Positions 1-64,000 of a stretch of 64,000 bases of DNA are shown in pieces. The translations under genes were made by a program, and so were the position numbers. Each line of letters opens with the position of its first letter. The first letter of the stretch is position 1. Under the pieces are notes generated by a model. It ran no database searches, was not told the DNA's origin, and saw nothing but the letters and a program-made list of their open reading frames with translations. Origin of the DNA: an uncultured Paenibacillaceae bacterium (GTDB lineage: Bacteria > Bacillota > Bacilli > Paenibacillales > K13); contig CAJXLT010000014.1 in the NCBI GenBank assembly GCA_913056365.1, positions 1 to 64,000 of the forward strand, read 5' to 3'.

Positions 1-77
1 AGAAACTCCGCTCGACTTGCATGTATTAGGCACGCCGCCAGCGTTCGTCCTGAGCCAGGATCAAACTCTCCAATAAA
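1..77 (-). rRNA. 16S ribosomal RNA, 5' end (partial)
   Basis: The reverse complement reads GAGAGTTTGATCCTGGCTC and continues with the conserved first 16S helix region up to the CAAGTCGAG stretch. This is the universal bacterial 16S 5' terminus. Transcription runs leftward out of the window, so only about the first 77 bases are present. The mature 5' end is placed at 77 by analogy with Bacillus 16S. Confidence 0.97.
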
Positions 78-126
78 GTTCGCTTCGCTCTTTTTGAGAG
101 CATTTGATCCGGGGATCAAACTCTCC
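58..126. repeat. Duplicated 16S 5'-end 14-mer in the rRNA leader
   Basis: The 14-mer ggatcaaactctcc occurs at 58-71, inside the mature 16S, and again at 113-126, in the leader. The leader copy is part of a perfect 8-bp inverted repeat, tttgatcc (103-110) and ggatcaaa (113-120). The leader arm could therefore pair with itself or with the 16S 5' end. Confidence 0.85.
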
Positions 127-238
127 GTCCGAGGAAGCATTATTAGAAAGAGCGTCTGCTCATTTCAATGCTTGCGTTGTTTCGATTCATTCAAGAATCG
201 TTGTTGGATCATATAGATGATCCGGACGTTTACTCGCT

Positions 239-257
239 GTTCAGTTTTCAAAGAGCA
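239..257 (-). promoter_or_regulatory. rrn boxA-type antitermination element
   Basis: The reverse complement is TGCTCTTTGAAAACTGAAC. This is the boxA-containing segment found in Bacillus and Paenibacillus rRNA operon leaders, where Nus factors bind. It lies between the promoter and the 16S start, as expected. Confidence 0.8.
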
Positions 258-307
258 TTCGCTTGCCCCGCCGCACCGTGTAAGGTGTAATGCGGTGACA
301 AGAAACT

Positions 308-336
308 ATACTATCAGGTTTGTCTCAGTATTGCAA
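308..336 (-). promoter_or_regulatory. rrn operon promoter (sigma-A type)
   Basis: On the minus strand, -35 TTGCAA (331-336) and -10 TAGTAT (308-313) are separated by 17 bp. They sit upstream of boxA and about 230 bp before the 16S start. Further upstream rrn promoters are possible but none is clear. Confidence 0.75.
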
Positions 337-925
337 GCGGAATTTTTTCTCAGATGCAATTCCGTTGTCTACCGCACAAAAACACATAAGCGTAACTAAT
401 GGCTTACCGCATTCCATTCCGTCCGAAGCCCTTAAGCTCCATCTGCAACGTCTATACCGTAATGCTCTATGTCCCGCTCCGGTGATTCCCGGCGGCAAGA
501 GATAATGTACCACATTGAGAGCAGAGATAGCAAGCTCAATTGTTTCATGTTCTACCGTTTCTACCCATTACCTTAGTATGAAGTATCGAAGTTTAGATTT
601 AATCACTAAACAAGCTAATGATCTTGGACATTCTTACGTAGTACTCGGTAATCGAACGTTCGCCGTTAGTCGCTGATCGTAGTCGCATTATCGTTGGGCA
701 TTCCTGGCGTCCCACTCCCTTAAGCCCGAAGGGAAGCCGCGATGCAGTTAGGGAGGCGGATGTGTCGCCTGAATCCTCTTCCTCGAAATCCCACGGGCGA
801 CCAAGGGACAGCTTACTGTCCTGCCGCATGAATGAAATGTTATGCGAGATCGTATATCGAAATGTTTTACGCAGTTCCCCTCCCAGCTTTTTGACCACGC
901 ATTACCTTCTAGGAGGAAATGTCCA
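337..925. other. Intergenic region, no gene recognised
   Basis: About 590 bases between the rrn promoter and the integrase remnant. Only short, unconvincing open frames occur on both strands. Around 715-835 there are several GC-rich complementary runs that could fold, but no known riboswitch or RNA family was recognised. A palindrome cgaacgttcg lies at about 654-663. Confidence 0.5.
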
Positions 926-1135
926 ATGTCCATGAACTCGAGTCAGCAAAAGAACCTGTCTCAGATCGACTCGTCCATTGAGTTCAACAAGGTGGCGAGC
1001 GACTTCTTGCAGGAATGCAGAGTCCGCAATTTCACGGCAGGATCCATTCGGCGATACCGCAACTTTGCCAAACTCCCTTAAATCGGAAGGGGCTAGCACG
1101 AAAACATGCAGATCATCTTCCAAGGATGTCATAGC
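926..1135 (+). pseudogene. Tyrosine recombinase/integrase, N-terminal remnant
   Basis: A good ribosome binding site (aggagg near 910) precedes ATG at 926. The product begins MSMNSSQQ and contains DFLQECRVRN followed by SIRRYRN. This resembles the SAM-like core-binding domain at the N-terminus of XerC/D-type and phage integrases. The frame stops at 1081 after about 51 residues. A neighbouring frame continues with LKSEGAST, which fits the next part of that domain, so a frameshift is likely. The catalytic domain with its Arg and Tyr residues is absent; the sequence runs straight into the hydrolase remnant on the other strand. Probably a relic of a lost mobile element next to an rRNA operon. Confidence 0.6.
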
Positions 1136-1580
1136 TTATCCTTCCTCCTTGAAAAACCTCAACAATAACGGAGCCAGCGCTTCTGCATCTGCATCATGCG
1201 ACTGATCTTGCAGCGTAATCCGTTGGGCAGACGGCAATGCTTCGGAGACAGCATCCGCTGCTTCATGCATAAATGCCGGACTGTTACCGCCAGCCAGCAC
1301 GAGGGTCGGAATGCGCACCGCTTCCGCCGCTTTTACCGGAACGGAACCATCACCCATGACCACATCGTCGTAGGCCAAGGTTGGCGCGAGTGCTGGCATG
1401 CCAGCCCATGCCGGAGCCTTACGCATTCCTGCGATCGCCTCAGACGGCATACCAACTTTTTTCATAAACAATTCTACCGCGTCGTCCCGACGACCCTACG
1501 ACAATAACCCATTCAACGAACGCGTATAAGCTTCCGAAGCCTTGCGGGCTTCATTTCCAAATGACCATAGAATGCTAGGG
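1136..1580 (-). pseudogene. Alpha/beta hydrolase, C-terminal remnant with in-frame stop
   Basis: The minus strand reads from about ILWSFGNEARKASEAY through LLS, a TAG stop (1496-1498), then GRRDDAVELFMKKVGMP and about 100 further residues ending at 1136. The downstream part includes the late motif of alpha/beta hydrolases: a strand IPTLVLAGGNSP followed by a conserved His in DQSHD. The TAG replaces what was probably a CAG Gln codon. The N-terminal half with the oxyanion and nucleophile-elbow region is missing. Both the truncation and the stop indicate a dead gene. The part below the stop, from MFMKKVG, could still be an open frame of 111 codons. Confidence 0.7.
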
Positions 1581-1691
1581 GGGCACTGGCATTTTCGAAA
1601 AGGTGTGCCGCAGTGTATGGAGACTCACCCTCACATTTGCAGATCATTGTTGTATTCGTATCTTTAATATTACATGTGTATTCGTTTTTGC

Positions 1692-2957
1692 CTATCGCGA
1701 ACCGATCATCGTTTTAATCAACTTTACCAAGAACCATCCGACTATCACCGCCAAGACGATCACCGCAACATAGATTAAGATCCCGCGCCATAACGGAAGG
1801 ATCTTCGAAGGCATTTGATCATAGTTTCCTGACAAAATATTGGATACAATCGCTTCACTTAACTGATCAGCGGGATAATCCACGTAATATGGGAAACGAT
1901 TTAATAACAGTCGGTCTTCGATACGCGTACTAAACACCAGTATACTCAAATCGTATTTTTCAAAATAAGTAATGATATGGTTTCCGCTCAATCCGCCGCC
2001 GTTGTGGGAGATGATTTTTCCGTGCGTGTTATTTTGATCGATCACCCAGCCATAGCCGTAATAGAATGGGCTTCCCCCATCCTCGGAAACATGGGGTGTC
2101 CTCATCAGCTCCAGGGTCTCCGGGGTCAAAAGTCGGCCGGAAGTCAAGTTGTTCAGCATCGCATGCATATCGTTCGGTGTGGACAGGACATCTCCGTTGC
2201 CAGTCAGACCGTTCCAGCTGAAAGGAATATCCGAAAGCTTTCCGTAATCTTTGCCGTTATAGGTTCCGTGAGTGACATGGAGACGATCAAAAATGGACAT
2301 GCCGGGGTAGCCCGTATTCGTCATGCCGAGCGGCAGAAAAACTTCCTCCTGCATAAAATGGGCATAGCCTTTGTCGGACACTTCATCCATGATGGCGGCA
2401 AGCAAAACGTAGCCGCTGTTGCTGTAGGCGTAACGATTGCCTGGCGGAAACAAAAGTTTTTGATGATAGATACGATTTAACATCTCCTCTTTTCCCAATA
2501 CTTCCGTATCGTCTGCCACGTTGCCGGCAATTCCCGAAGTGTGCGTTAAAAGTTGATGAATGGTAATTGGCTGTTTATCTTCCGGAACCTTTTCCAAATA
2601 CTTGTCGATGGTGTCGGTGAATTGAATGACTCCACGTTGCGCCAACAAAGAGATCCCGGTTGCCGTCAGTGACTTGGTAATCGAGGCGATGCCAAAAACC
2701 GTGTTTTCATCCGGTTCCGTGCCGGAGACCTCATGGATAGAGCCGTTTCCCCCGCTGAACAGTTCCCTACCTTCCCTGGACACGATCACATAACCGTTGA
2801 AATCGGACCGGTCAAACGCTTTTTCGATGGATGCGGCCAGCTTTTCCTCGTCGATTCGCAGTTGTTGTGCATTCACGTCCATGACGGGCCCAGCTAAGGT
2901 CAGGAGCAGGCAAACCAAGATGAACCATAGAACAGTGGATCCTAAATCTTTATTCAT
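1692..2957 (-). CDS. Membrane-anchored serine hydrolase, beta-lactamase/PBP-like family
   Basis: Predicted product of about 421 residues with an N-terminal hydrophobic signal or anchor segment ending near VNA-QQ, an extracytoplasmic serine-hydrolase domain and a C-terminal membrane helix (about 392-415). Class C beta-lactamase/FmtA-like motifs are visible: catalytic SITK (SxxK) near residue 95, YSN (YxN) in YSNSGYV, and an HNGG box near the C-terminal third. Such proteins act on cell-wall D-Ala peptides or esters; the substrate cannot be told from sequence. ATG at 2957 is preferred over the upstream TTG because GGGAGG lies about 10 bases before it. It follows the histidine kinase gene by about 67 bases on the same strand and is probably in its operon. 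Confidence 0.85.
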   Translation of the reverse strand: MNKDLGSTVLWFILVCLLLTLAGPVMDVNAQQLRIDEEKLAASIEKAFDRSDFNGYVIVSREGRELFSGGNGSIHEVSGTEPDENTVFGIASITKSLTATGISLLAQRGVIQFTDTIDKYLEKVPEDKQPITIHQLLTHTSGIAGNVADDTEVLGKEEMLNRIYHQKLLFPPGNRYAYSNSGYVLLAAIMDEVSDKGYAHFMQEEVFLPLGMTNTGYPGMSIFDRLHVTHGTYNGKDYGKLSDIPFSWNGLTGNGDVLSTPNDMHAMLNNLTSGRLLTPETLELMRTPHVSEDGGSPFYYGYGWVIDQNNTHGKIISHNGGGLSGNHIITYFEKYDLSILVFSTRIEDRLLLNRFPYYVDYPADQLSEAIVSNILSGNYDQMPSKILPLWRGILIYVAVIVLAVIVGWFLVKLIKTMIGSR

Positions 2958-3024
2958 TCTTTGCAAACCTCCCTTTGATTCTTTGTTGGGAAGCTTACCT
3001 CAAAACTGTGTCCGATTTATGACT

Positions 3025-4491
3025 TCATGGCGGAAGGATTACATGGAATCGGACACCGCCGTTCACGTTTTCCGCTTGGCACGATCCGCCGTGAAGATGT
3101 ACGATATTTTTCACGATCGATAGTCCGATGCCGGTCCCGCCCGTATCGCGGCTTCGCGATTTCTCAACCCGAACGAACGGCTCCCAGATCCGCTCGATTT
3201 CCGATGCCGGAATCGGCTCGCCGTCGTTTCGCACATACAGGAGTGTGTTTCCGTCCTTAGCCGAAATTCCGATTTCCACCTTCCCGCCAGACGGAGCATG
3301 CCGGATCGCATTCGTCAGCAAATTGGTAAGCAATTGGTCTACCCGCCTCGTATCCGCATGCAGTTGAATCGGTTCATCCGCCGGATGAAGGATTAGCTGG
3401 ATCTGTTTCTCCGCAGCGAGCGGACGAAGCCGACCCATCACTTCTTTAATCAACCCACTGGCCGGAAACGTTGATTTTTCCAGCTGCATCTGACCCGAGC
3501 TGAGCCGGGTATACTGCAGCAATTCGCTAACGACGCGATCCATTTTTTCAGCTTCTTCCCGGATCATCGACGCATACTCATTCCGCTGATCTATGGACAA
3601 GGGAAGCTCCTCAATCATTTCCGCAAAGCCTTCAATTAGAGAGAGTGGTGTTTTCAACTCGTGAGATACTGCACCGAGAAACTCATTTTTATCCTTCAGG
3701 TCTCTCTTCAGACGGGCCAGAGCTTCATCCAGTCGATCAGCCAATAGATTCACGCTCGCGGCCAGCTGCCCCATTTCATCGCGGCCGGGATAATGGATCT
3801 TCTCGCTGAAATCCAGGGCAGCAATTCGCGTAGTAATCCCTTTAATCTTTTTAATCGGACGAGTAATGATCCGTGAGACCAGGTAGGCAATGATTAGGGA
3901 AACGAGCAAGGCCAATCCGAGGACCATACCAAAGTAGCGTCGGATCACCCCCGTAATTTCCACGGCCGAATCGTCCGGCACCGCCAGCAGCAAAAACCGA
4001 TTCGAGTCCCCTCGGATAGGCGTGGAGAGAAAATGGACGGGATGCCCTTCTATTTCTTCCGCAAATGAAGCGATGTTCTCCTGCTCCCGATGCCGGACAA
4101 TGATCTTGCGAATCAAACGGTCGTTCGCCAAGTCGGATATGAAGTTCAACTCTTCCTCAGAGACAGGACGTTGCGGGCGATGGAACACTTCATAATTAAT
4201 TTTGCCGAAATCCGCTTGCCCCATTTCCAGCACGACCGCAACGGCGTTTTGCTCAAGTTCGAAGTCTGCGATGTGCTCGTATATGTCTTCGATTGACAGC
4301 GTCTCCGTAGTGAAGAACAGACCGTATTGATGGTTGAATGATTCCTCCAGCGACCGCAGCTGATGATTCGTATAATAGGATTGAAAACCTGTCCATACCA
4401 GTACAAAGCTAATGAATAAAGATACGGCCGTGCCAATGAACAAGATGCCGAATAGCTTATAAGTGATTGAAAGTTTACGGATGGTCTTCAA
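3025..4491 (-). CDS. HAMP-domain sensor histidine kinase
   Basis: About 488 residues: a short cytoplasmic tail, TM1 (about 12-35), an extracytoplasmic sensor domain, TM2 near 185-205, then HAMP. The HisKA domain carries AVSHELKTPL with the phospho-accepting His, and HATPase_c has an N-box (LLTNAIRHA), G1 (VRNDGEPI) and GTGIGLSIV. It autophosphorylates and passes phosphate to the response regulator encoded just upstream, whose 3' end it overlaps by 17 bases. TTG at 4491 is chosen because GAGGGG lies 7 bases upstream; a GTG at 4506 is an alternative with a badly placed ribosome site. The signal is unknown, but the downstream serine hydrolase suggests a cell-wall stress role. Confidence 0.9.
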   Translation of the reverse strand: MKTIRKLSITYKLFGILFIGTAVSLFISFVLVWTGFQSYYTNHQLRSLEESFNHQYGLFFTTETLSIEDIYEHIADFELEQNAVAVVLEMGQADFGKINYEVFHRPQRPVSEEELNFISDLANDRLIRKIIVRHREQENIASFAEEIEGHPVHFLSTPIRGDSNRFLLLAVPDDSAVEITGVIRRYFGMVLGLALLVSLIIAYLVSRIITRPIKKIKGITTRIAALDFSEKIHYPGRDEMGQLAASVNLLADRLDEALARLKRDLKDKNEFLGAVSHELKTPLSLIEGFAEMIEELPLSIDQRNEYASMIREEAEKMDRVVSELLQYTRLSSGQMQLEKSTFPASGLIKEVMGRLRPLAAEKQIQLILHPADEPIQLHADTRRVDQLLTNLLTNAIRHAPSGGKVEIGISAKDGNTLLYVRNDGEPIPASEIERIWEPFVRVEKSRSRDTGGTGIGLSIVKNIVHLHGGSCQAENVNGGVRFHVILPP

Positions 4492-5143
4492 TTTTGTACC
4501 CCTCACCCCAGACAGTTTGAATACAATGTGCGGGCTGTCCTATTTTTTCCCGAATCCGCTTGACGTGTGTGTCTACCGTCCGATATTCACCTTCATACCT
4601 ACTCCCCCACACCCGGTAGACGATTTGTTCTCTCGTAAGCAGGCGCCCCTTGTTTTCAATCAGGTACACCAGCAGCGCAAATTCGCGAGGCCGCAGTTTC
4701 ACCGGTATGCCGTCCGCTTTTACGCTTCTGGCCCGCACATCAATCTCGATGGCGCCGCATTTCAGCAAGGTCTTGTTCTCCGGATTCGTTCTTCGCCAGA
4801 TCGATTCCATTTTTCGCATCAGTACTTTCAGTCGAAACGGTTTCGTAACATAATCGTCCGCCCCCAGATCATATCCGTATACCTCGTCTTCTTCACCGGT
4901 CAACGCCGTTAAAAATATGATCGGCACATTTTGGGTCTGCCGCAGTTCGTAACATGTATCCCAGCCATCCATTTTCGGCATCATGACATCCAGCAATACC
5001 AGATCCACGTTGTGCCGCTTCATTTTCTCCAGCGCTTCCTCGCCGTTAGATGCTTCCACCACATCAATCTGATGCGCTTGCAAATAACTTCCGATCATCA
5101 TACGTATTCGCAGATCATCGTCGACGATCAACACCATCTTCAC
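4475..5143 (-). CDS. OmpR/PhoB-family response regulator
   Basis: About 222 residues. The N-terminal receiver has the acidic pair in VLIVDDDLR, the phospho-acceptor Asp in LVLLDVMMPKMDG, and a Thr/Lys late motif (FLTAL, YVTKPF). The C-terminal winged-helix DNA-binding domain shows LRPREFALLVYL and the RTVDTHVKRIREKIG recognition helix. GTG at 5143 is chosen because GGGAGGTG lies 6 bases upstream; the GTG at 5152 overlaps that site. First gene of a three-gene operon with the kinase and the serine hydrolase. Confidence 0.92.
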   Translation of the reverse strand: MKMVLIVDDDLRIRMMIGSYLQAHQIDVVEASNGEEALEKMKRHNVDLVLLDVMMPKMDGWDTCYELRQTQNVPIIFLTALTGEEDEVYGYDLGADDYVTKPFRLKVLMRKMESIWRRTNPENKTLLKCGAIEIDVRARSVKADGIPVKLRPREFALLVYLIENKGRLLTREQIVYRVWGSRYEGEYRTVDTHVKRIREKIGQPAHCIQTVWGEGYKIEDHP

Positions 5144-5197
5144 TGGGGACACCTCCCTTGTTTACATCTTCCATACTATTTTAACGGTAGTCACGAA

Positions 5198-5510
5198 ATG
5201 GGTCCGGAAAACATTTTTTCACACCTCGCCCCTGTTTTCAAAGATCATCCCACCGCACAATTTGTATGTAAAAGTAAATGTTGTACGTTCCTATGGTTCA
5301 GAATCAGCTTTGTTAAGAGCGATAGCGGGCATGGTTCCCCGTGGACAAACGGATATCAACCCGGATGCTAATGCACATCAGACTCTTGTTGTTAGTCGCA
5401 AACAAGATGAATGGAAAATCGAACTATTTCAAAATACTCCGGCTCAGTTTCATGGTAAACCCGAGTTAGTCGAGCAAATGACTCAAGAATTACGTTCCAT
5501 GCTATCATAA
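5198..5510 (+). pseudogene. SgcJ/EcaC-type SnoaL-like protein, truncated and frameshifted
   Basis: The frame from about 5198 encodes GPENIFSHLAPVFKDHPTAQFV. A +1 change near 5265-5270 then puts the similarity into the frame KVNVVRSYGSESALLRA...GMVPRG...QNTPAQFHGKPELVEQMTQEL, ending at 5510. This C-terminal pattern, with NTPAqfHGrPe, is typical of the SgcJ/EcaC family of small NTF2-fold proteins. The first strands and helices of the fold are missing and no ribosome site is seen. The 3' part alone could be expressed from an ATG at 5262 but lacks the pocket. Treated as a remnant. Confidence 0.65.
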
Positions 5511-5945
5511 AATGTTTGTCCCCATCCCAGAGCTTCGCATTTACTTCAAACTCCACCTGTTTCGTATGAATCTATTTTTCGTGATCTGTAATAACAAACA
5601 TAAGATCCAGCTATCAATACCCGTCAAAGAATGTCATCCATCAACTGTCAGGGTCACCGACTTCAATTCTTTTGAATATATCTCTCCTGTCAAATCAATC
5701 ACAAAAACCAGCATAAGCCCATTCCTTAAAACGCGGGAAAACAGGCACCAAGATTGCTATCACTCCTAACAATTTATCTGTGTTTAGATTCATTGTTGGA
5801 ACATTCTTCACGAACAAATGTTCTATAATGGGGGGGGTGAGAATTGCAGGTCTCTTCCCTGAACACCCGGATGCTCTGCTGAATGTAATCTTGGATGACC
5901 CGGGTTTCCTCCGGGCTGAAGCCCGACATCACGAATTCAAAGGGG
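5511..5945. other. Intergenic region with a possible minus-strand gene scrap
   Basis: No complete gene seen. On the minus strand around 5850-5945 a short frame reads FEFVMSGFSPEETRVIQDYI, which looks like the final helix region of a MarR-type regulator but is too short to assign. A run of eight G residues sits at 5830-5837. The region lies between gene remnants and is probably decayed DNA. Confidence 0.35.
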
Positions 5946-6146
5946 ATGGCTCAATACCGGTTTAAGTCCAACGGAAAGCAGCGTGTAAAGGGCTTACCCT
6001 ATCCAAAACGTAAACAGATACCACAGCCGCTTAAACGCTTTAACGGCGTTGCAACTAAATATTTGCAACATTATTTGGCTTGGTTTCGTTACTTAGACAG
6101 CAAGGAATATGAGAATACAGCAGCGAGTAAGAAAATATGTTGGTGA
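5946..6146 (+). mobile_element. IS1595-type transposase, C-terminal remnant
   Basis: The plus strand encodes MAQYRFKSNGKQRVKG and then PLKRFNGVATKYLQHYLAWFRYLD before the stop at 6146. The segment RFNGVATKYLxxYLxWF is a recognisable C-terminal signature of IS1595-group transposases. Everything upstream (Zn ribbon, DDE/N catalytic core) is missing, and no terminal inverted repeats were found. Family assignment is from memory of the motif and is moderately secure; inactivity is clear from the size of about 65 residues. Confidence 0.55.
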
Positions 6147-6271
6147 ATTCATGCCTGTTTTCTGTGACCGACACGAATGCTTTGACTTTCTGCTTATACT
6201 TATTAAACAAACTGTCAGTTTAAATTAGCAATCCATAAGAAACAACCCAAGCTGAAATGTGCTAAGCTGAT

Positions 6272-6545
6272 TTGGAGAAACACGCAAAAGAAATTCTGAG
6301 TACTGCCGTCACTGTCATTTGGGGACGTGTGACTTATCAGGGAATGCACAGTTATTGGCCATCTGTGCCTTCGAACCCATCAGCTTCGCAACATGAAACG
6401 GAATCATGTCGAGTGGATCGAAAAGACATTCAAAATCGTTTTTTCCACGCCACTGGAGAAAATCGAATGGAACAGTTTCAGATTGGTGTATTGAGAATGT
6501 CAAGGAAGAGATCAAGAACCTCAGGCAGAGGAAGACGTTGGAAAC
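6272..6545 (+). pseudogene. Dihydrofolate-reductase-like protein, frameshifted remnant
   Basis: The first frame reads LEKHAKEILSTAVTVIWGRVTYQGMHSYWPSVP. Near 6390-6400 the similarity moves to another frame, RNHVEWIEKTFKIVFSTPLEKIEW, then crosses a TGA (about 6501-6503) into ENVKEEIKNLRQ. GRVTYQGM and the IVFST strand are typical of the DHFR-like family (RibD C-terminal/YwjB-YyaP type). The N-terminus and the C-terminal GG-containing nucleotide-binding part are lost. It lies directly upstream of an intact member of the same broad family, but the two are not near-identical, so a recent tandem duplication is unlikely. Confidence 0.7.
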
Positions 6546-6568
6546 TAATAATTGGAGGCGCTATTGAA

Positions 6569-7132
6569 ATGGCTAAACTGATCTACCCTATTAACGTATC
6601 TTTGGACGGTTACATGGAAGACGAGCGAGGCAATTTAGAGTGGTCGATCTCCGATGACGAGTTGTTTGCGTTCTGGACTGACTTTCAGCGGCCGATTGGC
6701 ACCTACCTATACGGGCGTCGGATGTACGAGTCGATGGTGTACTGGGAGACGGCAAGCGCCAAGCCCGGCGATCAACCGGAGGAAACGCGGGAATTCGCGC
6801 AGATCTGGCGAGCGGCTGAGAAGATCGTGTATTCCCGGACGCTTCAGGCGGTTTCAAGCGCCAGCACCAGGATCGAGCGCGAATTCGATGCTGATGCGAT
6901 CCGGAGGCTGAAGAAGTCTTCAGGAGCCGACATTACGATTGGCGGCCCCGAGCTTGCTGGGCAGGCGATGAGCGCGGGACTGATCGACGAGTGTCATCTG
7001 CTTCTTAATCCGATTGTCTTGGGTGGAAGGAAGCGAGCATTACCGGACAACCTCAGCATACGGCTCGAGCTGCTCGGTGAGCGCCGCTTCAGAAGCGGCG
7101 TTGTTCATCTTCACTACCGCGTGATCGTCTGA
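6569..7132 (+). CDS. Dihydrofolate-reductase-family protein (RibD C-terminal-like)
   Basis: 187 residues from ATG at 6569, preceded by GGAGG at 6554-6558. It opens with a strand and SLDGYMEDERGNLEW, has a GRRMYESM helix, a KIVYSRTL strand and the nucleotide-loop motif ITIGGPELAGQAM, followed by DECHLLLNPIVLGGRKRAL. These are hallmarks of the stand-alone DHFR/RibD-C family, which use NAD(P)H on mostly unknown substrates. Length matches the family. A longer frame to 6272 belongs to the pseudogene upstream, not to this protein. Its local GC looks higher than that of the flanking remnants, which may reflect separate acquisition. Confidence 0.85.
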   Translation: MAKLIYPINVSLDGYMEDERGNLEWSISDDELFAFWTDFQRPIGTYLYGRRMYESMVYWETASAKPGDQPEETREFAQIWRAAEKIVYSRTLQAVSSASTRIEREFDADAIRRLKKSSGADITIGGPELAGQAMSAGLIDECHLLLNPIVLGGRKRALPDNLSIRLELLGERRFRSGVVHLHYRVIV

Positions 7133-7182
7133 CCGCGATGCTAGACTGAAATTCAGGAGATACGCTTTTGAACTTACTATAA

Positions 7183-7506
7183 TCAAGTGAAATTATGAAG
7201 CCGGAATTTATGAGCGGTTTCCATTTCTGAACGATGAAGTACGAATGCACAATAAACCGCCTCTATAAACGAGGTGGTTTTCTTATCAGGATATTTCACC
7301 CCCTCCTCGATCCACTCATCCTCTACCTGGGAGACACTTAATCTGAAAACATGGGTTTTTCTATATTCCAGCAGGTATTGCTTGGCTGCATGATAGACCC
7401 ATACGTTCCCGGATTTTAACAAAGACAGAAAGCGGTTTATGCTTATATATCCAGGCAATTCAATCGTCGAATAAAAACCGGATCGTGAACCAAAAACTCT
7501 TTCCAT
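7183..7506 (-). CDS. Hypothetical protein
   Basis: Open frame of 107 residues, not recognised. It contains an amphipathic stretch KQYLLEYRKTHVFRLSVSQVEDEWIEEG and no signal peptide or membrane segment. It overlaps the preceding small gene by 64 bases in another frame and has no good ribosome binding site at its ATG. It could therefore be translationally coupled, or the two frames could be one gene split by a frameshift near 7450-7500. Coding status is uncertain. Confidence 0.4.
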   Translation of the reverse strand: MERVFGSRSGFYSTIELPGYISINRFLSLLKSGNVWVYHAAKQYLLEYRKTHVFRLSVSQVEDEWIEEGVKYPDKKTTSFIEAVYCAFVLHRSEMETAHKFRLHNFT

Positions 7507-7697
7507 GTTATACCTATTACTTTCCCGCCATCTATAACTTCGCTTATAAAATAATAGTCCCTATCAGTAAACTCATATAAGTTGTCGTAATATTCTCCCC
7601 ATGTAATTCCATATGGTGCGCCACCGTCAGTGTAATCAATAATAGCATAGAAATTCTCGTCTTGATCGAATCCCCCCTGTCCTTCATGTTTCTCCAT
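7443..7697 (-). CDS. Hypothetical small protein with two GITW repeats
   Basis: 84 residues from ATG at 7697, with a purine-rich AGAGAGAAGA just upstream. The sequence is acidic and aromatic. It contains two similar segments, GGAPYGITWGEYYDN and GGKVIGITWKEFLVH, spaced about 31 residues apart, suggesting an internal duplication. No signal peptide or known family was recognised. An upstream extension to 7811 is open but very basic and lacks a better start. Its 3' end overlaps the next hypothetical gene. Confidence 0.5.
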   Translation of the reverse strand: MEKHEGQGGFDQDENFYAIIDYTDGGAPYGITWGEYYDNLYEFTDRDYYFISEVIDGGKVIGITWKEFLVHDPVFIRRLNCLDI

Positions 7698-7755
7698 TCT
7701 TCTCTCTTTTCTTTTATTTCTGTTCTTCTTTCGTTGTTTCACTTTAGTCATCCTT

Positions 7756-8358
7756 TTATGGGTTGTGCGTAGTGTTGCCAACAGGCCAGGTGGAGAGTGC
7801 TTGCGCAGCAACAGCCTCTAGCATGTCACGACTGAAGCCAGCTTTGGCTTGGACAGCCATCCCGTGAAGGACTGCCATTACGAACGCAGCAAGCTCAGCA
7901 CTGTTAGCTGTTGCCGGCAAATCTCCTTCTTGTCTCGCCCGTTCGAGGCGGTTACGTAACGTCGCTTCTCCTTCCGCTCGCGCTTCGATCAAGGCACGTC
8001 GTATCGGTTCTGCATCGTCAGAGCCAGCCAAAGCACCGTGAATACCAAGACATCCCTTGCGATCTGGGTAACGAGTATGCAATTCAGCAGCTCTGCTGAG
8101 GATGTATGCGACTACCTCCCGCGAGGTTGGCAGCTCTAGCGCTGCTGGGAAGTAATCCAAATAGTGTTCGTAATAGCGCGCAAGTACTTTGCGAAACAGC
8201 GATTCTTTATTGCCGAACGCCGCGTAAAGCGCGGGTCTTTCGACACCAGTAGCTTGCGTTAAATCTGTATATGACACGCCCTCATAGCCTTTGCGCCAGA
8301 ACACACAAAGAGCCGCGTCCAATGCCTGCTCCACATCAAATTCACGGTTGCGTCCCAT
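7756..8358 (-). CDS. TetR/AcrR-family transcriptional regulator
   Basis: 200 residues from ATG at 8358, preceded by GAGGTG at 9-base spacing. The N-terminal helix-turn-helix is clear: FDVEQALDAALCVFWRKGYEGVSYTDLTQATGVERPALYAAFGNKESLF. The C-terminal ligand domain contains a Cys in RKGCLGIHGAL, common in this subgroup. Divergent from the dehydrogenase gene with about 330 bases between. Two near-identical inverted repeats lie in the two promoters, so it probably represses both itself and the dehydrogenase. Confidence 0.92.
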   Translation of the reverse strand: MGRNREFDVEQALDAALCVFWRKGYEGVSYTDLTQATGVERPALYAAFGNKESLFRKVLARYYEHYLDYFPAALELPTSREVVAYILSRAAELHTRYPDRKGCLGIHGALAGSDDAEPIRRALIEARAEGEATLRNRLERARQEGDLPATANSAELAAFVMAVLHGMAVQAKAGFSRDMLEAVAAQALSTWPVGNTTHNP

Positions 8359-8428
8359 TCGTCCGGTCACCTCTTTCTTGGTAACAGTTGATTCATTAAC
8401 GGGTTGTACCCAATTCGCACTGCAAATT

Positions 8429-8458
8429 ATCATAACATACGTTACAAAACCCTGACAA
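8429..8458 (-). promoter_or_regulatory. tetR promoter with operator-like inverted repeat
   Basis: On the minus strand, -35 TTGTCA (8453-8458) and -10 TATGAT (8429-8434) are 18 bp apart. Within and overlapping the -10 lies CATAAC-ATAC-GTTACA (8431-8446), the same architecture as the operator in front of the dehydrogenase gene. Likely autoregulation. Confidence 0.65.
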
Positions 8459-8585
8459 TGTAGCAAAACCTGTAGTGACTCATCAAATAGTCTGCAACCA
8501 GATTCTTATATTATCTTTCAGACGCTATACCTAGTACAAGGGAATGACTCTCCTCGCTAGAATATGACGTCTTACAGTTGACTGA

Positions 8586-8637
8586 TTGACAGAGCTCACC
8601 AATTTGTATAATATATTTTATCGTAACGGTCGTTACG
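8586..8637 (+). promoter_or_regulatory. Dehydrogenase promoter with TetR operator
   Basis: -35 TTGACA (8586-8591) and -10 TAATAT (8609-8614) are 17 bp apart; TATAAT at 8607 is an alternative with a 15-bp gap. The perfect inverted repeat CGTAAC-GGTC-GTTACG (8622-8637) covers the expected transcription start, an ideal place for a repressor. Confidence 0.75.
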
Positions 8638-8691
8638 AAATTATGCAAACCCCGGGAGAATAACAAATACATGAATAAAAGGAGCAAACCT

Positions 8692-9654
8692 ATGACTAAG
8701 AAATTCAATGCAAAATCAACTGCAGATCAGGTGCTTTCAGGCATTGATTTGAAGGGAAAGCGACTTCTCATTACTGGCGTATCTTCTGGCATTGGTCTCG
8801 AAACGGCTCGCGCACTGGTTGCTCACGGCGCTAGCGTTGTCGGCACGGTCAGGAATCTAGTCAAAGCCGAAGCATCCACTTCTTCGGCACTTGAAGCAGC
8901 AGCGCAAGGAGGCGGCAGCTTACGGTTAATCGAGCTCGACCTTGCATCTCTACATAGCGTTCGCACCTGCGCAGATCACCTGTTGGACAACGGCCATCGG
9001 TTCGATACCATTATCGCCAATGCTGGCGTAATGGCAACTCCGTTCGGGCGGACAGCCGACGGCTTCGAAATGCAGTTCGGGACGAACTATCTTGGTCACT
9101 TCGCTTTGATCAATCAGATCGAGCCGCTACTCAACGACAATGGACGTCTGATCGTACTATCGTCTCAAGCTCATCGTGTCGCCGACGTAGACTTGGAAGA
9201 TCCGAATTACGAGCAGCAGGCATACGACCCGTTCGTCGCATATGGCCGGTCGAAAACAGCCGCTACGCTCTTCGCAGCAGAATTCGATAAGCGTCATCGC
9301 CAGCGCGGTATAAGAGCAGCGGCAGTGATGCCCGGGAATAGTCTTACCGATCTCGCCCGCCACTTCTCGCAGGAAGACTTGCAAGGTCTGTTCGAGAATG
9401 TCGGCAACGCTCGCGCTGAAGCAGGTCTACCGCCAGCAGAGCTCAAAGAGGTAGCCCAAGCAGCCGCAACGTCCGTCTGGGCCGCTATCGTCGCTGACAA
9501 AGACCAAATAGGCGGACGGTACCTCGAAGACTGTGCAGTCGCACCCGTCGACGATTCACCTAACCCGTTTGCCGACGGTGTAAGGTCATATGCGCTCGAT
9601 GCGAACAAAGCCGAAAAGCTTTGGTCAATAAGCAAGAAGATGATCGTTACTTGA
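8692..9654 (+). CDS. Short-chain dehydrogenase/reductase (SDR)
   Basis: 320 residues from ATG at 8692, with GGAG 7 bases upstream; the ATG at 8671 overlaps the promoter-proximal leader and has no ribosome site. Rossmann fold with the cofactor loop TGVSSGIG near residue 30, an NAG motif in IANAGVMATPFG, catalytic Ser in VLSSQAHR, and YGRSK (YxxxK). Insertions make it longer than a classical SDR, as in the retinol-dehydrogenase-like/WW-domain oxidoreductase-like group. Substrate unknown. Controlled by the divergent TetR regulator through the operator in its promoter. Confidence 0.9.
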   Translation: MTKKFNAKSTADQVLSGIDLKGKRLLITGVSSGIGLETARALVAHGASVVGTVRNLVKAEASTSSALEAAAQGGGSLRLIELDLASLHSVRTCADHLLDNGHRFDTIIANAGVMATPFGRTADGFEMQFGTNYLGHFALINQIEPLLNDNGRLIVLSSQAHRVADVDLEDPNYEQQAYDPFVAYGRSKTAATLFAAEFDKRHRQRGIRAAAVMPGNSLTDLARHFSQEDLQGLFENVGNARAEAGLPPAELKEVAQAAATSVWAAIVADKDQIGGRYLEDCAVAPVDDSPNPFADGVRSYALDANKAEKLWSISKKMIVT

Positions 9655-9690
9655 CTGCGCGAATATGAAGGCATTTCTACAAATACAGTA

Positions 9691-9733
9691 AAAAAATACA
9701 GCAGGATTCCAACGATGGAAATCCTGCTGCTTT
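9691..9733. terminator. Convergent (bidirectional) terminator
   Basis: The hairpin cagcaggattcca (9699-9711) and tggaaatcctgctg (9716-9729) has one bulged base. On the minus strand it is followed by TATTTTTTT, serving ligA; on the plus strand by CTTTTCG, serving the dehydrogenase. Confidence 0.85.
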
Positions 9734-9749
9734 TCGTTGGATTGCTGCA

Positions 9750-11801
<2,052 letters not shown>

Positions 11802-11835
11802 TTATACGGCAAAATGATTCATTCCAACTTCAACG

Positions 11836-14109
11836 CTACTGTTTCGTAATCGGTGCAAACCGTGCCAATAGACGCTTAATGCCTACTGGAGCAGGGAATG
11901 CAATTTGCAGTTCTGTATCATCACCGCTGCCCTTCATCGATACAACTGTGCCTGTTCCCCACTTATTGTGCCCCACCTTGTCGCCCACTGCGAAAGATTG
12001 GTCGCCTGTTCCCGCTTGCCCCGTTGAACCCGGCGCTGCACTGCGATTGCCTGCGGAACTCCATGTTACACGCGATGGCTTCACATTAGCACTGCCACCC
12101 GAAGGCCCGCCGATTGAAGTACGGGATATGAAACTGCGGAAATCCCGCTGCGGCGATACATCCTCCATCACTTCATCCGGCAGCTCCTTCAGAAACCGCG
12201 AAGGCAGATTGGACATCGTGCGGCCGTACAGCGTACGCGACTGCGCACGCGTCAAGAACAGCTGCTCCTCCGCCCTAGTAATGCCGACATAAGCAAGCCG
12301 GCGTTCTTCCTCCATCTCTTCGGGTTCCTCCAACGAGCGCATGTGGGGGAAGATCCCTTCCTCCAGCCCGGCTACGAATACAACAGGGAATTCTAGCCCC
12401 TTTGCACTGTGCATCGTCATCAAGATGACGCCGTCCTTCATTGCCTCACCGTCGTTGTCCACGGAGTCGATATCTGCAATGAGCGCCAGATCGGTCAGGA
12501 ATGCCACCAGCGACTTGTCCTCGTTCCGCTTCTCGAATTCCTGAGTAACGGACATGAACTCGTCAATGTTCTCCAGTCGGGAGCGCGATTCCAGCGTCCC
12601 TTCCTGCTGCAGCTCCAGACGGTATTCCGTCCGTTCCAGCACTTGCTCGGCAAGCTCCGTTACCGACAAGTAATCGGACTGCGCAGCAAGCTGCTGGATC
12701 ATCTCCCGGAAGTCCTGCAGCACTCCGGCTGTTCTAGCTGCAACGCCAACAGCAGCAGCATCCGCGGACGCAGCGAACAGCGATACCCCTTCAGCCGCAG
12801 CATGCGCAGCAAGCTTATCCATCGTCGTCCCGCCTACGCCGCGCTTAGGCACATTCACGATACGCGCGAAGCTAATATCATCGTCGGGGTTGGAGACAAG
12901 GCGCAGATAAGCTAGCAAATCCTTGATTTCCTTCCGTTCATAGAAGCGGATGCCGCCGACGATTTGATACGGAATGTCGGATTTGATCAAGATTTCCTCC
13001 AGCACCCGCGATTGCGCATTCGTACGATACAGAATGGCATGGTCGTTGTAGCGCTTTCCGCCGTTTTCTACATTTTCCCTGATCGCCTTGGCTATGAAAT
13101 ACCCTTCATCATGCTCAGAATCCGCGGCATACAGCTTGAGCTTCGTGCCCTCACCTTGATCTGTCCACAAGTTCTTAGGCTTACGGCCGGTATTGTTGGC
13201 GATGACCTCATTGGCTGCCTTAAGAATATTCGATGTGGAGCGATAGTTCTGCTCCAGCAAGATGACATCAGCTTCCGGATAGTCCTCTTCGAAGTTCAGA
13301 ATGTTGCTAATATCCGCTCCGCGCCAGCGATAGATCGACTGGTCGCTGTCCCCGACTACACAGATACGGCGATGCTTGTCTGCCAGCATCTGGCACAGCA
13401 TATACTGCGCGCGGTTCGTATCCTGATACTCGTCGACGTGGATGTAGAGGAACTTGTTCTGATAAAACTCCAGCACCTCCGGCACCTCGCTGAACAGCTC
13501 AATTGTTTTCATAATAAGGTCGTCGAAGTCGAGGGAATTATTGCTCTTCAATTTCTTCTGATACAGCTTGTATACCTTCGCTGCAACCTCTTGATAGTAA
13601 TCGCCGATCTTCTGCTCGAAGCGCTCTGGCGTCAGCAATTCATTCTTCGCTCCGCTAATGACGGATAGGATGCCGCGCGGATCGAACTTCTTCGCGTCGA
13701 TGTTCAGCTCTTTCAAGCAATTCTTCACGACCGACTGCTGATCCCCCGCATCCAATATCGTGAAGTTGGACCGATAGCCGATTCGCTCAATATCTCTGCG
13801 CAATATACGCACACACATCGAATGAAAGGTGGACACCCATATATCCGCACCGGTCGGTCCGACTAAACTAGATACCCGCTCCTGCATTTCGCGCGCTGCT
13901 TTATTCGTGAAGGTAATCGCCAGAATACTCCACGGCGCCGCCTTGCTAGTAGCGATCAAATAGGCAATGCGATGGGTGAGCACCCGTGTCTTGCCGCTGC
14001 CCGCCCCTGCCATAATCAAGAGCGGCTTCTCCGTGCTCTCGACCGCTTTGCGCTGCTGTGGATTCAAGCGACTGACCGCTTGTTGAATATCGACTGTTTC
14101 TTGAAACAT
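11836..14109 (-). CDS. pcrA: ATP-dependent 3'-5' DNA helicase PcrA
   Basis: 757 residues, superfamily 1A helicase of the UvrD/Rep/PcrA type, needed for rolling-circle replication, repair and clearing RecA or RNA polymerase. Visible motifs: Q-motif LNPQQRKAV, Walker A AGAGSGKT, motif [10 protein letters not shown], motif [19 protein letters not shown], motif [10 protein letters not shown], motif [12 protein letters not shown] and motif [14 protein letters not shown]. The C-terminal Tudor-like RNA-polymerase-binding tail is recognisable ([15 protein letters not shown]). Located between pcrB and ligA, the same order as in Bacillus. Confidence 0.98.
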
Positions 14110-14151
14110 ATAGCATAAACCCCTTTAGTAAAATAAAACTGTACCTGCTGC

Positions 14152-14847
14152 CTACACCTCTGTTGCCCGAACGGTCTCCAACGCAGCGTCCAAATTCTCA
14201 TAGAGCGCATTGCCTACGACAATTGTATCGGCTGCATCGAGTGCCTCTTGAGCAGAAGCCAGATCGTGAATACCGCCGCCATAGAACAGGCGCGCATTCT
14301 CCAGCTCGCGCTTAGTGGCGCGTACGAGTTCGAGATCACCCTGCATGCCGCTGTACTCGATATAGAAGATCGGCAGGTGAAGAAGTGTTTCCGCTAATTT
14401 CGCATAAGCCTGAACGTCCTGCGCATCCAACCCCGTATTCGCATTCGTTACTGCTGCAACCGTACTGTCTGGATTCAACACGACATACCCTTCCGGCACA
14501 ATCCACTCCCAGGGCAGTCTCGTTCCATAAGTGCGGATTGCCTGCTGATGACGACCTACGATCATATTTGGGTCGCGGCTGTTCAGCACCATCGGGATGA
14601 AGTAAAAATCAAATCCCGGCACGACTGCTTCTTGATCACTCACTTCCAGCACACAGGGCAGCGTATAGCGCCGGATGCGCGAAAGCAGCTCCACTGTATT
14701 CTCGAACGTCACACCGCTGGACCCGCCTACCAAGATCGCGTGCGTTCCCGACATGCATATTCGCTCAAGCGCCTCATCTGTTATGTCCCGATCCGGGTCC
14801 AACTTGAATACATGCCGCCACTCGCGGACAACATCGGCCATCCCCAC
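14152..14847 (-). CDS. pcrB: Heptaprenylglyceryl phosphate synthase PcrB
   Basis: 231 residues, TIM-barrel prenyltransferase joining heptaprenyl diphosphate to glycerol-1-phosphate. Characteristic segments: FKLDPDRDI near the N-terminus, GTHAILVGGSSGVT, the strand with YIEYSGMQGDLELV, and the phosphate-binding loops LFYGGGIHDLASA and ADTIVVGNALYE. GTG at 14847 follows AAGGGG by about 9 bases. First gene of the pcrB-pcrA-ligA group, with its own extended -10 promoter. Confidence 0.95.
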   Translation of the reverse strand: MGMADVVREWRHVFKLDPDRDITDEALERICMSGTHAILVGGSSGVTFENTVELLSRIRRYTLPCVLEVSDQEAVVPGFDFYFIPMVLNSRDPNMIVGRHQQAIRTYGTRLPWEWIVPEGYVVLNPDSTVAAVTNANTGLDAQDVQAYAKLAETLLHLPIFYIEYSGMQGDLELVRATKRELENARLFYGGGIHDLASAQEALDAADTIVVGNALYENLDAALETVRATEV

Positions 14848-14891
14848 TTCTGCTTGCCCCTTCCTCCGTTGCTTGCTTCAATACAATGATG

Positions 14892-14900
14892 ATTATACCA
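14892..14900 (-). promoter_or_regulatory. pcrB promoter, extended -10
   Basis: The minus strand reads TGGTATAAT, an extended -10 (TGnTATAAT), 45 bases before the pcrB start and just inside the region downstream of cheB. No good -35 at the right distance, as is common with extended -10 promoters. Confidence 0.6.
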
Positions 14901-14910
14901 TGAGTCTAAG

Positions 14911-15957
14911 TCAGCCGGGGGGGAGAGTCAACAAACTACAAATTTTCGCTGCAATCCCTTGCAGGGGCAATTGGTATTGTACAGCGCCGACATCGTATGC
15001 CGCTTTGGGCATCCCGTAGACTACAGATGTAGCGGCATCTTGTCCGATTGTTCTTCCTCCATAACGACGAATAGCAAGCATTCCTTTGACACCGTCATAG
15101 CCCATTCCTGTTAACAGAACGGCTATTACACGAGCACCCGCTTGCTTAGCCGCTGATTCGAACAGGATGTCTACCGAAGGTCTGTGTCCATTCACTTTAT
15201 CCGCTCCATCACAGTTCACCGCGTATCCTCCCCCGCTGCGCACTACCCGTATATGTTCGTCTCCCGGAGCAATGATCACAGTTCCTCGCTGCAACCTGTC
15301 TCCGGATTGCGCCTCTTTGACATGAAAGTCTGTTGTCGCATTCATCCGCTCAGCGAACATTCTTGAGAATACAGACGGAATATGTTGTACAATCGCAATC
15401 CCTGGCATTCGCGGAGGAAGCTGCTCGAGCAATTGATGAACAGCACTTGTTCCACCCGTCGATGCTCCAACGACGATGATGTCACCTTCTTGCCCATACG
15501 AAGCATCTCGATAGCCCATACTGGTAAGCTTTCGGGACTTCGGCTGCATGTAATTAGAGGATGCTGCAATCTTCACCTTCTTGATTAGTTCGAATATAAA
15601 CCGCTCCACCTCACCGACAGCTTGCATATTAGGCTTCGCGACAAAATCAACAGCTCCCGCTCTCAACGCATCGAATATCGCTTCTGTTACCGTGCTCACG
15701 ACAATGACAGGCAGAGGATGCTGCGGCATCAGTTGGCGTATGAATTCCACTCCGTTCATGCGAGGCATCTCTACATCACACAACATCACATCCGGCTCAT
15801 CCCGTTCCATTCGATCTGCTGCTTCATACGGATTCCGGGCGGTGCCAACTACTTGAATGGACGAATCCGACGATAACCCTCTTGCCAATAATGTTCGGAA
15901 CAGTGCACTGTCATCCACAATTAACACCTTTATTTGCGGTTGTCTTCGCATGTTCAA
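14911..15957 (-). CDS. cheB: Protein-glutamate methylesterase/deamidase CheB
   Basis: 348 residues: receiver domain (1-125) with phospho-acceptor Asp61 in MLCDVEMPRMNG, a linker, and the methylesterase domain. The catalytic triad is visible as Ser in VVGASTGGT, His in VQHIPSVFS and Asp in LTGMGYDG. It removes methyl groups from chemoreceptor glutamates when phosphorylated by CheA. TTG at 15957 has AAAGGA 6 bases upstream and overlaps the cheR stop by 3 bases; ATG at 15951 is the alternative. Last gene of the chemosensory operon. Confidence 0.95.
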   Translation of the reverse strand: MNMRRQPQIKVLIVDDSALFRTLLARGLSSDSSIQVVGTARNPYEAADRMERDEPDVMLCDVEMPRMNGVEFIRQLMPQHPLPVIVVSTVTEAIFDALRAGAVDFVAKPNMQAVGEVERFIFELIKKVKIAASSNYMQPKSRKLTSMGYRDASYGQEGDIIVVGASTGGTSAVHQLLEQLPPRMPGIAIVQHIPSVFSRMFAERMNATTDFHVKEAQSGDRLQRGTVIIAPGDEHIRVVRSGGGYAVNCDGADKVNGHRPSVDILFESAAKQAGARVIAVLLTGMGYDGVKGMLAIRRYGGRTIGQDAATSVVYGMPKAAYDVGAVQYQLPLQGIAAKICSLLTLPPG

Positions 15958-16775
15958 TGACTGTCCTTTCTATACACGCCAGGCATGACGTACTTATAGG
16001 GTGTCTTCTCACGATCGATAGATTCCGATTGACTAATGAACAAATAACCGTTAGGCTCTGTTCGTTCCCATAACTTATCAACCAATGCATCTCTTGTCGA
16101 CTTGTCGAAGTAAATCATGACATTCCGACAGAAGATTGCATGGAATTTTTTTCGAAATGGGAACCGAGGCTCCATCAGATTAAACTTCCTATATATAACC
16201 TGCGCTTTGATCTTTGCATCGACTTGATATTTCCCCGTTGAAAGCCTCTTGAAATACCGGGATTGCCAGTGCTTCGGCAAGGCAACAATCTGTTCAGCAG
16301 AATATTCACCGCTCACAGCTTGCTGTAACACTCGTGATGAAATATCCGTAGCCAGAAGCTTCGTATCCCAGTCCGACGGTTTAGTCAGGAAATAATCGTT
16401 GAGAATCATAGCGAGTGTATAGGATTCCTGCCCCGTGGAGCAGCCCGCACACCATATACGCAAGTCCTTGTCAGAGACACTCCCTTCCATATATGGCACG
16501 ACTTCATCGCGAAAAAAATGAAAGTGCTCTGTTTCTCTCATAAAAAAGGTGTGGTTCGTTGATACCTTGTCGATCAGTTCCAGTGCTGCTGCACCTGTGT
16601 GATCAGACACTACATAGTCATAGTATTCAGAGAAGGTTGCAAACCCCTTCTGCATCAACAACTGATGCAGTCGGCCTATGAGCAATGCGGTCTTCTCCAT
16701 CTTCAGATGTATACCATACATTCTCTTGATATAGGATGCCATCTGCTGGAATTCCTTCGTCGTAATCGTAACCAA
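15954..16775 (-). CDS. cheR: Chemoreceptor glutamate methyltransferase CheR
   Basis: 273 residues. N-terminal helical CheR domain (YIKRMYGIHL) and a SAM-dependent methyltransferase domain with IWCAGCSTGQESYT (motif I), LLATDISSRVLQQA, and FHAIFCRNVMIYFD. It methylates receptor glutamates, the opposite of CheB. TTG start with AGGAG about 10 bases upstream. Follows the receptor gene after a 63-base gap and overlaps cheB. Confidence 0.95.
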   Translation of the reverse strand: MVTITTKEFQQMASYIKRMYGIHLKMEKTALLIGRLHQLLMQKGFATFSEYYDYVVSDHTGAAALELIDKVSTNHTFFMRETEHFHFFRDEVVPYMEGSVSDKDLRIWCAGCSTGQESYTLAMILNDYFLTKPSDWDTKLLATDISSRVLQQAVSGEYSAEQIVALPKHWQSRYFKRLSTGKYQVDAKIKAQVIYRKFNLMEPRFPFRKKFHAIFCRNVMIYFDKSTRDALVDKLWERTEPNGYLFISQSESIDREKTPYKYVMPGVYRKDSH

Positions 16776-16838
16776 GGAAACATCACTCCTGTCGAGAAGA
16801 AGGAGAGCCTAACATACGGCCCTCCTTCCTTCACATTC

Positions 16839-18569
16839 TTAATATTTATCGAATTCCTGATCGCTCAATACAATCTTCTTAGTTCCGCTGCCCTTGTTGT
16901 GATTGGACTTATCGTCCTCCATACGATCTCCTGATTCCCCAGACAGTCTGCTCAGCATCTGCCTGACCTCGGGGCTCAGTTCTTCTTTACTTGCATAAGC
17001 ATGATTATTCATTGATCTCAATGTAAATTGATTTACTTGTTCATTCATCTTCTCTGCTTGTGTCGACAATTCTTCGCTTGCGGATGCAGATTCTTCTGAA
17101 GTCGCAGAATTCGTCTGTGTAACTTGGGACACCTGCATGATCGCCTGATTCACTTGTTCTATGCCGGATGCTTGCTCATTCGAAGCAAGAGCAATTTGAT
17201 CAACCAGCTCGGCAACTCTGGATACCCCGTCCACAATCTCGTTCAATGCACTTGCGGTGTCGTTCGCAATCTTCGTCCCGCCTTCAACCTTCTTAATAGA
17301 TCCTTCGATCAAATCCGTAGTTTCCTTGGCTGCACTGGCTGATCGGGCAGCGAGATTGCGAACTTCCTCTGCCACAACGGCGAAGCCTTTGCCATGCTGT
17401 CCCGCCCTCGCGGCTTCTACAGCTGCATTAAGAGCGAGGATATTCGTCTGGAAGGCAATCTCATCGATGACCTTAATAATCTTGGAGATATTGCTTGACG
17501 ATTCATTAATATCGTCCATGGAGCGAAGCATCAGCTTCATCTGCTTGTCCCCCTCCACCGCCTTCGTCCTGGAGGATTCAGCCACCGTATTCGCTTCCGT
17601 CGCCCTTTCCGCATTCATATTCGTCTGCGACCCTATTTCCTCCAAGGAAGCCGACAGTTCTTCTATGGAGCTAGCTTGCTCCGTTGCGCCTTGCGATAAC
17701 ACCATACTGGAATCCGATACCTGCTTCGCGCCTGAAGCCACTTGTTCAGCTGACATTTTAATATTCGTAAGCACTTCGTTCATGCTGTTAGACATGTTTC
17801 TAAATGCTTGGGAGAGTGCGCCTATTTCATCAGTGGACCGCACTGTAATTTCAACATCCAAATTCCCCGCCGCCACTTCCTTCGCAGCACGGTTCACCTC
17901 ATTAATAGGCACGGTGATCATGCGTGTAATCAAGAATGCTATGCCAGTCGCCAACACCAATGCTATTAGAGTCCCGGCGATTAATGTACTATTTGTTACA
18001 TCTCTGCGAGCATCGTTATCCAGGGCCCGCTGCTCCAGCAAGGACATCTCTATATTCTGACTTTCTGCGATGATGCTTCTGAATTCGTCGAAGGCTGACT
18101 TTCCTTTTGCCGCACGCTCATCGCGAATGACTGCATCGAAGGAATTCTCTCCTGCCTCTACTTGCTTTCTCAGCTCGATACTCGCATTCGCCAGCGATTG
18201 CCATTCTTGCTTCTTAGCATTCAACTGCTCCAACAACTCCTGCTGCTTCGGATTATCGCTGGTCAATGCTTTCACTTTGGAGAAGTGTTCCTCAAAATCC
18301 GATATCCCTTCATAATAGGGATCCAATGACTTCTCATCTCCGGTAAGAGAGAAGCCCCGCTGTCCTGTCTCCATATTCACCATACTCGTAAGGACTTCTT
18401 GCAGTTCCATTAATACTTCATATGTATGATCATTCCACTCTGATGCTTCATTTTGCTTGGCAAAGTTAAAATAGGACAAGGCCGACATCGCAACCAAAAT
18501 AGCCAACACCAATGCAAATCCGCTATACAACTTTTTCCCTATGCTGAGGTTTCGTATCCATTTAATCAT
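16839..18569 (-). CDS. Methyl-accepting chemotaxis protein with CHASE3-type sensor
   Basis: 576 residues from ATG at 18569, which has AAGGGGA 7 bases upstream; the longer open frame to 18662 runs into cheW. TM1 (about 11-30), a periplasmic helical domain with [24 protein letters not shown] typical of CHASE3, TM2 near 190-212, HAMP, and a cytoplasmic hairpin with the conserved tip containing [23 protein letters not shown]. The receptor is encoded inside the che operon between cheW and cheR, so it is probably the dedicated input of this system. It ends in a charged tail with [11 protein letters not shown] rather than a typical CheR-tethering pentapeptide. Confidence 0.94.
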
Positions 18570-18609
18570 GCTGTCATCCCCTTTAATAAGCTTATGGTAT
18601 AGCAGTCCA

Positions 18610-19101
18610 TTACCCCATATTTGCCAAGTGCTCACTTTCCTCATGATTGAGCAGTTTGTCACAATCCAGGATCAACTTCACTTCATCACCGACCTTGCCA
18701 ATCGCTTTGATATAAGTATGACTACTGTGATTCAACTCAGGCGGTGCTACAATATTTTCTTCCGCTATAGCCAATACTTCTGACACCTGATCCACAATAA
18801 GACCGATGGATACCTCGTTAATGTCTACGACAATGACACAGGTTCGATCGTTGTAGTCGCGGAACTCCTTTTTGAATCGAAGGCGAACGTCCATAACCGG
18901 AATGATCTTCCCCCGTAAATTAATGATCCCGCGAATATACTCGGGCATTTCGGGAACTTCCGTTATCGTTTGCACACCGATGATCTCTGTAACATGTTTG
19001 ATTTCGATGCCAAAAAATTCATCGTCCAATGAAAATGTCAAGTATTTCCCTCGTTGGGTGTCTTCCTCATAAACCGTATCTTCTTGCATGTTGCCCGCCA
19101 T
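18610..19101 (-). CDS. cheW: Chemotaxis coupling protein CheW
   Basis: 163 residues, SH3-like CheW domain: [15 protein letters not shown], the strand [34 protein letters not shown], and [10 protein letters not shown]. It links the receptor to CheA. It starts 22 bases after cheA and ends 40 bases before the receptor gene. Confidence 0.96.
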
Positions 19102-19123
19102 GTCCTCATCCCCTTTACAGTTC

Positions 19124-21139
19124 TTAGGTCAGATTTTCGACATCCACTATCAAGCTGATGCTCCCATCCCCCAGCAAGGTACATCCAGCTAATCCGCTAA
19201 TCTTCTTCAAGGCCCGGATATAGTCTGGCATCGTTTTCACTACGACTTGCTGCTCTCCGATCAACTCATCAGCGAAGATACAATACGTTTTCGCCTCACT
19301 CTCAACCATTATCATGATCCCCGACGAAAGTATTTCTTCTGCATGGCTCACACGGAATCTCTCATGCAGCCTAAGGATCGGATAGCATTGACCCCTGACC
19401 ATAATCATTTCCCGTTCATTCAGATCATGGATGATATCCCGTTCAACAGCTCGGAAGGATTCCTTGATCGCCGTTATCGGCAAGGTGAATCGAGAGCTTC
19501 CTACCCGAATATTCATCCCATCGATGATCGCCAGAGTAAGCGGGATTTTGAAATAAAATGTTGATCCGATCCCTTGCTCACTTTCTACCCAGACAGATCC
19601 CCCAACCGCTTCTATGTTGCGTACCACAACATCCATCCCGACTCCGCGTCCAGAGAATTCACTAACTTCTTCCTTGGTCGAAAAGCCTGGGAGAAAAATT
19701 AGCGCATGAATTTCCTTATCTGTCATTTCGCTCTCTAGTCTATGTATAAGTCCATTTGCTCGCGCGCGTTCTAGTATGCGTTCCTTATTCAATCCTCTCC
19801 CATCATCCCGAATAATGATGAACACATCACTTCCCGCATTTTTCGCTTCCAAGGTTAACGTGCCTATCTCTTCCTTGCCCTTATCGATTCGTACTCGCGG
19901 TTCTTCGATACCGTGATCGATAGCGTTGCGAATAACATGCATCAATGGATCAGATATCCGTTCAATAATGTTCTTATCTACTTCTGTATCCTCGCCTACA
20001 ATATTCAACCGAACTTCTTTTTCTAATTTCTTGCACATATCTCTGACAATTCGCTGCATCTTGTGAAAAGTCGCCGTGAGCGGTACCATTCGAATGGACA
20101 TCACCATATCTTGGATTTCACTTGTAATCTTATGTAATTGACGGGCTGATTTCATGAAATTATCCAACTCTAGCCCTTGCAAATCTGGATTCTGAGTAAC
20201 CATAGCCTCCGAGATTACCAACTCTCCTACCAAATCCATTAGCTTGTCCAGTTTGGAGACATTCACACTAATCATGCTTTGCTGCAGCGACTTCTGTTCA
20301 CCAGTCGTTCTGCTTGAAGCGATGCTGCTAGTACTTGAAGCATGGGGTGGCGCGGAATCGTTCGCAGCTTGTGTGCCTTGGGGCATAGGGTTCGATTCCG
20401 AATCACTCTCTAAGTAAGTTAGTTGAATCGACTTCACATTGCTAGCATGTGCGAAAAACGCGTTCACCTCTTCTTCCGCCGCTGTACTCTTGAACCAAAT
20501 TCGAAATCCTTCTTTGCGAATAATTTCCGCTGTAGCTGCATTCTCCGCAATATCCGCCGGTTCATAGGTAAGATGCTCAACCATATCCTTTAGTTGGTGA
20601 ACAACTGTAAAGGCTCTGACATTCTCCATCCCTTCTTCTTCCTCGAAAAAAAGGTGTGCCGTGAATGCCTGGGTACGCTCGAATTTAGGTGCGGGTAATT
20701 CCAGTTCTTCCGAATCGGACTGTGGGGAACGCGCCTCTTTCAGCATGGAGAGGAAGTTGTGCGCTTTATTCGTGACAGCGCTTTCATTCCCGTCATTAAT
20801 TTGTCCGTCTTTTAGCTTTTGCAATTCAACTTTGATGAAGTCACTGCCTTCTAACACTATATCTGCAAGTTCAGAATACGGAACATTGTCCATCTTATGT
20901 TCTCTCAAGTAATGAAGCACATCTTCTATGGAATGGGCCAGTTGCGCTATGTTGGAGAATTTCATAGTAGCTGCTGAGCCTTTAATGGTATGCATGGCGC
21001 GGAGAATTTCATTGAACAATTCAGTGGAATAATCGTTCGATTCCTCGACTAATAAAATCGCACGATCCATCTGTTCAATGAGTTGTTCTGTCTCGAAGTA
21101 AAACATCTCAATAATCGAATCATCCAAAAAGTTGTCCAC
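19124..21139 (-). CDS. cheA: Chemotaxis sensor histidine kinase CheA
   Basis: About 671 residues from a GTG at 21139, with AGGGGAGG 7 bases upstream and directly at the start of the Hpt domain. An open frame continues to an ATG at 21226 and would add 29 residues with CSDCSTC, but its ribosome site is weak. P1 has the phospho-accepting His50 in RAMHTIKGSAATM. The P2-like region is followed by P3 dimerisation, P4 ATPase (N box HVIRNAIDHGIE, DDGRGLN, GRGVGMDVV) and a P5 CheW-like C-terminus. First gene of cheA-cheW-mcp-cheR-cheB. No cheY is found beside it. Confidence 0.95.
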   Translation of the reverse strand: MDNFLDDSIIEMFYFETEQLIEQMDRAILLVEESNDYSTELFNEILRAMHTIKGSAATMKFSNIAQLAHSIEDVLHYLREHKMDNVPYSELADIVLEGSDFIKVELQKLKDGQINDGNESAVTNKAHNFLSMLKEARSPQSDSEELELPAPKFERTQAFTAHLFFEEEEGMENVRAFTVVHQLKDMVEHLTYEPADIAENAATAEIIRKEGFRIWFKSTAAEEEVNAFFAHASNVKSIQLTYLESDSESNPMPQGTQAANDSAPPHASSTSSIASSRTTGEQKSLQQSMISVNVSKLDKLMDLVGELVISEAMVTQNPDLQGLELDNFMKSARQLHKITSEIQDMVMSIRMVPLTATFHKMQRIVRDMCKKLEKEVRLNIVGEDTEVDKNIIERISDPLMHVIRNAIDHGIEEPRVRIDKGKEEIGTLTLEAKNAGSDVFIIIRDDGRGLNKERILERARANGLIHRLESEMTDKEIHALIFLPGFSTKEEVSEFSGRGVGMDVVVRNIEAVGGSVWVESEQGIGSTFYFKIPLTLAIIDGMNIRVGSSRFTLPITAIKESFRAVERDIIHDLNEREMIMVRGQCYPILRLHERFRVSHAEEILSSGIMIMVESEAKTYCIFADELIGEQQVVVKTMPDYIRALKKISGLAGCTLLGDGSISLIVDVENLT

Positions 21140-21335
21140 AGATAGTCCTCCCCTGCATGTTGAGCAATCTGAACAAAGCAATTCTGGGGGATACCAATCC
21201 ATATCTCCTTCGTTCGCCTTCATCATACTTCACGTTTCGACATTTTTCAACATAGTTCGTTCTATTTCGATATAATTTTCTACATTTTTTGATGTTTTTC
21301 GCGGTATGCGGGGGTCGGTGAAATCACTATCTGCC

Positions 21336-21762
21336 GAAATTGCTGCAAATCTGCAGGCTTGGAAGGGACAGAACGGATGATTCCCCACAATTGCTGCGAA
21401 TGTGCATCTTTGCACGCGGAATATCGCCAGTTCAGGCAGTCTGTGCTTCAAAAGGATGTATATTCGCAGGCATTCACCACTCCGAGGTAGGTTTGGACGG
21501 AGAAAGATGTATAATCGCAGGTAATAGCCACTCCGGGGCATGTTTGAGCGGAAAGGATGTATAGTACCACTCGAATCGTAGGAATTCACTTGCGCAGCGT
21601 GTATGCTGGCTAGTATGCAAGAAATTCCTGCAGATATGCAGGCTTGGAGCACGCAGGATGGGTGATATCCCACAATTCCTGCGAATGTGCATCTTTGCTC
21701 GCGGAATATCGCCAGTTCGGGCAGTCTGTGCTTCAAAAGGATGTATATTCGCAGGCATTCAC
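21336..21762. repeat. Intergenic direct repeats of 142 bp and related short motifs
   Basis: Copy A (21336-21477) and copy B (21621-21762) are both 142 bases long; their last 91 bases differ at three positions. Within and between them the motif CCTGCGAATRTRCATC occurs in both orientations (near 21392, 21453, 21504, 21679 and 21738). The segment 21453-21560 looks like tandem units of about 50 bases, each carrying a TACATC core and CGGAGTGG. The small open frames here are by-products of the repeats. Confidence 0.75.
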
Positions 21763-21830
21763 AATTTCAGGGCAGAATTAGCGGAAAAGCCTGCACAATT
21801 GCGTTAATTTCGCGAATTTCCTGCCAAACG

Positions 21831-21876
21831 AAAAGGAGTACCGTAACACAGCTTCAACTGCTACGGATACTCCTTT
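21831..21876 (-). terminator. Putative terminator downstream of the U32 gene
   Basis: Stem aaaggagtaccgta (21832-21845) with tacgg-a-tactccttt (21862-21876) and a 16-base loop. On the minus strand it is followed by TCGTTTGG, so the T tract is weak. It lies just beyond the 50-bp array after the U32 stop. Confidence 0.55.
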
Positions 21877-21908
21877 GGTGCGAATGCTATATCTTTGACG
21901 CAATGCGC

Positions 21909-22080
21909 TACTTCACCAGTTGTCCGCGGACGCGGAAACTGCTTTGACCGGCTCCGCCTACTTCACCAGTTGTCCGCGGGCGCGGAAACTGCTTTGACCG
22001 GCTCCGCCTACTTCACCAGTTGTCCGCGGGCGCGGAAACTTCTTCGATTCGGCTTCGCCTACTTCACTAGTTGTCCGCGG
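21909..22080. repeat. 50-bp tandem array derived from the 3' end of the U32 gene
   Basis: Units begin at 21909, 21959 and 22009, with the parent copy at 22060, giving periods of 50, 50 and 51 bases. Each unit opens with the plus-strand string tacttcaccagttgtccgcgg (parent: tacttcactagttgtccgcgg). In the parent this encodes the C-terminus RGQLVK and the stop of the U32 protein on the minus strand. The rest of the unit is cgcggaaact-gctttgaccggctccgcc. Confidence 0.9.
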
Positions 22081-24617
22081 GTCACACCCAACTGATTCGT
22101 AGCTTTCAGCTTACGCCACACTTGGGTGCCGGAGATGCGGCCGGTCAATGCGTCGCTATACAGCTCCAGCACTTCGCGCACTTTGTCCCCGGGTTCTTCG
22201 AGGAATTCGATACGGAAGCGGCGAACGCCAAGTTCTAGAAATTGCGGCAAATATTCCGAGCCGGATTGCTCGATCGCGTTGTACACCGTATTGCGGCAGC
22301 CTTCATCGACCCGCACCGGATGGTCCATGCCAATCCGGTCCTTGAGGCTGACGCGATGCTCCTCGCAAGGCCGGCCGCAATTCGTATAATCTGTTCCTTC
22401 ACTCAAGAATGTGCAATATACACAATGTTCGGTGTGGAACATCGGCAAGTGCTGATGCAGCACGAGCTCTAACCCAGACGTATCTGTTCGGCGCATCAAA
22501 TCGATCATTTGTTGGATATTCAGGTCATAGGACGGGGTCACTCGCTCACATCCGGCATCACGCAGCAGCTGAACGCTCTTATGATTCGCCGCATTCAAGG
22601 AGAAGTCGCCGATCAGCTGCGGGAATGTCCCTATGCCGCTAGCGTCCTGCTGCGCTTCTAGCCGCTTCTTGTTCAGGTAATAGAGCGCGCCGGTATTGCG
22701 CACGAGGATCGCATCAGGCTGCAAGCGCAGCATATGCTCGAAGTAGCCGGTTTCCCCTGGCATATGAATGCGCGGTGTCACCAGTCCAATCCGCTGCCCA
22801 GCGGCATGTGCCGCTTCTACTGCCGCAGGGAATTGCTTAATGAACTCGAAGTCCGCATAGATCATCGCTGCTCCGTACTCCGCTGCAGCTTCAACCTGTT
22901 CCAAGCTTCGACATAGCACGGTCAACTCTGGTGCCGCTGTCTCCGCTGGTGCGGCTGCTTCACGCTCAATGGCATCCGCATACACATCTACCTTCCGCTT
23001 CATATAGACGGGCGGCTGCTTGCGCAGCTCTTCCAGCCGCTCAACAGCTTCCCGCCGCAGCCGGTTCAACTCGCTCTTCGGCACGATCACGTCGCCATTC
23101 AGCTGTGCATCCATGCCAACCAACTCATACAAGGTGCCGCCTGTACGTCCGAACTGTTCACGCAGCAATGCCTCATCCATAGGACGCTTCAACGCGACCT
23201 CTAGAGACATCTCCGATTCGAGCACGACCGTCTTGCCCTTCTCCACGTCTGTCCACCATGTCTTCAGCGGCTGACCAGCTGATCCCGTAGCCCGAACGTG
23301 AAGCGGGAACACCCGGTAGGGCCGTTCCGTCTCGAACGTTTGCCTCAGCCGGCGGTCTAATGCCGGATCATTCGTCTTCCATATCCGATCGCCTACATGC
23401 ACCCGCTTCAAGTTCACGTCGTTCCGTCCGGGCACAATTTCTACCTGCCAGCCTTCACCCGCTTCTCCTTCGAGCTTCTGCCCATCTCGGCGCAGATCGT
23501 AGACACGTCCGCCTTCCTCCTCCTGTGTCGGATCTCCGGCATCGAACACGATCCCATCTCCCCGCTTCAACGGTTCTTCCAACTTACATACCACACTGTC
23601 CTGCAGCACAGTCAGCACAGTACCCATATACACACCGCGGCTCTTCGGGAATGTCCCGTCTACCAGCTGCTTGTTGTTCGTTCCTCTCAGGAAGCCGTAG
23701 GTGAAGCCGCGCGAGAAGCTTTGCTGTAATTCACGCAGTTCCTCGCGGCTCGGTCCGTCCTGTACGTCTGCGTAGTAATCATCAATCGCTTTGCGGTACT
23801 TGCTCACCACGTTAGCGACATATTCGGCGCTCTTGTATCTGCCCTCTATCTTGAAGGAACGCACACCAGCTTCGATCAGCTCCGGAATAAGTTCAATCGC
23901 AGCCAAGTCCTTAGGACTGAGCAAATAGGCGACGTCGCCCATTGGCTTAATGTCCCCATCGACGACCATATCATAAGGCAGTCGGCATGCCTGCGCACAT
24001 TCTCCGCGGTTGGCCGAACGGCCTCCCCACATTTCTGAAGTCAGGCACTGTCCCGAGTAAGAGACACACAACGCGCCGTGCACGAACACCTCCATCGGCA
24101 GCTTCGCTTGCTCGCCGATCTGTCGAATTTGCTTCAGGTTGTTCTCGCGGCCTAATACGACGAGTTCCAAATCCCACGGCTTGATAAATTCTACTGCCTC
24201 TGGAGAAGTAATCGTCATCTGCGTTGATCCATGTATAGGGAAGTCCGGCGATATGTCCCGAATCATCTTGACCAAGCCTAAGTCTTGCACGATTACGGCA
24301 TCCACACCTGCGTCGATGCATGCTTCCACCAGCTCTTGCGCAGACATTAGCTCTTCCTCGAAGATCAAGATATTGAAGGTGAGAAATCCCCGTACTCCAT
24401 ACCCGCGCAAGAAGCGCATAATATCAGGGAGCTCGTCCATCGTAAAGTTTTTGTTGCGTGCGCGAGCATGGAATCTTTCTACGCCGAAGAAAACTGCATC
24501 CGCCCCATTCGCAACAGCCGCACGCATTCCGTCCCAATCCCCTACCGGTGCGAGCAACTCAACATCTTGCTTCGTTCCGGTACTCGCCTTGCTTGCTATA
24601 TTCCGTACTTCTGACAT
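22059..24617 (-). CDS. U32-family peptidase, two-module (DUF3656-containing)
   Basis: 852 residues. The N-terminal U32 domain opens ELLAPVGDWDGMRAAVANGADAVFFG and contains the family signature region EVFVHGALCVSYSGQCLTSEMWGGRSANRGECAQACRLPY. A central DUF3656-like collagenase-associated domain follows, then a second U32-like TIM region with a Cys cluster (HTEHCVYCTFLSEGTDYTNCGRPCEEH). Homologues such as RlhA/TrhP act in RNA hydroxylation rather than proteolysis, with the Cys residues probably binding iron-sulfur. ATG at 24617 follows GGGGGAAGTAACG. Its last codons are repeated three times downstream. Confidence 0.93.
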   Translation of the reverse strand: MSEVRNIASKASTGTKQDVELLAPVGDWDGMRAAVANGADAVFFGVERFHARARNKNFTMDELPDIMRFLRGYGVRGFLTFNILIFEEELMSAQELVEACIDAGVDAVIVQDLGLVKMIRDISPDFPIHGSTQMTITSPEAVEFIKPWDLELVVLGRENNLKQIRQIGEQAKLPMEVFVHGALCVSYSGQCLTSEMWGGRSANRGECAQACRLPYDMVVDGDIKPMGDVAYLLSPKDLAAIELIPELIEAGVRSFKIEGRYKSAEYVANVVSKYRKAIDDYYADVQDGPSREELRELQQSFSRGFTYGFLRGTNNKQLVDGTFPKSRGVYMGTVLTVLQDSVVCKLEEPLKRGDGIVFDAGDPTQEEEGGRVYDLRRDGQKLEGEAGEGWQVEIVPGRNDVNLKRVHVGDRIWKTNDPALDRRLRQTFETERPYRVFPLHVRATGSAGQPLKTWWTDVEKGKTVVLESEMSLEVALKRPMDEALLREQFGRTGGTLYELVGMDAQLNGDVIVPKSELNRLRREAVERLEELRKQPPVYMKRKVDVYADAIEREAAAPAETAAPELTVLCRSLEQVEAAAEYGAAMIYADFEFIKQFPAAVEAAHAAGQRIGLVTPRIHMPGETGYFEHMLRLQPDAILVRNTGALYYLNKKRLEAQQDASGIGTFPQLIGDFSLNAANHKSVQLLRDAGCERVTPSYDLNIQQMIDLMRRTDTSGLELVLHQHLPMFHTEHCVYCTFLSEGTDYTNCGRPCEEHRVSLKDRIGMDHPVRVDEGCRNTVYNAIEQSGSEYLPQFLELGVRRFRIEFLEEPGDKVREVLELYSDALTGRISGTQVWRKLKATNQLGVTRGQLVK

Positions 24618-24817
24618 CGTTACTTCCCCCGTTCTGTGTTCTTCTTATCTATGCTGCATGCAGGAGCTCGGCTCAATCCTGCCTGCCATTTCACCCAAGC
24701 GTACTCCAATGCCTTCACAAACTAAACGTCAGATTCATCTTACCAACCTTCACACCGGTTCACAACTACACACCGCTTACCACACAATCGCATACAATCC
24801 AAGCAACTTTCCGCATT

Positions 24818-24845
24818 TTGCTACTATTTCAGGCAATGCTATAAT
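24818..24845 (+). promoter_or_regulatory. Promoter of the isomerase-like gene
   Basis: -35 TTGCTA (24818-24823), 16-bp spacer and -10 TATAAT (24840-24845), about 54 bases before the ATG at 24899. Rest of the 280-base divergent region: a possible minus-strand promoter for the U32 gene (TTGTGA-17-TAAGAT near 24740-24770), less certain. Confidence 0.65.
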
Positions 24846-24898
24846 GGAATGTGTATAACACTAGTATACCGTTCTTATCTTATACGGAGGTGGAACAG

Positions 24899-25867
24899 AT
24901 GAAATTAGGAGTATTTACAGTTTTGTTCGCACAAAAATCCTTTGAAGACATGCTCGATTATGTCAAGGCGAAAGGATTAGATGCAGTAGAGATCGGAACA
25001 GGCGGTTATCCTGGCACAGCCCATTGTGACCCCGCTGAATTATTAGCAGATGAAAGCAAGCTGAATGCGTTCAAGCAGGCGGTCGAATCTCGCGGGCTGA
25101 TGATTTCCGCGCTTAGCTGCCACGGCAACCCGCTCCATCCGCAGAAGGCGATTGCCGAGCCATTTCACGACACATTCGTGAAAACCGTTGATCTCGCTTC
25201 CAAGCTTGGTGTACCTGTCGTCAACACGTTCTCTGGCTGCCCAGGGGATCATGAGGGTGCGAAGTATCCGAACTGGCCTGTCGCTCCATGGCCGAACGAC
25301 TATCAAGAAATTCTCGACTGGCAATGGGACAACAAGGTTATTCCATATTGGTCGGAAATGGCGAACTACGCATCGGAACGGAATGTGAAGATCGGACTCG
25401 AATTGCATGGCGGATTCTCTGTACATACGCCAGCCAACCTGCTGAGATTGCGTGAAGCGGCAGGCGAAGCAATCGGCGCTAACTTGGATCCGAGTCATAT
25501 GTGGTGGCAAGGAATCGATCCGGTACAAGCGATTCAGATTCTTGGTCGCGCTGGAGCGATTCACCACTTCCATGCTAAGGATACGACGATTGATCCAGTG
25601 AACGTGAACAAGCATGGCGTTACCGATATGCAGCCTTACACGAACATGCTCGATCGTGCATGGCAGTTCCGCTCCGTCGGATTCGGCCATGACTTGAAAG
25701 TGTGGGCCGACATCATTAGTGCGCTCCGTCTAGTCGGTTATGATTACGTCGTCAGCATTGAGCATGAAGACGGTCTCATGTCGGTAGACGAGGGCTTCAC
25801 CAAAGCAGTAGAAAATCTGCAGCAAGTCCTCATCCGCGAGCCGCTTGGTGAAATGTGGTGGGTGTAA
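24899..25867 (+). CDS. Sugar phosphate isomerase/epimerase (xylose-isomerase-like TIM barrel)
   Basis: 322 residues from ATG at 24899, preceded by CGGAGGTGG; the open frame upstream lacks a ribosome site. AP-endonuclease-2/xylose-isomerase-like barrel. It begins KLGVFTVLFAQKSFEDML, then GLDAVEIGTGGYPG and ISALSCHGNPLHP. Metal-ligand candidates are Glu in IGLELHGGF, Asp-His in NLDPSHMWWQG, His in HHFHAKDT, and Glu in VSIEHEDGLM. This pattern belongs to sugar epimerases/isomerases such as those of inositol and rare-sugar metabolism. Single-gene unit with its own promoter and terminator; the substrate is unknown. Confidence 0.88.
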   Translation: MKLGVFTVLFAQKSFEDMLDYVKAKGLDAVEIGTGGYPGTAHCDPAELLADESKLNAFKQAVESRGLMISALSCHGNPLHPQKAIAEPFHDTFVKTVDLASKLGVPVVNTFSGCPGDHEGAKYPNWPVAPWPNDYQEILDWQWDNKVIPYWSEMANYASERNVKIGLELHGGFSVHTPANLLRLREAAGEAIGANLDPSHMWWQGIDPVQAIQILGRAGAIHHFHAKDTTIDPVNVNKHGVTDMQPYTNMLDRAWQFRSVGFGHDLKVWADIISALRLVGYDYVVSIEHEDGLMSVDEGFTKAVENLQQVLIREPLGEMWWV

Positions 25868-25871
25868 GCAA

Positions 25872-25910
25872 CAAAGCCGTTCCGAATGAGGAGCGGCTTT
25901 ACTTTTTTGG
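25872..25910 (+). terminator. Rho-independent terminator
   Basis: Stem aaagccgttcc with ggagcggcttt, 6-base loop, followed by acttttttgg. Right after the isomerase-like gene. Confidence 0.88.
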
Positions 25911-25922
25911 CTTATTCATATA

Positions 25923-25971
25923 ATAAAAAACAGCACCTCCGAACGGCACTCCGTCCAAAGACGCTGTTACA
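25923..25971 (-). terminator. Rho-independent terminator of the small membrane protein gene
   Basis: On the minus strand, AACAGC...GGACGG pairs with CCGTTC...GCTGTT, with several G-U pairs, and is followed by TTTTTTATTA. Confidence 0.75.
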
Positions 25972-26019
25972 GCAATGTTGCTTCTGTGTTCAAGCCCCTA
26001 TCAAGCTGTAAGCGTGGGA

Positions 26020-26223
26020 TTAGGACAATTTTCCCATCCAGTTGGCAACTACAAGTCCGTCCATCAGCAGGAAGGTAGCCAACGCTACGAATGCAAATCC
26101 GATCGCAAACAAATTCTTCTTCTTAGCTGTAATCAAGCGGATAAATCCGATCGCAATGATTATGGAAAACAGGATGACAAAGATGTCAAATCCAAAAAAG
26201 TTAGTCGTCTCCGCTAAAAACAT
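26020..26223 (-). CDS. Small membrane protein, DUF2759-like
   Basis: 67 residues with two predicted membrane helices: FGFDIFVILFSIIIAIGFIRLI and FAIGFAFVALATFLLMDGLVVA, separated by a positively charged loop TAKKKN. The arrangement and length resemble the DUF2759 family of small Firmicutes membrane proteins of unknown function; this assignment is from memory. A near-perfect ribosome site, AAAGGAGG, lies 7 bases before the ATG, and a sigma-A promoter and terminator flank it, so it is very likely expressed as a single gene. Confidence 0.75.
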   Translation of the reverse strand: MFLAETTNFFGFDIFVILFSIIIAIGFIRLITAKKKNLFAIGFAFVALATFLLMDGLVVANWMGKLS

Positions 26224-26265
26224 AGGTTTTCCTCCTTTTCCGCTCAGGCAATAGCACTGATCTAT

Positions 26266-26294
26266 AGTGTAGCGATATTAGGACATTGAAGCAA
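26266..26294 (-). promoter_or_regulatory. Promoter of the small membrane protein gene
   Basis: Minus strand -35 TTGCTT (26289-26294), 17-bp spacer, -10 TACACT (26266-26271), 43 bases before the start codon. Confidence 0.7.
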
Positions 26295-26603
26295 CGGGTA
26301 ACCGTCAATTGTAACAAGTTTGTCACGATTGCTGCTGCACAGCGCTGTCCGATCGTCTCGCTTACGTCTTTTCCTATTTTATAATAAACGGCGGTTGCTG
26401 TAAATCGTTATGCTACTTAGCACTCTCGCGCCATATAAACTTTCTGTAATCTTAATGGAGCGGCACGTTCAATAGGAAGGCATCTTTCATACGTTAACCT
26501 ATTGTGCCGCATTTTATGACGATTATGAAAGAAGCATAGCTGCGCCATCAGCAACAATCACTTGGCGCAGCTCTTTGCTCATCCTGCACGATCCAAAATA
26601 TCA
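26295..26603. other. Intergenic region with two hairpins
   Basis: No gene seen. One hairpin pairs gcggcac-gttc-aatagg (26460-26476) with cctatt-gtgccgc (26498-26510). A second, agctgcgcca (26538-26547) with tggcgcagct (26563-26572), lies just after uvrA on the minus strand and may end its transcript, though only short T runs follow. Confidence 0.55.
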
Positions 26604-29474
26604 TCACTTGGCTGCTACTGCTGTCTCAGTCATCTGCAGCGTCCGTGCTCGATCACGTTCAAGAACAGGCTTCAAGTACTTGCCGGTATAAGAGCCTGCT
26701 GTATCCATAATCTTCTCCGGCGTCCCTTGCGCGACAATCGTTCCGCCGCCATTGCCTCCTTCTGGACCCAAGTCGATCAAGTAATCTGCGGTCTTAATCA
26801 CGTCCAGATTATGTTCAATAACGAGGACAGTCTCCCCAGAATCAACTAACCGATGCAGCACCTCAAGCAAGCGGCGAATGTCGTGAATATGCAAGCCCGT
26901 TGTTGGCTCATCCAGAATATACAGCGTCTTGCCTGTACTGCGGCGATACAGCTCTGAGGCTAACTTCACCCTCTGCGCTTCCCCTCCTGACAACGTAGTT
27001 GCTGGTTGCCCTAGCCGCATATAGCTTAACCCAACATCCAACAACGTCTGCATCTTGCGGTGAATACGGGGAATGTTCTTGAAGAACTCACACGCGTCCT
27101 CGATCGTCATATCGAGGATATCGGATATACTCTTACCTTTGTATTTCACTTCCAGCGTTTCTCGGTTATAGCGCTTGCCCTTGCACACCTCGCATGGTAC
27201 GTACACATCCGGTAGGAAGTGCATCTCGATCTTAATAATCCCGTCACCGCGGCAAGCCTCGCAGCGGCCGCCCTTCACGTTAAAGCTGAATCGGCCTTTC
27301 TTGTAGCCGCGCACCTTGGCCTCGGGTACAGAGGAGAATACATCGCGAATATCATCGAACACACCTGTATACGTTGCCGGATTGGAACGCGGTGTGCGGC
27401 CGATTGGCGACTGATCAATATCGACTACTTTCTCAATATGCTCCAGTCCTGCAATCGACTTATGCTCGCCTGGACGAACCTTAGCGCGATTCAGGTCACG
27501 CGCCAGTGACTTGTACAAAATTTCATTAATCAAGGTGCTCTTGCCCGATCCGGAAACGCCAGTCACACACGAAAACACACCAAGCGGTATTTTGGCATTC
27601 ACATTCTTCAGGTTGTTCTCCTTCGCGCCCTTCACTTCAAGCCACTTGCCATTCGTCTTGCGCCGCTTATCGGGAACAGCAATGAATTTCGCCCCACTGA
27701 GATATTGACCTGTCAGCGATTCGGTGTTCGCCATTACTTCCTGCGGCGTACCTTGCGCGATCACCTGTCCGCCGTGAATGCCAGCTGCCGGTCCGATATC
27801 GATAATGTAATCGGCTGCAAGCATCGTATCTTCGTCGTGCTCTACGACGATCAGCGTATTCCCCAAGTTGCGCATATGCTCCAACGTTCGAATCAATCGG
27901 TCGTTATCCCGCTGATGCAACCCGATGCTCGGTTCATCGAGAATATAGAGCACACCCATCAAGCTGGATCCGATCTGCGTAGCCAGCCGAATACGCTGCG
28001 CTTCCCCGCCGGACAGCGTGCCTGCCGCGCGGCTCAATGTCAAGTAATCCAGACCGACATTTACGAGGAATCCCAGTCGTTCATTGATTTCCTTAAGCAC
28101 AAGATTCGCGATCATCTGATCCTTCTCGTTCAGCTTCAAGGAAGTGAAGAATTGCTCCGCATCGCGAATTGACAGCTCTGTCAATGTCGATATATTCGCA
28201 TCGCCTACCGTCACCGCCAATATCTCCGGCTTCAATCTGGCACCCTTGCACGCTGAGCAAGGCTTGGCGCTCATATATCCTTCGATAAATTCGCGAATGC
28301 CGTCCGATCCAGTTTCTCTATAGCGGCGCTCCAGATTTCGTATAATCCCTTCGAAGGGAACAAGCGCCTCACGGCGTATACCGAAGTCATTCTCATAGCG
28401 GAATCGAATTTTCTCCCCGCCTGTGCCGTACAAAATCGTCTTCATCTGGTCCGCTGATAGTTCAGACACCGGCTTATCCATCGGAATCTTGTAATGCTTG
28501 CACACAGCAGCAAGAAACTGCGGATAGTAATTAGAGGTGCTGCCTGCCCATGCTTCGAAGGCGCCGCCATCGATGGACTTGCTCTTGTCCGGAACGAGCA
28601 AGTCCGGGTCCACGATCATCTTGATGCCCAAGCCATCGCAATCCGGACAAGCGCCGAACGGGCTATTGAACGAAAACATGCGCGGGGACAGCTCGTCCAT
28701 GCTGAATCCGCATTCTGGACAAGCCAGGTTGGAGCTGAACAGTAGCTCCTCCTTCTCCATCACATCGACGAGCACACGCCCTTCCCCAAGCTTCATTGCG
28801 GTTTCAATCGAGTCGGCCAAGCGTGTCTCCACGTCGGCCTTGACGACAATTCGATCGACTACAACTTCTATCGTATGCTTCTTGTTCTTCTCCAGCTCTA
28901 TTGTCTCACTAAGATCGCGAATATCACCATCCACGCGCACCCGTACATAGCCTTGCTTCTGAATATCCGCAAGCAGCTTCGCATGCTCGCCCTTGCGTCC
29001 GGACACGAGCGGCGCCATAATCTGAAGACGTGTTCGCTCCGGATGTTCCATAATGCGATCGACCATCTGCTCTACGGTTTGCGAGGTGATCTCAATTCCG
29101 TGCGCCGGGCAGTGCGGCTTGCCAATACGTGCGAACAACAAGCGCAAATAATCATAAATCTCCGTAACGGTCCCGACCGTCGATCGCGGGTTCCGGCTCG
29201 TCGTCTTCTGATCGATCGAGATCGCTGGGGAAAGTCCTTCTATCGAATCAACATCCGGCTTGTCCATCTGTCCGAGAAACTGTCGAGCATACGCAGACAA
29301 CGATTCCACATACCGCCGCTGTCCTTCAGCATAGATCGTATCGAAGGCAAGCGACGATTTGCCAGAACCGCTCAAACCGGTCAGCACTACAAATTTGTCC
29401 CGCGGTATGGTTACGTCAATATTTTTCAGATTGTGGGCTCTCGCCCCTTTAATAACAATTTGATCCTTGGCCAA
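26604..29474 (-). CDS. uvrA: UvrABC excinuclease subunit A
   Basis: 956 residues, full length. Damage-sensing ABC-type ATPase of nucleotide excision repair. Two nucleotide-binding modules: Walker [13 protein letters not shown] near residue 30 and [12 protein letters not shown] near 640, with signatures [12 protein letters not shown] and [12 protein letters not shown] and Walker [25 protein letters not shown]. Zinc-finger Cys pairs: CPECGFS...CPDCDGLG, and CEACRGDG...CEVCKGKRY. It follows uvrB by 15 bases and is cotranscribed with it. Confidence 0.99.
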
Positions 29475-29489
29475 CGTCGTGCCACTCCT

Positions 29490-31487
29490 TTACATGCTTG
29501 CTTTCAGTTCCATGACCGCATCACGCAGCTCTGCCGCCCGTTCGAACTGCAACGCCTTGGCTGCTTCCTTCATCTCTTGCTCCAGTCTATCTACCAATGC
29601 CAGCTTATCCGACTTCGACATCTTCGCTTCACTGTATGCGGTCTTGTAATCCGCTTGCTCCTCCGCAGCCTTCGTCGCTTCGATCACATCACGTACCTTC
29701 TTGCGGATTGTCTGCGGTGTAATGTTGTGCTTCTCATTGTGTGCAAGCTGTATCGTGCGGCGGCGCTCCGTCTCATCAATCGCCTTGCGCATGGAGTCCG
29801 TAATCTTATCCCCATACATGATGACCCGGCCTTCTGAATTACGCGCCGCCCGACCGATCGTCTGAATAAGCGAACGCTCGGCACGCAGGAATCCTTCCTT
29901 GTCTGCGTCCAGAATGGCGACGAGCGATACTTCCGGCAGATCCAAGCCTTCCCGCAGCAAGTTAATGCCGACGAGTACATGGAAGACACCTAGCCGCAGA
30001 TCGCGCAAAATCTGCATCCGCTCCAACGTCTTAATCTCAGAGTGCAAGTATCGCACCTTGATGCCAAGGTCCTTCAAGTAGGCGGTAAGATCTTCCGCCA
30101 TCTTCTTCGTCAACGTCGTAACGAGCACACGCTCATCCCGCTCAATGCGTAAGTGGACCTCATGCAGCAGATCATCGATCTGTCCTTCTGACTTGCGCAC
30201 ATCGATTACCGGATCGATTAGCCCTGTAGGACGAATAATTTGTTCGATCATCTGCGGGCACTTCTCCAGCTCATAAGGGCCCGGGGTCGCTGACACATAG
30301 ACGATCTGCCCGATCTTCTCCTCGAATTCCTCGAACCGCAGCGGCCGGTTGTCCAGTGCGGAAGGAAGTCGAAAACCGTGGTCTACCAGCACTTCCTTAC
30401 GCGCGCGGTCGCCATTGTACATGCCTCTAATCTGCGGCAAGGTTACATGCGACTCATCCACGACAATGAGGAAATCGTCGGGGAAGTAGTCGAATAGCGT
30501 ATACGGCGTCGCTCCCCGTTCTCTGAACGTAAGCGGACCCGAGTAGTTCTCAATGCCGGAGCAGAAGCCCATCTCCGCCATCATTTCCAAGTCATAGCGT
30601 GTGCGCTGTTCCAGCCGTTGCGCTTCGAGCAGCTTCCCTTGCTCCCTCATCTCGGCAAGCCGATCCTCTAGCTCTTGTTCAATATTGACCAACGCACGCT
30701 TCATCGTATCTTCATGGGTGACAAAGTGGGAAGCAGGAAATATCGCGATATGCTCACGCTCGCCCAATATCTCACCGGTTAGCACATCAATCTCTGTAAT
30801 GCGCTCTATCTCATCGCCGAACAGTTCAATCCTCACCGCGCGCTCGTCACGCGAAGCGGGGAAGATCTCGACGACATCACCGCGCACGCGGAACGTGCCG
30901 CGGACGAAATTAATGTCATTGCGCTGGTACTGCACATCAATCAATTGATGCAGAATCTCATTGCGCGGCTTCTCCATGCCAACTCGCAAGGACACGACCA
31001 AATCCCGGTACTCCGAAGGAGAACCGAGGCCGTATATACAGGATACGCTCGCTACAATAATGACATCCCGCCGTTCGAACAGCCCGCTCGTAGCTGCATG
31101 TCGCAGCTTGTCAATCTCATCGTTAATGCTTGAATCCTTCTCAATGAACGTATCAGACGAAGGAATGTATGCCTCCGGCTGATAGTAATCATAATAGCTG
31201 ACGAAGTACTCGACCGCATTATTCGGGAAGAACTCCTTGAACTCACTGCATAGCTGGGCGGCCAGCGTCTTGTTGTGCGCGATCACTAACGTAGGCCGAT
31301 TCAGCTTCGCGATCGTGTGCGCAATCGTAAATGTCTTGCCCGTGCCTGTCGCGCCTAGCAACGCTTGGTGCTTCTTGCCTGCCGCAACCCCTTCAACTAG
31401 CTGTTCGATCGCTCGCGGCTGATCGCCTTGCGGATCATAGTCCGACACGAGCTGAAAGGGCTTGTCGTTGACGACAATTTTGCTCAT
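29490..31487 (-). CDS. uvrB: UvrABC excinuclease subunit B
   Basis: 665 residues. Helicase-like damage verification subunit: Walker [14 protein letters not shown], the beta-hairpin region [21 protein letters not shown], motif [11 protein letters not shown], motif VSATPG, and motifs V/VI with [13 protein letters not shown] and QTIGRAARN. The C-terminal UVR motif for UvrA/UvrC contact is present ([22 protein letters not shown]). First gene of uvrB-uvrA. Confidence 0.99.
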
Positions 31488-31602
31488 CGCATGTTCTCCT
31501 TCCCTATGTCACTGGACACATCTGTTGCCTAGTTCTTATGTGTGTCTTATATATACTGCCATCCCATCATGCGAGATGACGCTCGAAAATACTCGAATAA
31601 TC

Positions 31603-31616
31603 AGAATGTGTGTTCC
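31603..31616 (-). promoter_or_regulatory. Possible LexA (DinR) box upstream of uvrB
   Basis: The minus strand reads GGAACACACATTCT, close to the Bacillus SOS consensus CGAACrnryGTTyC but with mismatches in the second half-site. It lies 116 bases before the uvrB start. uvrB-uvrA is SOS-controlled in Bacillus, which supports the idea, but no convincing promoter was found beside it. Confidence 0.35.
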
Positions 31617-31700
31617 CATCACTCATTATAGCTGTTTTCCTTATGAAGTGCAAACCATACGCAGCAGATTTGATTCGAGAATTCGTTCCGATTGCTGCAA

Positions 31701-31746
31701 GCAAAACAAGACTCGCACAGTGCCCTAATCAGCTCCTGAACGAGTC
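31701..31746 (-). terminator. Weak terminator-like hairpin after the minJ-like gene
   Basis: On the minus strand GACTCG (31741-31746) pairs with CGAGTC (31710-31715) across a 25-base loop and is followed by TTGTTTTGC. The long loop makes it uncertain. Confidence 0.35.
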
Positions 31747-31769
31747 CTATTGCATTCCCTGTGCCAAGC

Positions 31770-33086
31770 TCACATATCTACACCGTCTGCAGGCGGTTGA
31801 CCGGCACCTTGCTTCCGTAAGCCTGCTGCCTTCATCTTGAAATAAGACCAGAGGGGCTTGCTCAGAAACTCCACGTATACATCTGTATGATTATCAGGTG
31901 ACAGAATAATGCCAAGCTGATGATGCTGTCCAGCATACAGCGCCCGCTGCACGAAGCGCGGCTCATTGCGCCGGTCAAGCAGCTCCAGCTTGCAGAAAGC
32001 AGAATTCATCTGGATCGCCCTGTGCAAGTCGTCCTTCGAGCGAACCTTGCGGCCATTAGCGGAGACGATGAATTCACCGGCAAGGATGCCCATCTGATCC
32101 GCAGGACTGCCGGGCAATACACCTAGCACGCGAAGCCCTCTGCTGTCATGAATGAACAACGGTGAGTCCCGTTCCTCTTCCCGATGGCTGAGCCATGCAA
32201 CCAGCTCATGCAGTACGATCGCCAGCAATCCTGCTGGAATCAATGACCATGGCTGCCAGAATGCCAATAGCGCAAGCGCGAACAAGCATACACTGTAAGC
32301 AGCGAGCCGACTTGCGGTCATACGTGTCTTCACTTCAGCCAGTCTCGTCTTCGTCAATTCACTGAAGCCGATAAGCACCGGGAACGCGATAAAGCTCCAG
32401 CCCGAAGCAGCCTCTGCACCGAACAACGTGTTCCAGGGAAGCATGATCCCGCCTGACTCCCCTGCAGGGACTAGCAAGAACAACGGAACCGGCCAGAAGC
32501 CCTGAATACCATAGGCGCCAACTATCTTACCGCGCTTCCCTTCGACGAACAGCGGGGTAGCCCAACGGCTTCCTTGCAGACGTATCAGCAGCGCTTCCGC
32601 CAAATGCGTTAGTGCCGCAAGCACTAGGAGCGACGGGACATGCACAGCGCCGACCGCACCAGTCAGCCACTCCGCCGCAACACCAGCATCGCGCCCCTCC
32701 TGCCAGCTTGCTGGCAGCAGCTCATATATACCGCGCACGATACTGAGAATACCTGCCGCATAGGCAAGGCAGAAATAACGGACACGGAACCAAACCAGAA
32801 TGAGTGCCGTTCCCCATAGTAAAATTAGCGTATGGCCATTCACCTGCATGCCGACGAACGGCAAGATCAGCGTCATCAGCAGTCCGACTGCCCAGCCTGC
32901 GCCAATTGCCGCAAGCATCGGCCACAACAACGTGCGCAGACGCGTATGATAGCAGCGGCGCTCGAGATAGATCTGTCTGCGGTACAGCAACCATAAGAAC
33001 AAGAGCGCAATATAATAAAATGGTGTGACGAACAACGTGCCCGCCGCTTGGGCAAGATTCAAGCTTCCATCAATTAGTGTCTCCAT
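31770..33086 (-). CDS. minJ: Multi-pass membrane protein with C-terminal PDZ domain, MinJ-like
   Basis: 438 residues. The first about 300 hold six to eight membrane helices; the C-terminal part is a PDZ domain (LRVLGVLPGSPADQMGILAGEFIVSANGRKVRSKDDLHRAI). This architecture and the position beside ctpB and upstream of uvrBA match MinJ of Bacillus, the bridge between DivIVA and MinD that places the division inhibitor. The symbol rests on architecture and gene order rather than alignment. It lacks a catalytic domain, so it is not a site-2 protease or HtrA-type enzyme. Confidence 0.7.
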   Translation of the reverse strand: METLIDGSLNLAQAAGTLFVTPFYYIALLFLWLLYRRQIYLERRCYHTRLRTLLWPMLAAIGAGWAVGLLMTLILPFVGMQVNGHTLILLWGTALILVWFRVRYFCLAYAAGILSIVRGIYELLPASWQEGRDAGVAAEWLTGAVGAVHVPSLLVLAALTHLAEALLIRLQGSRWATPLFVEGKRGKIVGAYGIQGFWPVPLFLLVPAGESGGIMLPWNTLFGAEAASGWSFIAFPVLIGFSELTKTRLAEVKTRMTASRLAAYSVCLFALALLAFWQPWSLIPAGLLAIVLHELVAWLSHREEERDSPLFIHDSRGLRVLGVLPGSPADQMGILAGEFIVSANGRKVRSKDDLHRAIQMNSAFCKLELLDRRNEPRFVQRALYAGQHHQLGIILSPDNHTDVYVEFLSKPLWSYFKMKAAGLRKQGAGQPPADGVDM

Positions 33087-33161
33087 TTAGATGGTGATCC
33101 CCTCACATATATGCCATCCTTGAGTCAGTATCCGTCATAGTAGCTTCTGACTGTACACAGC

Positions 33162-33191
33162 GAAAAAAGAAGGCTGACCTAGTCAACCTTC
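33162..33191 (-). terminator. Terminator of ctpB
   Basis: Stem gaaggctgac (33169-33178) with gtcaaccttc (33182-33191), 3-base loop; TTTTTTC follows on the minus strand. Confidence 0.88.
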
Positions 33192-33244
33192 CTTCTCTAA
33201 TTCGCTCCCCTATTCGAGATATCCTGCTGGATTTGTGAAAAATG

Positions 33245-34768
33245 TTAGCGGAGCTCATCCTGTAAATATTGGATCGCTCTCTGTAACTGTATGTCACTCT
33301 CCGGCTTAAGCATTCGCTCGATCAGCTCTTGCTCCAGCTTGAGCGCTGTTTCCTCATCCAGCTTACCGGTTGCCGTCAAGCTGAAGTCGTTTTGGAATGC
33401 CTTCAACGCTGCAGCCGTCTCTTCACTGAAGTAGCCGTCTTCGCGCTCCGGCGAATAGCCGGCGCCATTCAGAATAAGTTGCAGATTAGCAACCTCTGGA
33501 CCGATATCGTCCTGCTTCAGTACGCGATCCTTCGGCAGCGGTGCTGCATGATAGTATTCCGGCATCTCTACAACAATGTCCGGCTGAACACCCTTCTCAT
33601 TAATGCTGTTGCCGTCCGGCGTCAACCAGCCTGCGATCGTCAGTTTGATCGTACTGCCGTCACCCGTACCGCTGTCATAGGTGGATTGGACTAATCCTTT
33701 CCCGAAGGTCTTCTCGCCGATGACTTTCACTCCGGCAGATTGCTGAAGCGCTGCCGCGAATATTTCCGCCGCACTGGCGCTGCCCCCGTTCACTAGCACC
33801 GTCACAGGGTACGGCTTGCTTGAGCCTTCGGACACCTGCTTAGATCGATTGCCGGCCCGATCCTCCACTTGCACGATCGTGCTGCCTTGCGGAATGAACG
33901 GCTCTGCCATCTGTGTGATGACCTGCAGGATGCCGCCAGGATTGTTGCGCATATCGATGATGAGCGCCTTCATGCCCTGATCTTCAAGTGCTTGCAGCTC
34001 CTCAAGGAAGCGCTGTGCTGTATTCGCAGCTACTTGCCGCACTTCGATCTTGCCAATGTTATCGACCGTCATCTCAGCGAATACAGTCTCCACATCGATA
34101 TCTGCGCGTACGACGATAATTTCGACCGGCTGCGAGCTGCCTGCACGCAACACCTCAAGCTTCGCCTGCGTTCCTTTCGGTCCTCGAATTTTCAACACGG
34201 CTTCATTCAATGTCAGCCCGTCCAAGGACTCACCATTGACTGACAGAATAACATCCTTCGCACGAATACCGGCCTTCTCTGCCGGTGAGCCTTTGATCGG
34301 GGATACGATCGTCACCTGATCATCCTGCATCGTCACCTCTGCGCCTATCCCGCTAAAGGTTGATTCTATCATCGAGTCGTTGAACTGTTCCGCTTCCTCG
34401 GCATCCATATAGACCGAATACGGGTCCTCAAGCGCGCTCAGCATCCCGGATATTGCCCCGTCTACTAGCGCGGTGCCATCCACTTCCTCATAAAACTTCG
34501 TCTGAATGAGCCGATACGCTGTCTCCAGCTTCTGCCTCTGCTCATCCGTCAAGTCGACTGCCCCCGATTGAGCAGCATCGTCAGGAGCTTCCACTGCACC
34601 TCTGCCGCCATCCCGCCCAACCGAAGCTTCTTGGCTCGGCTGTCCGTCATCTGTCTGATTCGCGAAGATCGACCGATCCAACCAATCGAAGGCAATCATC
34701 GTCAGCAAGCTCCCGAACAATGCCCCTAGTATAAGAAACGCCGCCAAATTACGGCCCTTCATCGTCAC
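33245..34768 (-). CDS. ctpB: S41-family carboxy-terminal processing protease (CtpB-like)
   Basis: 507 residues. One N-terminal membrane helix (LAAFLILGALFGSLLTMIAF), a helical linker, PDZ domain (VTIVSPIKGSPAEKAGIRAKDVILSVNG), and the S41 core. Catalytic Ser lies in VNGGSASAAEIFAAAL and catalytic Lys in GEKTFGKGLVQ. A peptidoglycan-binding-1-like domain follows (about 425-485, GPEVANLQLILNGAGYSPEREDGYFSEET). In Bacillus CtpB cleaves SpoIVFA during sporulation; the symbol rests on the domain set and neighbours. Single gene with its own promoter and terminator. Confidence 0.9.
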   Translation of the reverse strand: MTMKGRNLAAFLILGALFGSLLTMIAFDWLDRSIFANQTDDGQPSQEASVGRDGGRGAVEAPDDAAQSGAVDLTDEQRQKLETAYRLIQTKFYEEVDGTALVDGAISGMLSALEDPYSVYMDAEEAEQFNDSMIESTFSGIGAEVTMQDDQVTIVSPIKGSPAEKAGIRAKDVILSVNGESLDGLTLNEAVLKIRGPKGTQAKLEVLRAGSSQPVEIIVVRADIDVETVFAEMTVDNIGKIEVRQVAANTAQRFLEELQALEDQGMKALIIDMRNNPGGILQVITQMAEPFIPQGSTIVQVEDRAGNRSKQVSEGSSKPYPVTVLVNGGSASAAEIFAAALQQSAGVKVIGEKTFGKGLVQSTYDSGTGDGSTIKLTIAGWLTPDGNSINEKGVQPDIVVEMPEYYHAAPLPKDRVLKQDDIGPEVANLQLILNGAGYSPEREDGYFSEETAAALKAFQNDFSLTATGKLDEETALKLEQELIERMLKPESDIQLQRAIQYLQDELR

Positions 34769-34805
34769 ATGCTCACCACCTTTAGCGCTGCCTTCTTGTC
34801 AGTCT

Positions 34806-34835
34806 AGTATATGACAGGCATGCCCCATTTATCAA
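34806..34835 (-). promoter_or_regulatory. ctpB promoter
   Basis: Minus strand -35 TTGATA (34830-34835), 18-bp spacer, -10 TATACT (34806-34811), ahead of an AAAGGTGGTG ribosome site. Confidence 0.65.
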
Positions 34836-34854
34836 CTTTTCCAAACGTTCATAA

Positions 34855-34884
34855 GGAAAAAAGGCACCCCCATAAGGATGCCTC
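34855..34884 (-). terminator. Terminator of the ftsE-ftsX-M23 operon
   Basis: On the minus strand AGGCATCC pairs with GGGTGCCT across a short TTATG-type loop, followed by TTTTTTCC. It lies 24 bases after the M23 hydrolase gene. Confidence 0.88.
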
Positions 34885-34907
34885 GATCCGGTCGTGCCGC
34901 TATAATT

Positions 34908-36089
34908 TTACAAAGCTAAATAATTTGCTGGATCTACCCAGTTGCCATTCTTCTGTACACCAAGGTGCAAATGCGGTCCAGTAGAGCGGCCTGTGGAGCC
35001 GACTTGTCCGACGACTTCGCCTACATCTACAACTTCCCCGACACTCACTTGAATCGATCCGGTCGTCATATGGCAATACCATGTGCGAATGCCGTCGCCG
35101 TCATCCAGCACGACCGTGTAGCCGTAACCGTTCACCCATCCGGCAATCATCACTGTACCCTTATGCGTAGCTACGATATTCGTGCCTGAAGGTGCGCCGA
35201 AGTCAATGCCGTAATGTGAAGCGCCCTTCCTCCCGGTAATCGGATCGACACGCCCGCCGTAATTGCTCGTGATCGGATACCAGCGTTCGAACGGATACGC
35301 CAGCTCACCGCCGCTGCTGAAGTTTTGCAAGTTCTTCTGCTTCACTAGCAGCTCTGCTTGACGGTTCGCCAGCTCAACTGCTGCTTCAGCCATTTCCTCC
35401 GTTACTGCATGTTCATGCTCGATATTCGCATTCAAAGACGCGATCTGGACTTCGCGTTCCTTCTCCTTAGTGATCAAGATCGTCTCCAGCTCCGCCATTC
35501 TGTTGAAGTCATCGGTTTGCTGCGCCAGCAACGTCTTGATCTCCTGCTCCTTCTCCATGATCAACGCCAGATCATGCCGGTTCGCCTCCAGCATCTGCTT
35601 GTCTTGATCAACCAAGGACTGCAACGATTGGTAGCGGTCCAGGAAATCAGAGAAGCTTGTCGAGCTAAATAACACCTCTAGGTAGGAAACACTGCCGTTC
35701 GTATACATGAGACGCAGACGCGATTGCAGCTTCTCATCCCGCAGATGAATGCGTTCCTCAGCCTGCGCCTTCTCCTCCTCTGCAATGTCCAGTTCAATCT
35801 CGGATGTCATGATTTCCTTCTGAATACGAGACTTCTCTGCTCCCGCTGCATCAATTTCCGCCTGCAGCTGCTCCAGCTCAGCCTTGACAAGCTGCTTCTC
35901 ACTTTCATATTCCACGATCGCATTCTTGGCATCCTCTGCCTTCTGCTTCGCACGCGCCAGCTCTGCCCTGGTAGCATCAAGCTCAGCATTCACCTGCTGC
36001 AGCTCGGAACGGGCTTGTCCCCGATCCGGCAGCGTATACGTAACAGCAACGGTTAGCACTAGAATTAGCGGCACAATCCACTTTTTCAA
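34908..36089 (-). CDS. Secreted coiled-coil M23 peptidoglycan hydrolase (EnvC/LytM type)
   Basis: 393 residues: signal peptide (WIVPLILVLTVAVTYTL), two long coiled-coil stretches (about 28-115 and 150-250, rich in Ala, Glu, Lys and Gln) and a C-terminal LytM domain. Zinc ligands: HYGIDFGAP (His, Asp) and HLHLG (HxH); the catalytic His is in WYCHM. All LytM ligands are present, so it is probably an active endopeptidase, unlike E. coli EnvC. Directly downstream of ftsX (18 bases), it is the obvious extracellular partner of FtsEX, equivalent to CwlO in Bacillus. Confidence 0.92.
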   Translation of the reverse strand: MKKWIVPLILVLTVAVTYTLPDRGQARSELQQVNAELDATRAELARAKQKAEDAKNAIVEYESEKQLVKAELEQLQAEIDAAGAEKSRIQKEIMTSEIELDIAEEEKAQAEERIHLRDEKLQSRLRLMYTNGSVSYLEVLFSSTSFSDFLDRYQSLQSLVDQDKQMLEANRHDLALIMEKEQEIKTLLAQQTDDFNRMAELETILITKEKEREVQIASLNANIEHEHAVTEEMAEAAVELANRQAELLVKQKNLQNFSSGGELAYPFERWYPITSNYGGRVDPITGRKGASHYGIDFGAPSGTNIVATHKGTVMIAGWVNGYGYTVVLDDGDGIRTWYCHMTTGSIQVSVGEVVDVGEVVGQVGSTGRSTGPHLHLGVQKNGNWVDPANYLAL

Positions 36090-36107
36090 AACTGAATTCC
36101 CCCTCGC

Positions 36108-37025
36108 TTACACTTTCAGAAACTTGCGGACAGAAATCATGCTGCCCCATATGCCTATCAACACGCCAATTCCTAATAACGATCCGAATACCTTCCATCC
36201 AATCTGATCGACGGACAACAGCTGCAGCATCATAAGGCCAAGCTCTACCTGACTCTGTTCCACAATAGCGCCATAGCCGAAGTACAAGACAAGAACAGGA
36301 ATCGCTGCGCCAATAATTCCGAGCATGGCACCTTCTACGAAGAACGGCCAGCGGATAAACGGGTTCGTTGCACCTACCAGCTTCATGATGGAAATTTCAC
36401 GGCGACGGCTAATTATCGTCAGCTTGATCGTATTCGAGATGAGGAACATCGCTGTAAAGGCCAAGCCAATTACCAAGCCGATGCCGACATAGCGAATCAT
36501 ATTCGTCACAGCGAACATCTTCTCCACGTACCCTTCACCGTACTGCACCTTCACAATCGGCGGCGGTGACTGCCCGCTGTTAATCGCTTCGATCTGACCG
36601 GCGACCGCTTCTACATTGCGAGGCTCGTCCACTTTCACGGTGAAGGAGTCATTGAGCGGATTCTGATCGCCCTCATACCCTTCAATAATGTCCTCATTCT
36701 CCTCGCCAAGCCGTTCCTTCAACAGATCCAATCCTTCTTCCTTGGATACGAAGGTAATCTTGCTAACGCCAGGAATCTTGCCTATTTCATTCTGAATGCT
36801 TGCAATTTGCTCTTCTGGCACAACTACATCTAGATGCACCCGAATTTCAACAGTGTTCTCCAATTCACTTGCCAGATTGTTCACATTCATGACGAGCAGT
36901 AAAAACACACCGAGTACGAACAACGATATCGCGATTGCCGAAGCGGAGGCGAACGACATCCAGCCGTTGCGAATGACGTTCAGGCAGCCTTCGCGCAAGT
37001 GGCGCGCTAAGGTTCTAAATTTCAT
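36108..37025 (-). CDS. ftsX: Cell division ABC transporter permease FtsX
   Basis: 305 residues from ATG at 37025, with AGGGGAG 7 bases upstream. One N-terminal membrane helix, a large extracellular loop (about 45-170: VVPEEQIASIQNEIGKIPGVSKITFVSKEEGL...) and three C-terminal helices; conserved ATNPFIRWPFFVEGAMLG. It passes ATP-driven movement from FtsE across the membrane to a cell-wall hydrolase. It overlaps the end of ftsE by 11 bases. Confidence 0.97.
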   Translation of the reverse strand: MKFRTLARHLREGCLNVIRNGWMSFASASAIAISLFVLGVFLLLVMNVNNLASELENTVEIRVHLDVVVPEEQIASIQNEIGKIPGVSKITFVSKEEGLDLLKERLGEENEDIIEGYEGDQNPLNDSFTVKVDEPRNVEAVAGQIEAINSGQSPPPIVKVQYGEGYVEKMFAVTNMIRYVGIGLVIGLAFTAMFLISNTIKLTIISRRREISIMKLVGATNPFIRWPFFVEGAMLGIIGAAIPVLVLYFGYGAIVEQSQVELGLMMLQLLSVDQIGWKVFGSLLGIGVLIGIWGSMISVRKFLKV

Positions 37026-37701
37026 AGCCGTACTCCCCTCGTTGCTCGTCCCTGACAATCGTGCCGCCTTCAATCGCAACGACCCGCTTGCGCATACTGT
37101 TGACGATATCTCTGTTGTGTGTGGCCATGACGATCGTCGTGCCGCGGAAGTTGATTTCCTCTAACAGTCTCATAATGCCGGCTGATGTCTCGGGATCGAG
37201 ATTACCAGTCGGCTCATCTGCGATAATGACAGAAGGGTTATTCACAATCGCACGCGCAATCGCTGTGCGTTGCTGCTCACCACCGGATAGCTGTGACGGC
37301 AAGCTGTCAGCCTTATGCTTGAGCTTGACGAGATCAAGCACCTCCATCGTCCTCTTCTTAATCTGCTTCTTCGGCGCTTCTATCACTTCCATGGCGAACG
37401 ACACATTCTCATAGACAGTCAGCTGGGGCAACAGGCGAAAATCCTGAAAAATCACACCGATGTTCCGGCGTACGAACGGTATCTTGCGCTGCTTCAGCTT
37501 CCCCAAGTGAAAGCCGTTTACGAAAATTTGGCCCTTGGACGGTTTCTCTTCCCTATAGATTAGCTTCATAAACGTCGATTTGCCTGCCCCAGAGGGTCCA
37601 ACTACATAAACAAATTCATTGCGGTCTATCTTGATGCTTACTTCTCTCAAAGCAGGGGTTCCATCAGGATAAGCCTTCCATACATCCTGCATTTCGATCA
37701 C
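37015..37701 (-). CDS. ftsE: Cell division ABC transporter ATP-binding protein FtsE
   Basis: 228 residues from GTG at 37701, the normal family length; AGGAG lies 10 bases upstream. The longer open frame to 37797 contains the promoter. Walker A GPSGAGKST, signature LSGGEQQRTAIARA, Walker B VIIADEPTGNLDP, H-loop MATHNRD. Forms FtsEX with the next gene. Confidence 0.97.
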   Translation of the reverse strand: MIEMQDVWKAYPDGTPALREVSIKIDRNEFVYVVGPSGAGKSTFMKLIYREEKPSKGQIFVNGFHLGKLKQRKIPFVRRNIGVIFQDFRLLPQLTVYENVSFAMEVIEAPKKQIKKRTMEVLDLVKLKHKADSLPSQLSGGEQQRTAIARAIVNNPSVIIADEPTGNLDPETSAGIMRLLEEINFRGTTIVMATHNRDIVNSMRKRVVAIEGGTIVRDEQRGEYGYEI

Positions 37702-37795
37702 AATATCACGTCTCCTGTATGTGTGTAGCACTAGTCTATTTCGACATGAGGCGAGAATTTCCTTTAAGAAGTTCAGAATATCACCATATTCTCTC

Positions 37796-37804
37796 ATTAT
37801 ATCA
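37796..37804 (-). promoter_or_regulatory. ftsE operon promoter, extended -10
   Basis: The minus strand reads TGATATAAT, an extended -10, about 95 bases before the GTG start. The vanW gene starts divergently 87 bases beyond it. Confidence 0.6.
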
Positions 37805-37890
37805 TCTATTAACGCAAATTTCGTCTATCTTTGGTAGGAAATTTGTGGGCAGTCCAAGCATAGAATATAGCATAAAGGAGGTCTTGTGCG

Positions 37891-39375
37891 GTGGAGCGAT
37901 GGAATAATACAACAAAACGGAGTAGGAAGATGTACATACTGGGCGGATTTTTGATAGCTGGCATTCTTCTCGTTGCGGCTGTAGGCTTGTACGGGCTGCA
38001 AGCAACGCTGCCGAGCGGTGTTCATACAGCGGCGTGGACGATTGGCGGGATGACGAAGAGTGAGCTGGATGCAAAGTTGCAACAGCTGGATGCGGTGCTC
38101 CGCGAACAACCGATCTCGATGCAATGGGACAACAGCTCACCGATTCCCATAAAAGCAGGCGGCGCCGGTCTCTCGCTTGATGCAAGTGAGCTGCATGCTG
38201 CGCTTGCCCCCGTGCTGACAGGCAATCTGTTCAGCCGGGCTGCAGCCCGTTGGAAGCTGCGTCATCAGTCGGTCAAGCTGAACATTGTTGTGCAACGATC
38301 AGAGCTAGACGAACTAGTAGAGCGTGAATGGGCAGACGTTCAGAACAGCAAGCCAGTCAATGCACAACGGATCATCACGAATCACGATACAGTGACCTAT
38401 GTAGCAGGACGAACCGTACAGCATGTCGATACGAACGCACTCGAACAGCAGATACATAGCATTGGGATCAAGTTACTGGAAGGTGCTCTGGAGGATATGC
38501 AGCAGATGGGAGCGACACAAGTGAAAGCGCCGATCCGACTATTGCTTCCGATGCAGGACATTGCACCGCCTGTTACAGTCGAGACATTGAAGAAGGAAGG
38601 GATCGAGCGGAAGATCGCCCAGTTTACGACTTCATTCGCCCGCAGCGGTGCGGGACGTGTGCATAATATTCAAGCAACAGCCGATACGATGCAGGATATG
38701 ATTCTGAAGCCCGGTGACATCTTCGATTATGCCGCTGTAGTCGAACGAACGAAGCAACAGAGTGGTTACAAGCAAGCGCCCATCATCTTGAACGGCAAGA
38801 TCGTACCCGGTGTAGGCGGCGGCATCTGCCAAGTATCTACTACACTGTACAATGCAGCGCTGCGCAGCGGACTGGACATTGTCGAACGGCGCAATCATTC
38901 GCTGCCGATCCGTTATGTGCCGCTCGGACAGGATGCGACCTTCTCCTCCGGTCATATCAACTTTCGCTTTCGGAACAATACCGGCAAGCACTTGCAAATC
39001 CGAACGGCTGTGCAAGGCAAGACGATAACCGTCAAACTGTTCGGCTCTATGCCGCACAATGTGCACTATCATATTCGATCCAAGGTTGCCCGAACGATCG
39101 ATCCGCCTGTGAAGATCGTGCGCAATCAACATATGGAGCCGGGCGAAGAGCGTCTTCTTCAGGAAGGGAAGGTCGGTTATGAAGTCGTGACCGAGCGAAT
39201 TAAGCTCGTTGACGGCAAGGCCGTTGCTACCGAAACGATCTCAACAGACCGCTATCAGCCGAAGCCGCGGCTAGTAGCTCGCCATACGGGGGCAGCTGGT
39301 GATCAGCCCCCTCAGCCAACAGGACCGAAGCGGCAAATTATCGAGGACGGCGTATCCGGTCCTCTCTTCGAATAA
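37891..39375 (+). CDS. VanW-family protein with peptidoglycan-binding-like domain
   Basis: 494 residues from GTG at 37891, with AAAGGAGGT 8 bases upstream. One N-terminal membrane helix (MYILGGFLIAGILLVAAVGLYG), a PG_binding_4-like domain (about 60-230), then the VanW domain with ILKPGDIFDYAAVV, VPGVGGGICQVSTTLYNAAL and ERRNHSLPIRYVPLGQDATF. VanW proteins occur in vancomycin clusters and widely in Firmicutes; their activity is not known, but the anchoring suggests a cell-wall role. No other van genes nearby. Confidence 0.92.
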   Translation: MERWNNTTKRSRKMYILGGFLIAGILLVAAVGLYGLQATLPSGVHTAAWTIGGMTKSELDAKLQQLDAVLREQPISMQWDNSSPIPIKAGGAGLSLDASELHAALAPVLTGNLFSRAAARWKLRHQSVKLNIVVQRSELDELVEREWADVQNSKPVNAQRIITNHDTVTYVAGRTVQHVDTNALEQQIHSIGIKLLEGALEDMQQMGATQVKAPIRLLLPMQDIAPPVTVETLKKEGIERKIAQFTTSFARSGAGRVHNIQATADTMQDMILKPGDIFDYAAVVERTKQQSGYKQAPIILNGKIVPGVGGGICQVSTTLYNAALRSGLDIVERRNHSLPIRYVPLGQDATFSSGHINFRFRNNTGKHLQIRTAVQGKTITVKLFGSMPHNVHYHIRSKVARTIDPPVKIVRNQHMEPGEERLLQEGKVGYEVVTERIKLVDGKAVATETISTDRYQPKPRLVARHTGAAGDQPPQPTGPKRQIIEDGVSGPLFE

Positions 39376-39465
39376 CGGGAGGGCAATGGCCCATTTTGCA
39401 CAACGGCCCGTCGAGGTCCGGGCGGAAGCCCGCATACACAGTAGCAGGCTGCATACGATGGGAGA

Positions 39466-40011
39466 GTGAATGGACAGCGGGAGGAGAGAATCATTCGTAC
39501 ACGCACTGGAATGAAAGGAACCTTATCCTTAGTTACTATGGTGCTCATCATCATAGCAAGTGTCAGCCTATGGGCTGGATGCGCACAGCAACAACCGTTG
39601 GACTTCCCGTCTGCCGACATGTTCGAGGTTCAGCTCCGTCTCGAGCGAGACGTTGCCAGCATCAATCAGCCGCTGAACGTACACACGTGGTTGCTCAACA
39701 ACAGCGAGGACGACTACATCATTCATCATGGAGCACCCTTGATCGCGGTTGAGATTGCATGCAAGGACTGGAGCGACATGCTTCCGCGGGTAGCGCTGAC
39801 ACTGGATATTACAGAAGAACTGTCATCAGGAGAACGCTACGATCCAGACACGCACAACTTCGTGCGAGGGGATCGGGAAATCGCCATCGATACACCAGGT
39901 TATTATACGATTACCGGATATGCGGAATTTTACATGATCGATCCGGTCAGCCACAGCATGAAGGAATATAAGATTAGGTCGAGGCCTGTTTTCGTCGAAA
40001 TTATCGAATAA
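39466..40011 (+). CDS. Putative lipoprotein with Ig-like extracellular domain
   Basis: 181 residues if the GTG at 39466 is used; ATG at 39511 gives a cleaner signal peptide (MKGTLSLVTMVLIIIASVSLWAGC). Neither start has a well-spaced ribosome site. A lipobox-like SLWAGC precedes QQQPLDFP. The mature part looks like beta-sandwich: alternating strands FEVQLRLERDVASINQPLNVHTWLLNN and DTPGYYTITGYAEFYMID. No enzyme motif or known family recognised. It lies 90 bases after vanW on the same strand and may be cotranscribed. Confidence 0.65.
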   Translation: MNGQREERIIRTRTGMKGTLSLVTMVLIIIASVSLWAGCAQQQPLDFPSADMFEVQLRLERDVASINQPLNVHTWLLNNSEDDYIIHHGAPLIAVEIACKDWSDMLPRVALTLDITEELSSGERYDPDTHNFVRGDREIAIDTPGYYTITGYAEFYMIDPVSHSMKEYKIRSRPVFVEIIE

Positions 40012-40035
40012 GCTTAGTATTCCGTTCAATGAGTC

Positions 40036-40225
40036 AATTAGTGATAATTTGTGATCTTAATTGCTGTACGTTCGCTCTATGAGTCAATTAGTGATAATTT
40101 TTAATCTTAATTGCGAGGAAAATCCCGAGGCACGCGATTGGGGTTCGATTAGTGACCACATTTGATCACTAAATTAGAAATCCAACGAGAATCTTGAAAT
40201 TAGTGACCACGTTTGATCACTAATT
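40036..40225. repeat. Four copies of an imperfect palindrome, AATTAGTGA-n-TCACTAATT type
   Basis: Copies at about 40036-40062, 40086-40112, 40148-40175 and 40198-40225. The last two are near-perfect palindromes (attagtgaccac-r-tttgatcactaat). The first two share attagtgataattt and end in cttaatt. Spacings are 50, 62 and 50 bases. No coding potential in this segment. Confidence 0.75.
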
Positions 40226-40245
40226 CGACAATTGAGCTAGAACAA

Positions 40246-40288
40246 TAAAAACATGCGCCGCTCTCCATCAGAGAACGCGCATGTTCGT
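40246..40288 (-). terminator. Terminator of the arginine operon
   Basis: On the minus strand AACATGCGC...GGCGCATGTT forms a strong stem with an inner CTCT/AGAG helix, followed by TTTATTG. It lies just after argH. Confidence 0.9.
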
Positions 40289-40299
40289 TATGGGTTGTC

Positions 40300-41712
40300 C
40301 TATTTCGCCTCTTGCTTGCCTTCCACCCATTCGCGGGATTGGGCCAGCTCAGCCTCCGCACGATCAATCGCCTGCTCCACCTGCTCGCGAGCTGTGCCGC
40401 CGTACACATTGCGCGCATTCACGACGCTCTCCGGCTTCAGCACCTCGTATATATCTTGCTCGAACAGCTTGGAGAATGTCTTGAACTCGTCCAGTTGCAA
40501 GTCCAATAAGTACTTGTCGTTCTGAATGCAATAGAGCACCGTCTTGCCGATCACTTCATGCGCCTGACGGAACGGCAGTCCCTTGTTCACGAGATAATCG
40601 GCAATGTCCGTCGCATTCGAGAAATCTTGATTGACAGCTTCGCGCATCTGGTCACGATTCACCTGCATCGTCGCAACCATCGGGGCGAACAGCTGCAATG
40701 CGCCCTGCATCGTCTTCACCGTATCGAACATGCCTTCCTTATCCTCTTGCATGTCTTTGTTGTAGGCAAGCGGCAGCGACTTCAAGGTCGTCAGCAGTCC
40801 CATCAGATTGCCATAGACGCGGCCCGTCTTACCGCGAATGAGCTCCGGCACGTCCGGATTCTTCTTCTGCGGCATAATGCTGCTGCCTGTACAGAACGCA
40901 TCGTCCAGCTCGACGAAGTTAAATTCTGTGCTCGACCACATGACCAGCTCTTCACTGAAGCGCGACAGATGCATCATAATCATCGACGCCGCGGACAGAA
41001 ACTCAAGGATGAAATCCCGATCGCTAACCGCATCCAGACTGTTCTCATAGACACGGTCGAAGCCTAGTTTCTCCGCTACGAAGTGGCGGTCAATCGGGAA
41101 CGTCGTACCGGCGAGCGCACCTGCGCCGAGAGGCAGCACATTGATGCGCTTGAAGCTGTCCTGCAGCCGTTCCGCATCGCGTTGGAACATCGCTACATAG
41201 GCCATCAGATGATGGGCGAACAAGATCGGCTGCGCACGCTGCAAGTGCGTGTACCCTGGCAGAATCGTATCGAGATTATCGCGTGCTTGACCGAGCAGCG
41301 CCTCCTGCAAATTCGTCAGCAGCTGCACGAATTCCACAACCCGGCGGCGCAAATACAGGTGCATATCGGTCGCTACCTGGTCATTGCGGCTTCGTCCGGT
41401 ATGCAACCGCCCGCCAGCCGGACCGATCTCCTCGATCAACAGCTTCTCGATATTCATGTGGATATCCTCGTCCGAAATGGCATAATCCACTTCACCGCGG
41501 CGAATCTTCATCTGCACCTGATGAAGACCTTCCGTAATTTTCTCCACATCTTCAGCTGACAGAATGCCGCACTTGCCCAGCATCGCCACATGCGCCAGAC
41601 TGCCTTGAATATCCTCTTCCGCCAGCTCCTTGTCAAAGCCGATCGACGCTGTATATTCCTCTACCAGTTGGTCGGTTTTCTTCGTAAACCGGCCGCCCCA
41701 TAATTTGCTCAT
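40300..41712 (-). CDS. argH: Argininosuccinate lyase
   Basis: 470 residues. It splits argininosuccinate into arginine and fumarate, the last step of the pathway. Fumarase/aspartase-superfamily signature [15 protein letters not shown], plus [15 protein letters not shown] and [13 protein letters not shown]. Follows argG by 137 bases in which no clear promoter is seen; the terminator behind it closes the cluster. Confidence 0.98.
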
Positions 41713-41849
41713 TGTGTTCTCCTTCCTTACTCACACAGATCGCCGGAGCAGCAGCCGGCAGCTCTACGGACCAAGCTCCCTCTATCGCGAAGGTGCGGCC
41801 CGTACGCTACCGATGCTTCCGGCGTTGATCGTTCATGCTGTCGTTCTCG

Positions 41850-43085
<1,236 letters not shown>

Positions 43086-43111
43086 TGCTATTCCCTCCTC
43101 AACCTAATTGC

Positions 43112-44068
43112 TTACATAGTCGCTGCCATAATCGCCTTCTGCGCATGCAGACGATTCTCGGCCTGATCGAACACGATCGAGTGACCGCCGTCGATAACCT
43201 CCTGTGATACCTCTTCGCCGCGATGTGCAGGCAAACAATGCAAGAAGCGATAGTCCGACTTCGCGTATTGCACAAGCTCCGCATTCACCTCATAATCCTT
43301 GAACGCCTTCAGCCGTAGCTCCTGCTCTTCCTCCATACCCATGCTTGCCCATACATCCGTATAGATAAAATCCGCCTCACTTACCGCTTCCTTCGGATCG
43401 CGCAGCACTTCGATCTTAGCTCCAGTCTGTTCGGCAATCTCCTGCGACATCTCAAGCACTTCCGTATCCGGCTCATAGCCTTCCGGTGTCGCAACAGCAA
43501 TGTGTATGCCAAGCTTGGCTGCTCCCATCATCAGCGAATGCACCATATTGTTGCCGTCTCCTACGTAAGCGAGCTTCACACCTTCCAGCGTGCCCTTCTC
43601 CTCGAGAATCGTCTGGTAGTCAGCCATCGCTTGACACGGGTGGGACAAATCTGTCAATCCGTTAATGACCGGAACCGTTGCACCGCGCGCCAGCTCTACA
43701 ACATTCTTGTGAGCGAAGGTGCGGATCATGATGCCATCCAAGTAGCGCGACATCACCTGCCCCGTATCCCATACCGTCTCGCCGCGCCCCAATTGCAGAT
43801 CGTTGCGGCTCAGGAACAACGCATGTCCGCCTAGCTGATACATACCGACCTCGAAGGATACACGAGTGCGTGTCGAATTCTTCTCAAAAATCATGCCGAG
43901 TGTCTTGCCTCTCAGCGGCTGATACAGCTCCCCTGCCTTGTGTCTGCGCTTCAGATCTATGCCCAATTCGAGCAAATAACGCACTTCAGCGGGTGTATAG
44001 TCCACGAGCGCCAAGAAATCGCGCCCCTTCAACCCCGTAACAAGTTCTTCCTTCACTGCATGATTCAT
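43112..44068 (-). CDS. argF: Ornithine carbamoyltransferase
   Basis: 318 residues. Forms citrulline from ornithine and carbamoyl phosphate. Carbamoyl-phosphate loop NSTRTRVSFE, HPCQAMADYQT, ornithine-binding DVWASMGME and FLHCLPAHRGEEV. It starts 1 base after the argD stop, indicating coupling. Confidence 0.98.
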   Translation of the reverse strand: MNHAVKEELVTGLKGRDFLALVDYTPAEVRYLLELGIDLKRRHKAGELYQPLRGKTLGMIFEKNSTRTRVSFEVGMYQLGGHALFLSRNDLQLGRGETVWDTGQVMSRYLDGIMIRTFAHKNVVELARGATVPVINGLTDLSHPCQAMADYQTILEEKGTLEGVKLAYVGDGNNMVHSLMMGAAKLGIHIAVATPEGYEPDTEVLEMSQEIAEQTGAKIEVLRDPKEAVSEADFIYTDVWASMGMEEEQELRLKAFKDYEVNAELVQYAKSDYRFLHCLPAHRGEEVSQEVIDGGHSIVFDQAENRLHAQKAIMAATM

Positions 44069-44069
44069 C

Positions 44070-45260
44070 TTATATCCCCTCTCCTACCGCCTGTTTGGCC
44101 AATATCGACGTCAGCACCGCAAGCCCGCGTTCCATCTCATCCTCTGCAAGCAATAGATTCGGAAGCAGCCGCAGCACATTCGGCCCTGCCAATACGACCA
44201 ACAAGCCTTGTTCACGAGCTTGTGTGACAAGTTCAGCGACAGGCTCAACACATGCGATGCCGATCAACAAGCCCAAGCCCCTAACTTCCTCAACGAACGG
44301 ATTGTCCTTAAGCGCTGTCTGCAGCCGTTCCGTGATCGTGCCGCCCATCGTCAGCGCACGCTGCGGCAGCTCCTCCTTCTGCATCGTATGCAGCACAGCA
44401 TGGGCTACAGACGCTGCAAGCGGATTGCCGCCGAACGTCGAACCGTGGCTGCCCGGAGCGAACGCTTCACTCAACTTCTCCTTCGCGAGAACAGCGCCGA
44501 TCGGGAAGCCGTTGCCGAGTCCCTTCGCCAAGGTGAAGATATCCGGCTCTATGCCGTAATGCTCATAGGAGAACAGCTTGCCCGTGCGTCCCATCCCTGT
44601 CTGAATTTCATCCAGAATGAGCAAGATCCCTTGTTCCTCGCACAGCGCTGCAAGCTCCTTCATAAATACAGGATCAGCTACATGCACGCCGCCCTCTGCC
44701 TGCACCGTCTCCAGCATGACCGCGGCCGTGCGGTCGTTGATAACCTGCTTCACAGAATCTATATCATTGAAATCCGCATAGACGAATCCTTCAGGAAGAG
44801 GAGCGAAGCCTTCCTTCACCTTGTCTTGGCCAGTCGCTGTCAGCGTGGCCAGCGTACGTCCGTGGAACGACTGATGGAAGGTAATAATTTCGTAGCGCTG
44901 CTCGCGTCTCACCTGCTGATGATAGCGGCGTGCCAGCTTGATCGCCGCTTCATTCGCTTCTGCACCGCTGTTGCAGAAGAATACCCGATCTGCACAACTC
45001 GCAGCCGTCAACTGCTCGGCCAGCTGCTCCTGAGCAGGAATATGATACAGATTCGACACATGCCACAGCCTGTTGGCCTGCTCCAGAAGAGCGTTCTTCA
45101 CAGCCGGGTGCGCATGACCGAGGTTCGTAACCGCAAGACCGCTGAAGAAGTCCAAATATTCATTGCCCTGATCGTCCCAGAGCTTGCTCCCCTCACCCTT
45201 GACGAGCGCCATAGGAAACCGTGCGTATGTGGGAAACAGCGCCGCGTTATTCTCGTGCAT
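44070..45260 (-). CDS. argD: Acetylornithine aminotransferase
   Basis: 396 residues, class III PLP aminotransferase. FFCNSGAEANEAAIKLAR, FHGRTLATL, LILDEIQTGMGRTG, and the Schiff-base Lys in TLAKGLGNGFPIGAV. Converts N-acetylglutamate semialdehyde to N-acetylornithine. Sits between argB and argF. Confidence 0.97.
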   Translation of the reverse strand: MHENNAALFPTYARFPMALVKGEGSKLWDDQGNEYLDFFSGLAVTNLGHAHPAVKNALLEQANRLWHVSNLYHIPAQEQLAEQLTAASCADRVFFCNSGAEANEAAIKLARRYHQQVRREQRYEIITFHQSFHGRTLATLTATGQDKVKEGFAPLPEGFVYADFNDIDSVKQVINDRTAAVMLETVQAEGGVHVADPVFMKELAALCEEQGILLILDEIQTGMGRTGKLFSYEHYGIEPDIFTLAKGLGNGFPIGAVLAKEKLSEAFAPGSHGSTFGGNPLAASVAHAVLHTMQKEELPQRALTMGGTITERLQTALKDNPFVEEVRGLGLLIGIACVEPVAELVTQAREQGLLVVLAGPNVLRLLPNLLLAEDEMERGLAVLTSILAKQAVGEGI

Positions 45261-45307
45261 CCTTATACTCCCCTTCCTCTATACACCACTGACGTGGCGG
45301 ATTTCAT

Positions 45308-46099
45308 CTAATCCTGCACAATACGTGTGCCTACTTCTACTCCGTCCAGTACTTGCCGCAAGATGCCGGGCAGCTTGCCGTCAGCAATAACAACCTCATG
45401 GACCTGTCCGTGCAAGCACTTCATCGCAGCACGCACCTTCGGGATCATGCCGCCGTAAATTTCACCAGATTCGATCATCGCTTCAATCTCCTGACGGGTG
45501 ACAGCAGGCAGCACTTGCTTGTCGCCATTCGCCGCCGTTCGCATAATGCCAGGAACATCCGTAACAACAATCATTCGTGCTGCACCGATATGAGAAGCGA
45601 CAGCTCCTGCCGCTGTATCTGCATTGATGTTGTAGCGCTGTCCAGCTTGATCTATGCCGATCGGCGCAATAACTGGTATATAGCCCAGATTCACAATACC
45701 TTGCACAAGGGATGCCTGCACATCCACAACCTCGCCTACAAACCCGATTTCATCAGCATTCGCGACAGGCTCTGCCACAATGAGACGACCGTCAACACCG
45801 CTCAACCCAAGCGCTGCTGCACCCGTTGCCTGGATGCGTCGGACAATCTCCTTGTTGATCTTGCCAGCCAGCACCATCTCGACGACATCAAGCACCGCCT
45901 CGCTAGTTTTGCGCAAGCCGCCTACGAATTCAGTCGGTATGTCCAGCTTCGCCAGCGTATCCGAGATCGCAGGGCCTCCGCCATGGACGATAATCGGGAT
46001 CGTACCGTCGGATTGCAGGCTCTTCAGTTCCTCGAAGAAGCCTACGGGAAGCTCTGCCAGCGTACTGCCGCCGCACTTCATCACAAAACAGTCGTTCAT
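45308..46099 (-). CDS. argB: Acetylglutamate kinase
   Basis: 263 residues, amino-acid kinase fold: VMKCGGSTLAELP at the N-terminus, IIVHGGGPAIS, FVGGLRKTSEAVLDVVEMVLAG, INADTAAGAVASHIGA and the IYGGMIPKVRAA loop. Phosphorylates N-acetylglutamate, usually feedback-regulated by arginine in organisms with the acetyl-recycling pathway. Separated from argJ by 16 bases. Confidence 0.97.
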   Translation of the reverse strand: MNDCFVMKCGGSTLAELPVGFFEELKSLQSDGTIPIIVHGGGPAISDTLAKLDIPTEFVGGLRKTSEAVLDVVEMVLAGKINKEIVRRIQATGAAALGLSGVDGRLIVAEPVANADEIGFVGEVVDVQASLVQGIVNLGYIPVIAPIGIDQAGQRYNINADTAAGAVASHIGAARMIVVTDVPGIMRTAANGDKQVLPAVTRQEIEAMIESGEIYGGMIPKVRAAMKCLHGQVHEVVIADGKLPGILRQVLDGVEVGTRIVQD

Positions 46100-46115
46100 C
46101 CGCTCTCCCCCTTAT

Positions 46116-47348
46116 TTACGTCCGATAAGCTGCATTGATTCGCACATATTCATACGTTAGATCGCAGCCCCAGCCCGTTGCAGCACCGTCGCCCATGTGC
46201 AAGCCCACATGGATCTGGATCGTGTCTGATTTCAAGTATTCTTCCGCCTGCTCCTCGTCGAAGCGTACCGGCCTTGACTGCTCCAGCGTACGAATGTCCC
46301 CGAGCCGTATATCTACCGTGTCCGGATTCACAGGCTGACCTGCACGTCCGACACACGCGATAATGCGTCCCCAATTCGCATCTGCACCGAATATTGCCGT
46401 CTTCACCAAGCTCGAGCCGATAATCGTCTTGACGATAGCGCGAGCGGCTTCCTGGGATACTGCACCGCTGACGGTCACCTCAATCAGCTTCGTTGCGCCT
46501 TCACCATCACGAGCAATCGCCTTCGCCAAGTGCTGAGCCACATGCAGGAAGGCAGCCGCATAATCTGACCATTGCGGATGCTGCGCGTTCAACGGCTTGT
46601 GCTCCGCCATCCCGCTCGCCATAGCTACAACCATATCATTCGTGCTCGTATCCCCATCCACAGTAATCATATTAAATGAAGCATCCGTCGCCTGACCGAG
46701 CAGCTGCTGCAGCTCTGACGCGCCGATATGCGCATCGGTCGTCATGAAGCCGAGCATCGTTGCCATATTCGGATGGATCATACCCGAGCCCTTAGCAGCA
46801 CCAGCAATATGCACAGGTACGCCGTCAATGTCCACGCGGACGCATATCGTCTTCTCTACCAAGTCAGTCGTGAGTATTGCTTCATTGAATGACGCTCCGC
46901 CTTCATCCGATACCGCTTCCGGCAGCTTCTCAATGCCGCTCAGCAGATTATCCATCGGCAGCAGCTCGCCGATAACCCCTGTAGAGGTCACACCTACATA
47001 ATGCTCCGGCAGTCCCCAAGCCTTCGCCGCCGCTGCCCGCATGCTGCGCGCATCGTCCTCGCCCTGCTGACCCGTACAAGCATTGGCATTGCCCGAATTG
47101 GCAATCATCGCTTGCAGCTTACCGCCAGCAGCCAGACTCTCCTTCGTAATCATCAACGGCGCCGCTTGGAATACATTCGTCGTGAACACCGCAGCAGCTT
47201 CTGCCGGCACCTCGCATACTATCGCACCGAGATCATTGCGCGTAATCTTCTTAATGCCGCAATGCAATCCCCCTGCGCGAAATCCCCTCGGCGTTGTGAC
47301 AGAGCCGCCCTCTACGATATGAACATGTTTGTGATCTTCGATTTCCAT
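46116..47348 (-). CDS. argJ: Bifunctional glutamate N-acetyltransferase/ornithine acetyltransferase
   Basis: 410 residues from ATG at 47348, matching family length; GTG at 47402 would add 18 residues and has a poorly spaced ribosome site. Self-cleavage site with the Thr nucleophile in KGSGMIHPNMATMLGFMTTD; also GNANACTGQQG and ANWGRIIACVGRAG. It moves the acetyl group from N-acetylornithine to glutamate, giving the cyclic pathway. Monofunctional or bifunctional status cannot be told from motifs alone. Confidence 0.97.
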   Translation of the reverse strand: MEIEDHKHVHIVEGGSVTTPRGFRAGGLHCGIKKITRNDLGAIVCEVPAEAAAVFTTNVFQAAPLMITKESLAAGGKLQAMIANSGNANACTGQQGEDDARSMRAAAAKAWGLPEHYVGVTSTGVIGELLPMDNLLSGIEKLPEAVSDEGGASFNEAILTTDLVEKTICVRVDIDGVPVHIAGAAKGSGMIHPNMATMLGFMTTDAHIGASELQQLLGQATDASFNMITVDGDTSTNDMVVAMASGMAEHKPLNAQHPQWSDYAAAFLHVAQHLAKAIARDGEGATKLIEVTVSGAVSQEAARAIVKTIIGSSLVKTAIFGADANWGRIIACVGRAGQPVNPDTVDIRLGDIRTLEQSRPVRFDEEQAEEYLKSDTIQIHVGLHMGDGAATGWGCDLTYEYVRINAAYRT

Positions 47349-47430
47349 CCTCGTCGTCCCTGCTTTCTCTATACATTCATCAGGACTCAGGCAGCCCTGC
47401 ACTCTCCGCTTTTATGCTGCAATCCGTTAT

Positions 47431-48483
47431 TTATGGATAGACCGGCGACATCTGAAGCCCGAGCGTCTCGTCCCAGCCCATCATCAGATTCAAGTTCTGA
47501 ATCGCTTGCCCGGCTGCACCCTTCACAACGTTGTCGATGACAGCGAAGATCGTAATTCTGCCGGTACGCGCATCCGCAGCAAAGCCGATATCGCAATAGT
47601 TCGAGCCAGCCACTTCCTTCGTCGCCGGCCATTGTCCTGCCGGACGAATGCGAACAAACTTCCTCCCAGCATAATATTCCTCATACATCCGTACCCAATC
47701 CTCATCCGTGCGCTCTTCCGATTGCACACCGTAGCATGTCGTCATAATGCCCCTTGTCATCGGTACGAGCTGCGTCGTAAAGGTGACGCTCACCGGCTTG
47801 CCTGCCGCATCGCTCAACACTTGCTCAATCTCCGGAATATGCTGATGTTTGTTGATCTTGTACGGGCGGAAGTTCTCATTGATCTCCGAATAGTGGACAT
47901 TCAAGCCTAGCCCGCGCCCAGCTCCGGATACACCCGATTTCGCATCAATGATGAGCGAAGCCGGATCAAGCCATCCCTGCTTGACTGCCGGCCACAAGGC
48001 AAGCAACGCAGCTGTCGGGTAACAGCCTGGATTGGAGATGAACGGCTGTCCGTTCACCTTGTCGCCGTATATTTCGGCAAGTCCGTACACGGCCTGTTGC
48101 AAATAATGCTCCTCAGCAGGATCATGCTTATACCAGGTCTTATATGCTTCAGCAGACTTCAAGCGGTAATCGCCGGACAGGTCAATCACCTTCAAACCAG
48201 CATCCACAAACTGCGGAACCAGCTTCACACTTACGCCGGACGGTGTCGCCAAGAACACGATGTCGGCCTTGCTCTGAATGAGCGGAATATCGACCGCATC
48301 CAGATCGTCTGTCACGATCGTATGCAAGTGAGGAAATCCGTCTGTAATCGGAGTTCCGGCAGATGAAGATGAAATGACGGACGTAATCTCAACTTGCGGA
48401 TGATGCTGCAGCAGCCGGATCAGCTCTACCCCACCGTATCCAGTCGAACCAACAATCGCCGCACGCAGTACATTTGCCATCAT
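47431..48483 (-). CDS. argC: N-acetyl-gamma-glutamyl-phosphate reductase
   Basis: 350 residues from ATG at 48483, preceded by AAGGGGA; the open frame upstream includes the promoter. NAD(P)-binding IVGSTGYGGVELIRLL and catalytic Cys in ISNPGCYPTAALL. First gene of argC-J-B-D-F-G-H and directly behind the ARG-box promoter. Confidence 0.97.
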   Translation of the reverse strand: MMANVLRAAIVGSTGYGGVELIRLLQHHPQVEITSVISSSSAGTPITDGFPHLHTIVTDDLDAVDIPLIQSKADIVFLATPSGVSVKLVPQFVDAGLKVIDLSGDYRLKSAEAYKTWYKHDPAEEHYLQQAVYGLAEIYGDKVNGQPFISNPGCYPTAALLALWPAVKQGWLDPASLIIDAKSGVSGAGRGLGLNVHYSEINENFRPYKINKHQHIPEIEQVLSDAAGKPVSVTFTTQLVPMTRGIMTTCYGVQSEERTDEDWVRMYEEYYAGRKFVRIRPAGQWPATKEVAGSNYCDIGFAADARTGRITIFAVIDNVVKGAAGQAIQNLNLMMGWDETLGLQMSPVYP

Positions 48484-48514
48484 AACCGTCCCCTTTTCCC
48501 GTACAAAAATGTTA

Positions 48515-48549
48515 TGTATGATTATACATTCTAATGAATGAAAATTCAA
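48515..48549 (-). promoter_or_regulatory. argC promoter with two ArgR/AhrC boxes
   Basis: Minus strand -35 TTGAAT (48544-48549), 17-bp spacer, -10 TATAAT (48521-48526). One ARG box, TGAATTTTCATTCA (48535-48548), covers the -35. A second, TGTATAATCATACA (48515-48528), covers the -10. Their centres are 20 bp apart, two helical turns, so an ArgR hexamer bound to both would block RNA polymerase when arginine is present. Confidence 0.85.
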
Positions 48550-48650
48550 TGTCAGTTTTTCTTTTTTTCGTCAGCACGTATAGAATAGTATAACACGCCC
48601 GAATGAGCAAGTGGCGAACGAACGAAATGAGCATTCTCACCCACAATAAT

Positions 48651-49535
48651 CTATGGACTCCCGTACTTGAAGCCCTCCCCTAATACTTCGGACGCATCGC
48701 TCAAGATAATAAATGCGAGCGGGTCCACTGCGCGGACAAGTGTCTTCAGCTTCACAATCTCCCGTTGCGAGACGACAACCATCAACACATGCTTCTGCTC
48801 CCCTGTATACCCGCCATACCCTTGCAGCCGAGTCAATCCCCGATCCAAGTCCTGCAAAATAACAGGCTGCAGCTGCCCCGCCTTGTCCGAAATAATATAA
48901 GCTACCTTCGACGTACTGAAGCCGACCTGCATCACATCGATTGTCTTCGTCGTGACGAACAGACCAATCAATGCATACAACGCCTTCTCCGGGGTAAACA
49001 CCAAGCCCGCTGTTACGATGACCGTACCGTCGAACAACGCGAGCGCCATCCCCAACCTTAGCCCTGTATACTTGTGCAGCATTTGTGCTGCTGTATCTAA
49101 GCCGCCCGTCGACCCTCTTGCGCGAAATACGAGGCCAATGCCAGCGCCGATCCCAATACCTCCATACAGCGTAGCCAGCAGCATATTCGGTGTTGGCGAC
49201 GTCCAGCCGCTCGTCAACAGCACGAACAACGGCAATACGATCGAACCGATCGCCGTCTTCAAGCCGAAGCCGCCGCCAAGCAGCCACAGCCCCACCAGAA
49301 ATAGCGGAATATTCAACGCCCACTGTACTATCGCTGGCTCCAAGCCGAATAGATGCTCGGTAATCGTCGAGATACCAGCTACACCGCCGGACGCAATCTG
49401 ATTCGGATTCAGAAACAGATTGAAGCTCGCAGCGATGATGAATGCGCCAATAAGCAGCAGACCGTATTCGTATAGCTTGTACACAGTTCGGTTCCGATGG
49501 TCGCCAGACTGTCCTCGTCTCACTCTTCGCCGCAT
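48651..49535 (-). CDS. YitT-family membrane protein (DUF2179)
   Basis: 294 residues from ATG at 49535, where AGGAAGGG lies 7 bases upstream; a further ATG at 49562 is possible. Five to six membrane helices, opening YEYGLLLIGAFIIAASFNLFLNPNQIASGGVAGISTI, a hallmark of the YitT family. The C-terminal cytoplasmic DUF2179 domain has QKHVLMVVVSQREIVKLK. Function not established; often linked to small-molecule transport or stress. Confidence 0.92.
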   Translation of the reverse strand: MRRRVRRGQSGDHRNRTVYKLYEYGLLLIGAFIIAASFNLFLNPNQIASGGVAGISTITEHLFGLEPAIVQWALNIPLFLVGLWLLGGGFGLKTAIGSIVLPLFVLLTSGWTSPTPNMLLATLYGGIGIGAGIGLVFRARGSTGGLDTAAQMLHKYTGLRLGMALALFDGTVIVTAGLVFTPEKALYALIGLFVTTKTIDVMQVGFSTSKVAYIISDKAGQLQPVILQDLDRGLTRLQGYGGYTGEQKHVLMVVVSQREIVKLKTLVRAVDPLAFIILSDASEVLGEGFKYGSP

Positions 49536-49672
49536 CCGTCTACCCTTCCTGTCGCTTGTCATTTCGGCAACCTGCCGACCGCATGTGGCTGTGAATACGC
49601 TGCAAGCGATTCACGATAATGCTAACGCGAGCTTGCTGTCCTCCAGCACAAATACTGCTCGCTGCTGCTGAC

Positions 49673-49727
49673 AAAAAAGAACATCCCGCTGAGCATGCCG
49701 TTGTCCACGGCAGCCCAACAGGATGAA
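49673..49727 (-). terminator. Terminator of secA-prfB
   Basis: On the minus strand CATCCTG pairs with CGGGATG, with an inner TGCCGT/ACGGCA hairpin, followed by TTCTTTTTT. Confidence 0.85.
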
Positions 49728-49734
49728 GCCTGCA

Positions 49735-50836
49735 TTAAATTTCTTTGCGCAAATAGGCATCAATGAATACATCCAGCTCGCCATCCATCACAGCCTGCAC
49801 ATTCCCCGTCTCCACATTCGTCCGATGGTCCTTCACCATGCTGTACGGATGGAACACATAGGAGCGAATTTGACTGCCCCAGCCGATCTCGAGCTGCTCG
49901 CCCTTGATCTCAGCAATTTCCTTCTGCTGCTCCTCAATCCGTCTCTCTAGCAACTTCGACTTCAGCATACGCATCGCGCGTTCCCGATTCTGAATCTGCG
50001 AGCGCTCTGTCTGGCAGGCTGTAACAATCCCGGTCGGCAAGTGCGTAAGGCGAACCGCCGACTCAGTCTTATTGACATGCTGACCGCCGGCACCGCTCGA
50101 CCGATACGTATCGACCCGCAAGTCCTCCGGGCGAACTTCAATCTCTGAATTGTCATCGTCGATCTCCGGCATAATGTCGCAGGAGACGAAGGATGTATGC
50201 CGACGACCCGAAGCATCGAACGGGGAGATGCGCACGAGACGATGCACACCCTTCTCCGCCTTCAGATAGCCGTAAGCATTGTGCCCGCGAATGAGCAATG
50301 TCACACTCTTCACACCTGCCTCATCACCAGGCAAGTAATCCAGCACTTCCACCTTATAATCATGCTGCTCCGCCCAACGGCGGTACATGCGCAGAAGCAT
50401 CTCCGCCCAATCCTGCGACTCCGTGCCTCCCGCGCCCGGGTGCAGCTCCAGAATCGCATTGCTCTTGTCATACGGTTCGTTCAGCATGAGCTGTAGCTCG
50501 AACGACTTCAAGCCTGCAACGAGCTGATCGATCGCTTCGCGGATTTCCGCCTCCATCGCCTCGTCGCTTTCCTCCTCGACGAGTTCGATCATCGCGGCGA
50601 GGTCTTCCTGCTGCTGAGACAGCTTTTCGTACTGGTCTACGACCGATTTGATTGCGTTGTTCTCGGCGATCAGCTTCTGTGCGGATTCATTATCGTCCCA
50701 GAAGCCCGGCTCGCTCATCTTCACTTCGAAGTTCTCAATCTGATCCAGCTTGTAATCTAAGTCAAAGAGACCCCCTAAGGGTAAGAATACGTGCGGCCGC
50801 GTCCTTGGCCGCGTGGCGAATCTCTGCGTCAATCAT
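49735..50836 (-). CDS. prfB: Peptide chain release factor 2 (programmed +1 frameshift)
   Basis: Starts ATG at 50836, preceded by GAGAGGTGA. The first 24 codons ([12 protein letters not shown]...TLRGSL) end in an in-frame TGA at 50762-50764. The remainder continues in the +1 frame to 49735, giving about 366 residues. GGQ motif [16 protein letters not shown] contacts the peptidyl transferase centre. RF2 reads UGA and UAA, so low RF2 favours the frameshift. A simple ORF caller gives a false start in the wrong frame at 50832. It follows secA by 44 bases. Confidence 0.97.
50761..50773 (-). promoter_or_regulatory. prfB programmed frameshift site
   Basis: Minus strand CTTAGGGGGTCTCTTTGAC: an internal Shine-Dalgarno-like AGGGGG three bases before the slippery CTT, then the TGA stop followed by C. 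Same layout as the classical RF2 autoregulatory site. Confidence 0.95.
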
Positions 50837-50880
50837 GATTGCTTCACCTCTCGAAATAGTCAATCGCTCACATGCTCAGT

Positions 50881-53394
50881 CTATGCATTTTGCCCGTGAC
50901 ATTGCTTGTACTTCTTGCCGCTTCCGCAAGGGCACGGGTCGTTGCGCCCGACCTTCTCAGCACGGCGCACCGGCTTCTTCGTCGTCTCCGCCTTCGGATC
51001 GACAGCTTGTCCTTCGGCCACTGCTTCACGCTTCAGGTTCGTCTCGACATGCGCCTTCATCGTATACTTGGTGACATCCTCCTGGATGCTCTCGATCATC
51101 TGATGGAACATCTCGAACCCTTCAAACTGGTATTCCCGCAGCGGATCCGTACCGCCGTAAGCCCGTAAGTGAATCCCTTGTCTGAGCTGGTCCATCGCAT
51201 CTATATGGTCCATCCACTTGGCGTCAACCGCACGCAGGATGACGACCTTCTCGAACTCGCGCATCGTCTCTTCGCCTAGCTCTTGCTCACGTTGCTCGAA
51301 CAAGTCCTTGACCAGACCATGCAGCTTCTCGATAATCTCTTCCTTCTCCTTGCCCTTCAAGTCCTGTACAGCCAGCATACCTTCCTGCAGGAAGGTAGCG
51401 TTCGCATAGTCGACCACCGCCGTCAAATCCCACTCTTCCGGTACCTGATCATCCGGGCAGTGCGCTTCTACTATGCGCTCCATGACCGGCTCAATCATGT
51501 TCCAGGTAATCTTCTTCATCGCCGGCGCGTCAGCCTCCAACACTTCTTGGCGCTGCTTGTATATAATGTTCCGCTGCTGATTCATCACATCATCGTATTG
51601 CAGGACGACTTTCCGCACATCGAAGTTGCTGCCTTCCACCCGCTTCTGCGCGGATTCCACAGCCTTCGTAATCAGCTTGCTCTCGATCGGCTGATCTTCC
51701 TCGAAGCCGAGCCGGTTCATCATGCTCATAATATTCTCCGCACCGAACCGGCGCATGAGCTCATCCTCCAGCGACAGGAAGAACTGTGAGGAGCCGGGAT
51801 CGCCTTGACGACCGGCACGACCGCGCAGCTGATTGTCGATACGGCGGCTCTCATGGCGCTCCGTACCGATAATGTGCAAGCCGCCTACGTCCGACACACC
51901 TGATCCAAGCACGATATCTGTACCGCGTCCGGCCATATTGGTCGCAATTGTAACGCCGCCAGCTTGTCCGGCCTTCGCAACGATCTCGGCTTCCTCGGCA
52001 TGATGCTTCGCATTCAGCACCTTATGCGTAATGCCCTTCTTCTTCAGAAGATCCGAGATGAGCTCCGAATTTTCAATCGAAACGGTACCGACCAGCACAG
52101 GCTGATTGTTCTGATGGCGGCGGGCAATCTCTTCTGCAACCATCTTGTACTTGCTTCGCTCAGTCTTGTACACGACATCCGCCATATCGTCACGGATCAT
52201 CGGCTTGTTCGTCGGAATGACGACAACATCCAGCCCGTAGATCTTGCCGAACTCCTCTTCCTCTGTCTTCGCCGTACCCGTCATGCCTGATAGCTTATTG
52301 TACATCCGGAAATAATTCTGGAAGGTGATCGTCGCCAAGGTCATGCTCTCATTCTGTACCTTGAGGCCTTCCTTCGCTTCAATCGCCTGATGCAAACCTT
52401 CGCTGTAGCGTCGTCCGGTCATCAATCGGCCGGTGAACTCGTCGACAATGACGACATCGCCATCTTGGACAACGTAATCCACATCCCGCTTCATAATGAC
52501 ATGCGCCTTCAACGCCTGCGTAATATGATGGTTCAAGGTGACATGCGCATGATCGAATAAGTTCTCAATGCCGAATGCTCGCTCCGCCTTAGCCACAGCT
52601 GCCTCGGTAAGCTGCACGCTCTTCACTTTAATATCAACGGTATAATCTTCTTCCGCCTGCAACGTCTTGACGAAGCGATCTGCCGAGTAGTACATATCCG
52701 TGGACTTGGCAGCTTGTCCAGAAATAATTAGCGGTGTCCGCGCCTCATCAATCAGAATTGAATCCACTTCATCTATAATGGCATAGTGCAAGGGACGCTG
52801 CACCATCTGTTCCTTGTACAGAACCATATTGTCCCGCAAGTAATCGAAACCGAACTCATTGTTCGTGCCGTACGTAATGTCGCAGCTGTAGGCTTCCTGC
52901 TTCTGCTCATGCGACAAGCTATTCTGATTAACCCCGACAGTCAGACCTAGGAAGTTATAAATGTTCGCCATCTGCTCGCTCTGCACAGTGGCCAAGTAAT
53001 CGTTGACCGTAATGACGTGCACACCCTTCGCTTCCAACGCATTCAAATACACTGGCAGCGTAGCGACCAGTGTCTTCCCTTCCCCTGTCTTCATCTCCGC
53101 AATGCGCCCTTCATGCAGCACCATACCGCCAATCAGCTGCACATCGAAGTGACGCATCCCAAGTGTGCGCCTCGATGCTTCACGCACCACCGCGAACGCT
53201 TCCGGCAGCAGATCATCTAGCGTCTGCCCGTTCGCAAGCCGATCGCGGAATTCCACTGTCTTGCCTTGCAGCTGCTCATCGGACAGCGCCTCCATCTGCG
53301 GCTCCAGACCGTTGATCTGCTCCACCTTGCGCTGCAGGCGCTTCAGCTCGCGATCGTTCGGATCACCGAACATTTTCCTCACCAAACCTAACAT
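50881..53394 (-). CDS. secA: Preprotein translocase ATPase SecA
   Basis: 837 residues from ATG at 53394, with AAAGGGGAC upstream; the open frame to 53418 has no better start. DEAD motor: [20 protein letters not shown] (Walker A), [21 protein letters not shown] (Walker B), [24 protein letters not shown]. Preprotein cross-linking and helical scaffold domains follow. The C-terminal zinc-binding [14 protein letters not shown], which contacts SecB or lipids, is intact. Confidence 0.98.
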
Positions 53395-53433
53395 GTAGGT
53401 GTCCCCTTTCCGAATCATCAGTCGATGGTATTC

Positions 53434-53463
53434 ATTGTATCAGTTTTCATTGGGTGGTAGCAA
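53434..53463 (-). promoter_or_regulatory. secA promoter
   Basis: Minus strand -35 TTGCTA (53458-53463), 18-bp spacer ending in TGA, -10 TACAAT (53434-53439), 40 bases before the start. The TGA before the -10 resembles an extended -10. Confidence 0.65.
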
Positions 53464-53501
53464 GATGAGGGGATTCGATGCCATATAGCAACATGATTAA
53501 G

Positions 53502-54509
53502 CTAAGATTGTGTAAATTTTTCTAGCATCTCTGCGTAATAATCCGGATATTCACGAACAATATTATTTTGCAGGTACTTAATATATTTATTCTCAATTGC
53601 TTGAATCAAGGCAGCGGGTAATCTGAATTCGAAGAACTCCTCATCCGGACCAGTTAAATCTAACCATTGAATGAGAGCATCAATTTTCTCCTGCTCGGCA
53701 AATTCTACAAATATACGATGTACCCACTTACCGTAATTAACTTGATGATCTATTAAGGTTTGCTTTTCATTCTGCATCATAATTTCGTCAGCATTCTGTA
53801 AAAAGTTTATGAATAATTCAGACATTCCATGAAGTTTCGAGAGGAGGTATAGTCTGTCTGTACCAATCGATTCATTCATAACCCCTTGGCTTTTTTCAAC
53901 AGTAACCTTCGGTTTGTCGATGTCGAATGTGTGCGAGATAATCTCCCAAAACAAAGACTCATCATTCTTCATGATTTCATAAGGTAGAATCAAAATATTA
54001 TCGAAATATCTACTATATGAACGAACTAAGTATTCGACGTCAAAGGAATGGATCAAAAATTGTGTTTGCTGATCGATAAATTGCTGAATATTCCCACTCC
54101 ATCCTTGTTTGATCGATTGATTATAGATAGATCTTATCCATGACAATGGCTCTCTAACTACAAGCAGAATATTAGATGTTGCATCAGATAATCTGCCAAG
54201 GTTACGGCTTGCAAACTCTATGAAATCGGGAATACGCGTTTGATATTCAGGCTCATTCAGGAAAGCTGTGGAAAATCCCTCATTGGAAACTACAATTTTC
54301 TGACCTTCTACGTACGGTGAATCCGTGTTAATTTCACTTTGCACATATCCTTGTGTTCTTTTCAGTCTAACCTCTTCCCTCAACTGTTCTACAAATGCAA
54401 CATTCCCTCTGTATGAAAGAGCATATGCGGGATCAGTATTCCACACTTGTTGCATATAGGTTGTAGCGGTTTTCATCATGCCAAGATGAATAAATTCAAT
54501 TCGACTCAT
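53502..54509 (-). CDS. Sulfotransferase-like protein
   Basis: 335 residues, ATG at 54509 with AAAGGAG upstream. The N-terminal HLGMMKTATTYMQQVW fits the 5'-phosphosulfate loop of PAPS-dependent sulfotransferases (xxxPKTGTTxLQ). LLVVREPLSWIRSIYNQS fits the 3'-phosphate-binding strand-helix. No signal peptide, so cytoplasmic, and no membrane segment. Visibly more AT-rich than secA and hpf on either side, which are normally adjacent, so probably an insertion. The likely acceptor is a glycan or protein; the nonulosonic acid cluster nearby is a candidate partner. Confidence 0.7.
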   Translation of the reverse strand: MSRIEFIHLGMMKTATTYMQQVWNTDPAYALSYRGNVAFVEQLREEVRLKRTQGYVQSEINTDSPYVEGQKIVVSNEGFSTAFLNEPEYQTRIPDFIEFASRNLGRLSDATSNILLVVREPLSWIRSIYNQSIKQGWSGNIQQFIDQQTQFLIHSFDVEYLVRSYSRYFDNILILPYEIMKNDESLFWEIISHTFDIDKPKVTVEKSQGVMNESIGTDRLYLLSKLHGMSELFINFLQNADEIMMQNEKQTLIDHQVNYGKWVHRIFVEFAEQEKIDALIQWLDLTGPDEEFFEFRLPAALIQAIENKYIKYLQNNIVREYPDYYAEMLEKFTQS

Positions 54510-54569
54510 TCTGTTCTCTCCTTTATCATCACGTCTCCAGTGAATTGTGCTGTATGTACTTGGTGATCT

Positions 54570-54625
54570 AATTAAGAAACCGCCTCCATTAGCAACGTCT
54601 GATTCCGACGATGTTCATAAAGGCG
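54570..54625 (-). terminator. Terminator of hpf
   Basis: On the minus strand CCGCCTTTAT (54616-54625) pairs with ATGGAGGCGG (54579-54588), including two G-U pairs, with a 27-base loop, followed by TTTCTTAATT. Confidence 0.65.
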
Positions 54626-54667
54626 GCTGTACTAATACTATATCACATTACACTATTGTAACAATCT

Positions 54668-55231
54668 TCACTTGGCCGGTTCAATCAACCCATACCGACC
54701 GTCACTTCGCTTATACACGACATTGACTTCTTCGGAATCCATATTGGAGAAAACAAAGAAATCATGCCCGATCATGTTCATCTGAAGAATCGCTTCTTCT
54801 ATATCCATAGGCTTGAGTGTGAAGCGCTTGGTGCGAACGACTTCCATATCGTCTTCTTCCTCTTCATGCAGAGGCTTGTTAGGTACCGTTGCTTCGAAGT
54901 TGTCCTTGAAGAGCGTGCGCAGGCTGCCTTCCTGACGAAACTTGCTGTTCACCTTCGTCTTGTGCTTGCGGATTTGCCGTTCCAGCTTATCCAGCACCAA
55001 GTCAATCGACGTATACATATCCGTATTGCGCTCCTCTGCGCGAAGCAGCAAGGATGGCATCGGAATGGTCACCTCGACGCTCTGAATGTCCTTATTGACA
55101 CTCAGCGTGACCTGGGCATCATTAGTAGGGGGAGTATCGAAATAACGTTCGAGCTTGCCGAGTTTCTTCTCCACGTAATCTTTCAGCGCTTGCGTGACTT
55201 CAAGATTCTGACCGCGAATGTTCAGTTTCAT
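54668..55231 (-). CDS. hpf: Long-form ribosome hibernation promoting factor
   Basis: 187 residues. N-terminal S30AE domain (LNIRGQNLEVTQALKDYVEKKLGKLERYF) that fills the mRNA/tRNA channel. A linker follows, then the C-terminal dimerisation domain of the long form (VVRTKRFTLKPMDIEEAILQMNMIGHDFFVFSNMDSEEVNVVYKRSDGRYGLIEP) that pairs 70S into 100S ribosomes. Own promoter and terminator. Confidence 0.97.
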   Translation of the reverse strand: MKLNIRGQNLEVTQALKDYVEKKLGKLERYFDTPPTNDAQVTLSVNKDIQSVEVTIPMPSLLLRAEERNTDMYTSIDLVLDKLERQIRKHKTKVNSKFRQEGSLRTLFKDNFEATVPNKPLHEEEEDDMEVVRTKRFTLKPMDIEEAILQMNMIGHDFFVFSNMDSEEVNVVYKRSDGRYGLIEPAK

Positions 55232-55260
55232 ATGAACTCCTCCTCCTTTTGCTTGTCACT

Positions 55261-55289
55261 ATTGTAGCACATCCGAGGAGCACCTTCAA
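55261..55289 (-). promoter_or_regulatory. hpf promoter
   Basis: Minus strand -35 TTGAAG (55284-55289), 17-bp spacer, -10 TACAAT (55261-55266), 30 bases before the ATG. A sigma-A-like site; stress-sigma control cannot be judged by eye. Confidence 0.7.
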
Positions 55290-55348
55290 AAATCATTTAC
55301 AAACTGTCAGGAAATATTCACCGAAACAAGGGGTGGTTCTACTCCCAC

Positions 55349-55390
55349 GCAAAAAAACCGCCCTAGGAGAAATCCCCCGGGGCGGGTTGC
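55349..55390 (-). terminator. Terminator of the cold-shock gene
   Basis: On the minus strand CCGCCC-C-GGGGGA pairs with TCTCCT-A-GGGCGG, followed by TTTTTTTGCG. Confidence 0.9.
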
Positions 55391-55444
55391 TGCTAATCGA
55401 TCTATAATCCTCTATAAGAGGCGGGTATCAATCCCGCGTAGAGA

Positions 55445-55642
55445 TTATAACTTAATGACGTTAGCTGCTTGAGGTCCGCGTGCGCCTTCGACGATGTCGA
55501 ACTCTACAGCTTGACCTTCGTCAAGAGTCTTGAAGCCTTCGGATTGGATAGCGGAGAAATGTACGAAAACGTCGCCGCCTTCATCAGTCTCAATAAAGCC
55601 ATAACCCTTCTCTGCATTAAACCATTTCACTTTACCTTGCAT
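55445..55642 (-). CDS. Cold-shock protein (CspA/CspB family)
   Basis: 65 residues, complete cold-shock domain with both RNA-binding motifs: KGYGFI (RNP1) and VFVHF (RNP2). Starts [14 protein letters not shown] single-stranded nucleic acid chaperone. The promoter lies 54-82 bases upstream of the ATG, giving an untranslated leader of about 50 bases. Confidence 0.96.
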
Positions 55643-55695
55643 GCAAAAACATTCCCTTCGTATTCAAATAGCTGCGAGCTTACACTCACATTCTG

Positions 55696-55724
55696 AATAT
55701 AACACTCCGCACACGCAATGTCAA
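55696..55724 (-). promoter_or_regulatory. Cold-shock gene promoter
   Basis: Minus strand -35 TTGACA (perfect, 55719-55724), 17-bp spacer, -10 TATATT (55696-55701). A strong sigma-A promoter. Confidence 0.78.
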
Positions 55725-55896
55725 TCAAAAACACTTACGAAAATGCCTGTCGTTATGCGGATTTGCTTGCATACGGGCCGGTATTTCATCATGTCGAGGA
55801 CGCTCTTTCTGACACTTGTCAACAGGCCGTTCGTTATTGTCCGAAGTTATTCCTAAGTTATTTACAATCCCTTAACATGATGTAAGCTTGTTTTCA

Positions 55897-56610
55897 TTAG
55901 TTATGCACAGAGTTGTCCACATTATCCACAGGCTTGCGCAGCAGATATTCACAGAGCTCAAAGTCGTGTAAAGTATCGATATCATAGGAGCGTTCCCGCG
56001 GCATGATGTAACCAACGGTATTCTGATCAATAAAACCGCGCGTTTTCTTTAACCAGTCAATCTTAGCAAAGTACAACGCTCCATTTAATGCATAAGAGAT
56101 AGGAAGATCCTGCCTTCTAGTAACCAATGGTTTGTCAATTAAGGGGCTAAGCTTACCCTCTACATTCATCTGATACATCCAAAATGGACTCTTGTCTGGC
56201 TCGACTACCGACACACTGCTACTTGCACCAGATTTTATACACAACTCCATGCAAGCATCAATATCTTCAGAAGTTCGTAAAGGTGATGTTGGCTGAAGCA
56301 TAAGCACATAATCATAACCAGGCAACTGGTCTAGCGCGTGCAGAATCGGATCAATCCCGGGCGTATCATCCTGAGATAATTCCCCTGGACGAACGAACGG
56401 AGCCTCACAACCATAACGTTGGGCTACATCGATGATTGCTCGATCATTCGATGACACTATGATTCGATCTAAGTATCGCGATTGTTGTGCTGCCTCAATT
56501 GTCCAAGCTATAAGAGGCTTGCCCAACAAGGAACGAATATTTTTGCCAGGGACTCCTCGTGATCCTCCCCTTGCCGGTATAACAGCTAATATACGATACT
56601 TTCCAATCAC
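55897..56610 (-). CDS. legF: CMP-nonulosonate (legionaminate/neuraminate) cytidylyltransferase
   Basis: 237 residues, GT-A-like nucleotidyltransferase. CTP-binding signature AVIPARGGSRGVPGKNI, YVLMLQPTSPLRTSEDID and SYALNGALYFAK. It activates the sugar acid as CMP-sugar for a transferase. Last visible gene of the cluster, overlapping the preceding gene by 4 bases. Its C-terminal tail VDNVDNSVHN is encoded by three DnaA boxes and looks like an add-on beyond the fold. NeuA and LegF cannot be separated by motifs; the LegB/LegC context favours LegF. Confidence 0.85.
   Translation of the reverse strand: MIGKYRILAVIPARGGSRGVPGKNIRSLLGKPLIAWTIEAAQQSRYLDRIIVSSNDRAIIDVAQRYGCEAPFVRPGELSQDDTPGIDPILHALDQLPGYDYVLMLQPTSPLRTSEDIDACMELCIKSGASSSVSVVEPDKSPFWMYQMNVEGKLSPLIDKPLVTRRQDLPISYALNGALYFAKIDWLKKTRGFIDQNTVGYIMPRERSYDIDTLHDFELCEYLLRKPVDNVDNSVHN
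55901..55930 (+). promoter_or_regulatory. Cluster of three DnaA boxes
   Basis: TTATGCACA (55901-55909), TTGTCCACA (55913-55921) and TTATCCACA (55922-55930) are all in the same orientation. The first and third match the consensus TTATnCACA perfectly; the second differs at one base. They lie within the last codons of the CMP-sugar synthetase gene, encoding its NVDNSVHN tail on the other strand. No dnaA or dnaN gene is nearby. Confidence 0.7.
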
Positions 56611-57656
56611 AGAAAGACCTCCATATACTCGCTTTTAGCACGTTCGAAATCATCCATTCTGCCAATATCCATCCAATATTCACGGATCGGGAAGACAGCC
56701 GCATTCCGGCGAGATTGAATCAATGTTTCAAACAATGTAGGCATATCGTAAAATCTGTCCGCAGGCACTTCATTCAGCAGTTCCGGGTTCAACACATAGA
56801 TGCCTGCATTGACAAAATAACGTTCAACGGGCTTTTCTACTATAGCTTGAAGCTTGTTCTCATCCACTCGCACCACTCCATAAGGAACCTGGTACTCATA
56901 ATCCCTTACACAAAGGGTCGCAATCGCTTTTTGTTCACTATGAAATTGCAGAAGCTGCGAGAAATTGACCTTGGTTAATAAATCTCCATTCATGACAATA
57001 ACGGGGGATTCCGACTTCTCTGGAATTAGACTCAGCGCGCCAGCTGTGCCCAGACGCTTGTCCTCGCGCAGATATCGAATTTCAACATTCCACTTAGAGC
57101 CATCACCGAAGTAATCCTCGATCATTTCCGCCTTATAATTAACAGAAATATAAAACTTTCGCAATCCATAACTCATGAAATTCTCCATAATCGTTTCGAG
57201 AATCGGCTTGTTGCCTACCTTCAGAAGCGGCTTCGGACAATCCTCAGTCAGCGGATACAGCCTAGTTCCGAGTCCGCCTGCCATCAGGACAACCCAATTG
57301 TCCTTGGCTTCCGGTTCCAGCAACTCATCGATGCTCTCTAGACCGACTACAATCCCCTTCTCATCCACAATGGGGATTTGATGCAACTTGCGTTGGCGCA
57401 TAATCCGCAGTATATGCTTGTTATCTTCGTGCTGCTGCACCGTTAACGGATTCGGATTCATGATCTCTGTAGTCGAGTCCTCTAATGTCTTGCCCTTCAA
57501 AAAACCACGGCGCACATCCCCGTCTGTCACGGTTCCATGCAGAATACGCTGCTCATCCACGATGAGCGCAATCTGCATGCCGCTTGCATCGATCGCTTGA
57601 ATAACTTCCTTAATCGTACTATCCAGCTGGACAAGTGTGCTTTCCCATGTTCGCAT
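56607..57656 (-). CDS. ptmE: CBS-domain sugar-1-phosphate nucleotidyltransferase (PtmE-like)
   Basis: 349 residues. The N-terminal tandem CBS domains (about 1-118, IDASGMQIALIVDEQRILHGTVTDGDVRRGFL) are followed by a nucleotidyltransferase domain starting VVLMAGGLGTRLYPLTEDCPKPLLKVGNKPILE. The same fusion in Campylobacter PtmE makes GDP-glucosamine, the entry to GDP-linked legionaminic acid synthesis. It would supply the substrate for LegB. The CBS pair suggests control by adenine nucleotides. One base shared with the acetyltransferase gene. Confidence 0.8.
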   Translation of the reverse strand: MRTWESTLVQLDSTIKEVIQAIDASGMQIALIVDEQRILHGTVTDGDVRRGFLKGKTLEDSTTEIMNPNPLTVQQHEDNKHILRIMRQRKLHQIPIVDEKGIVVGLESIDELLEPEAKDNWVVLMAGGLGTRLYPLTEDCPKPLLKVGNKPILETIMENFMSYGLRKFYISVNYKAEMIEDYFGDGSKWNVEIRYLREDKRLGTAGALSLIPEKSESPVIVMNGDLLTKVNFSQLLQFHSEQKAIATLCVRDYEYQVPYGVVRVDENKLQAIVEKPVERYFVNAGIYVLNPELLNEVPADRFYDMPTLFETLIQSRRNAAVFPIREYWMDIGRMDDFERAKSEYMEVFL

Positions 57657-58297
57657 TACCGCACCTCCTTTGCAGGTACCCCGATAACTGTACGATGGGC
57701 GGGCACATCTCGGATCACTACTGCTCCCGCTCCAACTACGGCTTGATCGCCTATGTGAAGCCCTTGCTTGATAATAGCACCAGCCCCTATATGAACACCT
57801 GAACCTACCTGCACATTACCGCATAGGACTGCACCAGGCGCAACGTGGGTATGGGCACCGATTCGGCAATGATGTTCTACTATCGATTTGGTATTAATAA
57901 TTGAATTCTCTTCTATCCTTGCACCGGTTTGAACGACACTACCAACCAAAACCTGAACACCTTCTGCTAAACTGGAACCTGGAGAGACAATCGCTGTCGG
58001 ATGAACAATAACGGGAAATTGGTATCCCTTGTCGCTCCATTCCGAGTAAATTCGTCTGCGTGTATCATCTGCAAGACCGAGCGAACCCACACCATTAGCA
58101 AGAAGCACTGAATCTGTTTGAAATTTGTCTATGACTGAATCATTCCCGATCAACGGGAGACCTTCCCACATACCTTCGTGACATTCTTTATGCTTAGCAG
58201 TGTAGCCCTTCATCACAGGGTTCCCATTCATCCAGATAGCCTCAACTATTACCGATGCATGCCCTCCACTGCCTATGACGATCCATTCCTTTCTCAT
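57656..58297 (-). CDS. NeuD/PglD-type sugar N- or O-acetyltransferase (LegH candidate)
   Basis: 213 residues. N-terminal Rossmann-like part with WIVIGSGGHASVIVEAI, then a left-handed beta-helix of hexapeptide repeats (about 95-200, VGSGVHIGAGAIIKQGLHIGDQAVVGAGAVV) with the probable catalytic His in VEHHCRIGAHTHVAPG. Typical of acetyl-CoA-dependent acetylation of 4-amino-sugars (PglD, LegH) or of sialic acid (NeuD). Here it most likely acetylates the 4-amino group made by LegC. Overlaps the synthase gene by 4 bases. Confidence 0.82.
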   Translation of the reverse strand: MRKEWIVIGSGGHASVIVEAIWMNGNPVMKGYTAKHKECHEGMWEGLPLIGNDSVIDKFQTDSVLLANGVGSLGLADDTRRRIYSEWSDKGYQFPVIVHPTAIVSPGSSLAEGVQVLVGSVVQTGARIEENSIINTKSIVEHHCRIGAHTHVAPGAVLCGNVQVGSGVHIGAGAIIKQGLHIGDQAVVGAGAVVIRDVPAHRTVIGVPAKEVR

Positions 58298-59370
58298 ATA
58301 ACATCATCCGGTTCGTAGTTTCGATCGGCTATTTTACCTAGCCAATCCCAATAGTAATTCGGAGAGATTCCTGAACCAGGGCGTTTTACACTCAAATTAT
58401 CTGACGTAAATCGTTCGCCCTTTCTAATGGATTTGGCCGCAACCAAGCTCTTACGTACGGCATTCCGATTCACCAATTCGTGAGGAGATGGCGATTTCAA
58501 TGGTGATCCCATCGCTTCATGAACCTGTCGAATAGCTTGTACCATTTCACTTAGTTCAGCAGGCTCCAATGAGGCTTGATGATCTGGTCCCGGCAAGTTC
58601 CGATCCAATGTGAAGTGTTTTTCTACAACAGAAGCGCCCATAGCGGCGGCTGCTACCGAAATAGCGATTCCTTCTGTATGATCAGAATACCCGACTGGAA
58701 GCCCGAAGGTGCTCTTCATGGTACACATCGCATTCAAGTTCACATCACCCAACGGAGCTGGGTAGTCAGTTGTACAATGAAGCAATGTTACATAATTCTC
58801 CAGCAGATGTCTCCCTTCAGTGTATGCAGAAATTGCCAATCTGTCTGACTGCAAATTCTCTTCCTCACCCAGATAGCCTAATGCAAGCGCGCCTAATGCT
58901 TGCTCTATCTCTCCTACCGTGCTCATCCCCGTCGAGAGCATAACAGGTAAATGCCTACGTCCGATTTCATATAGAAATGGGGCATTCGTTATTTCACCTG
59001 AAGGAATTTTGATAAAAGGCAGTCCGATTCTCGTTAACAAAAAGTCCAAGCTTGTTAAATCAAATGCGGTCGACAAGAATGTGATACCTAGCTTTTCACA
59101 ATAACTTGCCAGTTCAATATGCATGTGCTCGGAAAGTTCCAACCCCTTTAGCATATCGTACTGAGATTTACCTCCAGATGTTGATGCTTTTTGATATGGC
59201 GCTTTCTCAGCTGTTCTAGAGACAATTTGTTCCGCCTTGAAAGTCTGAAACTTAACCGCGTCAGCTCCGGCTTTCGCGGCTGCCTCTACTAATTCCTTCG
59301 CCATGGATAGCGAACCATTGTGGTTCACACCCGCCTCTGCAATGATGGTGCAAGAACGCTTTGTCATCAT
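58294..59370 (-). CDS. legI: Legionaminic acid/N-acetylneuraminate-type synthase
   Basis: 358 residues. The NeuB TIM barrel condenses PEP with a mannosamine-type sugar: IIAEAGVNHNGSLSMAKELVEAA, DAVKFQTFKAEQIV, IPSGEITNAPFL, LHCTTDYPAP, GYSDHTEGI and EKHFTLDRNLPGPDHQASLEP. The C-terminal SAF/antifreeze-like domain (about 295-358, VRKSLVAAKSIRKGERFTSDNLSVKRPG) is present. AAGGAG lies upstream of paired ATGs. Choice of legionaminic rather than sialic acid comes from the neighbouring LegB and LegC. Confidence 0.88.
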   Translation of the reverse strand: MMTKRSCTIIAEAGVNHNGSLSMAKELVEAAAKAGADAVKFQTFKAEQIVSRTAEKAPYQKASTSGGKSQYDMLKGLELSEHMHIELASYCEKLGITFLSTAFDLTSLDFLLTRIGLPFIKIPSGEITNAPFLYEIGRRHLPVMLSTGMSTVGEIEQALGALALGYLGEEENLQSDRLAISAYTEGRHLLENYVTLLHCTTDYPAPLGDVNLNAMCTMKSTFGLPVGYSDHTEGIAISVAAAAMGASVVEKHFTLDRNLPGPDHQASLEPAELSEMVQAIRQVHEAMGSPLKSPSPHELVNRNAVRKSLVAAKSIRKGERFTSDNLSVKRPGSGISPNYYWDWLGKIADRNYEPDDVI

Positions 59371-60032
59371 AATATCTCCTTTAATAACATGAACGCCTCA
59401 GCCGCTTCACAACCCGCAGTAGCTCCTCTAACTGCAGCTAACGAACGGATGGCCTTTTCGCTCCTTGGAAATGGAAATGCAGAAACTTCGGAAGCATATA
59501 TATTCATAATCCCTACCTTCTGATCCAAGTATGAGGAGATATCTACAAATACATTAGGTCTGAAACCCGGCAGATCCGGATTCAGCGAAAATTCAGTCTC
59601 AGATAATGTTTCATAAGCCAATACTCGGCGCACGGATGGATAACGAAACCACTTCGTGCAAGAGATTACCGCATCAAACACGTATTTGTGATCTGTATGC
59701 ACATCACTACGATTCGGCACATAAATAGTATGAGGTAGAACTTCTTTGAAGACATTACTTATGCGTGTAACAAGTTCCCCTATTGGTAACGTGTCTAATT
59801 GTGCTGCAGGAACTTCCAAGCGATAAACTCCGCTAAATTGATATCGTTCCTGAACTAGTTTGATTTCATCATTTCTCCTGCTTCTATCAAGCTCATTCCC
59901 TGCCTGAACTGGAATAGAAGATATAATAAGCCAATAGACCTCATCCCCCATTGCTTTATGTTTCAATATCGTCCCACCACAGCCTAGTGTCTCATCATCT
60001 GGATGAGGTGCTACCACCATAGTTTTTCTCAT
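59367..60032 (-). CDS. PIG-L-family deacetylase
   Basis: 221 residues. Zinc site: VVAPHPDDETLGCGG (AHPDDE) near the N-terminus and SDVHTDHKYV (HxxH) near the middle. The family removes N-acetyl groups from GlcNAc-type sugars. It overlaps both neighbours by 4 bases, so it belongs to the sugar operon. A deacetylase is not part of the known Leg5Ac7Ac pathway; together with the formyltransferase it suggests replacement of an acetyl group. Confidence 0.88.
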   Translation of the reverse strand: MRKTMVVAPHPDDETLGCGGTILKHKAMGDEVYWLIISSIPVQAGNELDRSRRNDEIKLVQERYQFSGVYRLEVPAAQLDTLPIGELVTRISNVFKEVLPHTIYVPNRSDVHTDHKYVFDAVISCTKWFRYPSVRRVLAYETLSETEFSLNPDLPGFRPNVFVDISSYLDQKVGIMNIYASEVSAFPFPRSEKAIRSLAAVRGATAGCEAAEAFMLLKEIL

Positions 60033-60925
60033 AGATAACTAGCCTCCTCAGGCAAATTCGGAAATTCATGATCCAAAAGTGAAATAACACCTTGCCCGCA
60101 TTTCACTACAACTGATTCATGATTGCTTGCGATGACTTTGCCAGGCTCCCAGTGCTGATATTCCTTCAGCACTCCCAAATCTTTGGCTTTCCATATATGA
60201 ACATCCTGCCCCAAATATTCACAATGTGCACCGGGATACGGCTTGCTCAATGCACGAACCAAATTGTAGATCGTATTTGAAGACATGCGCCAATCTATAC
60301 AACCATCGTTCTTGTTTCTTTTGCGCCAGTAGTTTGCTTTATCGTGCTCTTGTGGAATGGATATGATTTGATTGTTCACAAAGCCATGCGTTATCAGATC
60401 AACTTGATTCAAAGCCATCACAAGCAACTTATGATACAAGGCACCAGCATCGTCGTCGTACGCAATGGGTATAACTTCTTGGCTTATGATGTCTCCCGAA
60501 TCCGCACCTTCGTCCATAATGAAGAACGTAGAGGCAGTCTGTGTGAGACCAATTACAAGCGCCCATATAATTGGATGTCGACCGCGATTCTGTGGAAGTT
60601 CTGCAGGATGATAGCCAATGACTCCGAGTGGAGGAACTGACAGAAGATCCTGCTTGATCAAGTGTGACCAACCAAAACAATAGATCACGTCCGGCGACTG
60701 ATCTTTCACCCATTCTCTTAATGAGGCTGATTCAAGCTGGTCGGCGTAAATCCATGGAATCCCGTTTTCTCTCGCTAATGGACTTAAGTCTTGAAAGTCA
60801 GCATTCATGCGCGACGCTTTTTTTGTTACAACTCCCACAATCCGATAATGAGATGCTTTGCTTAATAAATGCTGAAGAACAACCTTACTAAATTGCACAC
60901 AACCTATGAATAAGATATTGAGCAT
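60029..60925 (-). CDS. Sugar N-formyltransferase-like protein (Fmt family)
   Basis: 298 residues. N-terminal formyltransferase domain: Rossmann-like LFIGCVQFSKVVLQHLL, a loop GYHPAELPQNRGRHPIIWAL carrying the catalytic His, and FFIMDEGADSGDI with the catalytic Asp. A C-terminal OB-like part follows (about 205-298). The domain uses 10-formyl-THF to formylate an amine. The Asn that usually stands two residues before the His is a Gly here. The sugar operon and the deacetylase next door make a sugar substrate more likely than initiator tRNA. Confidence 0.8.
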   Translation of the reverse strand: MLNILFIGCVQFSKVVLQHLLSKASHYRIVGVVTKKASRMNADFQDLSPLARENGIPWIYADQLESASLREWVKDQSPDVIYCFGWSHLIKQDLLSVPPLGVIGYHPAELPQNRGRHPIIWALVIGLTQTASTFFIMDEGADSGDIISQEVIPIAYDDDAGALYHKLLVMALNQVDLITHGFVNNQIISIPQEHDKANYWRKRNKNDGCIDWRMSSNTIYNLVRALSKPYPGAHCEYLGQDVHIWKAKDLGVLKEYQHWEPGKVIASNHESVVVKCGQGVISLLDHEFPNLPEEASYL

Positions 60926-60931
60926 CGCGAT

Positions 60932-62095
60932 CTACCTTTCCAAATCATAAAATCGCTTTATGATTAATTGATTGAGATCAATCGATTTCAGAATATCAAC
61001 GATCTTTTGAGATGTCCCACCTTCACCGAAGAGTGATTTGGACTTGCTAACTATGTCTCGATGCACCGGACTTAATGCATAGCGAATAGCTGATTCAATC
61101 TCATCGGCATTGGTCCCGCAGTTGACAACTGTCTCTCCGCAAATTCTTCCTTTTTGGCGATCGCCGATATTGATGGATGGCTTGCGAAATAACGGGACCT
61201 CAATCAAAGCGCTGGAGGAGTTTCCGATAACCGCATCTATAAATTGCAACGCACTCAGATACCTAAGTTGTCCTAACGAAACAACCGCTAATACTCTATC
61301 CGGGTTTTCCGCGGCATATTCATCTATCAAAAAGTGGATACGTCTGCCGTAAGTATCCGCATTCGGTTTCGTTATGATCAGTTTTGCCTTGGGAAACCGT
61401 TCCAAGGCAACTAGTAGTTGGCGAAATTCCTCTCCTGGATCTTGGTCAGTCAGTGTCACTGGATGATAGGTAACCAGAAAATTCATCTCGCCAAACGAAA
61501 AATCGATCGAATGTTCAAGCGCCTCTTTCTCCATGAGCGGTAAGTTTACGATGTTATCGAGACCTATCGCCCCCACATTGAATACATGATCCGGCTGTTC
61601 ACCCAACTGTATGACACGCTGCCGGTAAGGTTCAGCAGCTGTGAAGTGTAGATGCGACATCTTCGTTACAGCATGACGAATCGCTTCATCAATAAGCCCT
61701 TCTGTTAATTCACCGCCATGAATATGGGTCATTGGTATACGCGCTATCATGGCAGCTTGCGCTGCAGCCAAAATTTCGTACCGATCTCCTAATAAAACCA
61801 TGATATCCGGTCTCAAACGATCTAGTGCATCTGCAAACCCGATAACGCCCAAACCCATAGATTTTGCAATTCCTACAGGTGTGTCACTTGAGAGCAACAT
61901 CTCTACTTTCGCCACTATTGGAAAATGATCTTCTTCGATTTGAGATAGCGTGTTTCCGAATTCAGGAGATAAGTGACTCCCTGTAACAATTAATTGCAAC
62001 TCCAAACTGGAGGATTCATGTACTTGTCGTATGAGCCAATATAACAAACCATATTCAGCCCTTGTGCCTGTGACAACTGCAATCTTACGTTTCAA
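60932..62095 (-). CDS. legG: Hydrolysing NDP-sugar 2-epimerase (LegG/NeuC type)
   Basis: 387 residues, GT-B-like fold: VVTGTRAEYGLLYWLIRQV, LVTGSHLSPEFGNT, MVLLGDRYEILAAAQAAMIARIPMTHIHGGELTEGLIDEAIRHAVTKMSHLHF, and GNSSSALIEVP. It releases NDP and inverts C2, giving the free mannosamine-type precursor for the synthase. In the legionaminic route the substrate is the GDP-2,4-diamino sugar. Six bases before the formyltransferase gene. Confidence 0.88.
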   Translation of the reverse strand: MKRKIAVVTGTRAEYGLLYWLIRQVHESSSLELQLIVTGSHLSPEFGNTLSQIEEDHFPIVAKVEMLLSSDTPVGIAKSMGLGVIGFADALDRLRPDIMVLLGDRYEILAAAQAAMIARIPMTHIHGGELTEGLIDEAIRHAVTKMSHLHFTAAEPYRQRVIQLGEQPDHVFNVGAIGLDNIVNLPLMEKEALEHSIDFSFGEMNFLVTYHPVTLTDQDPGEEFRQLLVALERFPKAKLIITKPNADTYGRRIHFLIDEYAAENPDRVLAVVSLGQLRYLSALQFIDAVIGNSSSALIEVPLFRKPSINIGDRQKGRICGETVVNCGTNADEIESAIRYALSPVHRDIVSKSKSLFGEGGTSQKIVDILKSIDLNQLIIKRFYDLER

Positions 62096-62097
62096 AT

Positions 62098-63282
62098 CTA
62101 ATCCCCTCCCAAGTAAGCGCTGCTTGGAATGTTAATGATAGAGTCTGCCATCCGTTCCGCAGTTTTGAGCTCCATAGTGGGACAATGCGCGTACATGGGC
62201 AGTCGATGCATCAGCCGCCATATAGGTCGTACCATCAGTCCATGCATATTGGCCTTATGCAAAATGTCATCACGTATGAAGGAATCCGGCTTCTCCAAGA
62301 TCAATGCGTTTAACCAGAAATTACTCTTCGCATCTGCTGGTTCTTGGAAAAATCTGATACCTGTTAGCAGGGAAAATGCATTCTGATAATTTTCAGCCAG
62401 ATGCCTCTTCTTATTCAGAAAAGCGGGCAATTGCTCCAATTGCGCACAGCCCAGCGCTGCATTGAGATTGGGCATGCGATAGTTGTACCCTAGTTCATCG
62501 TGTGAGATTTCCCAGGAATGAGGGGCTTTGGCCGTCGTTGTCAAATGTTTGGCTCTCGCTGCCAGTGCCTCGTCATTCGTTAGAATCGCTCCTCCCCCAC
62601 CGGTTGTCAGCACCTTATTTCCATTGAAGCTCATGGCGGCTACTTTTCCAAAGTTCCCTGTGTGCGTCCCTTTATAAAAAGAGCCCAATGATTCAGCAGC
62701 ATCTTCAATGAGAGTAAGTCGGTATCGATCAGCTATACGTATAAGCTTGTCCATGTTCGATGGATGTCCGAAAGTATGCATCACCACCAGTGCTCGGATC
62801 CGTCTTTCTGTCATTCGATTATAGAGACCTGATTGTCTGCGTATGCCGATGTCAGCCAAGTGAGCATCCAATTTGTCCGCATCGATACCTAATGTCTGCT
62901 CATCACAATCAGCAAAATGTGGAATGGCCCCCGTATAAGCAACGGCATTGGCCGTCGCCGCAAATGTAAGTGTTGGCACAATCACTTCATCCTGTGGCCC
63001 AATGCCAGCCAATAGTAGTGAAATATGAAGGGCCGCCGTGCCATTAACGACAGCCACTGCCTTCTTCACGCCTGTATAGCTAGCCAAATTTTCCTCGAAT
63101 GCGTCCACGTACTTTCCTACGGAAGAGACCCATCCAGAATCCAGACAATCTTTTATATAGCACCACTCATTGCCTGATAATACAGGTTCATGCAGGGGAA
63201 GATGTTCTTTCTCCTTCTGCTTCACAAGCACATCTTGAAGGATACGGATAACATTAGTTGCAAACTCGTTCTTGGTACTCAT
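62098..63282 (-). CDS. legC: LegC-type NDP-sugar 4-aminotransferase
   Basis: 394 residues, DegT/DnrJ/EryC1 PLP fold: AVVNGTAALHISLLLAG, DEVIVPTLTFAATANAV, LIEDAAESLGSFYKG, the Schiff-base Lys in MSFNGNKVLTTGGGG and YRMPNLNAALGCAQLEQL. The N-terminal extension of about 40 residues with the LHEPVLSGNEWCYIKDCLDSGWVSSVG opening is typical of the LegC/PglE-like group. It aminates C4 of the 4-keto sugar made by LegB. Overlaps legB by 4 bases. Confidence 0.9.
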   Translation of the reverse strand: MSTKNEFATNVIRILQDVLVKQKEKEHLPLHEPVLSGNEWCYIKDCLDSGWVSSVGKYVDAFEENLASYTGVKKAVAVVNGTAALHISLLLAGIGPQDEVIVPTLTFAATANAVAYTGAIPHFADCDEQTLGIDADKLDAHLADIGIRRQSGLYNRMTERRIRALVVMHTFGHPSNMDKLIRIADRYRLTLIEDAAESLGSFYKGTHTGNFGKVAAMSFNGNKVLTTGGGGAILTNDEALAARAKHLTTTAKAPHSWEISHDELGYNYRMPNLNAALGCAQLEQLPAFLNKKRHLAENYQNAFSLLTGIRFFQEPADAKSNFWLNALILEKPDSFIRDDILHKANMHGLMVRPIWRLMHRLPMYAHCPTMELKTAERMADSIINIPSSAYLGGD

Positions 63283-64000
63283 ATATTGTAGGAATCAGCC
63301 TTGTACTTGTTCAGATTCTCGGGCTTCAAGAACCAGTCAGCTGTTTCCGCCAACCCCCTTTTCAAGCCCTCTCTTCCTCCATAGACAGGCGTCCATCCCG
63401 CCAGATCCTTGGCCTTGCTATTATCCGCCCATAGCCGTTCGACTTCGCTCTTCGCAGGTCGCAGCCGATTCTCGTCTAATTCGACTTCTACTTCGCGCCC
63501 CATGACTTCGGCAATGGCCTTCACCGTATCCTGTATGGAAATCTCATAATTACTGCCAATGTTCACAACTTCCCCGATTGAAGCGGGTGATTCCAATATG
63601 GATACAAAGCCCCGCACTGTATCTTCCACATAGTTGAAATCACGAGTCGGATGCAATGCTCCGAGCATAATTCGCTCCATTCCGCTAGCAATTTGCGAGA
63701 TAACAGTCGGTATCACTGCACGTGCTGACTGGCGCGGACCGTACGTGTTGAAGGGTCGGATTATGGATACTGGTTGTTGGAATGAAGTGTAGTACGAATA
63801 AGCCATCTGATCGGCTCCGATCTTGCTGGCTGAATAGGGCGACTGCCCCTGCAACGGATGCTGCTCTGTAATGGGCACATATTGCGCCGTTCCATACACT
63901 TCACTGGTCGACGTGTGAACAATCTTCTCAAGGTTTAATTCCCTAGCTGCTTGAAGAACATTCAATGTACCCATTACGTTCGTTTCAACATAAGTAGCAG
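63279..64000 (-). CDS. legB: LegB-type NDP-GlcNAc 4,6-dehydratase (5' end outside window)
   Basis: The reading frame is open through the right edge (ATYVETNVMGTL), so the cofactor-binding N-terminus lies beyond it; about 240 residues are present. Extended SDR features: STSEVYGT, catalytic YSASK, IIRPFNTYGPRQSARAVIP, RDFNYVEDTVRGF. The C-terminal NKYKADSYNI resembles the end of LegB proteins. It makes the 4-keto-6-deoxy sugar, the first committed intermediate. The promoter of the operon is not in the window. Confidence 0.9.
   Translation of the reverse strand, partial: ATYVETNVMGTLNVLQAARELNLEKIVHTSTSEVYGTAQYVPITEQHPLQGQSPYSASKIGADQMAYSYYTSFQQPVSIIRPFNTYGPRQSARAVIPTVISQIASGMERIMLGALHPTRDFNYVEDTVRGFVSILESPASIGEVVNIGSNYEISIQDTVKAIAEVMGREVEVELDENRLRPAKSEVERLWADNSKAKDLAGWTPVYGGREGLKRGLAETADWFLKPENLNKYKADSYNI

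Follow-up and report, generated by a model that had tools for sequence, protein, structure and literature searches.

We consider it reasonably probable that the fliT-hpf-secA locus carries a conserved chromosomal cluster of DnaA boxes that sequesters DnaA, with its core in a 30-mer overlapping the end of legF in the window (the whole 64,000-nucleotide stretch of DNA analysed). Genome comparison indicates that this element is older and larger than a preliminary description of the same DNA had it, and that it has held a single syntenic position despite gene turnover. Since its layout is fixed at the same place while the surrounding genes change, the element probably has a part in restraining or controlling DnaA, not in the function of the overlapped gene. 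Knowledge of DnaA-box clusters beyond oriC comes mainly from a single species of Bacilli, and whether they are selected control sites or passive sinks is debated; fixed geometry at one syntenic place in many families, despite the exchange of flanks, constitutes evolutionary evidence that the site itself matters.

The coordinates of the features are collected in Table 1. Read on the minus strand, which encodes legF, csp, hpf, and secA, the core has the letters TGTGGATAATGTGGACAACTCTGTGCATAA. On the plus strand it is composed of a perfect box at 55901–55909 (TTATGCACA), a box with one mismatch at 55913–55921 (TTGTCCACA), and another perfect box at 55922–55930 (TTATCCACA), whose starts are 12 and then 9 bp apart. 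This confirms the positions of the three head-to-tail boxes (two perfect, one with a single mismatch in 30 bases) given in the preliminary description, as well as its statement that they encode the legF tail VDNVDNSVHN, which can be read from the minus-strand ORF. A cluster was defined as three boxes on one strand with starts within 22 bp, each with at most one mismatch and at least two of them perfect. The 64-kb window contained one such cluster and its dinucleotide-preserving shuffles none (0/300), in agreement with the low chance previously claimed. Within the 4.65-Mb genome, same-orientation pairs of perfect boxes within 30 bp were limited to two sites, the core and one just after tsaD (gcp) on contig C7, and the reversed-pattern control for paired perfect boxes gave zero over the whole genome. 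Near-consensus boxes are thus clustered beyond chance, as in clusters of the B. subtilis type, and the exact core layout is present as a single copy in the window genome. Additionally, the upstream companion box was kept in the sister genome G001, and a box of this type was located 22–24 bp upstream of the core in 8 of 25 genera.

Table 1. Features of the DnaA-box element and its neighbours in the window.
Feature	Position	Strand	Remarks
DnaA-box core, three head-to-tail boxes	55901..55930	-	TGTGGATAA-TGTGGACAA-CTC-TGTGCATAA, starts 9 and 12 bp apart
Upstream companion box	55945..55953	-	TGTGAATAT (plus strand ATATTCACA), one mismatch, 23 bp upstream of the core
Dyad	55880..55897	-	ATGAAAACAAGCTTACAT, one change from the family form ATGAAAACAAGCTTTCAT; separated from the third box by 3 bp
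Weak downstream box	55858..55866	-	TGTAAATAA (plus strand TTATTTACA), one mismatch, within the conserved island
Conserved island	55848..55956	-	About 109 bp; holds core, companion box, dyad, and weak box; 88% identical between the window genome and G001
legF-type CMP-sugar synthetase (CTP_transf_3)	55897..56610	-	Last codons overlap the core
csp, cold-shock protein	55445..55642	-	Promoter TTGACA-17-TATATT at 55724-55696
hpf, long hibernation promoting factor	54668..55231	-	Marks the conserved side of the locus with secA and prfB

The overlap with legF was examined in G001, the sole other genome of the same genus compared. In G001, legF is missing at the corresponding place, where another gene is situated, and the nearest LegF homologue lies 3.8 kb upstream with 40% identity; an 18-codon remnant of the legF tail, CEYLFRKSVDNVDNFVHN, is retained. 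The core is identical at 29 of 30 bases between the two genomes and sits in the island of about 109 bp, outside of which identity falls to 40% in the flank toward legF and to 49% in the spacer on the csp side, rising again to 82% over the csp promoter and leader. Because the island persists in a genome without legF at this place, the overlap is, on this comparison, an accident and legF an incidental neighbour; gene replacement has come up to the edge of the element and stopped there. The preliminary description had asked whether relatives keep the boxes more than the legF tail, and G001 retains the boxes without the gene, the opposite of the outcome (legF kept, boxes lost) that it had named as refuting. 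Its proposal of a DnaA-binding cluster outside oriC thus finds strong comparative support in the conservation of the cluster at one locus through families and orders, while the link to legF turned out to be incidental.

When up to 1.5 kb upstream of hpf was surveyed in 99 genomes of the order by scoring the layout TGTGNAYAATGTGNAYAANNNTGTKNAYAA over 24 fixed positions, scores of 22–24 were obtained in f1 (2/2), f2 (1/1), f3 (1/1), f4 (1/1), f5 (46/49), f6 (5/5), f8 (4/4), and f9 (1/1). Shuffled sequences reached best scores of 13–17, with one outlier at 21, and the scores upstream of hpf in f7 (0/2) and f10 (0/33) were at this level; no f10 genome carried the exact pattern anywhere. The layout is thus present at hpf-secA in 61 of the 66 sampled order genomes outside f10, or in 63 when two copies further upstream are counted. 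An exact core lies 3.1 kb before hpf in G090 (f5) and 5.9 kb before it in G011 (f11), further away because genes were inserted. Across the order, the exact pattern gave 91 matches in 86 of 198 genomes and the reversed pattern none; 85 of the 91 were at the hpf locus, counting G132, where the match is at csp near a contig end. Over 25 genera, information content amounted to 1.64 bits per base in the core, 1.02 in the next 20 bases, and about 0.2 in the flanks. An extra exact core away from hpf was observed in a few f5 genomes (G012, G022, G051, G057, G150, and G029), located after or close to leuA at loci L189 and L190 and after a gene encoding an HI0933-like flavoprotein at L191. Many order genomes also bear an AATTTTC..AAATATT stretch at about core +85 that resembles a CodY box.

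At the class level, the strict pattern was found in 21 of 299 genomes and its reverse in none. Outside the window genome, 19 of 21 strict matches (in 18 genomes, with two in G219) belong to one syntenic block composed of fliS-fliT or comFC-HU, then the element, and then hpf-secA, with prfB mostly in view; the remaining two (G322 and G460) are situated after tsaD. Between the element and hpf there is nothing, csp, or an amino-acid ABC transporter, and in f26, f39 (G390), and f40 the element separates the genes for the binding protein and the permease. The first gene after the element therefore varies (csp, hpf, the ABC-transporter binding protein, or its permease), and the distance from the element to hpf ranges from 157 bp to 7.3 kb. 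In two Clostridia-like MAGs (L052 and L054), the exact core occupies the same place in inverted orientation relative to csp-hpf.

Regarding the dyad, which touches the legF stop codon, the alignment of most order families shows the core, three bases, and then the family form or close variants, and the region from core +30 to +50 carries a mean of 1.0 bit per base. A search allowing one mismatch returned a single match in the window genome, at the core. Order-wide, the dyad occurs mainly at the hpf locus, about once per genome, and exact copies elsewhere are rare (G140 C4). A multi-gene regulon is therefore unlikely, exact copies being nearly confined to the hpf locus, and the near-single copy number, unlike that of a regulon operator, suggests that the dyad is the site for a locus-specific putative partner protein. 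It was missing in several f5 genera and in the class-level loci of other orders, where the core is kept. The dyad may lead to a partner so far missing from DnaA control in Gram-positive bacteria, and the element as a whole offers a concrete target of 30–50 bp.

Along its length, the DnaA of the window genome closely resembles PDB DnaA chain 8btg and, as its domain IV motif GRDHTTVIHAHEKI is identical to that of 8btg, should read TTATnCACA with a DNA-binding motif of the B. subtilis type. The boxes, head-to-tail at steps of 9 and 12 bp, would allow several adjacent DnaA molecules to bind cooperatively, and a second protein may bind the adjacent dyad. DnaA bound at the cluster would be withheld from oriC by titration, and the copying of the cluster soon after initiation would add binding capacity and delay the next initiation, a mechanism already proposed for the clusters outside oriC in B. 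subtilis. In B. subtilis, removing six clusters outside oriC leads to early initiation (PMC5295017, PMC13220808), restoring one of them partly relieves it (PMC5295017), and the eight strongest DnaA regions in vitro, all rich in boxes, are those bound in vivo (PMC4447404). These deletion and binding data, together with E. coli work that supports titration by boxes concentrated near oriC (PMC12371093), lead us to favour a DnaA-sequestering cluster. Against this reading, family f10 lives without the element; against a pure sink, the orientation of the core with hpf is constant in the sampled Bacilli, which a sink would not need, although common descent explains it. More doubtfully, the element may be an ancient, near-single-copy replication-control site of Bacilli at fliT-hpf-secA whose fixed 9+12 array, joined in many lineages to a dyad with a putative partner, sets the availability or the nucleotide state of DnaA; such a site would have persisted while all its neighbouring genes were exchanged, and is absent from the hpf locus in lineages such as B. 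subtilis, whose top DnaA regions lie elsewhere, and in f10. Literature searches, mainly of open-access sources, returned no description of a DnaA cluster at hpf/csp.

The core is located outside oriC and not beside dnaA/dnaN: in the window genome, dnaA-dnaN with its own box clusters is on contig C13 and the core on C14, and in relatives hpf is 109–161 kb from dnaA (17 complete f5 genomes of 8 genera). Since C14 is collinear with the stretch from 114 to 140 kb in G055, where dnaA lies at 1 kb, closeness of the element to oriC is plausible in the window genome as well. A general need for such closeness was rejected: it holds in f5, but the distance between element and dnaA, about 169 kb in G390, reaches 360 kb in G207, about 403 kb in G242, and about 977 kb in G002, the last three values making closeness no rule. 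The element-free f10, with hpf 400–754 kb from dnaA in 16 complete genomes, forms a natural comparison group to f5, and the contrast between these families is an association only.

DnaA regulates transcription at some of its binding regions (PMC4447404), and at every Bacilli locus examined the core stands upstream of and co-directional with hpf. In the window genome, as in most of the order, it is 170–310 bp upstream of csp, whereas in f8, G108, G207, G214, and G234 it is 157–226 bp before hpf, with no csp between. These arrangements would fit the main rival reading, in which DnaA regulates transcription of the csp-hpf(-secA) unit, as it does at the sda promoter of B. subtilis, and so couples ribosome hibernation or the cold-shock protein to the replication cycle; we nevertheless regard this role as rather unlikely. 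The preliminary description placed a cold-shock promoter about 170 bases downstream of the boxes, and a promoter was indeed found there, matching 11 of 12 hexamer positions, with TG before the second hexamer; however, the distance of about 177 bp from the boxes to its -35 hexamer is far for direct control. Likewise, island and promoter are both conserved in the sister genomes, yet the spacer joining them is only 49% identical, and the first downstream gene changes among csp, hpf, a binding-protein gene, and a permease gene, and hpf can lie 3–7 kb away. The same core lies between convergent tsaD and ydiF in G460, where this placement makes promoter control implausible, and it is inverted in the two Clostridia-like MAGs. 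Because the element persists without csp, before hpf, the binding-protein gene, or the permease gene, control of the csp promoter is less likely as its ancestral role, but sequestering of DnaA and transcription control of csp/hpf could hold together.

A further step down in probability is a site that changes the nucleotide state of DnaA or hosts a specific nucleoprotein complex, in a role like that of datA or DARS and with a second protein on the dyad. The fixed box layout with the dyad in fixed register, nearly single-copy per genome, would suit this, and among the high-affinity regions of B. subtilis those at tsaD/gcp and sda prefer ATP-DnaA the most (PMC4447404). Against it, several f5 genera and the other orders keep the core and lack the dyad. 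We know of no nucleotide-state activity at any B. subtilis DnaA-box cluster. A conserved RNA structure or csp leader in place of a DNA site is very improbable: the island is situated upstream of the csp promoter, its folding does not surpass that of shuffles (z 0.64), no Rfam family reached the gathering score in 55300–56100, and a sub-threshold match to the cspA thermoregulator covers the csp gene and leader, not the boxes. Finally, the boxes do encode a repetitive tail, as expected if a run of DnaA-like words had arisen by chance where a coding sequence ends in a VDN-VDN codon repeat. The probability of such a run is practically negligible, given the empty shuffles, the core kept without legF and at 61 of the 99 order loci, and the zero count of the reversed-pattern control, and conservation at the locus already refutes it.

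Concerning the surroundings of the element, the HPF of the window genome is 65–69% identical to that of Paenibacillus species, so the genome is Paenibacillus-like and not Bacillus itself. An ORF of 335 aa at 53502–54509, between hpf and secA, resembles a sulfotransferase or glycan-modifying enzyme. Elsewhere in the window, a tandem array at 21908–22081 consists of 3.5 copies of a 50-bp unit with 94% matches, and a second array with a 51-bp unit is situated nearby at 21451–21563. A plasmid search with the flank (PLSDB) gave no match.

When compared to known systems, the favoured DnaA-sequestering cluster most resembles the B. subtilis clusters outside oriC, which are located at gcp/ydiF, ywlC, ywcI-vpr, yydA, sda-yqeG, and trmE-jag. 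Both have dense consensus boxes away from the dnaA region, those of B. subtilis mostly between genes. In contrast to the latter, the hpf-locus element has a defined 9+12 layout across families and a dyad in most order families, and none of the top 20 B. subtilis DnaA regions is at hpf (yvyD) or secA (PMC4447404). It shares with E. coli datA, DARS1, and DARS2 the character of short non-coding DnaA-box sites at fixed positions outside oriC (PMC5295017). Whereas DnaA binding at datA is promoted by IHF, the single additional site observed at the hpf-locus element is the dyad with its putative partner; of its features, only this conserved, nearly single-copy dyad is suggestive of a role like that of datA/DARS. 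The sda promoter of B. subtilis likewise has several boxes upstream of a gene, whose transcription DnaA activates (PMC4447404). Unlike sda, however, the downstream gene here changes between families, and in the window about 177 bp separate the boxes from the nearest promoter.

Like B. subtilis, the window genome also has a cluster after tsaD/gcp, at C7:82683-82898 (L111 2684-2899), with box starts 9+9 and 12+9 bp apart. It is the apparent counterpart of the gcp-ydiF region, described in B. subtilis as a strong DnaA region 'downstream of gcp; downstream of ydiF' (PMC4447404), which the G460 core between tsaD and ydiF matches in place. The cluster is followed by an 833-aa ORF with no Pfam match, homologues of which occur after the core copy in G150 (L190) and after the tsaD copy in G322 (L205). 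Finally, a degenerate 9+12 array composed of TGTGGGTAA, TGTGGATAG, three bases, and TGTGGACAA was observed between two unrelated genes of the window genome at C12:14969-14999 (L113 1970-1999) and represents a possible third cluster.
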